In this document: positions 1 through 26,904 of the stretch, one piece after another
How the letters are laid out: each line of letters opens with the position of its first letter
How positions within the stretch are numbered: position 1 is the first letter of the stretch
From: a virus
DNA length: 26,904 nucleotides
Reading direction: 5' to 3' (one strand)
IMG/VR virus record: IMGVR_UViG_3300042881_001881
Coordinates: 1 to 26,904 of that record
The notes under the pieces: model-generated
The model's input: the letters and a program-made list of their open reading frames with translations, nothing else
Database searches by the model: none
Told to the model about the DNA's origin: nothing
Position numbers and translations under genes: made by a program

Positions 1-479
1 TACTTTATTCCATCAAGATGGTCAAGTTCATGTAGAAAACATCTTGCAGATATACCCTCAAGTCTTGTTTGATGTATCTTACCGTTTTCATCGGTAAATT
101 CAACTTCAATCCATGACGGTCGTTCAACATTCAAAAACAACCCAGGGAACGACAAGCAACCTTCTTTATCTTTTCCTTGTGGACCAAAAGCAAGAACTTT
201 TGGGTTCAAACAAACTAATTGAAACTCATCGGTACCCACCACAAACATACGCTCTGCAACACCACACTGATTCGCAGAAAGACCTAAACCGGAATATAGT
301 TTCATGGTCATCTTTAATCGTTTAGCCAAGGTGACTAATGCTGGCGCAGGAAAATTACCTGTATATTCAGGTATCTTCTTTCGTAGTAATGGATGATCTT
401 CACCAAAAACTGGTAGAGGATTAATTTTTTCTTGCTGAGTTAGACCAGCAGATGTATCAATAGTTAGAATTTCACTCAT
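1..479 (-). CDS. def: Peptide deformylase, C-terminus cut by window edge
   Basis: Removes the N-formyl group from nascent proteins; a metalloenzyme of the cytosol. All three family motifs can be read. GLGLSANQCG at residues 64-73 corresponds to the GxGxAAxQ motif. EGCLS at 106-110 supplies metal ligand Cys108. HELDH at 150-154 gives ligands His150 and His154 and catalytic Glu151. The ATG at 479 overlaps the gp46 stop by 4 bases (ATGA), so translation is probably coupled. The frame stays open to base 1, so about 159 residues are visible and the C-terminal end is missing. Phage deformylases are known auxiliary genes in marine T4-like phages. The family call is firm; whether it favours phage or host proteins cannot be judged here. 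Confidence 0.93.
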   Translation of the reverse strand, partial: MSEILTIDTSAGLTQQEKINPLPVFGEDHPLLRKKIPEYTGNFPAPALVTLAKRLKMTMKLYSGLGLSANQCGVAERMFVVGTDEFQLVCLNPKVLAFGPQGKDKEGCLSFPGLFLNVERPSWIEVEFTDENGKIHQTRLEGISARCFLHELDHLDGIK

Positions 480-2185
480 TTCACTATCCTTGAAAAGTTT
501 TTTACTTTCTCAAATTTAATTGTATTGGCAAACTTATCTTGCAGTATATCACCTTTGTGGCTAATAACAAATAGATTTACATCATCAAGTGAGTGTAAAA
601 TCTTCATCAACTCTTCTGTACCTGTTGTGTCTAATGAAGAATCAAACACTTCATCAAGTATCAATAGGTTGGTATTGGTAGAGTTTTTGAGTTTTGCTAT
701 TGCTCTCCATGTCAACATCAATGCCATATCAATTCGTTGTTTCTCACCTTCTGAAAAATTGTGGTAAGAAAAATCATCACGATGTCTGGACTTGATTGTT
801 TCTTTGAACGACTCATCAAGATTGAAGTTCACAAAGAAATCCATACTAGTCAAATACTTATTGATGAGTTTGTTGATCACGGGCAAATATTGTTTAATGA
901 TATTAGTTTTGATACCGCTATCTTTTAATAACGTAGAGGCAACATCAAAATATGCTTTCTCATCCAATAACTGTTTCAGCAACTCTTGTGCTTGTTTAAT
1001 TTCATTTTTAATTACACTTAGTTCATCATCATCAGAATCTTGTTGATTCACTCCCTGTAATTCTTTAATTTGTTTCTCAAGTTTCTCAATTGATTCATTC
1101 AAACCTTTGATACTTGTTTGTGTAGTGGCAAATAGAATACGAACGTTAGCCAGTTTTTTTTCTTCTAAACGAATTGAATTTAATATTGTTTCATGTTCGG
1201 AAATTTTTAATTGTAATTCTTTTAAACCCCCATCAAGTTCTTGTTCCTTTGATAGAATATCCCCAAGTTGTCCTTCTTTAAACTCCAAGGTAATGGCTTG
1301 CCTGCACGTTGGACAATCAGCATTGTGTTCATAGAAATGTTTATCTGATACAATTTTGGATATTTTGCTTTCAATTTGCGATTCAACTTTTCTAAACGCC
1401 GCAATCTTCCTCTCATTTTCAGGTGCTTTTGCCACGATGGCATCCAACGTGGTGATTTGTTTGACCAACAAGTCAATTTCATTTGATAGGGTGCCAATGG
1501 TTTCTCTACTACTTTGAATCTCACTCTCATATTCTTTTATCTTTGCTTCATTGTTTTGATTGAGTTTATCTTGGTGTTCTTTCTTCAACTCATATCGCTG
1601 ATTGAGTACGATAATTTCATTTTTTTGTGCAACGGTTACATCTTTGTTGATTGAAAGTCTTTCTTTTACAAGACTATTCATAGTGGAGAAGATTTGAATG
1701 TCCAACAAATCTTCAATGATTGCTCGGCGATCAGCAGCAGACAACTGCATGAACGGTGTAAAGGATGCTGAACCAAGAATAACGATCTGTGTGAAAGACT
1801 TGTAGTTTAGCTTGAGAATAAACTTCTCTAAGTAGTCTTGATAATCTCTTACAGCCGCATCTTGGTTCAGCAAAACTGAATCTTGATATATTTCAAAGAC
1901 GTTCGGTTTAATACCACGAACAATCTTATATTGTTTGTTGCCGATGTCAAACTCAATCTCAACAACACAATCTCTATTATTTATGGAATTAATAAGATTA
2001 GGTTTGTTGATACCACGAAAAGGTTTACCAAACAGAGCAAAGCACAATGCATCAAGCATCGTGGATTTACCAGAGCCGTTCGCACCAATCACTAATGTAT
2101 TGGCATTACTATTTAATTTTAATTCGGTAAAATAGTTGCCTGTGCTAAGTAAATTTTTCCAACGTAAGTTTTTAAATAATATCAT
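476..2185 (-). CDS. 46: gp46-like recombination endonuclease subunit (Rad50/SMC-like ATPase)
   Basis: ATPase subunit of the phage Mre11/Rad50-type complex that resects DNA ends for recombination-dependent replication. Walker A GANGSGKST is at residues 34-42. A long charged coiled-coil runs from about 170 to 410, broken by a zinc-hook CPTC at 291-294. The ABC signature FSEGEKQ is at 477-483 and Walker B LLILDE at 507-512. At 569 residues it is close to T4 gp46. The ATG overlaps the end of gp47 by 4 bases, which suggests coupled translation of the two subunits at a matched ratio. The peptide deformylase follows with another 4-base overlap. Nothing essential is missing. Confidence 0.96.
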   Translation of the reverse strand: MILFKNLRWKNLLSTGNYFTELKLNSNANTLVIGANGSGKSTMLDALCFALFGKPFRGINKPNLINSINNRDCVVEIEFDIGNKQYKIVRGIKPNVFEIYQDSVLLNQDAAVRDYQDYLEKFILKLNYKSFTQIVILGSASFTPFMQLSAADRRAIIEDLLDIQIFSTMNSLVKERLSINKDVTVAQKNEIIVLNQRYELKKEHQDKLNQNNEAKIKEYESEIQSSRETIGTLSNEIDLLVKQITTLDAIVAKAPENERKIAAFRKVESQIESKISKIVSDKHFYEHNADCPTCRQAITLEFKEGQLGDILSKEQELDGGLKELQLKISEHETILNSIRLEEKKLANVRILFATTQTSIKGLNESIEKLEKQIKELQGVNQQDSDDDELSVIKNEIKQAQELLKQLLDEKAYFDVASTLLKDSGIKTNIIKQYLPVINKLINKYLTSMDFFVNFNLDESFKETIKSRHRDDFSYHNFSEGEKQRIDMALMLTWRAIAKLKNSTNTNLLILDEVFDSSLDTTGTEELMKILHSLDDVNLFVISHKGDILQDKFANTIKFEKVKNFSRIVK

Positions 2186-3252
2186 TCAAGTTCGGTGTTT
2201 AATGCTTCAACATAAAGTTCACGCATAAGATTCTTTAGTTTATCATTTTCTACGTTCAATGTCAGGTTATCAATATACTTGGATAAAATTGTTACGGTAT
2301 CTTCTGCTTGATCAACTAACTCATCATCGGTAATAATTGATGTATCGGTGAAATCTTCTACGACTGATATATCCGCTGCACCTGCTTTGTAAAGACTATC
2401 AAGCACAAAATCAAATAAAAATGGATTAAGTTTGTTGACAACAACCACCTTGACATAACAGCCTTCATAGATTGAATAATCAAAAGAACGATAGCCTTCT
2501 GAAAAATGTTCTAGTTCATCATTGTAGTTCAACTTGTAAAACATTCTGTGTGGATTTTTGATGAACTCTTGTTCGCGGGTATGTGTATCAAAGATAACAA
2601 AGCCACGTGGATCATTATAATCTGCCCATGTCATTTCTGTAGGTGTGCCGACATAATAGATATGACCGTCATTTGAACGATGATGAAAGTGACCAGAAAG
2701 CACAACATCATACTTGTCAAACATTGACTTATCAATACCATCATGGCAAATTGTGCCACGATCCATTTCAAAACCTTTTATTTCAAAATGACCAAAAACA
2801 ATCTGTGATTTGGAATCTTTTATTCTTTGGTATATTTCTTCTTGGTTATCATCGCATATCCAAGGCACCATATCAATATCAATGTCGCCAAACTGCAATG
2901 TAGTAAAAGCATCCAATACAGTAACGTTATCATAACCTTCTAAAAGTAACTGTGAGGAGTTAACCTGAAGGGTGTTTCTGAACGATACATCATGGTTACC
3001 AAGGAACGTGATGAAATTGATGTTGTTCTCTGCAAGTTTATCAAAGAAATATTTACGACATAAATGTAGTGAATTGAAGTTAATAAACTTACGGCGGTCG
3101 AAAAGATCACCAAGTTGTACAACGGTTGTAACATTGTGATCCTTTAGATATGGAAAGAAGACGTTCTCGTAGAACTTCTTCAAGTATTTATGAAAATCTA
3201 AAGAGTCACCTCTCATACCGAAGTGAGTATCACCAAGCACACAAATTTTCAT
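2182..3252 (-). CDS. 47: gp47-like recombination endonuclease subunit (Mre11-like)
   Basis: Nuclease partner of gp46 in DNA end processing, a calcineurin-like metallophosphoesterase. The five metal-binding blocks are in order: D8-x-H10, GDLFDRR at 48-54, GNHD at 85-88, GHF at 154-156 and SGHFHHR at 186-192. At 356 residues it is close to T4 gp47 in size. The ATG at 3252 lies 6 bases past the upstream methyltransferase gene and has no recognisable Shine-Dalgarno sequence (the preceding bases are AATTAATATACC), so initiation may depend on re-initiation after that gene. It overlaps gp46 by 4 bases. Confidence 0.96.
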   Translation of the reverse strand: MKICVLGDTHFGMRGDSLDFHKYLKKFYENVFFPYLKDHNVTTVVQLGDLFDRRKFINFNSLHLCRKYFFDKLAENNINFITFLGNHDVSFRNTLQVNSSQLLLEGYDNVTVLDAFTTLQFGDIDIDMVPWICDDNQEEIYQRIKDSKSQIVFGHFEIKGFEMDRGTICHDGIDKSMFDKYDVVLSGHFHHRSNDGHIYYVGTPTEMTWADYNDPRGFVIFDTHTREQEFIKNPHRMFYKLNYNDELEHFSEGYRSFDYSIYEGCYVKVVVVNKLNPFLFDFVLDSLYKAGAADISVVEDFTDTSIITDDELVDQAEDTVTILSKYIDNLTLNVENDKLKNLMRELYVEALNTELE

Positions 3253-3258
3253 GGTATA

Positions 3259-3891
3259 TTAATTAGGATAAGGCGTTACTTCAAAGTCTGTCAACTTGTA
3301 TAAAGAATCTTTTTTAGAGTCAAATATTTTAACATATCCTAAACTATACATCAAGTTATCAAATTCACTTCTTGTGGTTCCGGTGGCGTAATGTTCAAAA
3401 GTATCTACCTCAGCCCAAACACATTTTGGTTTATAATTACCGATGTTCTGAAACACTTTTAATTCAGCACCTTCCACATCAATATGAATGAAATCGGGTA
3501 CAAGATTTAGTTTCTCACAAAAAGTTTCCAACCTAATTGATCTAACATCATATGGTTGTGCATAAACCTTTCCCTGTTCATCTAAAGGATTCAAACCGAA
3601 AATGCTACCAGAATCTAAATGCTGATGACCATACTGTGTAAGTGATTGTCTAAACTGTATTATACCATCAATGTGACACACCGCCGTATGAAAGTAATGT
3701 ATGCCAAAATCAATTGCTCTGTTTAGATTAACCGACAGTAATGCGTTGGAACATTCAAACGCATATACTTTTGCCTTTGGCATCATCATTTTTAGTTGAG
3801 CAGAGTCACGCATGTCCATACATCCAACATCAAAGAAAACGAAATCTTCATCAAAGTTTTCCTTAATCCAATTTAAGTTTAAGCTACTCAT
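3259..3891 (-). CDS. FkbM-family SAM-dependent methyltransferase
   Basis: Predicted O-methyltransferase of the FkbM family, which often acts on sugars or polyketide-type hydroxyls. The SAM-binding motif I region is FFDVGC at 19-24, followed by the acidic AFEC at 44-47. The family-typical block HIDVEGAE is at 136-143 and is followed by a strand ending CVWAEV near 157-162. The length (210 aa) suits a single-domain FkbM protein. It lies between gp55 and gp47, two core genes, and has a good ribosome site (AAGGAG) before its ATG. By context it may methylate the product of the upstream sugar genes, but that is inference; the substrate is unknown. Confidence 0.85.
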   Translation of the reverse strand: MSSLNLNWIKENFDEDFVFFDVGCMDMRDSAQLKMMMPKAKVYAFECSNALLSVNLNRAIDFGIHYFHTAVCHIDGIIQFRQSLTQYGHQHLDSGSIFGLNPLDEQGKVYAQPYDVRSIRLETFCEKLNLVPDFIHIDVEGAELKVFQNIGNYKPKCVWAEVDTFEHYATGTTRSEFDNLMYSLGYVKIFDSKKDSLYKLTDFEVTPYPN

Positions 3892-3905
3892 TATTTTCTC
3901 CTTGA

Positions 3906-4448
3906 TTATTCTTGTTCGTCTTCGTCAATAAATTGTTCTAGACCTTCTGACTTTTTCTTTTTCTTGTTTTTTTTATTTTCTTCAAAGTTATGTATGAACT
4001 CTGATATGTTATCATACAATTCAAACTGTTTCATGTTACCATTTTCATCTTCATACATTTCACCTTCGTCTAACAATCCAAACTGCTGTGTTGCTTTATA
4101 CTTCACATACAGTTGCTTCTTCTCACGCATAATTCTACGCAGAAAGGCATAGTAAATTATCTGTGTGAAGTAAGCAAACGGATTCTTTGACTTAGCAGGA
4201 TCAAAGTTACGAAAATACATCAGACAATTTTCTACACCATCTGATATCATTTCGTCACGATATGTGTATGAAATAAAGTTTGGCTTACGTGATAGGTGTT
4301 CCGCAATTTTTAAGAAACACTCACCAATATAATCAGGTATCTTTGGTTCTACCGTGTTATTTTTTTGTGCGTTTTCACAGTCTGTTCTATACTTTATGAG
4401 AGCAGCCAAAAAGTCTGCATTATTAACGTAATGATTTGATGTTGTCAT
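3906..4448 (-). CDS. 55: gp55-like late-transcription sigma factor
   Basis: Sigma-like factor that directs host RNA polymerase to the TATAAATA late promoters, coupled to the sliding clamp. T4 gp55 resemblance: the N-terminal YVNNADFLAALI corresponds to T4 YVNNKELLQAII. The central block has YRDEMISDGVENCL, then a NF.....KNPFAYFTQ stretch near 84-96, the sigma region 2 equivalent. The C-terminus LEQFIDEDEQE resembles the T4 clamp-binding tail (LDFLYEANDE). A lysine-rich linker with an A8 run precedes it. The start codon overlaps the stop of the upstream sugar gene by one base (TAATG), so this core regulator is translated within the accessory operon. Confidence 0.93.
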   Translation of the reverse strand: MTTSNHYVNNADFLAALIKYRTDCENAQKNNTVEPKIPDYIGECFLKIAEHLSRKPNFISYTYRDEMISDGVENCLMYFRNFDPAKSKNPFAYFTQIIYYAFLRRIMREKKQLYVKYKATQQFGLLDEGEMYEDENGNMKQFELYDNISEFIHNFEENKKNKKKKKSEGLEQFIDEDEQE

Positions 4449-5380
4449 TATACATTACCGTAAATATTATTTTTCAAGTATGCATATCCCTTGATGAGTT
4501 CTTCTACACCATCGTCTATTGTAAAGTATGGTACCCAACCTGTTGCTTCTAGTTTTTCGTTAGACACAATATAGTTGCGTTGATCTGGGTCTTTCTTGAT
4601 ATCTCCTTCTACAACTGTAAAAGTAGGAATATGTTTCTTAATAATGTCACAGAGTTCTAGTTTAGATACGTTTGCTGATGACAAACCTACATTGTAAATA
4701 TTACCTTTCATCTCTTCAAACTGATAGATAGAATGTAGAAATGCTTCGCATACGTCACGCACATGAATATAGTTACGCTTGAAATGTCCTTCAAAGATAA
4801 TTACATAACCATCATTGACTGCACGATAAACTAAATCATTGACTAACAAATCAGTTCTCATTCGTGGTGACATACCAAATACGGTAGCAAGTCTATAACT
4901 GATTGAGTTCTCACGTTGCATCAGCCGTTCTTCTACCGCAACTTTATCAATCGCATACTTAGAGATTGGTCGCAGTGGTGATTCTTCAGTGCAGAAATTG
5001 TTTTCATCACCTGTGCCATATGCAGAATTGGTCGTAGGCATGATGATGCGTTGTTCACTTGATACACTATTCAACATCCAAAACATTGCGTCTTTGTTTG
5101 TTGTGTCTGCACCAACAACATCTTTATTACACAGTGGCGCACCAACGAGTGCAGCAAGAGGTATAATTACATCCGCTTTCTTCAACAAAGGTGCCACATG
5201 ATGTGGATTACGAATGTCACCATTTACAATTGAAAATCTTTTGTTTTCACAAAGATGATTTAATCCGGTTTGCTTATACATGAAGTTGTCAATGACAGTC
5301 ACTTCATGATTCATCTGCAACAAATATTCAGTCAAAATGCAGCCAATGTAGCCAGCACCACCAGTTATCAATACATTCAT
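4448..5380 (-). CDS. NAD-dependent epimerase/dehydratase (extended SDR, NDP-sugar type)
   Basis: Extended short-chain dehydrogenase/reductase, probably acting on a nucleotide-linked sugar. The NAD-binding GGAGYIG is at residues 7-13. Asp57 in the NGDIRN block matches the conserved GD(L/I)RD region. A TTNSAYG segment at 116-122 holds the catalytic Ser/Thr, and the active-site pair is Y142-AID-K146. At 310 residues it is typical of GalE-like epimerases and sugar 4,6-dehydratases or 4-reductases; I cannot choose among these reactions by eye. It follows the DegT-like gene with a 1-base gap and overlaps gp55 by one base. Context favours reduction or epimerisation of the 4-keto sugar left by that neighbour. 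Confidence 0.88.
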   Translation of the reverse strand: MNVLITGGAGYIGCILTEYLLQMNHEVTVIDNFMYKQTGLNHLCENKRFSIVNGDIRNPHHVAPLLKKADVIIPLAALVGAPLCNKDVVGADTTNKDAMFWMLNSVSSEQRIIMPTTNSAYGTGDENNFCTEESPLRPISKYAIDKVAVEERLMQRENSISYRLATVFGMSPRMRTDLLVNDLVYRAVNDGYVIIFEGHFKRNYIHVRDVCEAFLHSIYQFEEMKGNIYNVGLSSANVSKLELCDIIKKHIPTFTVVEGDIKKDPDQRNYIVSNEKLEATGWVPYFTIDDGVEELIKGYAYLKNNIYGNV

Positions 5381-5381
5381 A

Positions 5382-6557
5382 TTACACCCTATTCAATACG
5401 TTTGTTATTTCTTCAATTGCAATCTTGCTTAATGTTGGATAGTTACCAATGTAGAACGAATAAAAGTGCATGTGATCGGTGTTTGTATATTTCTTGTAGT
5501 GATCTTCTGGCACAATATTCTTCAAATATGGTTGACGCAGTTGATTACCACCACCAGCAGAGCCACGACGAAACTCAATTTGTTCATCACGCATTTTACC
5601 CATCAGTCTTTCTACAAACTCTTTGTTTGCATACTCTGGCTGCAACACAATGTTAAAGGCATAGTTACTGCAACCAATCAATCTAAAGTCAACCTTATAT
5701 TTCTTCTGATCTAGTTTAGACAAAAAGTAAAATAGATTCTCATTTCGTAGTCTAACATTTTCATCTAAATGTTTCAACTGATTTTGCCCAAGTATACCGC
5801 CAATTTCATTGTTACGCATGTTGTATGCTGCATAGGCAAAGATAAAGTCTGAGTTCAACTCTGGATATTCTGCCTTATATTTTTCAGACATTGTTTCGGA
5901 TGCACACTCACGAACCATACCGTGTGAACGAAGCATACGAACTGTATGATAAACTTCAGGATCATCTGTGCATACCATGCCACCCTCAATTGTAGACATA
6001 TGATGTGCAAAGTAGAAAGAGAAATTAGACATCCAACCATAACTACCAAGTAACTTTCCATTGTGTGTTGCACCATGTGATTCACACACATCTTCAATCA
6101 GAGGTATGTTACGATGACGGAGAACTTCTAATACTCTGTCAGATAGGCAATCAAAACCTTGTGCGTAAGTAATAAACACCGCACGTGTTTTATCTGTAAT
6201 CGCATTTAGTATGCCATACTCACTCATACCGAGTGTGTCAAGATCAATGTCAACAAATACAGGTGTGAAACCGCATTGAAGAATGGATGCAATGTCAGAT
6301 ACCCACGTGAATGGTGGCACAATGACTTCACCACCTTCTGGATGTTTGATCTTCAACATTGTCATTGACAATAGATTTGCTGATGCACCCGAATTAACAA
6401 ACACAGAATACTTTACACCAAGCCATTTGCTCCATGCTTCTTCAAAAGCACGACACTCTGGTCCATTTGTAAGTTTAGGATTATCTTTTTTAAGGTGTTC
6501 TATTACCAAATCTAAGTCTTCTCTAGTAATATTATCCGACATCAAAGGATATTTCAT
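5382..6557 (-). CDS. DegT/AHBA-family PLP enzyme, ColD/RfbH-like sugar 3-dehydratase
   Basis: Fold-type I PLP enzyme of the DegT/DnrJ/EryC1 sugar family. The PLP-contact region NSGASAN is at 55-61 and the pyridine-nitrogen aspartate is D156 (IEDVCESHGA). The block that normally holds the Schiff-base lysine reads FYFAHHMSTIEGG at 181-193, with His185 where aminotransferases have Lys. Lys-to-His replacement here marks the 3-dehydratases ColD and RfbH (E1), which remove the C3 hydroxyl of a 4-keto-6-deoxysugar. The length (391 aa) is close to ColD (about 388 aa). RfbH is longer and carries an iron-sulfur cluster, and I see no matching cysteine set. A plain aminotransferase is unlikely without the lysine. 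It overlaps the kinase gene by one base. Confidence 0.85.
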   Translation of the reverse strand: MKYPLMSDNITREDLDLVIEHLKKDNPKLTNGPECRAFEEAWSKWLGVKYSVFVNSGASANLLSMTMLKIKHPEGGEVIVPPFTWVSDIASILQCGFTPVFVDIDLDTLGMSEYGILNAITDKTRAVFITYAQGFDCLSDRVLEVLRHRNIPLIEDVCESHGATHNGKLLGSYGWMSNFSFYFAHHMSTIEGGMVCTDDPEVYHTVRMLRSHGMVRECASETMSEKYKAEYPELNSDFIFAYAAYNMRNNEIGGILGQNQLKHLDENVRLRNENLFYFLSKLDQKKYKVDFRLIGCSNYAFNIVLQPEYANKEFVERLMGKMRDEQIEFRRGSAGGGNQLRQPYLKNIVPEDHYKKYTNTDHMHFYSFYIGNYPTLSKIAIEEITNVLNRV

Positions 6558-7543
6558 TATGACTCCAATATAATTTGGCTGCCTTCATAATCAAACTTAA
6601 AAGGCACCCACACATTAATTTCAGGTATTGCTTGTTTAATTTTTTCGTGTGCATCAGGTGGTGCAAGAAACATAAAGAAGCCACCGCCGCCCGCACCCAT
6701 CAATTTGCCGCCATATGCACCAGCATTGATTGCTTTGTTGTATATTGTATCTATGTAATCGTTTGTAACAGTATCCGTAAGTTGGCGTTTGCGGCTCCAT
6801 TGATACTTCAACAATTCACCTATGTCTTTTATTTTACCATGACTTTCAAAAATATGCAATGCTGTATCGGTAATCGTTACAATTTCTTCAAGTAATTTTT
6901 TGGACTTGCCTTCTTTAATGGCATCAATCTGTTGTTTGGCATGAATACTTGAGAATCTATCAATGCCAGAAAAACCTAACATGATGTGTTCTTCTAAATC
7001 AAGAGTGTAATCATCTTTGATTCTTAAATCACGAACATTGATATTTTCACCAGACAATTCAATGACACGAATGCCGCCATATGCGGCCATGATTTGATCT
7101 TGAACTCCAACAGATTCACCAATACAATTTTGTTCTATGTCAATGGCATCGGTTGCAAGTCCATATGGTGTGTATACTTTACCCAGACTTGTTGTTATGG
7201 CATGAATCAGTCCAACAGTAAATGAAGAAGATGATCCAATACCAGAACGAGCAGGTAAATCGCCATCGTGACTAATAGAAATTCCATTAGGTATATCATA
7301 GTATTTCAAACACTCCCTTACAGAAGGATGGTCTATTTGCGAAATATCTGATACGCTTTCAATCTTAGAGTAGATAACTCTATTTACATAATCAAAATAA
7401 GGCGGCAACTTCTTTAAACTTATATAGCAGTAATGCGCCATTGCAGCCGATATTACTTTTGACGGCCTAGTTTTATACCATGCTGGATAATCTGTGCCAC
7501 CACCAAACAAAGAAAGACGATAAGGTGTTTTAGATATAATCAT
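6557..7543 (-). CDS. GHMP-family sugar kinase (HddA/heptose-7-phosphate kinase-like)
   Basis: ATP-dependent small-molecule kinase of the GHMP superfamily. The N-terminal motif PYRLSLFGGGTDYP is at 7-20. The phosphate-binding loop is PARSGIGSSSS at 97-107. GVQDQIMAAYGG at 146-157 contains the likely catalytic Asp149. Motif 3, KLMGAGGGGFF, is at 280-290. The opening motif and the 328-residue length match the D-glycero-D-manno-heptose 7-phosphate kinase/fucokinase-like branch. No heptose isomerase, phosphatase or nucleotidyltransferase is next to it, so the heptose assignment is only by similarity. The start overlaps the upstream beta-like gene by 4 bases (ATGA). Confidence 0.87.
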   Translation of the reverse strand: MIISKTPYRLSLFGGGTDYPAWYKTRPSKVISAAMAHYCYISLKKLPPYFDYVNRVIYSKIESVSDISQIDHPSVRECLKYYDIPNGISISHDGDLPARSGIGSSSSFTVGLIHAITTSLGKVYTPYGLATDAIDIEQNCIGESVGVQDQIMAAYGGIRVIELSGENINVRDLRIKDDYTLDLEEHIMLGFSGIDRFSSIHAKQQIDAIKEGKSKKLLEEIVTITDTALHIFESHGKIKDIGELLKYQWSRKRQLTDTVTNDYIDTIYNKAINAGAYGGKLMGAGGGGFFMFLAPPDAHEKIKQAIPEINVWVPFKFDYEGSQIILES

Positions 7544-8070
7544 TTTTCGTTATAGTAGTCACCATATTCAACAAGCAGAGTGGCTTTACCATCTGTTCTG
7601 AGATATGCATTACAATATGCATTGTAGATATCTCTTGGTTCGTCAAGCCTAACTATGTCAATATTTGGACACATCATTCTGTATGCATCCGTATAATCAC
7701 CAACGTGTTGGTGTTGCGGATGAAGTGGTCTCTCGGAGCCAATGCTTGTACGAATAATCATTCTTGGTCTGTAGTCAGACATCATCGTGATTTTATCTAT
7801 GTGATTTACTAATTGATTTGTTGCACATATCAAAAAATTCCATCGCGGAAAAATACTCACTGGTATGTAACCAGAAAGAGCAAGACCTAATGTCATACCC
7901 ATCTGTGTATCTTCAAACACAGGCATCTCAATCAACTTTTCTTTAGGAACATCTTTCAATGTGTTTGACATTGCTGTACCAGCATATTCAACTGCTTGAC
8001 CTATAAAGACAACACGTGGGTCTTTTGCAAGCATGTCCATTGATGCTTTTAATTCGTCAAAGTATTTCAA
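7540..8070 (-). CDS. Thiamine-diphosphate enzyme, pyrimidine-binding (E1 beta-like) subunit, short form
   Basis: Resembles the pyrimidine-binding domain of transketolase/E1-beta proteins. Block MPVFEDTQMGM...LALSGYIPV near 49-71 aligns with the family block that holds the catalytic glutamate, here Glu53. At 176 residues it is about half a normal E1 beta, because the C-terminal transketolase domain is absent. The start is TTG at 8070, chosen because it overlaps the upstream stop (TTGA) and has GAGGG about 8 bases before it; the first ATG is 30 bases further in. It should pair with the E1 alpha-like product encoded just upstream to form one active site. Reaction unknown; two-carbon transfer or decarboxylation of a keto acid are both possible. 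Confidence 0.8.
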   Translation of the reverse strand: MKYFDELKASMDMLAKDPRVVFIGQAVEYAGTAMSNTLKDVPKEKLIEMPVFEDTQMGMTLGLALSGYIPVSIFPRWNFLICATNQLVNHIDKITMMSDYRPRMIIRTSIGSERPLHPQHQHVGDYTDAYRMMCPNIDIVRLDEPRDIYNAYCNAYLRTDGKATLLVEYGDYYNEK

Positions 8071-8666
8071 AACTGTACCCTCACTCCCGCACCAGCATGT
8101 GGATATTTTGTTTCATATTGATAGTAGTAAATGTATTCATTTTCAACATTTGTATATGTTGATTCTTCTACGCCCCATGTTTTTACAGTATCAGTGCAAA
8201 CAGATTTACCATTGTCTTCTACGATAAACTTGATGGGTAGTTCATGTTGCATGGAGTATTTGAAATTTTCCATAAAGATGCCCGACTCTGCTGTCATATC
8301 ACCGACAAAGCAATAAACCTTTGTGTCAATCTTTTTTCTCTTCATTGCCATTGCAGTGCCAACAGCAATAGGAATATTACCACCAACGATTGCTGTTGAA
8401 TAGATGTTGTATTGTGGATAGCAAAGTGAAATAGATTTGCCTTCTAGAATATCTTTTTCAAGCACATCTGGTGGCACACCTTTAAGTAGGCATTGATAGT
8501 GTGAACGCCATGAACAAAACACCCAATCTATTGAACGAATGTTTTTGAATATTTTGATCATCTCATATTCATTACCATAATATAGATGCACAGGCGCACG
8601 AATACGACCATTGTTGAAGTGATCTGCTATCTTATCTTCAAATGCTCTAAGTTCTTCTTTAGTCAC
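8067..8666 (-). CDS. Thiamine-diphosphate enzyme, E1 alpha-like subunit, short form
   Basis: Resembles the pyrophosphate-binding domain of E1-alpha/transketolase enzymes. The ThDP/Mg2+ motif starts at GD 122-123 and closes with EDNGKS at 150-155. SWRSHYQCLLKG at 52-63 matches the E1-alpha pattern in which a histidine (His56) follows an aromatic/basic residue. At 199 residues it is much shorter than the usual 320-360. It starts with GTG at 8666, supported by AAGGA upstream inside the radical SAM gene, which it overlaps by 8 bases. It overlaps the beta-like gene by 4. Similar domain-sized pairs exist, for example the two-subunit sulfopyruvate decarboxylases. No lipoyl partner (E2) is present, which argues against an oxidative dehydrogenase complex. 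Confidence 0.82.
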   Translation of the reverse strand: MTKEELRAFEDKIADHFNNGRIRAPVHLYYGNEYEMIKIFKNIRSIDWVFCSWRSHYQCLLKGVPPDVLEKDILEGKSISLCYPQYNIYSTAIVGGNIPIAVGTAMAMKRKKIDTKVYCFVGDMTAESGIFMENFKYSMQHELPIKFIVEDNGKSVCTDTVKTWGVEESTYTNVENEYIYYYQYETKYPHAGAGVRVQF

Positions 8667-10164
8667 CTAGTATTTTCCTTTTCAATCTAATCTTGGACAT
8701 TTGCTCAATGTTCTGTCTTGATTGTAAACCAAATTTGGTTTCAACAAGATTCAAGAATGGTTCATGTGAAAAGTATTTGTGCCATGCTTCATCACGAAAC
8801 TTCAATACTTCTGCACCAGATAAATTTTTTGTTCGTAGTGGTTTACAATCGTAAGATAAAAACGCAAACTCATCAAAAGTTTGTGGTAATTCCCAACCAT
8901 TGTTTACTGCTTCCATATACAATGGACTGCCAGGCAATGCCATTGCTGCGTAGAAGTTTGCATGTTCACAATTCAACTCTAATGCAAGGTCAAGTGTCTC
9001 TTGCATTGTTTCCATTGTATCTTCTGGAAAACCAAACATATAGTTACCAAGCACATTGATGTCAGCATCTTTAATATCTTGCACAACTTCACGAATGTCA
9101 ACTTGTTTGAAACGACCTTTGTCAATTTCTAAACGAACTTGTGGATTACCTGCTTCAATGCCTAGTGCAAGCCAATTAACACCCGCTTTCTTAAACAAAT
9201 CTAGCTGATCTTTACGAACAGAATCTACACGTGCATATGCCCAAAAATTGAACTTGATACCACGATCAACAAGACCCTGTAGGATTGGCACATAATATTT
9301 TTTGTTGAGAAAGAACATCTCATCGGTCAAACGAACTGTGCGAACACCTCTCTCCCAAAGATACTCAAACTCTTTGAGCATCAACTCTGGTGACCAAAAA
9401 CGCATACCACGTGAGTCTGCTGATACAACATTTTGTTTATACGATGTTCGGTTCACAATGTTAATCATGCAGAAGTTACAACCAAAGGAACAACCTAACG
9501 ATGTGGAGATTGCAGCAAATGGTGTGCGACCTTCATCAAGAAAATTTGAATGCCAATAATGTGCGCGATACTTATTAAAATTTATTAAATCCCATGCATA
9601 ACCAGGCATCACACGGTCCATGTCTTCTGTTTTTACAAGTTCTCCTGGTGCACCTGTTGCCGCAAAGCCGTGTTTTTTATAAACAAGACCGCGAACTTTA
9701 TCTAAATTATCTTTGTAGTTTGTTTGAAGTAGGTCTAACAGACCATACACACCTTCATTGATAAACACAAAGTCAACATAAGGTAAACCAATCACATCAT
9801 ACGGCAATGCAGACGCATGTGAGCCAATAAAAACAATCTTGATTGATGGTCGTATAAGTTTAAGTTGAGTTGCTAGTCTTGATGCACCAATCATCATTGT
9901 GGTGCCTGAGTTTGGATTTTGTCCGTAAAGAACAAATACTGCTATGTCTGTGTTGGTACCAGAAACACGATGTGCGGCATGTTCAAGATCGGGTGATGGA
10001 TCCGCATCAAAATCTAAAATGCAAGGATCATATCCCTCTTTACGAACGGCTTGTGCAAGCAGCAACGCCCACGTAGGTGGTTCAATTGCAGAATATTTTT
10101 CTGATAAGTCTTGATATGCTTGTTTTGCACTACTTGGTATAACGAATGTCACCACTTTTGACAT
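8659..10164 (-). CDS. B12-binding-domain radical SAM protein
   Basis: Two-domain enzyme. The N-terminal Rossmann-like region (about 5-150) looks like the cobalamin-binding domain of class B radical SAM proteins, including FIGSHASALP at 112-121. The radical SAM core begins with C225-SFG-C229-NF-C232, the canonical CxxxCxxC that binds the 4Fe-4S cluster. GIEAGN and FGFPEDT blocks follow, both typical of this group. Such enzymes methylate unactivated carbons or do other radical chemistry; C-methylation of an aminoglycoside sugar is a known example. As first gene of the sugar cluster it may modify the sugar, but the substrate is unknown. It would rely on host cobalamin. The ATG at 10164 has a TAGGA site upstream. 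Confidence 0.9.
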   Translation of the reverse strand: MSKVVTFVIPSSAKQAYQDLSEKYSAIEPPTWALLLAQAVRKEGYDPCILDFDADPSPDLEHAAHRVSGTNTDIAVFVLYGQNPNSGTTMMIGASRLATQLKLIRPSIKIVFIGSHASALPYDVIGLPYVDFVFINEGVYGLLDLLQTNYKDNLDKVRGLVYKKHGFAATGAPGELVKTEDMDRVMPGYAWDLINFNKYRAHYWHSNFLDEGRTPFAAISTSLGCSFGCNFCMINIVNRTSYKQNVVSADSRGMRFWSPELMLKEFEYLWERGVRTVRLTDEMFFLNKKYYVPILQGLVDRGIKFNFWAYARVDSVRKDQLDLFKKAGVNWLALGIEAGNPQVRLEIDKGRFKQVDIREVVQDIKDADINVLGNYMFGFPEDTMETMQETLDLALELNCEHANFYAAMALPGSPLYMEAVNNGWELPQTFDEFAFLSYDCKPLRTKNLSGAEVLKFRDEAWHKYFSHEPFLNLVETKFGLQSRQNIEQMSKIRLKRKILGD

Positions 10165-10178
10165 AACAAAAATTCCTA

Positions 10179-10589
10179 TTAGTGTAGTTTCTTATTTCTC
10201 ACTTCTTTTATTTGTTCAACAATTTCTTCCATCACATCCTCTTCAATTTCTTTTTCTTCGTTTTCTTCTAATAGGTCTTCAATCAATTTATCAGAATCTA
10301 CCATCTCTTCTAGTGTTCTCTCAACCAGTTTGTCGTAATAACGAATCATAGATTCTTTTGGTTCAACGACAGTCACAATGTCTGAATAATAAATCAATGC
10401 AGAATTTTCTTTAATCAATTCAACGGGAAGCCATGGCATCATCATCATCATGGTTTGACCTGTGGGTAAACGACGAAAAACAATTCGCATGGGATCATTG
10501 ATTTGTATTTGATCTGAGTTCTCATCCTCAAACATAGAAGCCATGATATCTTCACCAGACTGCATTCTTATAAGTTTTACGTTATGCAT
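10179..10589 (-). CDS. Conserved-looking phage protein of unknown function, acidic C-terminus
   Basis: 136-residue protein that I cannot assign. The first about 85 residues are predicted beta-rich (VKLIRMQSGEDIMASMF, then PMRIVFRRL, then VVEP) and loosely recall a small Sm-like barrel; that is a weak impression only. The last about 50 residues are strongly charged and helical, with EEMVDSDKLIEDLLEENEEKE. A run of five methionines (GQTMMMMMPWLP, residues 44-55) comes from five ATG codons at 10437-10451. The start overlaps the end of uvsW by 8 bases, so it is probably coexpressed with it. The next gene begins 14 bases after its stop. Confidence 0.75.
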   Translation of the reverse strand: MHNVKLIRMQSGEDIMASMFEDENSDQIQINDPMRIVFRRLPTGQTMMMMMPWLPVELIKENSALIYYSDIVTVVEPKESMIRYYDKLVERTLEEMVDSDKLIEDLLEENEEKEIEEDVMEEIVEQIKEVRNKKLH

Positions 10590-12063
10590 TCTTGACCTCT
10601 ATATTGTAGAATTTGTATTTAAATTTTTCCTCATCATAAATGGTAACACGATCTTGCAGGTGTTGCAACGTATAATTAACATGTTTACCAATTCTAAAAT
10701 CGTCTGCTATGTCGTAGAGAACCGCTTCAGTTTTGTTGTCACCTATACGAAGCCCTCTACCGATTGACTGTAAGTTTCGCACTCTTGATTTAGATGGTGA
10801 TGCAAAAATAACATTGTGAAGATTACGTATATTAATGCCGGTAGAAAAGGTGCCGTATGAAGCAACAATGATGGCATTGTTTTCTTTCTCAGTAATAGCA
10901 CGAACTTTTTCACGAACATCTACGTCTGTGCCACCGTAAACAAAAAACACATGTCGATTGGTAGCCTTCTCTTCAATCATTTTGTGTAGATTCTTGCCGT
11001 GTTTCTCTACAAGATTGAAAAGTATAAGTGAGTTACCCTCTAGTGACAATGTAAGGTTGCGAATGAATTCGTTTCTTGCTCTACTACTTACTATGTAGTC
11101 TATCTCAGATTGATAATCCCACCCACGTGACAGTTTACAAATCTCTTCAGAGTATTTTAATACCAAACATTTGATACGAAAGTCTGCTAGTTGTTTGTTC
11201 TCAATCAGTTTTGCAGTAGTTGTTGATTGATACAAGGGACCAAACAAACCTTCTAGTACAAGTCGGTGAGTTTGTGTACCATCAATAGTACCTGTGCAAC
11301 CAATACGGTATGATGCATTCTTCAAACCAGTCATGATAGTGGTCAAAGACTTTGCTTTAAACTGGTGTGCTTCATCACCTAATACAAAATCAAACTGTTC
11401 AAAGTATTCAGGAGGATTCTTGTAGATAGATTGCCATGTAGTAATTGTCAGAAACTTATCTGTGTGTTTCTCTTTACCTGAATACTGTCGGTGACAATAT
11501 GTGTCTGCATCATAGCCATAAGATTTAAAATCGGAATACATTTGTTCAACAAGTGAAGTTGTCGGTACAATCAGTAAACCTTTTTTGTAATCTTTGTATT
11601 GTAGATATCTCAGTATCAGATATTGTATCAGAGACTTACCTGAACCAGTTGGTGATAACAACAACATTCTTTTTCTTCTTACGGCAGTAATGAATGACTT
11701 GTATTGATATTCCCTTATGCCTTCTGTTATAATGGTTTTGTCCAGATTAAGTTGCTCTAGAAACTCATTAGCCTCCAATGCTGAAAAACTCTCTGCATTA
11801 CTTACAGTAGCATCAACCTCAAATTTGTAGTTTCTCTCTTCACAAAACTTCTCAATGTAAGGAACAAGACCATGATAGATAGTATATGTTCGTAGGTCAG
11901 CAAGTCTTATCTTACCATCCCAAAGACGATTCTTATACGCAGGCATAAACTGATAACCTGGCACATAGAAAGTAAAGTAGTCTGCAAGTTCTTGTGCAAC
12001 ACTTTTTTCACACTCAAACTTGATAAACGCTTCATCTTGTTTATGTAATATTAAATCAGACAC
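10582..12063 (-). CDS. uvsW: UvsW-like recombination helicase (SF2)
   Basis: T4 UvsW unwinds R-loops and remodels branched DNA, shifting the phage from origin-based to recombination-based replication. Counting from the GTG chosen here, Walker A SPTGSGKS is at 137-144 and the DEAH box (GDEAHQF) at 230-233. A VASYGTFSTGIN block and motif VI QSIGRGLRIG are near the C-terminus. The N-terminal ECEKS...ELADYFTF aligns with T4 DCEES...ELRDFFSF. The frame is open upstream to a TTG at 12087, but GTG at 12063 gives an N-terminus matching T4 and overlaps the uvsY stop by 8 bases, so I prefer it; neither start has a strong Shine-Dalgarno. Confidence 0.94.
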   Translation of the reverse strand: MSDLILHKQDEAFIKFECEKSVAQELADYFTFYVPGYQFMPAYKNRLWDGKIRLADLRTYTIYHGLVPYIEKFCEERNYKFEVDATVSNAESFSALEANEFLEQLNLDKTIITEGIREYQYKSFITAVRRKRMLLLSPTGSGKSLIQYLILRYLQYKDYKKGLLIVPTTSLVEQMYSDFKSYGYDADTYCHRQYSGKEKHTDKFLTITTWQSIYKNPPEYFEQFDFVLGDEAHQFKAKSLTTIMTGLKNASYRIGCTGTIDGTQTHRLVLEGLFGPLYQSTTTAKLIENKQLADFRIKCLVLKYSEEICKLSRGWDYQSEIDYIVSSRARNEFIRNLTLSLEGNSLILFNLVEKHGKNLHKMIEEKATNRHVFFVYGGTDVDVREKVRAITEKENNAIIVASYGTFSTGINIRNLHNVIFASPSKSRVRNLQSIGRGLRIGDNKTEAVLYDIADDFRIGKHVNYTLQHLQDRVTIYDEEKFKYKFYNIEVKNA

Positions 12064-12490
12064 CTTGTATGAATTTTTCCCAATCAATAAAGGAACGAAG
12101 TTCCCATGTTCTGTTGTTCAACTCTTTGATTATGGCTTGACAGACCTCAACGATTTCTTCATGCAATAACTTCTTTGCAAGATACTTGTTGATGTCTTCA
12201 TCCGCTTCTAGATATGTATTGATCTCGGATTTGAGTGTAAAAGGAAATGGTTCCCATCCACGTTTGGATAATTCATCTTCATCAAGTCTACCTGTATAAT
12301 ATTCCCATTTGAGTTTACGCCACTTGTTGTAGTTGAATTCTGCTTCTTTAGCCAATAACCGATGTGACGAAAGAATGTTCAAATACTTTGAGTGTAGTTT
12401 AGGAATATCAATCAGTGCTTTACCTGGTTCAGTGCGGTCTATATTAGAATCCGCAGCCCACATTTGTAATACTTCGTCAAGTTTGCTCAT
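12056..12490 (-). CDS. uvsY: UvsY-like recombination mediator
   Basis: Loads the UvsX recombinase onto gp32-coated single-stranded DNA. The 144-residue product is all helical by appearance. It contains KLKWEYYTGRLDEDELSKRGWEPF, comparable with T4 ARLDYYSGRGDGDEFSMDRYE, followed by a block like T4 VLSADKDVLK (TYLEADEDINK). Its position directly before uvsW matches other T4-like phages. The ribosome site AGGAGGT is the strongest in the window and lies in an inverted repeat that could partly hide it. Confidence 0.92.
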   Translation of the reverse strand: MSKLDEVLQMWAADSNIDRTEPGKALIDIPKLHSKYLNILSSHRLLAKEAEFNYNKWRKLKWEYYTGRLDEDELSKRGWEPFPFTLKSEINTYLEADEDINKYLAKKLLHEEIVEVCQAIIKELNNRTWELRSFIDWEKFIQGV

Positions 12491-12493
12491 ATT

Positions 12494-12513
12494 ATACCTC
12501 CTATTAGGAGTAT
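12494..12513 (-). promoter_or_regulatory. Inverted repeat covering the uvsY ribosome binding site
   Basis: The gene strand reads ATACTCCTAATAGGAGGTAT just before the uvsY ATG at 12490. CUCC can pair with GGAG across a UAAUA loop, and AUA with UAU beyond a bulged G, giving about seven pairs that include the Shine-Dalgarno bases. The stem is short, so it may only tune initiation. Function is inferred. Confidence 0.4.
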
Positions 12514-12520
12514 ATCACAT

Positions 12521-13060
12521 TTAAAATAATTTGTCTACGTTATAATAGGTAAATCTGAATGTAGCGTCTGCTGTAATGATGGTATCTGGTGTGTCGGTAG
12601 ATGACACAACGAAACCAGAAAGAGAAATGGGAAATAAATCTTTGAAGTTGAAACGGTAATAAGGTTTGTTTGATGCAGAAAGAATCGTTACTGCACCATC
12701 ACAATACTGTGGTAAATTTGATGCTGCTGCGGTGGTAAACTTGTTTAAATTTGCCAAGTTTTGATATTCTTCATACTCGGTAGGGAATGTCATAGCACGA
12801 AGCCAATCATGTATTTCTAACCATGACAACATCTCAGCATCAACAATAAAAGTAACATTCAATACATCATAGATTGCTTTTTCACCAGGTGCATACAATT
12901 CAACGAATGGGTTTTGCACAGGAATTTCTGATGTTGAAAGACCAGGCAAAGAAATCGTTTGACAAAAGTATTGCAGATTTGGTGTACGAGCCAAGTTCAG
13001 CGTAAACTTGTTAGGCTGTAACGAATTTGGATTTGTAGGGTTGCGTGTAAGAACTGTCAT
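12521..13060 (-). CDS. Tail-tube-fold structural protein (gp19-like paralog; gp3 position in cyanophages)
   Basis: 179-residue protein resembling T4-type tail tube proteins. NKFTLNLARTPNLQYFCQTISLPGL near the start parallels RPNLFEVSMPFPGF...CKTAQLPGS in gp19 of this window. A middle block with VLNVTFIVDAE...IHDWLRAMTFP parallels LKFVGNRTFADWTVTIIN...FERWMNGI, and both end in aromatic beta strands. It sits between gp23 and uvsY, where related phages carry a tail completion gene often labelled gp3. It could cap or start the tube rather than form it (gp48/gp54 share the fold but are about twice as long). No Shine-Dalgarno precedes the ATG, and the late promoter ends only 5 bases upstream. Confidence 0.78.
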   Translation of the reverse strand: MTVLTRNPTNPNSLQPNKFTLNLARTPNLQYFCQTISLPGLSTSEIPVQNPFVELYAPGEKAIYDVLNVTFIVDAEMLSWLEIHDWLRAMTFPTEYEEYQNLANLNKFTTAAASNLPQYCDGAVTILSASNKPYYRFNFKDLFPISLSGFVVSSTDTPDTIITADATFRFTYYNVDKLF

Positions 13061-13065
13061 ATGTT

Positions 13066-13073
13066 TATTTATA
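13066..13073 (-). promoter_or_regulatory. T4-type late promoter, exact TATAAATA
   Basis: The gene strand reads TATAAATA, the consensus recognised by gp55-directed polymerase, just after the gp23 terminator. The downstream ATG at 13060 begins 5 bases after the box, so the expected start of transcription falls on or next to the start codon. Confidence 0.75.
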
Positions 13074-13077
13074 AGAT

Positions 13078-13107
13078 AAAAAAAGAGGCATCCGAAGATG
13101 CCTCTTT
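13078..13107 (-). terminator. Intrinsic terminator after gp23 with UUCG loop
   Basis: On the gene strand AAAGAGGCATC pairs fully with GATGCCTCTTT around a TTCG loop closed by C-G, the very stable cUUCGg tetraloop, followed by a run of seven T (partly inside the stem). It ends the major capsid transcript. A small extra hairpin (CCAC/GTGG) lies between the gp23 stop and this stem. Confidence 0.93.
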
Positions 13108-13134
13108 AAATCCCACTCTGCGGTGGTTATTTAA

Positions 13135-14478
13135 TTACATCAAGTTTGCAATACGGAAACCACGGTAGTAGTTGTTGCTCTGTGTTGTCAGAGCGCCAAG
13201 ACCTTGGTCTGTACCTTCTGCGAATGGATTTGCTACCAGACCGTAACGAGTCTTGAAGCCAATCTTTGGCTGGAATGTACCAGTATCAACTGCACGAACC
13301 ATTTGCAGCGGTACGTATGGGCAGTAGAACATACCAGCATCGTATGCGTTTGTGCCTTTGTAACCAACTACAGCAAACTCGGATGTTGAACCAACTGGGA
13401 AGTATGGATCAATGTAGACTTTGATACGACCGAAGATTGTACCAGCAAATGTGTTACCAGTATCGTCAACTGTCAGTGATACTTGACCTGCCAACGCTGA
13501 GTTGTAGTCAAGAATACCAGCCATCGCCAGAGCAGAAGCTACGTCTGAAGAGCAGATAACGATGTTACCTTTACCACGACGAGTTGTCTTAGCAATTTGG
13601 TTTGCTTCACGTTCAATCTGGAATGCCAGACCTTTGATCTTTTCAACCATCCAACGACCGTTTGAGTCTGTGTCAAGGTTGAATGCACCTCTAGTTGTTG
13701 TACCTGCTTGGCAACCTGGCTTAGCAATCTTGTAGATTGTACGAATAACTTCACGGTTGATTTCAGCAAGAATTTCTGCGGACAGAATGTTAGCTAATTC
13801 TGTTTCTGCATCAAGACCATGAACTGCTTTCAAGTCTTGTGCAAGTTCCATTGAATATTCTGCTTTCAGCGCACGTGTACGTGCTGTAACAGTAACTTTC
13901 TCAATTGAGAATGCCATTTCTTGGAATGTGTTACCAGCAGCGCCGTCACCCAATGCTTCAGCAGAACCTGTTGTCATTGCGCCTGTAGGAGCAGCGTTAC
14001 CAACGAACAGATAGTCTGTTGTGTTACCAGCAACTGTCATTGAAGAAGCAACGATTGCGCCGTTTGCACCTGAGAATGCTGTGTTAGCTTCGTTGTAGAA
14101 TGCTTCGCCGCCGCCTTGTGAACCGTACTTAGTACGCATTGCAAAGATCAGACCTGTAGGTCCTGTCATTGGCTGAACGCCGCAAACATCATATGCAATC
14201 AGGTTAGGAAGTGAACGACGAACCAGGCTGATCAGAATTGGATCAAAACCAGCAACTGGACCAGCAGCAGCAGCACCGCCACCAAAACCACCTGTACCAG
14301 CAAAGTTAGTTGGTGAACCTGCTTCATTCAGAATATGACCTTCTTTGATCATTTCCTGTGCTTGGTTTTCAAGAATTACCGCTGTAACTGCTTTGCGGTA
14401 TGGGTCAGAAATTTTAGGCATATCTGGATGATCCAGAACGCCTTCCCATTTAGTTTGTAGATTTTCAGACAAATACAT
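13135..14478 (-). CDS. 23: Major capsid protein gp23
   Basis: Forms the hexamers of the head shell. The 447-residue product has the gp23 features: a 52-residue N-terminal delta segment, then ILNEAG with LNE|A matching the T4 prohead protease site ([L/I]xE before a small residue), and a Gly/Ala-rich linker. The block LVRRSLPNLIAYDVCGVQPMTGPTG at about 85-109 is the classic gp23 signature. MALF-like cores include TVTARTRALKAEYSMELAQDLKAVHG. The ATG has AAGGAG upstream. The gene ends with two nearby in-frame TAA codons, then the terminator. Codon use looks more selective than in the accessory genes, as expected for a highly expressed gene. Confidence 0.97.
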   Translation of the reverse strand: MYLSENLQTKWEGVLDHPDMPKISDPYRKAVTAVILENQAQEMIKEGHILNEAGSPTNFAGTGGFGGGAAAAGPVAGFDPILISLVRRSLPNLIAYDVCGVQPMTGPTGLIFAMRTKYGSQGGGEAFYNEANTAFSGANGAIVASSMTVAGNTTDYLFVGNAAPTGAMTTGSAEALGDGAAGNTFQEMAFSIEKVTVTARTRALKAEYSMELAQDLKAVHGLDAETELANILSAEILAEINREVIRTIYKIAKPGCQAGTTTRGAFNLDTDSNGRWMVEKIKGLAFQIEREANQIAKTTRRGKGNIVICSSDVASALAMAGILDYNSALAGQVSLTVDDTGNTFAGTIFGRIKVYIDPYFPVGSTSEFAVVGYKGTNAYDAGMFYCPYVPLQMVRAVDTGTFQPKIGFKTRYGLVANPFAEGTDQGLGALTTQSNNYYRGFRIANLM

Positions 14479-14499
14479 TATTGTATCTCCTTTTGTTAT

Positions 14500-14507
14500 T
14501 ATTTAAA
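14500..14507 (-). promoter_or_regulatory. Probable late promoter for gp23, TTTAAATA
   Basis: Gene strand TTTAAATA differs from the late consensus at one base. It overlaps the gp22 stop and stands 21 bases before the gp23 ATG, with AAGGAG in between, a layout like that of the exact box before gp22. Confidence 0.55.
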
Positions 14508-15822
14508 TTTTGATTTTTGAAATCGCTTGTACAACCGAAGCGACATATGGATCAGCGGATGTTTTCTTTTCGCTACCATCGTCTTCTACTTCTTCATGAA
14601 GTTGTGCAACATTGGCTTTCTTTACGCCAGATGGGAAGTAATTCTCACGAATTGTCTCAAGTTTTTCTACGAATTCTTCCTCTGTGGAAAATTCTACACT
14701 CTCTGCAAGTGCTTTGATTTTTTCTACTTGAGTTGCTGTGAGTCCTTCACACACTTCATTTACTAGTTGTACTTTAATTGCTTCAGTAAGTTGTTTTTTA
14801 TACTGAATATTTGCTTCAATTTCTTCGTTCAGTTTAACTTCCAGTTCTTCAACTTTAGAAGCAAGTTCATCTACCAGTTCTACTTTGTCTTCTGGAACGT
14901 TAATGTAATTTTCAGCAAACAGATTACGCAGACCAGCAATAAAGTCTTCTGTGATTTCAGAACGCAGACCGCTTTCAATTGCGATTTCGTTATCATCCAT
15001 CCACTGCTCAACTACGTAGTTGAGGTAGTCATCTACTTTTTCTGTCAACTCTTCTTTGATTGCGTCAATTGCTTCAACTAACTGACCAGCATATTCTGCT
15101 TCAATCTGTTCCTGAATCTGTGCAACACGGTCAAAGACACGTGCTTCAAAAATTGTTGCTGCTTTGATTTTAAAATCTTCAGAGATTGTTTGGTCATCAG
15201 CAAACAATGCTTGCATATCATCGTGCATCTGCGCTCTCAATTCTTCAATCAATGATTCATCTTCATGTTGTACATCATTATATTGTACACTATGAATTCT
15301 ATCCAATCTTGTTTCACCGCCCGATTTTTTAGCAATTGCTTTTTGTGATATACTGGCTTTATGTTCACCACTTTTTGTATATTGCTTGTCGGCACCAGGA
15401 CGACCACCTTTATCATGTGCTTCAGCATTATCCAATCTTGTTCTATAAACTTTGCTTGCCAATTTCATAGAAACTTCATCAAGTTGTTCTTCATCATCAT
15501 ATTCTTCTTCTTCAGGCATCATTGCTGTGCCTGTACCATACTTCATGTTCTTGTCGCCAAGTTGAACATCGCTTGATGCTGATGATGGCTTCATGTTCAG
15601 AGATGATTGATTAGAACCTGATGAATCTTTGCCTTTGTTTGCCAACTTAGCAGAGTTATCATTGTTCTTGTAATTTTGTGGTGTAGGACCGCCCAAGTCT
15701 TCAGGTGTTCCAGAATTACCTGGAGTAACAGAAGGTAACTTAGGCATTGGCATACCACCAGCGGATGACTTGCTTGATGCAAGAATTTCTGCTGCGGCTT
15801 CCATGAGTTTATTTGTTGCCAT
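14503..15822 (-). CDS. 22: Prohead scaffold protein gp22
   Basis: Main scaffold (core) of the prohead, destroyed by gp21 during maturation. The position between gp21 and gp23 is diagnostic. The N-terminal half (about 20-110) is low-complexity, rich in Ser, Asn, Gly and Pro, with acidic EEEEYDDEEQLDE. The C-terminal half (about 190-400) is acidic and almost wholly helical or coiled-coil, with repeated Glu/Val/Leu/Lys. LVE|A and LTE|A sites fit the gp21 cleavage pattern. At 439 residues it is longer than T4 gp22 (about 269), mostly because of the low-complexity segment. AAGGAG precedes the ATG. Confidence 0.9.
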   Translation of the reverse strand: MATNKLMEAAAEILASSKSSAGGMPMPKLPSVTPGNSGTPEDLGGPTPQNYKNNDNSAKLANKGKDSSGSNQSSLNMKPSSASSDVQLGDKNMKYGTGTAMMPEEEEYDDEEQLDEVSMKLASKVYRTRLDNAEAHDKGGRPGADKQYTKSGEHKASISQKAIAKKSGGETRLDRIHSVQYNDVQHEDESLIEELRAQMHDDMQALFADDQTISEDFKIKAATIFEARVFDRVAQIQEQIEAEYAGQLVEAIDAIKEELTEKVDDYLNYVVEQWMDDNEIAIESGLRSEITEDFIAGLRNLFAENYINVPEDKVELVDELASKVEELEVKLNEEIEANIQYKKQLTEAIKVQLVNEVCEGLTATQVEKIKALAESVEFSTEEEFVEKLETIRENYFPSGVKKANVAQLHEEVEDDGSEKKTSADPYVASVVQAISKIKI

Positions 15823-15844
15823 TGAATATCTCCTTATGATTTCT

Positions 15845-15852
15845 TATTTATA
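15845..15852 (-). promoter_or_regulatory. T4-type late promoter before gp22, exact TATAAATA
   Basis: Exact TATAAATA on the gene strand in the 34-base gap between gp21 and gp22, 22 bases before the ATG, with AAGGAG in the leader. Spacing fits a T4 late promoter. Confidence 0.85.
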
Positions 15853-15856
15853 AATT

Positions 15857-16507
15857 TTAAAGTTTTCGTAGAAAGGTTTCAAAAAGTTGTAAACCAACAT
15901 TTTCAATTTCTCTGCGTGATGCTTTACGGATTTGGTGTTTAGCATAGTCAATATCAGATTCAACAAACTTTCCTTCTACAAACATCCATTCTTTGTTCTC
16001 CATAATGCCCTGAACGAAAGCGCCAGGAGCAGAAGGATCAGCAACGATATCGGCAGCAGTTGCAAGTCGCAGATCATCTTGTACTAGATTGTAACCTTCT
16101 TTTGTCATTACAACGGAACCCAAAGCACGTGATGATACACCAAGACCGACACCAGACTCAATCAAATTCTTTGCGATCAAACCATATGGTGTTTCCATGA
16201 TGAGTGCTTTGCCAACAAATGTATTGCCATTTTCTACCAAACTTGTAATCTTGTGTGACACACGTTCCAAATTGAGTGACGGTGTGTCTGGATGTCCCAG
16301 TTCACCAAGCGCACGATTTGTGTCAATGTATTCTTGTTGATAACGTTTAACTTCATTACGAAGTGTATCCATTTTGTACATACGATTGTTGCGATTGACT
16401 GCATCGCCAACCAAAAATATGCCTTCAATGTAAAGATTTTTTTTACCGTCTTCTGTTTTTTCGGTAAGATATCTTACATTTTCAATGTGTTCTTTAATGA
16501 GTTTCAT
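15857..16507 (-). CDS. 21: Prohead core protease gp21
   Basis: Serine protease (T4 gp21/herpes protease-like clan) that cleaves scaffold, core and capsid proteins inside the prohead. The 216-residue product has NRNNRMYKMDTL, then the histidine block GELGHPDT at 68-75. The serine block GVGLGVSSRALGSV follows at about 119-132. Size and order match T4 gp21 (212 aa). The ATG overlaps the stop of the preceding gene by one base (TAATG). It probably shares the long late transcript starting at the promoter before gp67. Confidence 0.95.
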   Translation of the reverse strand: MKLIKEHIENVRYLTEKTEDGKKNLYIEGIFLVGDAVNRNNRMYKMDTLRNEVKRYQQEYIDTNRALGELGHPDTPSLNLERVSHKITSLVENGNTFVGKALIMETPYGLIAKNLIESGVGLGVSSRALGSVVMTKEGYNLVQDDLRLATAADIVADPSAPGAFVQGIMENKEWMFVEGKFVESDIDYAKHQIRKASRREIENVGLQLFETFLRKL

Positions 16508-16869
16508 TATAGTGGTACTCCTGTATATGGGTCAACATTGTATGTCGCATACTTGGCAAGATGTAAAACTATGGTTCCACCAGTATTAATTTCAATTACA
16601 ATGCTTTCAGTGTTATTGTTTGAAACAGAATACCCATACGCATCAAAATCCATGTCACCGCCGTTTTGAAGTGCTAACAGAGGTATACCATTTCGAGTGA
16701 TACGGATATTGCCGTTTGTTGACCACAAAACATGTTTAATGTCAGCAGCAGTAACAGTTTCAGTGGTTGCATTTGCTCTTAAATTGTTAAGAGTGATCGT
16801 GTATGTTCCAGGATCAACTGCTCGAACAACTGAAGAACCTCTTAATGAATTGGTAATTTCAAATGGCAT
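16507..16869 (-). CDS. Unknown head-locus protein, beta-rich
   Basis: 120 residues, not recognised. It opens with PFEITNSLRGSSVVRAVDPGTYTITLNNL and continues as alternating short strands and Asn/Thr/Gly turns (NGNIRITRNG, IVIEINTGGTIVLHLA), suggesting a single beta-sandwich or barrel. No signal peptide or membrane segment is seen. It lies between the basic protein and gp21, inside the region where T4 has only gp68, with one-base spacing and a one-base overlap to its neighbours, so it is almost surely made late with the head genes. A virion or decoration protein is a reasonable guess, but no motif proves it. Confidence 0.78.
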   Translation of the reverse strand: MPFEITNSLRGSSVVRAVDPGTYTITLNNLRANATTETVTAADIKHVLWSTNGNIRITRNGIPLLALQNGGDMDFDAYGYSVSNNNTESIVIEINTGGTIVLHLAKYATYNVDPYTGVPL

Positions 16870-16870
16870 T

Positions 16871-17332
16871 TTATCTTAGTCCCATAGATTTACGACGGCG
16901 CATTGACATTTTTCTTTTTAACAATGTGCGTCTTAGTTTACTTTTTCTTGTTGTTTTCCAAGAACGTTTTAATAAACGTGCTTTACGTAATCTTACTGTT
17001 GCTGGTATACGCTTGACTGTATTACCAGAAATACGATAACCTTTAAGCCCAGACTTTCTTACATTACGCTGAACTATAATTTTACCTTTTTTATTGCGAC
17101 GAATACGGCGGCGTACTTTTGTGATGCGACCCATTTTTACGATATTTGGATTGCGTTTTTTAGCCGCTTCTTCCAATACTTCTTCGTCAACTTCAATTTC
17201 TTCAAACATTGCATCAACGACATATGGCTTTGCTTCTTCCATTCTCACAGAAGCAATGTCGTTTAGACGCTCAAAGATTAACTCTTTGGCTTCGTCTAAT
17301 TTATTCTGTAGAATTAAGTCTACAAAATTCAT
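16871..17332 (-). CDS. Prohead core-like N-terminus with long Arg/Lys-rich tail
   Basis: About 153 residues from the ATG at 17332; the frame is open to a TTG at 17344, but the ATG has GGAAA before it and gives a sensible MNFVDLIL start. Residues 1-55 are acidic and helical (NKLDEAKELIFERLNDI...) and resemble the small T4 prohead core proteins gp67/gp68. Residues 58-153 are extremely basic, with blocks such as KVRRRIRRNKKGK and KRKMSMRRRKS and no acidic residue. An LEE|A at 53-56 fits the gp21 cleavage rule and would separate the halves. It overlaps the upstream gene by 32 bases. It may be a core protein that leaves a DNA-binding internal peptide. Confidence 0.82.
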   Translation of the reverse strand: MNFVDLILQNKLDEAKELIFERLNDIASVRMEEAKPYVVDAMFEEIEVDEEVLEEAAKKRNPNIVKMGRITKVRRRIRRNKKGKIIVQRNVRKSGLKGYRISGNTVKRIPATVRLRKARLLKRSWKTTRKSKLRRTLLKRKMSMRRRKSMGLR

Positions 17333-17972
17333 ACAATTTTCCAAATGTTGTTACAGATTCAGTTAGTTGTTGCCAAAACAAATTTTTGCTGTCTTCTTCT
17401 AACTGACTGTATGTGTTTATAATTTGTTGTTTTGCTTCTTCATTAAGTGAAATAATATTACCGTCATTTAGTAACAATTCTTCTGACTCAACAAGTTCAC
17501 GAATATATTCTTCTGCTTGAATTGGATTATCAATAGAGGCACCATATGGCACACTAAAAACTCTTTTAAGTTTATCACTCCAATACATTGCAATTCGTGT
17601 ACCGTCAGGATATAATCTGACGGCTTTACGTTTGATTACTAATACAGCAGGTGGATCTGGCACCAATGGATATGCAGAACCTACGCTGTCTGATCTTGCT
17701 TCTTCTAATTGTTCACGAACTGCTTGTCTTGCTCTACCAAAAATTTGTTTGTTATTTGAAACCAAATCTACCATACGATTGAAAAGGTTACGCATGATTT
17801 CACGGTCAGCATTGTTGAACTGTGGTCGTTCTTCACCCATCTTGTCTAAGATTTTATGAATGCGAGCCAACTGTGCTTTGTTTGCCAACCCCGCACGAAC
17901 AAGTGCATCAAACTTAGAGTAGTCTTGCTTCTCTTCTTCAACGATAGATTTGAATTCAAGTAAAGATTTCAT
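17301..17972 (-). CDS. Unknown head-locus protein between gp67 and the basic core protein
   Basis: 223 residues, not assigned. Residues 1-95 are helical and charged, with KFDALVRAGLANKAQLARIHKILDKM and NADREIMRNLFNRMVDL. A middle strand-rich part (about 105-150) has AVLVIKRKAVRLYPDGTRIAMYW. The last 70 are again helical and acidic. No catalytic motif is evident. Its ATG overlaps the gp67 stop by one base and its end overlaps the basic protein gene, so it belongs to the same late operon. A role in prohead assembly is suggested only by location. Confidence 0.8.
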   Translation of the reverse strand: MKSLLEFKSIVEEEKQDYSKFDALVRAGLANKAQLARIHKILDKMGEERPQFNNADREIMRNLFNRMVDLVSNNKQIFGRARQAVREQLEEARSDSVGSAYPLVPDPPAVLVIKRKAVRLYPDGTRIAMYWSDKLKRVFSVPYGASIDNPIQAEEYIRELVESEELLLNDGNIISLNEEAKQQIINTYSQLEEDSKNLFWQQLTESVTTFGKLYEFCRLNSTE

Positions 17973-18169
17973 TACTGTTCTACGGCTTCTTCATCGTCGG
18001 TAATTTCTTCGTGACTTTGTTCTTGTCCGCCAAAAAGAGTAGTAGCCATTTCTTGCTTACGGCCTTGCAACGCATCAAACGCTTTTGCGGATAAAACATT
18101 TTCTATACCTTCTTTTGCTGCTATGCTATCACCAGCAGCAATGTTGTTAATGATATCTTGAATTTCCAT
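17972..18169 (-). CDS. 67: gp67-like prohead core protein
   Basis: 65-residue protein immediately after the portal gene, where T4 has gp67. The pattern agrees: an N-terminal helix (IQDIINNIAAGDSIAAKEGIENVLSAKAFDAL) like T4 LIEAIKSNDLVAARKLFAEAMAARTIDLI, then a short acidic tail (EEITDDEEAVE). T4 gp67 has a longer acidic tail. AGAAAGG precedes the ATG and an exact late promoter lies 25 bases upstream, so it heads the gp67-to-gp21 operon. Confidence 0.85.
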   Translation of the reverse strand: MEIQDIINNIAAGDSIAAKEGIENVLSAKAFDALQGRKQEMATTLFGGQEQSHEEITDDEEAVEQ

Positions 18170-18180
18170 AATAACCTTTC

Positions 18181-19851
18181 TTATTTGCGTCTATTATTTA
18201 TACTGACAACTGACTTGTTTACCTCGTCATCTAAACCAGGTGTCAACGATTCTTCCGTTTCTTCAGTATTTTCAACTGTATTGTCTTCTGGTTCTGCTTG
18301 TGGTGCAGCACCACCTGGTGGACCACCTAATACTGGACCTTGCATGTCATCAGGCAACGTATCTTTTTCTTCTTGAATCTGTGCTTGCATCTTTTCAATT
18401 TCTTCATCAGTCATCATTAGAATTTTGTTCTGAACATAATGATTAGAGAAATAACGACCAACAAATGGATCAACCATACCTACCATTTGCAATCTGTTTT
18501 GTAGTAACTCTGCTTCACGCAGTTCGGTAAAGTTATTGTCTTTACGGAAGTCATAGTAGATGTTTTCTTTAAATTCATCCCATTCCTCACGTGTACAAAT
18601 TCCTTTTAATACTAACTGAACTTTGAGTGCTTCATCAAATACTTGTGAAAATTTATTACGTAAACGAATAACAAACTTTGCAAACTTTAATTCGTCGCGT
18701 GTAACTTCTTGACTACGACCAAGACCTGCTAAACCACCTTCTTGTGATTCAAGTCTTGAATATGGTACATTAAGAGACTGTAAAAGTTTCTTTTGAAAAT
18801 ACTTAACGTCTTCTAACTCACCTAAATTCTGACCAGCAGGCAATGTGGTAATTTCTGTACCTTTACCACCTTCTCTACGTGGTAACCAGAAGTCTTCAAG
18901 CATTGACATGTGTTTGCGCTCATCACGAATCTCACCTGTGTTTGCATCATAAACCAGTTTATTACGGTACTTGACCATAATGTCACGCAAATATTGTTCT
19001 GCTTTACCACGTGGTAAGTTACCAACGTCAATGTAAAAAATACGGCGTTCTGGTGCGCGTGAGATACGATAGATTACAATCGCATCTTCAATCATACGCA
19101 ACTGATTCAGTGGTTTGATTGCTTTATGTAGATATGAAATAACAAAAGTATTCTTTGCATCCATCAGACCCGAATTAATATTGATAATTGAGTCTGGTGC
19201 AATACGAATACCTTGCCCCACATTTGATGTAAATGTTTGCGTGGTTGTACCACGATCATTGAAAACATAGTATTCAGCAACCGATACAACAATCATTGCA
19301 CCTGTTTTAGGATCACGATCTTTCTTAATCTCACGTACTTTACGAATCTTACGTGGATCAATGTATCTAAGTTCTTGAATACCTTCTTTAGGATTCTTGT
19401 CATTGACAACGATATGATAAAACATACGCCCATCAATGTACCAACGCTTGAATAAATCATCAGCCAAATTACTGAAATTTAACATTTTTATTACATTGTT
19501 AAATTCTTCCGCAATTTTTTTCTTGATTGAGTCTGGTTGTTTCAGATTATCTAGAACAATGTCAACAACCTTACCTTGATCATCGTGTGTGATAGCTTCA
19601 TTGACGATTTCATCAATAGCCATTTGACACTCAGGGTGATTGGACATCTCACGATAGCGTGTGATGAGTTCAATTTCATTACGAACTGAACCCTCTAAAT
19701 CAACATAGGTACCGTAATACGCATTTTGCGTAACGGTAACTGCACCATCGTCAACGGTTGCAGAAGGCAAAGCAAAGGATGCCTGTTCGGGTTTTTCAGC
19801 CTTGACGACATCCTTTGAGCCTATAGTAAAGCCAAAAAGTTTAATTGCCAT
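18181..19851 (-). CDS. 20: Portal vertex protein gp20
   Basis: Dodecameric portal at the unique head vertex through which gp17 packages DNA. The 556-residue product has gp20 hallmarks: ELITRYREMSNHPECQMAIDEIVNEAI at about 59-85, RWYIDGRMFYHIVV, PRKIRKVREI, an APERRIFYIDVGNLPRGKAEQYL block, then GKGTEITTLPAGQNLGELEDVKYFQKKL. The last about 50 residues are Pro/Gly- and then acidic-rich, low complexity, and longer than in T4 (524 aa). The start ATG has TAGGATG upstream. A terminator separates it from gp19 and I see no clear late promoter in the gap, so it may depend on read-through. Confidence 0.96.
   Translation of the reverse strand: MAIKLFGFTIGSKDVVKAEKPEQASFALPSATVDDGAVTVTQNAYYGTYVDLEGSVRNEIELITRYREMSNHPECQMAIDEIVNEAITHDDQGKVVDIVLDNLKQPDSIKKKIAEEFNNVIKMLNFSNLADDLFKRWYIDGRMFYHIVVNDKNPKEGIQELRYIDPRKIRKVREIKKDRDPKTGAMIVVSVAEYYVFNDRGTTTQTFTSNVGQGIRIAPDSIININSGLMDAKNTFVISYLHKAIKPLNQLRMIEDAIVIYRISRAPERRIFYIDVGNLPRGKAEQYLRDIMVKYRNKLVYDANTGEIRDERKHMSMLEDFWLPRREGGKGTEITTLPAGQNLGELEDVKYFQKKLLQSLNVPYSRLESQEGGLAGLGRSQEVTRDELKFAKFVIRLRNKFSQVFDEALKVQLVLKGICTREEWDEFKENIYYDFRKDNNFTELREAELLQNRLQMVGMVDPFVGRYFSNHYVQNKILMMTDEEIEKMQAQIQEEKDTLPDDMQGPVLGGPPGGAAPQAEPEDNTVENTEETEESLTPGLDDEVNKSVVSINNRRK
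18195..18202 (-). promoter_or_regulatory. T4-type late promoter before gp67, inside the 3' end of gp20
   Basis: Exact TATAAATA on the gene strand within the last codons of the portal gene (encoding the SINN region), 25 bases before the gp67 ATG. A promoter is needed for extra core protein relative to portal. Confidence 0.82.
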
Positions 19852-19867
19852 TAAAAATCATCCTATA

Positions 19868-19893
19868 TTAAAAAGTAGGGCAAATGCCCTACT
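19868..19893 (-). terminator. Intrinsic terminator between gp19 and gp20
   Basis: On the gene strand AGTAGGGC pairs with GCCCTACT around an ATTT loop (a further A-T pair may close it), followed directly by TTTTT. It starts 2 bases after the gp19 stop. It would isolate the abundant tail tube and sheath message from the low-copy portal. Confidence 0.9.
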
Positions 19894-19894
19894 C

Positions 19895-20440
19895 TTAGAC
19901 CACACCGTCTGCAACTGCTTCCCACCACTGATAGGTCAGCGTTACAGAAAACTCTTCAATTGTATCATTTGAACCCCAATCAACATCAATTGGTGTGATG
20001 TCGGATGGGAACATACCAACAAATTTATATTTCTTGATTGAATTGCCTGATTTACCAAACTGTGTAACTTCACCATCAACTGTGTAGCCTAGTGGTGTAG
20101 TTGCAATTGGATTACGAACGTTCAGATTATGGCTGTTAATGCCATTCATCCAACGCTCAAATGCATTGCGTACAACAAAGTCTTCATCGTTGATAATTGT
20201 TACTGTCCAGTCAGCAAAAGTACGATTGCCCACAAACTTGAGTTCACGACCGAAGTATTGAACAGGCACAACACCCAGAGTTGAGCCTGGAAGTTGTGCT
20301 GTCTTACACATGAATGTCATTTTTGTTTGTGCATTTCCTGGTGCTGAGAATCCAGGAAACGGCATCGACACCTCAAATAGATTTGGGCGGGCACCGTCAC
20401 CTTGTAATTGTGAACGGAACTGATTTACATTGAATGCCAT
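19895..20440 (-). CDS. 19: Tail tube protein gp19
   Basis: Stacked hexamers of this protein form the inner tail tube. The 181-residue product has RPNLFEVSMPFPGF near the start, CKTAQLPGSTLGVVPVQYFGRELKFVGNRTFADWTVTII at 45-83, FERWMNGINSHN, and ends in FSVTLTYQWWE, all typical gp19 blocks. T4 gp19 is 163 residues. CAGGAG lies before the ATG, and a weak late-like box (CTTAAATA, 20464-20471) overlaps the gp18 stop. The terminator follows immediately. Confidence 0.96.
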   Translation of the reverse strand: MAFNVNQFRSQLQGDGARPNLFEVSMPFPGFSAPGNAQTKMTFMCKTAQLPGSTLGVVPVQYFGRELKFVGNRTFADWTVTIINDEDFVVRNAFERWMNGINSHNLNVRNPIATTPLGYTVDGEVTQFGKSGNSIKKYKFVGMFPSDITPIDVDWGSNDTIEEFSVTLTYQWWEAVADGVV

Positions 20441-20466
20441 TTATTTTTCTCCTGTTTCTCTTTTAT

Positions 20467-22155
20467 TTAAGCTGCCCCTACCACTTCATTGAAACTTACA
20501 CCGGTTCTTACCGCAACAAAGTTAAGTTGAATGAAGTTGATGGAACGAGCAGGTTTAATGTAAATATCACCAACAAATTCATTACGGTCAATAACTTCTC
20601 CTGTGTTGTTTGTTTCGTCGCAGACTACACGGAAATCTGTAATACCACGGCGACCTTGAACATCACGCAGGTAAGGCTCAACTAAAGCAACAAACTGTGC
20701 GCGTGTGAACTGATCATTAAATTCAAACAGAGAGAAACGCGCTGCACGTGCAATTGCTTTTTCAAGTACAATAAACAAACGACGAACATTGATGCGATCA
20801 AATGCGCTTGGTTTGCTCAACATTGTCTTATCACCGAAAAGAACTGTACCTTCGCCAGGGAAAGAAACAACTGGATTAACACCAACTGAATACAGAGAAT
20901 CGCGTTCTGACTTTAATGGATTCCAAGAAAGTTTAACAACGTTTTTAATTTGTCCACGATTTAGACCACCTGGAGAGAACCAAGGATCACGTTCATTGTC
21001 TGTACGAACACAGAGACCAGCAATATCTGCGTTCAATGGAATCCAACGATACACATCATTATACTTATCGTACTGATATTTGTATCCAGAATCCAATACA
21101 GCGTATGAAGATGATGTTAAACCATTTCTAAATGAGGTGATTGCAGTAACTTCACTACCAGCATTGTCAACAACAGATGTTTTAGTTGGTGATACAAATG
21201 CAACGCAATCTTTACGTGTCAATGCGATATTATCAATGACATAACCTGCAATCGTTGAATCACCTTTACCTGTTACACACAAAGAAATATCAACTGATTC
21301 TGCATTCTTAAACAAGTCCCAACCAGTTGTGATCTGCGATGTGCTAACTGTACCATCAGCACCACCAGACAGAGAGTATGTGATGTTTGCGGTTGTATTT
21401 GAGAAGTTAGATGCATTTGCTGTTGAACCCCATACAGTTCCAACAGCAGTGTTTTGTACTGGGTGAGATAACCACCAAACATACCTTGACTTTGATTGAA
21501 TTACATTTTTATAGTAATTTGAATTACCTGAATCATCTCTTGCATCAGACGCTTTTGAAATAAAAGGGAATTTTTCAAGAACTTCACCTCTAGTTCCTGT
21601 AAATAAACCGTCTTCGTCAACAACGACAACGTGCATTTCATCAAACGCACCGCCTTTAGATGTTACATAACTTGAATTTGATGGAGCAGAAGTGAACTGT
21701 GATGCATAAGCCCATCCCGTGTATGATGCTGCGTCAGCAACAGAAACTCTGAGTGAATTGCCTAATGCACCTGGCCAACGTGCAGCAAATCCGTTCCAAG
21801 AGTTTGCAGAATAACCAGTATGATTTTCTTCATAGTCATCTGCATTTCTGATTAATAGTGCTGCACCGTTTGCGGTTGCATTTACTGTGGATGTACTGTT
21901 AAATGCACGAACAACTTTGAGATTGTTGCCATATGCTAAAAAATTCGCGGCAGAGAACCAATATTCATAATTATTATTGTCTGGTTTACCGAATGCGTCC
22001 GCTAAACGAACTTCATCGGACATATTTGTAACTTCACCACATGGTCCCCAAGCAAAAGGTCCTACAAAAGCGCCAGTAGAAGTGGCAACTGAAGGAATAA
22101 CTGTAGTCAGGTCAATCTCTGATACATTCACTCCAGGTGATAATTGAAATGCCAT
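20467..22155 (-). CDS. 18: Tail sheath protein gp18
   Basis: Contractile sheath subunit surrounding gp19. It begins AFQLSPGVNVSEIDLTTVIPSVATSTGAFVG, the standard sheath N-terminus. The C-terminal core KSERDSLYSVGVNPVVSFPGEGTVLFGDKTM...RINVRRLFIVLEKAIARAARFSLFEFND at about 425-500 is the conserved sheath domain, with FVGDIYIKPARSINFIQLNFVAVRTG closing. At 562 residues it is shorter than T4 gp18 (659), with the difference in the variable outer domains (about 110-300, Ser/Thr/Asn rich). AAAGGAG precedes the ATG. Confidence 0.96.
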   Translation of the reverse strand: MAFQLSPGVNVSEIDLTTVIPSVATSTGAFVGPFAWGPCGEVTNMSDEVRLADAFGKPDNNNYEYWFSAANFLAYGNNLKVVRAFNSTSTVNATANGAALLIRNADDYEENHTGYSANSWNGFAARWPGALGNSLRVSVADAASYTGWAYASQFTSAPSNSSYVTSKGGAFDEMHVVVVDEDGLFTGTRGEVLEKFPFISKASDARDDSGNSNYYKNVIQSKSRYVWWLSHPVQNTAVGTVWGSTANASNFSNTTANITYSLSGGADGTVSTSQITTGWDLFKNAESVDISLCVTGKGDSTIAGYVIDNIALTRKDCVAFVSPTKTSVVDNAGSEVTAITSFRNGLTSSSYAVLDSGYKYQYDKYNDVYRWIPLNADIAGLCVRTDNERDPWFSPGGLNRGQIKNVVKLSWNPLKSERDSLYSVGVNPVVSFPGEGTVLFGDKTMLSKPSAFDRINVRRLFIVLEKAIARAARFSLFEFNDQFTRAQFVALVEPYLRDVQGRRGITDFRVVCDETNNTGEVIDRNEFVGDIYIKPARSINFIQLNFVAVRTGVSFNEVVGAA

Positions 22156-22199
22156 TGGATTTCTCCTTTTATTGTTGGGTCAATATTCTTTTTATTGTC

Positions 22200-22207
22200 T
22201 ATTTAGT
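22200..22207 (-). promoter_or_regulatory. Weak late-promoter-like box before gp18, ACTAAATA
   Basis: In the 55-base gap between gp17 and gp18 the gene strand has ACTAAATA, two bases off TATAAATA but keeping the TAAATA core, 44 bases before the gp18 ATG. Sheath must be made in far greater amounts than terminase, so a promoter here is expected, but the match alone is weak. Confidence 0.35.
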
Positions 22208-22210
22208 TTT

Positions 22211-23842
22211 TTATAAACTTGATGATAAATATCCCGCAGGAGGCTCCCACATGTCTCCGTCTTCAACCTCCAACTCTCTACGCAGCCCATCCTCAATAAA
22301 ACCAAAAGGCAACATACTTTCTTCTCCAATTAAATTTTGTTCCTCTAGCATGATCTTTCGTATGTCAATTCTGGTTTCATCTTTGAAGAATGTCTGCGCT
22401 GTTAACCATGCATAAAGCACCAACCCCATGACAATATCATCATTGTTACCTTCTTCTGCGGCATAAGTGTCTTTTGTCCTGACAAAAGTATTCAGTTCCG
22501 CAATCGTGTCAAAATCGTTGATGATTAACTTGTCATTTTCAATCAGTGTCTTGAGGTTGGCACAACCAATCTTTTTGACAGATTTAGTTGTTTTAACACC
22601 GAAAGCAACTGAACGTTTGAAGCCAGCGGAGATGCTTTGACCTTTGATGTGATGGTGCTCCAACTTGTAGATATTCTCATATTCTAAATCATAGTGTAGA
22701 ATGTCTACAACCTGCTGTCCTACATTGTTAGTTTCAATCAATACATAGGCTTGATTGTAACGGTTTGCTAGTGCATAGATGACTGTGGGTAAGAATAACA
22801 AAGGTAGTTTGTTATTACGATATCTTGCAACTTGTTTATACGGTGCTTCTGTCGCATCAAGAACGTTGATAGTGTGATAGTCCATACCAACACCTTCGGA
22901 ACAATCTACCGTAGCAATGTATATTCTACCTGGTCTTGGGTCTTCATATACAAATAGATGACCATCATCTTCAACACGGAAAGGATCATAAAACGCAAGT
23001 GAACGTAGTTTAGAACCAGAGATAAGTGTCGCAGAAGAGCCAATAAACTCTGTTTCAAACTCTTGACGAAACTGTTCTTCAGAAGTGTTCCGTATTGTTT
23101 CTTCTTTCCACTTTTCATCACGTCCCGGCACCATTGACCAGTGGATTTCTAGTGTCTTATAAAGTGAACGACTTTCAATTGCATCTGTCCACATTTTGTA
23201 AAACAAATTCAATCCATTCGGTGTAGAGACAATAATTACCTTTGATGTTTTACCAGATGAGATAACAGGGTAAGTAGAAGTAAAGAAATCCACTGCCATG
23301 TTATGAGGCACGAACGCAAATTCATCAAGAAAAATTAAATTGTATGAACCACCTCGGACACCGGCTGCTGATGTTGCGTATGCATAAATCTTTGAACCGT
23401 TTTCTAATTCAATTGAACGTTTGTTCCAGTTGATGATACCTTGTTGAAGCCACATAGGTAAATACTCATATGCTTTTTGTATCTTAGCCAGAATGTCTTG
23501 TGCAAGTTGAAGTTTGTTTGCAAGAATACCAATCACAAACTCTTCATTAAACAATGCAGACCAAAGCATATACCCGACAGTCGTGGTTGTTTTACCAACC
23601 TGTCGTGGCATTTTAGCAATGACAAAACGATTGCTGTGAAATTGTGTGACCATATCTTCTTGAAATGGCCACATATCAAAAGGAACAAGACCTTTATCTA
23701 CGTTGACGATCTTAACGTAGGTACGTATAAAATACACCGGATCTTCGGTGCATTTTACAATTTCTTTGAGTTGTTCTTCGGTATAGGATATTTCAACGCC
23801 AACTCTTTTGAGTCGCGCATTACCAAGGTATCCGTCATCCAT
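22211..23842 (-). CDS. 17: Terminase large subunit gp17
   Basis: Packaging motor: ATPase plus headful nuclease. Walker A is MPRQVGKTTT at 78-87, Walker B LIFLDE at 169-174, and the coupling motif IIVSTPNG is near 203-210. The RNase H-like nuclease has acidic residues D313 (TVDCSEG), E370 (IETNN) and the NNDD pair at 466-469. The 543-residue length is typical (T4 has 610). The start ATG is 3 bases after the Dps-like gene, so the two are cotranslated or nearly so. All catalytic residues appear intact. Confidence 0.97.
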   Translation of the reverse strand: MDDGYLGNARLKRVGVEISYTEEQLKEIVKCTEDPVYFIRTYVKIVNVDKGLVPFDMWPFQEDMVTQFHSNRFVIAKMPRQVGKTTTTVGYMLWSALFNEEFVIGILANKLQLAQDILAKIQKAYEYLPMWLQQGIINWNKRSIELENGSKIYAYATSAAGVRGGSYNLIFLDEFAFVPHNMAVDFFTSTYPVISSGKTSKVIIVSTPNGLNLFYKMWTDAIESRSLYKTLEIHWSMVPGRDEKWKEETIRNTSEEQFRQEFETEFIGSSATLISGSKLRSLAFYDPFRVEDDGHLFVYEDPRPGRIYIATVDCSEGVGMDYHTINVLDATEAPYKQVARYRNNKLPLLFLPTVIYALANRYNQAYVLIETNNVGQQVVDILHYDLEYENIYKLEHHHIKGQSISAGFKRSVAFGVKTTKSVKKIGCANLKTLIENDKLIINDFDTIAELNTFVRTKDTYAAEEGNNDDIVMGLVLYAWLTAQTFFKDETRIDIRKIMLEEQNLIGEESMLPFGFIEDGLRRELEVEDGDMWEPPAGYLSSSL

Positions 23843-23845
23843 ATT

Positions 23846-24280
23846 TTATCGTGTAAAACTCTTCAACATCCAACCATGTTTTTGGTGTGCATCAAGAATA
23901 TCTTGTAAAAAGTTTCCTACTGCTGGTTCATCAGCAGCATCAGCAAGTGCAATTCCTGCGCGGAGTTCCATAATATACTTATCATTGTCTTGAGCAAGTT
24001 CAGACATCATAATAAGGGCTGATGGTATTGCTACAATCTCATTAATTTTTGAAAGTTCTAGCATTCTTGCAAGAGTGGTAGGAGCATATGAACCTAATGC
24101 ACGAATGTGTTCTGCAATTGCATCAGTCTGATCATACACCGCTTCATAGAACGTACCTAAAAATCCATGATACTCAGCAAAGTTAGGTCCTTCCACATTC
24201 CAATGAAAAGTGTGTGCTTTGAAATACAAACCAAAGTTTGTTCCCAAAATAACTTTCATCTGTTCTATTAATTGTTCCAT
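23846..24280 (-). CDS. Dps/ferritin-like protein between terminase subunits
   Basis: 144-residue helical protein of the Dps/ferritin-like family, which forms dodecamers that oxidise iron or protect DNA. The core motif is HTFHWNVEGPNF at 23-34, then YHGFLGTFYEAVYDQTDAIAEHIRALG at 37-63. Against E. coli Dps the ferroxidase ligands map to H26, H38, D53 and E57, but the D67 equivalent is Gly42. Canonical Dps has a Lys-rich N-terminal tail for DNA binding, absent here (it starts MEQLIEQMKVILG). It lies 4 bases after gp16 and 3 before gp17. Whether it stores iron, binds DNA or has a structural role in packaging is unknown. Confidence 0.88.
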   Translation of the reverse strand: MEQLIEQMKVILGTNFGLYFKAHTFHWNVEGPNFAEYHGFLGTFYEAVYDQTDAIAEHIRALGSYAPTTLARMLELSKINEIVAIPSALIMMSELAQDNDKYIMELRAGIALADAADEPAVGNFLQDILDAHQKHGWMLKSFTR

Positions 24281-24284
24281 AATT

Positions 24285-24686
24285 TTATTTATTTCCTTTA
24301 ATCATTTTAAGTAATTCGTTAGTGGAGCCAACAAAGACTGCTTTATCTATGTTGACTCCTTTTGTGGTCTCAGACTGAGGTGCAAGCTCTTTTTTACGTT
24401 TCTGAAGTTCCAACAAATCTTTATTCATCTCAGCCAGATTTTTCATCATTGTGGCTAAGACTTCATATGCACGTGGTGATTCTGATTGATTTGCTACGGA
24501 TGCCAGTTCAGTTATTGCTCTGTTGCCGTTTGTAATCAACTCACGCATATTATCACGCGCAAATTCTGCATCAGCGTCAATCTGATTCGTGTTGTTATTT
24601 ACAACAACAGGTAATGTTTCAACGATCTTTTCTTCAATAGGCTCTACGTCAAAAATTTCTGACAAGTTTTTATTCAGTTTTTTCAT
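24285..24686 (-). CDS. 16: Terminase small subunit gp16
   Basis: Recognises DNA and regulates gp17. The 133-residue protein has the gp16 plan: an N-terminal variable part, a central coiled coil ITELASVANQSESPRAYEVLATMMKNLAEMNKDLLELQKRKKEL at 58-101 like T4 [38 protein letters not shown], and a C-terminal VFVGSTNELLKMI like T4 VFMGSPTELMDEI. The ATG overlaps the gp15 stop by 4 bases. Confidence 0.94.
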   Translation of the reverse strand: MKKLNKNLSEIFDVEPIEEKIVETLPVVVNNNTNQIDADAEFARDNMRELITNGNRAITELASVANQSESPRAYEVLATMMKNLAEMNKDLLELQKRKKELAPQSETTKGVNIDKAVFVGSTNELLKMIKGNK

Positions 24687-25681
24687 AATGTATCAGGCCA
24701 TTCTGTAATTGTTTCTGTGTATCCGTAGTTAGAATTTGGCAATGCGTTTACAGGATCAGGTTCAGTAACCACTTCAATTGCTTTGACAGGATTCACATCT
24801 AATGTATTCACTGTATATTTTGCATTTGAATAATCTCCAGTCAATACATATCTTTCTCCAATAAGTTTGTTGCCATTAGTAATTACTAATGTACCAATAG
24901 AACTATTGCTAAAGTATTCTACAGTACCAATAAATCCGTTTGCGGTATCACGCAATGTTTCACCTGTTGTGAATACATTGTTACCATTTGCATAGTCAAC
25001 GTACACTTTCTGTACACTTGTAGAAGACAAATCAATATTAATATTGGTGTTTGCAGCATTGATGATTTTACCAGTCTTGACGGGTGGCCAAATGAAACTC
25101 TTTGCAGTGAATGTCAAATCCCAAAGAATTAATCTCGTTGTGCCGTCAGACATGCCACCTTCATACTCCACTGTAGATGCGACAGAGTTGAGTATGATAG
25201 GCACTGTATATTTTAAACCCATTGAAGGTATAAAATCCACAACCACACTAAAATCTGGTGTGAAGAAAGGTAAAATCTGTTCAAGTATCTGTGTGCCATC
25301 TTCGGTGTTTCGCACATAGATTGATAGACTAAACTCAAAATTATATGGCACTGGTAAATATTGAGTGTTTACACCAGTGTTTGTTGGAGAAGCAAAATTC
25401 TGCAACGTAGAAATCTGTTTACGATTTGCATCATATTCAAGACTGTCAAGATTAAATGACATTCTTGGTATTACAGAGTTGACTGACTTAACAAGATTGG
25501 GATCAGAAGTAATCTGTGTAAGATATCTTTCTTTTGGTCCATATGACAACGGCACTTTAAGTTTTTCTTTAGGTGTGCCAGATTGTGTGTAACGAACGAT
25601 CTCAAGATCATTAAACATTGTACCAAAAACAACGACCATCTTACGTATGGTGCGGTGATAAAATTGTGCGTTACCTAACAT
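24683..25681 (-). CDS. 15: Tail sheath stabilizer/terminator gp15
   Basis: Caps the tail and joins it to the neck. The 332-residue product aligns with T4 gp15: FYHRTIRKMVVVFGTMFNDLEIVR at about 7-30, PLSYGPKERYL, IPRMSFNLDSLEYDANRK, EFSLSIYVRNTEDGTQILEQILPFFTPDFSV, and LTFTAKSFIWPPVKTGKI. It is about 60 residues longer than T4 (272), the extra lying in a beta-rich C-terminal part from about 215 onward. The ATG at 25681 shares one base with the gp14 stop (TGATG); a TTG three bases earlier is in frame but less likely. Confidence 0.95.
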   Translation of the reverse strand: MLGNAQFYHRTIRKMVVVFGTMFNDLEIVRYTQSGTPKEKLKVPLSYGPKERYLTQITSDPNLVKSVNSVIPRMSFNLDSLEYDANRKQISTLQNFASPTNTGVNTQYLPVPYNFEFSLSIYVRNTEDGTQILEQILPFFTPDFSVVVDFIPSMGLKYTVPIILNSVASTVEYEGGMSDGTTRLILWDLTFTAKSFIWPPVKTGKIINAANTNINIDLSSTSVQKVYVDYANGNNVFTTGETLRDTANGFIGTVEYFSNSSIGTLVITNGNKLIGERYVLTGDYSNAKYTVNTLDVNPVKAIEVVTEPDPVNALPNSNYGYTETITEWPDTL

Positions 25682-26589
25682 CAAGGTTCTCCAAACGGAT
25701 TGACTTCGGTAAAGTCAATGATATTATCACTGGCTGCTTCAATTCGTGCATTGTCAATGATGTCCTCAAATGCAGTGTTTTGAGTTACTTTATCAGACAC
25801 AAGCACTATTTCCCAATTTGCACCTGATGTATTGCCTTTTATTACAGAAGAAGAAACAAAATCTCCTTGTGTTCGGTAAATATCAACGTGAGTGTTTGGC
25901 ACAAAATCATAAACAATCGCTTGTGATGTAGCAGTTGCAAGTGAAGACCCTTGATACACAATTTCATCATTGACAAACTTACCTGTACCACCGCCGGCTA
26001 ATGAAATACGAATTTTTGGATAGTAGTTACGAATATTGCCATCTATCTCAGCAACTCCAGTATCAATAATCTCGTTTGAAAAATAAAATTGTTTCATTTT
26101 TAATGCATACACGTACACATTACCACCACGCCCACGACCTAATGTGTAAAACATTGCTTGATCATTTTCTGATTCCACTTGTGTGATTTCAAAAAAACTT
26201 GTGGTCATTGGTATGTAAATCAAATCACCTTCATTTGGTCTTACCAAACCATTGACTGTGTATCTAAATCTAAGTCGTGAAACTAGCATGGTTACTTCAT
26301 CACGAATTTCTAAACCAAACTTTGAAATGAAGTCTTGATCACCATCAAAACCATTTACATTTTCAAGATACATTTCAATAGGATGTGCGGTACGATACTG
26401 CTTTAAAACATCTTCACCAAATAGATAGTCTACTTCATCACGTGTTGTACGCGGTAAATAATAAACATCTAAACCGTATATCTTGAGTGCTTCAATAACT
26501 AAATCTTCAACCAATAGTTGTTCAGGAATAACAGAGTTACCGTTACCCAAACGTGAAGGAAAATTATTAAAATAAAAATTTGTCGCCAT
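25681..26589 (-). CDS. 14: Neck protein gp14
   Basis: Forms the head-tail collar with gp13. Agreement with T4 gp14 is clear: LLVEDLVIEALKIYGLDVYYLPR at 25-47, LFGED at 56-60, FISKFGLEIRDEVT at 87-100, then VRPNEGDLIYIPMTTSFFEITQVE at 116-139. The 302 residues exceed T4 (256). The extra C-terminal part (about 195-265) carries two copies of an F-V-x-x-E/S...G-x-(S/T) beta motif also seen in gp15 of this window. The ATG overlaps the gp13 stop by one base (TAATG). Confidence 0.95.
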   Translation of the reverse strand: MATNFYFNNFPSRLGNGNSVIPEQLLVEDLVIEALKIYGLDVYYLPRTTRDEVDYLFGEDVLKQYRTAHPIEMYLENVNGFDGDQDFISKFGLEIRDEVTMLVSRLRFRYTVNGLVRPNEGDLIYIPMTTSFFEITQVESENDQAMFYTLGRGRGGNVYVYALKMKQFYFSNEIIDTGVAEIDGNIRNYYPKIRISLAGGGTGKFVNDEIVYQGSSLATATSQAIVYDFVPNTHVDIYRTQGDFVSSSVIKGNTSGANWEIVLVSDKVTQNTAFEDIIDNARIEAASDNIIDFTEVNPFGEP

Positions 26590-26904
26590 TATCCAGTAAA
26601 TATCTCTGAAGGTAGTGAACCCATCATGTAAATCGCATCTTCCATTTCTTTGATTTCTTCAGTCGCTTCGTCATAAATCTTTTGACCATTAAGTGTAACA
26701 CCACCTGGCATTTGAATACCCTCAAACTTTTTGAGATTGTTACCCCATTGTTGTTTGATTTTTGCTGTTGCTAATTGTTTGAAGAAGCGATCATTCCATA
26801 TATCCGTTACACCCTCAATTGAGATTGTAGAATTAGTATGAGTAAGTGTTGGTGGTCCAACCAACGTTAAACTTGTAGGAGATTCAATGTTACCCACTTG
26901 TTTT
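26589..26904 (-). CDS. 13: Neck protein gp13, C-terminal part only
   Basis: The last about 105 residues of gp13, cut by the window end. WNDRFFKQLATAKIKQQWGNNLKKFEGIQMPGGVTLNGQKIYDEA matches the T4 gp13 end [41 protein letters not shown], and both finish in a short hydrophobic tail ending in Gly. The frame is open to the edge (Lys-Gln precedes a GTG at 26897), and T4 gp13 is 309 residues, so that GTG is internal, not the start. Confidence 0.92.
   Translation of the reverse strand, partial: KQVGNIESPTSLTLVGPPTLTHTNSTISIEGVTDIWNDRFFKQLATAKIKQQWGNNLKKFEGIQMPGGVTLNGQKIYDEATEEIKEMEDAIYMMGSLPSEIFTG

Follow-up and report, generated by a model that had tools for sequence, protein, structure and literature searches.

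A six-gene phage cassette before the late sigma factor gene, with an exchangeable ThDP/radical SAM module and a predicted route to a branched heptose

The locus and its conservation

The window, a stretch of 26,904 nucleotides from a virus (IMG/VR record IMGVR_UViG_3300042881_001881), carries a compact six-gene cassette at positions 4448–10164 of the minus strand, running into the gene for the late sigma factor gp55 (Table 1). Its genes overlap successively by 8, 4, 4 and 1 bases, followed by a 1-base gap (5381) and a 1-base overlap with gp55. All six products match Pfam families above the curated cut-offs – Radical_SAM and B12-binding, E1_dh, Transket_pyr, GHMP N and C, DegT and Epimerase – and gp55 matches PHROG 234 ('late sigma transcription factor') with 208 bits. 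The gene order, motifs, spacing and run into gp55 described in the original prediction, made from the sequence alone, are thus borne out by ORF coordinates, Pfam and PHROG.

Table 1. The cassette and its flanking genes in the window
Feature	Position	Strand	Remarks
FkbM-domain methyltransferase	3259..3891	-	directly after gp55; PF05050 39.2 bits (cut-off 22.7); phrog_8156
gp55 late sigma factor	3906..4448	-	downstream flank; 1-base overlap with SDR (TAATG)
SDR, predicted Cj1427-type GDP-heptose C4-dehydrogenase	4448..5380	-	match to 6vo6/6vo8
DegT-family PLP/PMP C3-dehydratase, predicted ColD-type	5382..6557	-	His for Lys; without Fe-S cysteines
GHMP sugar kinase, HddA-like (heptose-7-phosphate kinase)	6557..7543	-	PF00288/PF08544
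Mini E1-beta, ThDP Pyr-domain subunit	7540..8070	-	176 aa; TTG start; PF02779
Mini E1-alpha, ThDP PP-domain subunit	8067..8666	-	199 aa; GTG start; PF00676
B12-binding radical SAM enzyme	8659..10164	-	501 aa; opens cassette; PF04055, PF02310
Small conserved phage gene	10179..10589	-	upstream flank of cassette site; phrog_527, 57 bits
UvsW helicase	10582..12087	-	upstream flank; UvsW_N and helicase domains (Pfam); used for phage tree

The FkbM methyltransferase gene, present in few relatives (loci L054, L076 and L084), is possibly an extra sugar-modifying gene whose membership of the cassette is uncertain. On the other flank, the phrog_527 gene adjoins UvsW in many relatives. As originally noted, nothing among the 30 window proteins compared with PHROGs (29) or Pfam (18) was labelled a nucleotidyltransferase or glycosyltransferase; that set omits small ORFs and includes several proteins with no PHROGs match. 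In a close relative, both kinds of gene sit outside the corresponding region.

The six genes form a real cassette: all occur together in 47 of the 80 bacterial loci found via the E1-alpha gene, the co-occurrence elsewhere that the original prediction had called for, and dN/dS (against four relatives) is 0.03–0.13 across all six, close to the values for gp55 and UvsW. The ten further window proteins that also served as queries are all missing from the listing of those 80 loci, and the catalytic motifs are retained in nearly all relatives of the cassette proteins. The same six genes also precede gp55, in the same order, at 19 of the 95 distinct viral loci in which both flanks can be seen, which together with the bacterial co-occurrence places the arrangement beyond chance.

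Predicted activities and neighbouring genes

Among solved structures, the SDR is by far closest to 6vo6/6vo8, which we take to be Cj1427 (355 bits over 308 residues; next best 70 bits). Where the acidic motif of 4,6-dehydratases would lie, the window protein reads TNSAYG – TNSxYG in 125 of 129 relatives – and the acidic motif is missing; the protein does not resemble a 4,6-dehydratase such as the yersiniose pathway has. The protein resembles, and is predicted to be, a Cj1427-type GDP-heptose C4-dehydrogenase. In the part of PMC10680097 used here, Cj1427 oxidises GDP-heptose at C4, producing L-2-hydroxyglutarate, and together with a PLP C3-dehydratase yields GDP-D-glycero-3-deoxy-4-keto-heptose in vitro.

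The DegT protein (PF01041, 216 bits) has ColD as its best solved relative (179 bits versus 128 for E1), and the AHH motif, in which His replaces the PLP lysine, is found in all 155 relatives at least 36% identical, none of which has the [2Fe-2S] cysteine pattern of RfbH/E1; its score against the RfbH model is 192 bits, for a cut-off of 423. The His-type 3-dehydratase foreseen originally therefore stands, and a ColD-type C3-dehydratase is the supported prediction. For the GHMP kinase, the best-scoring model is NF049969 HddA, at 143 bits well under its cut-off of 600, and two of the four best solved matches are named as heptose kinases; we describe it as HddA-like.

The radical SAM protein (PF04055, 71 bits; PF02310, 36.2 bits) combines both domains expected of a cobalamin-dependent methylase with a CxxxCxxC motif in 193/193 relatives, in agreement with the B12-type enzyme first proposed. 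It reaches no listed NCBIfam cut-off; its nearest solved relative is AprD4 (6fd2), although it lies similarly near AprD4, a diol dehydratase, and methylases, and its structural model (mean pLDDT 70.6) is nearest in fold to AprD4 and the methylases MgmA, TsrM and CysS.

The two small ThDP proteins together provide PP and Pyr domains, the cofactor motif and the catalytic Glu, as in two-subunit alpha-ketoacid dehydrogenase-like (alphaKADH2) enzymes; they lack the transketolase C-terminal domain of ordinary E1-beta and do not amount to a full-length alphaKADH2. E1-alpha (PF00676, 53.7 bits) has PDH E1-alpha as its best profile match and a GD..EDN-type cofactor motif in 180 of 181 relatives, while E1-beta has a sole Pfam match (PF02779, Transket_pyr, 37.1 bits), a Glu (E53) invariant in 10/10 aligned rows and the Glu motif in 176/176 relatives. 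PDH E1 models score far under their cut-offs. The ThDP enzyme envisaged at the outset is supported, and the pair resembles the kind proposed to branch ketosugars, which in the portion of a review used here (PMC12247030) includes two-subunit E1-like enzymes and split-gene transketolases. Two loci, L171 and L173, contain both a full E1 and a mini E1 pair, and the two might therefore perform different steps.

Neighbouring genes fit a GDP-heptose pathway. HddC-like genes occur in 36/80 bacterial loci (the neighbour scored reached 166 bits, under its cut-off of 300) and an HddC–GmhB fusion in 6/80; a GmhA-like cluster is found in 11 loci and a GmhB-like one in 7, the one member tested from each exceeding its curated cut-off. 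L-2-hydroxyglutarate oxidase is encoded in 9/80, directly adjoining the SDR in four, as well as in 5 viral loci (two copies tested: 540 and 500 bits, cut-off 299). Cupin neighbours are nearest to solved GDP-4-keto-heptose epimerases (147 versus 66, 129 versus 98 and 119 versus 102 bits, the second value being the best match outside that group). HddC is absent from all ten long virus contigs; in one (L300), the nucleotidyltransferase is HldE-C-like, and the nucleotide therefore need not be GDP. The originally proposed nucleotide-sugar pathway is supported.

In-place exchange of the ThDP pair

At 10 of the 95 viral loci, a split transketolase – Transketolase_N plus a Pyr and C domain pair – replaces E1-alpha and E1-beta with the other cassette genes kept, and at two a full-length E1 pair accompanies another radical SAM gene. 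Among related phages the swap occurs in place, with the kinase, DegT, SDR and gp55 kept and the reading frames open; in L096 and L228, for instance, almost identical flanks enclose unrelated ThDP genes. Mapped on the UvsW tree, the label (mini-E1 or transketolase) switches 11 times, and no fewer than 6 of these switches are forced. A single clade of transketolase cassettes is rejected on that tree (p = 4e-55).

The C-terminal part of the radical SAM protein tracks the ThDP type, with 2 changes where about 17 are expected, and belongs to the exchanged unit. GHMP (7 changes), DegT (7) and SDR (5) are near random and show no tracking, although the first 110 GHMP codons hold a weak signal (7 changes; 10/500 shuffles as low) that is gone further along. 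Because the radical SAM gene adjoins the ThDP genes, the linkage could be partly physical. The SAR11 loci L310 and L311 carry the transketolase version, the same exchange as in phages. What is new is the in-place exchange of the ThDP pair among related phages, with the radical SAM C-terminal part following.

A predicted pathway and its alternatives

The gene set, its co-occurrence and conservation, the selection on it, the exchange and the co-segregation are observed; all substrates and products, C4 as the position, the donor and what the sugar is used for are inferred. The reading we favour, with a probability of roughly 55%, is a phage NDP-heptose pathway in which a constant core and an exchangeable radical SAM/ThDP half lead to a branched nine-carbon surface sugar. 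In the constant half, the HddA-type kinase would help to produce NDP-activated D-glycero-manno-heptose, which the SDR would oxidise at C4 in the manner of Cj1427 – NADH being reoxidised by alpha-ketoglutarate – and the ColD-type DegT enzyme would remove the C3 hydroxyl to give GDP-3-deoxy-4-keto-heptose. In the variable half, the two-subunit ThDP enzyme would attach two carbons at the C4 ketone, namely acetyl from pyruvate for mini E1 and, by analogy, hydroxyacetyl for the split transketolase, and the matching B12-type radical SAM enzyme would then modify the branched sugar further; a ketoreductase for the acetyl branch is absent from the window cassette. Host or other phage-encoded glycosyltransferases would place the product on the host surface glycan, and recombination swapping the radical SAM (C-terminal part)/ThDP unit between phages would alter the sugar while retaining the rest. 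The exchanged part probably sets which branch is attached. Weighing against this reading are the HddA and HddC scores under their cut-offs, the lack of HddC in the long virus contigs, the missing C-terminal domain of mini E1, the absent ketoreductase, the possibly physical radical SAM linkage and the two kinds of E1 pair at L171 and L173.

It is unlikely that the ThDP pair is instead a transketolase-like supplier of sedoheptulose 7-phosphate for the heptose kinase, the end product being an unbranched 3-deoxy-heptose. The GDP-heptose pathway does begin at that compound, according to the part of PMC10680097 used here, and the domains of the split version suit the role. However, the radical SAM C-terminal part segregates with the ThDP type whereas the kinase hardly does so, mini E1 is closer to PDH E1 than to transketolase, and at L204 a second mini E1 pair adjoins RfbH-like, RmlB-like and further SDR genes, a 6-deoxyhexose-type set of yersiniose-like logic with no heptose kinase directly adjoining.

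Some phages have glycosylated DNA or virions, and the sugar might be destined for these rather than for the host surface, as the GT2 match in 9/10 long virus contigs would allow. We think this rather improbable: in Nitrospira (L106) the six-gene set adjoins an ABC-2 transporter pair resembling polysaccharide exporters and therefore looks like a surface-glycan set.

The product originally predicted, a branched or C-methylated 3,6-dideoxy-4-keto-hexose, now seems a poor prospect. The cassette SDR is Cj1427-like and not a 4,6-dehydratase, bacterial partners are frequently heptose genes, and SDR, kinase and neighbours alike point to D-glycero-manno-heptose. The DegT relatives ColD and RfbH and the company of mini E1 genes at L204 speak for a hexose, and SDRs with a 4,6-dehydratase-like motif, although present in only 8/80 bacterial loci, count against the heptose reading.

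That the cassette is non-functional filler retained for headful packaging, as allowed for cyanophage LPS clusters in the passages of PMC3037559 used here, is scarcely credible given its low dN/dS near that of gp55 and UvsW, its retained catalytic motifs and an exchange that leaves frames open.

The favoured branched-heptose pathway has parallels in several systems, as far as the cited passages go. Campylobacter jejuni GDP-heptose modification (HddA, GmhA, GmhB, HddC, Cj1427 and C3-dehydratase; PMC10680097, PMC10440746) shares the SDR kind, the HddA-like kinase and the ColD-type C3-dehydratase, and the bacterial loci add HddC-like, GmhA-like and 4-keto-heptose-epimerase-like partners. There, however, 3-deoxy-4-keto-D-glycero-heptose was obtained in vitro by combining enzymes from different serotypes, whereas here SDR and DegT are neighbours, and a ThDP pair and B12 radical SAM are not among the C. 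jejuni enzymes listed in that part of PMC10680097. Yersiniose synthesis (YerE) shares a ketosugar, C3-deoxygenation and ThDP two-carbon transfer, and avilamycin, paulomycin and everninomicin branching a two-subunit PDH-E1-like enzyme acting on a ketosugar (PMC12247030, PMC4753412, PMC4802897, PMC10338323); the cassette differs in its shorter subunits without C domain, a heptose setting in place of a hexose or pentose one, its radical SAM partner, its location in phages and the exchange with transketolase. For miharamycin and amipurimycin, a split-gene transketolase is proposed in the branching slot (PMC12247030), as in the transketolase cassettes, where it stands in for an E1-type pair while the rest of the cassette is similar. 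Cyanophage and pelagimyophage LPS clusters (PMC3037559, PMC7029224) are likewise sugar genes of T4-like phages, S-SM2 and P-TIM68 having a fused E1-alpha/E1-beta homologue, but are large and variable, unlike a compact six-gene cassette with a fixed site before gp55 and module exchange.

Sugar genes of phages are commonly listed with no pathway assigned to them; here they suggest a concrete reaction chain in which six enzymes most probably convert a seven-carbon sugar to an unusual, branched one for the cell surface, joining C. jejuni heptose chemistry with yersiniose/avilamycin branching chemistry. The natural exchange amounts to a genetic experiment, in which the radical SAM goes with the ThDP enzyme and the other genes do not follow, and it suggests a role for short E1-like proteins and for a B12 radical SAM family with members in Nitrospira, Burkholderiales, Verrucomicrobia, SAR11 and cyanobacteria. 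More tentatively, some SAR11 bacteria and phages may share a modular factory – a constant NDP-heptose core (kinase, C4-dehydrogenase and C3-dehydratase) with swappable branch heads (a radical SAM and either a pyruvate-type or a transketolase-type ThDP enzyme), making an undescribed nine-carbon surface sugar with which the phage re-coats its host. If so, swapping a head by recombination would yield a variant host glycan, for example one excluding competing phages, and glycan-branch switching would be a possible phage strategy.

The cassette and its enzymes

The window is 26.9 kb of a T4-like phage, with head, tail, terminase, UvsW, UvsY, SbcC/SbcD-like and gp55 genes (PHROGs and Pfam), the SbcC/SbcD-like pair lying at what we take to be the gp46/47 position. 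The cassette and its flanking genes are encoded on the - strand. The overlaps originally noted between the six cassette genes are borne out by the open reading frames and by reading of the sequence. The T4-type late promoter TATAAATA has three matches in the window and none within the cassette (4448-10164); 22 of 100 shuffles gave at least three. The gene following gp55 encodes an FkbM-domain methyltransferase, seen in few relatives (L054, L076 and L084), which might or might not belong to the cassette and might O-methylate a sugar. Also encoded in the window are a ferritin/Dps-like protein, its gene flanked by those for the large and small terminase, and a pair of tail-tube-like proteins (PHROG 45), of which one lies between UvsY and the major head protein (see the table).

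The first enzyme, here called rSAM, combines B12-binding and radical SAM domains (Pfam), and none of the curated families searched fits it. Among solved sequences and folds, the nearest is AprD4 – a radical diol dehydratase, shown with paromamine – followed by methylases; the nearest folds to its predicted model (pLDDT 70.6, with residues 187-255 below 50) include dehydratase and methylases alike. E1a (199 aa) and E1b (176 aa) are, by domain and profile matches, the PP and Pyr halves of a pyruvate dehydrogenase E1-like ThDP enzyme without its third domain, a pair referred to below as mini E1. The 'transketolase central region' proteins of two cyanophages are fused E1a-E1b homologues (~40% identity in S-SM2 and ~30% in P-TIM68).

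The GHMP kinase is nearest to HddA heptose kinases, with a score under the curated cut-off. DegT is ColD-like (179 bits, versus 128 for the Fe-S enzyme E1), lacks the Fe-S cysteine pattern and has an AHH motif in 155 of 155 relatives – a count that includes near-copies and, like those for SDR and rSAM, covers relatives above an identity floor. The SDR matches 6vo6/6vo8 at 355 bits, the next solved SDR reaching 70 bits; these entries are presumably Cj1427, and no mention of the two codes was found in the papers searched. A 4,6-dehydratase role for the SDR is rejected on this match and on the lack of the acidic motif of such enzymes.

Features of the window and of related loci (L-numbers denote viral or bacterial loci)
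Feature	Position	Strand	Remarks
Small conserved gene after UvsW	10179-10589	-	upstream flank of cassette
gp55	3906-4448	-	downstream flank of cassette
FkbM-domain methyltransferase	3259-3891		directly after gp55, before SbcD-like gene; PF05050, 39.2 bits
Tail-tube-like proteins	12521-13060; 19895-20440		window
Ferritin/Dps-like protein	23846-24280		window; PF00210, 75 bits
Fused E1a-E1b homologues	L002:14983-16191; L003:15049-16194		cyanophages S-SM2, P-TIM68
RfbH-type sugar set	L225:3325-6918; L223:1-2084
GHMP in two pieces	L080:10120-11102		transketolase-type phage; pieces overlap in different frames
Two mini E1 sets	L204:59-4192; L204:6474-16999		viral contig
Adenine phosphoribosyltransferase and SAH/MTA-nucleosidase-like genes	L030:12788-13835; L217:12794-13823		and similar loci
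Full-length E1 module before mini E1 set	L173:5489-10004		SAR11

Exchange at the UvsW-gp55 site

Viral loci were drawn from 80 of 146 rSAM relatives, 80 of 173 E1a relatives and 80 of at least 600 gp55 matches. As loci were chosen by likeness to E1a, rSAM or gp55, the frequencies below are not population frequencies. The 95 viral loci considered here represent distinct gp55 starts with both flanks visible; elsewhere, some loci share one contig or lie on near-identical contigs. The site holds none of the tested genes in 63 of the 95 (61 with a gap of 71-686 bases and two with ~3 kb of other DNA) and the window's gene order in 19, while in 10 a split transketolase replaces E1a/E1b, consisting in L054 of a 258-aa Transketolase_N protein and a 304-aa Pyr-and-C-domain protein. 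Another two (L227 and L244) carry full-length E1-alpha/beta, a different radical SAM, a PfpI-like protein, a cupin and an HAD protein, and in one (L225) the site is occupied by other sugar genes, among them an RfbH-type DegT. Among the sampled viral loci, gp55 identity to the window's copy never exceeds 84% at empty sites and ranges over 75-94% at filled ones. The site may be a hot-spot for sugar cassettes. The RfbH-type set found there comprises a DegT with Fe-S cysteines, an SDR, a further protein and a 2OG-Fe(II) oxygenase-like protein; in L080, one of the ten transketolase loci, GHMP is split in two.

A tree of UvsW from 51 phages (28 with mini E1 and 23 with transketolase, near-copies having been dropped from the trees) shows 11 changes of ThDP type, of which well-supported branches make at least six unavoidable; a topology with all transketolase phages in one clade is rejected (p-AU 4e-55). 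The exchange can be followed in the DNA of L096 and L228, two phages of unlike type: in 250-base steps, identity is mostly 0.89-0.98 up to rSAM and ~0.75-0.82 through it, the ThDP genes are unrelated, and identity is back at 0.90-0.98 where GHMP begins and as far as the gp46-like gene. The idea that T4-like phages gained E1a from separate bacterial sources was considered and set aside: a quick tree, with the window's E1a represented by the identical L005, split the phage sequences, but constraining the 14 rows to one group is not rejected (p-AU 0.857).

To see what travels with the ThDP type, gene trees were labelled as mini E1 or transketolase only, the two full-E1 loci lying outside these trees. 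UvsW shows 11 label changes across 53 loci (shuffled mean 17.5), whereas rSAM shows only two over columns 200-500 (shuffled 17.6; none of 500 shuffles was as low) and seven over columns 1-150. Where both GHMP and DegT are present (25 loci), neither these two (seven changes each, ~8 when shuffled) nor UvsW (eight, 8.1 expected) carries any signal, the C-terminal part of rSAM changing twice; with 18 loci, SDR changes five times (shuffled 5.3) and the rSAM C-terminal part once. Taken in blocks over 33 loci, with ~10.5 changes expected, the counts are 5, 6, 3, 1 and 2 for rSAM, 7, 10 and 10 for GHMP and 8, 9 and 8 for UvsW; for GHMP, equally near the ThDP genes on their opposite side, the signal is weak and confined to the first 110 codons. 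rSAM therefore tracks the ThDP type across ~300 codons. Pairs of phages illustrate this: L096 and L084, both mini E1, share 96% identity in rSAM, 84% in UvsW and 62% in GHMP, while L096 and L228 share 79% in rSAM and 95-98% in UvsW, GHMP, DegT, SDR and gp55. Physical linkage accounts for part of this co-segregation; the asymmetry between rSAM and GHMP suggests that rSAM and the ThDP enzyme act on each other's product.

Bacterial relatives and the probable heptose pathway

A genome scan with the E1a alignment gave the bacterial set (80 of 117 relatives kept), whose genes were sought by tblastn (33% identity over 35% of the query, with no identity floor for E1a and E1b), because ORF calls in high-GC loci took antisense frames. 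E1a is present in all 80 loci, E1b in 79, GHMP in 71, DegT in 70, rSAM in 65 and SDR in 60. That the six proteins form a set recurring elsewhere is upheld: all six occur in 47 loci, five in 21, four in three, three in eight and two in one, several contigs being short. Ten other window proteins used as queries are absent from the tblastn listing of these loci. Record titles name hosts that include Nitrospira, Burkholderiales, Verrucomicrobia, Pelagibacteraceae, SAR116 and cyanobacteria; at the Nitrospira locus L106, next to the set lie an ABC-2 permease and ATPase nearest to teichoic-acid/galactan exporters, both below equivalog cut-offs. In one sampled class E1a is rare, being found in two of 274 genomes, the centre genome itself being one. 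Purifying selection acts on all six phage genes, for which dN/dS against four relatives is 0.03-0.13 (gp55 0.03-0.05, UvsW 0.04-0.07).

The same alternatives meet in SAR11 bacteria. The transketolase C-half is matched (E 1e-40) in six of 197 Pelagibacteraceae genomes, and loci from four of the six were compared. L310 reads GHMP-DegT-rSAM-TktN-TktC-cupin-SDR-(HddC-GmhB) and L311 is identical minus the cupin, while L146, also from Pelagibacteraceae, reads E1a-E1b-GHMP-DegT-rSAM-cupin-SDR-(HddC-GmhB); all three sets follow one common aminotransferase gene. L312 has only rSAM-TktN-TktC-cupin, plus separate weaker kinase and fusion matches, and L313 a more distant set. A simple one-for-one exchange is countered by L171 and L173, in which a full-length E1 pair stands alongside the mini pair. 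In L173, the genes directly ahead of the mini E1 set encode another radical SAM, a PfpI-like protein, a cupin and the full-length pair; phages L227 and L244 have a comparable module in place of the head (rSAM and ThDP genes).

A C3-dehydratase is described in PMC10440746, and PMC10680097 gives m/z 616.08 for the 3-deoxy-4-keto product. Counterparts of the C. jejuni-type C4-dehydrogenase and C3-dehydratase are adjacent genes in the window cassette. Among the 80 bacterial loci, 36 have an HddC-like nucleotidyltransferase (one tested member, 166 bits against a cut-off of 300), six an HddC-GmhB fusion and 31 a GDP-fucose-synthase-like SDR. A GmhA-like cluster occurs in 11 loci (the tested member, viral L206, scoring 212 against 209 bits) and a GmhB-like one in seven (one member tested, 181 against 178 bits). 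The partner cupins are nearest to a group of solved GDP-4-keto-heptose epimerases, in which some entries are named for rhamnose. A 6-deoxy sugar is not expected as product, because the acidic motif of a 4,6-dehydratase is missing from the cassette SDR and a motif of this kind is carried by SDRs in only eight of the 80 loci.

L-2-hydroxyglutarate oxidase, which would recycle a by-product of the SDR, is found in nine of the 80 bacterial loci by tblastn (one only 38% identical) and in 10 by clustering; it directly adjoins SDR in four related Verrucomicrobia loci (L160, L161, L162 and L168), occurs in five viral loci of a second phage lineage, and both tested copies score above the curated cut-off. 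Seven other loci of that lineage have adenine phosphoribosyltransferase and SAH/MTA-nucleosidase-like genes after the cassette (the latter match below cut-offs in the family search), whose products may recycle radical SAM by-products.

A nucleotidyltransferase and a glycosyltransferase had been reported missing from the window, and none is named among the 30 window proteins scanned. Missing steps were sought on ten long virus contigs, nine of which carry the cassette and come from one or other phage lineage, the tenth (L256) belonging to a phage whose site is empty. HddC was found on none of the ten and a GmhA-like SIS protein, below GmhA cut-offs, on one; GT2 occurs on nine (eight above cut-off). 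The 133-kb contig of L026, which has the window's cassette type, carries the GmhA-like gene (L299) and, at L300, three adjoining genes for an HldE-C-like nucleotidyltransferase, a GT2 and a cupin whose closest matches are heptose epimerases; one close relative or more therefore has its own likely activation and transfer genes.

A proposed constant core with an exchangeable head

A 2025 review (PMC12247030) distinguishes YerE-like decarboxylases and two-subunit E1-like enzymes using pyruvate as ketosugar-branching ThDP enzymes, and proposes a third kind, split-gene transketolases transferring hydroxyacetyl units; examples of E1-like enzymes are given in PMC4753412, PMC10338323 and PMC4802897. 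In the exchange seen here, the two most frequent partners are similar to the E1-like and split-gene transketolase kinds. In viral contig L204, a second mini E1 pair stands with an RfbH-like 3-dehydratase and an RmlB-like 4,6-dehydratase (each scoring a little under its cut-off) as well as one more SDR, and mini E1 therefore accompanies more than one kind of 3-deoxy-4-keto sugar. The other set on this contig has a Cj1427-like SDR, a radical SAM, a kinase, a small nucleotidyltransferase-like gene, a ColD-type DegT, a cupin and L-2-hydroxyglutarate oxidase.

Each enzyme kind is already known. In the open-access literature searched, we found in print neither a phage cassette of this kind (for PMC7029224, PMC12247030 and PMC3037559, in the portions available), nor the combination with its short E1 pair and radical SAM partner, nor, above all, phages that repeatedly exchange a head of ThDP and radical SAM enzymes, the alternatives being shared by SAR11 bacteria. 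The ThDP kinds set out in PMC12247030, together with L204, lead to a reading in which the cassette would consist of a constant NDP-heptose core – kinase, DegT and SDR – and an exchangeable branch head. The genetics of the exchange are solid, and the predicted chemistry is directly testable.
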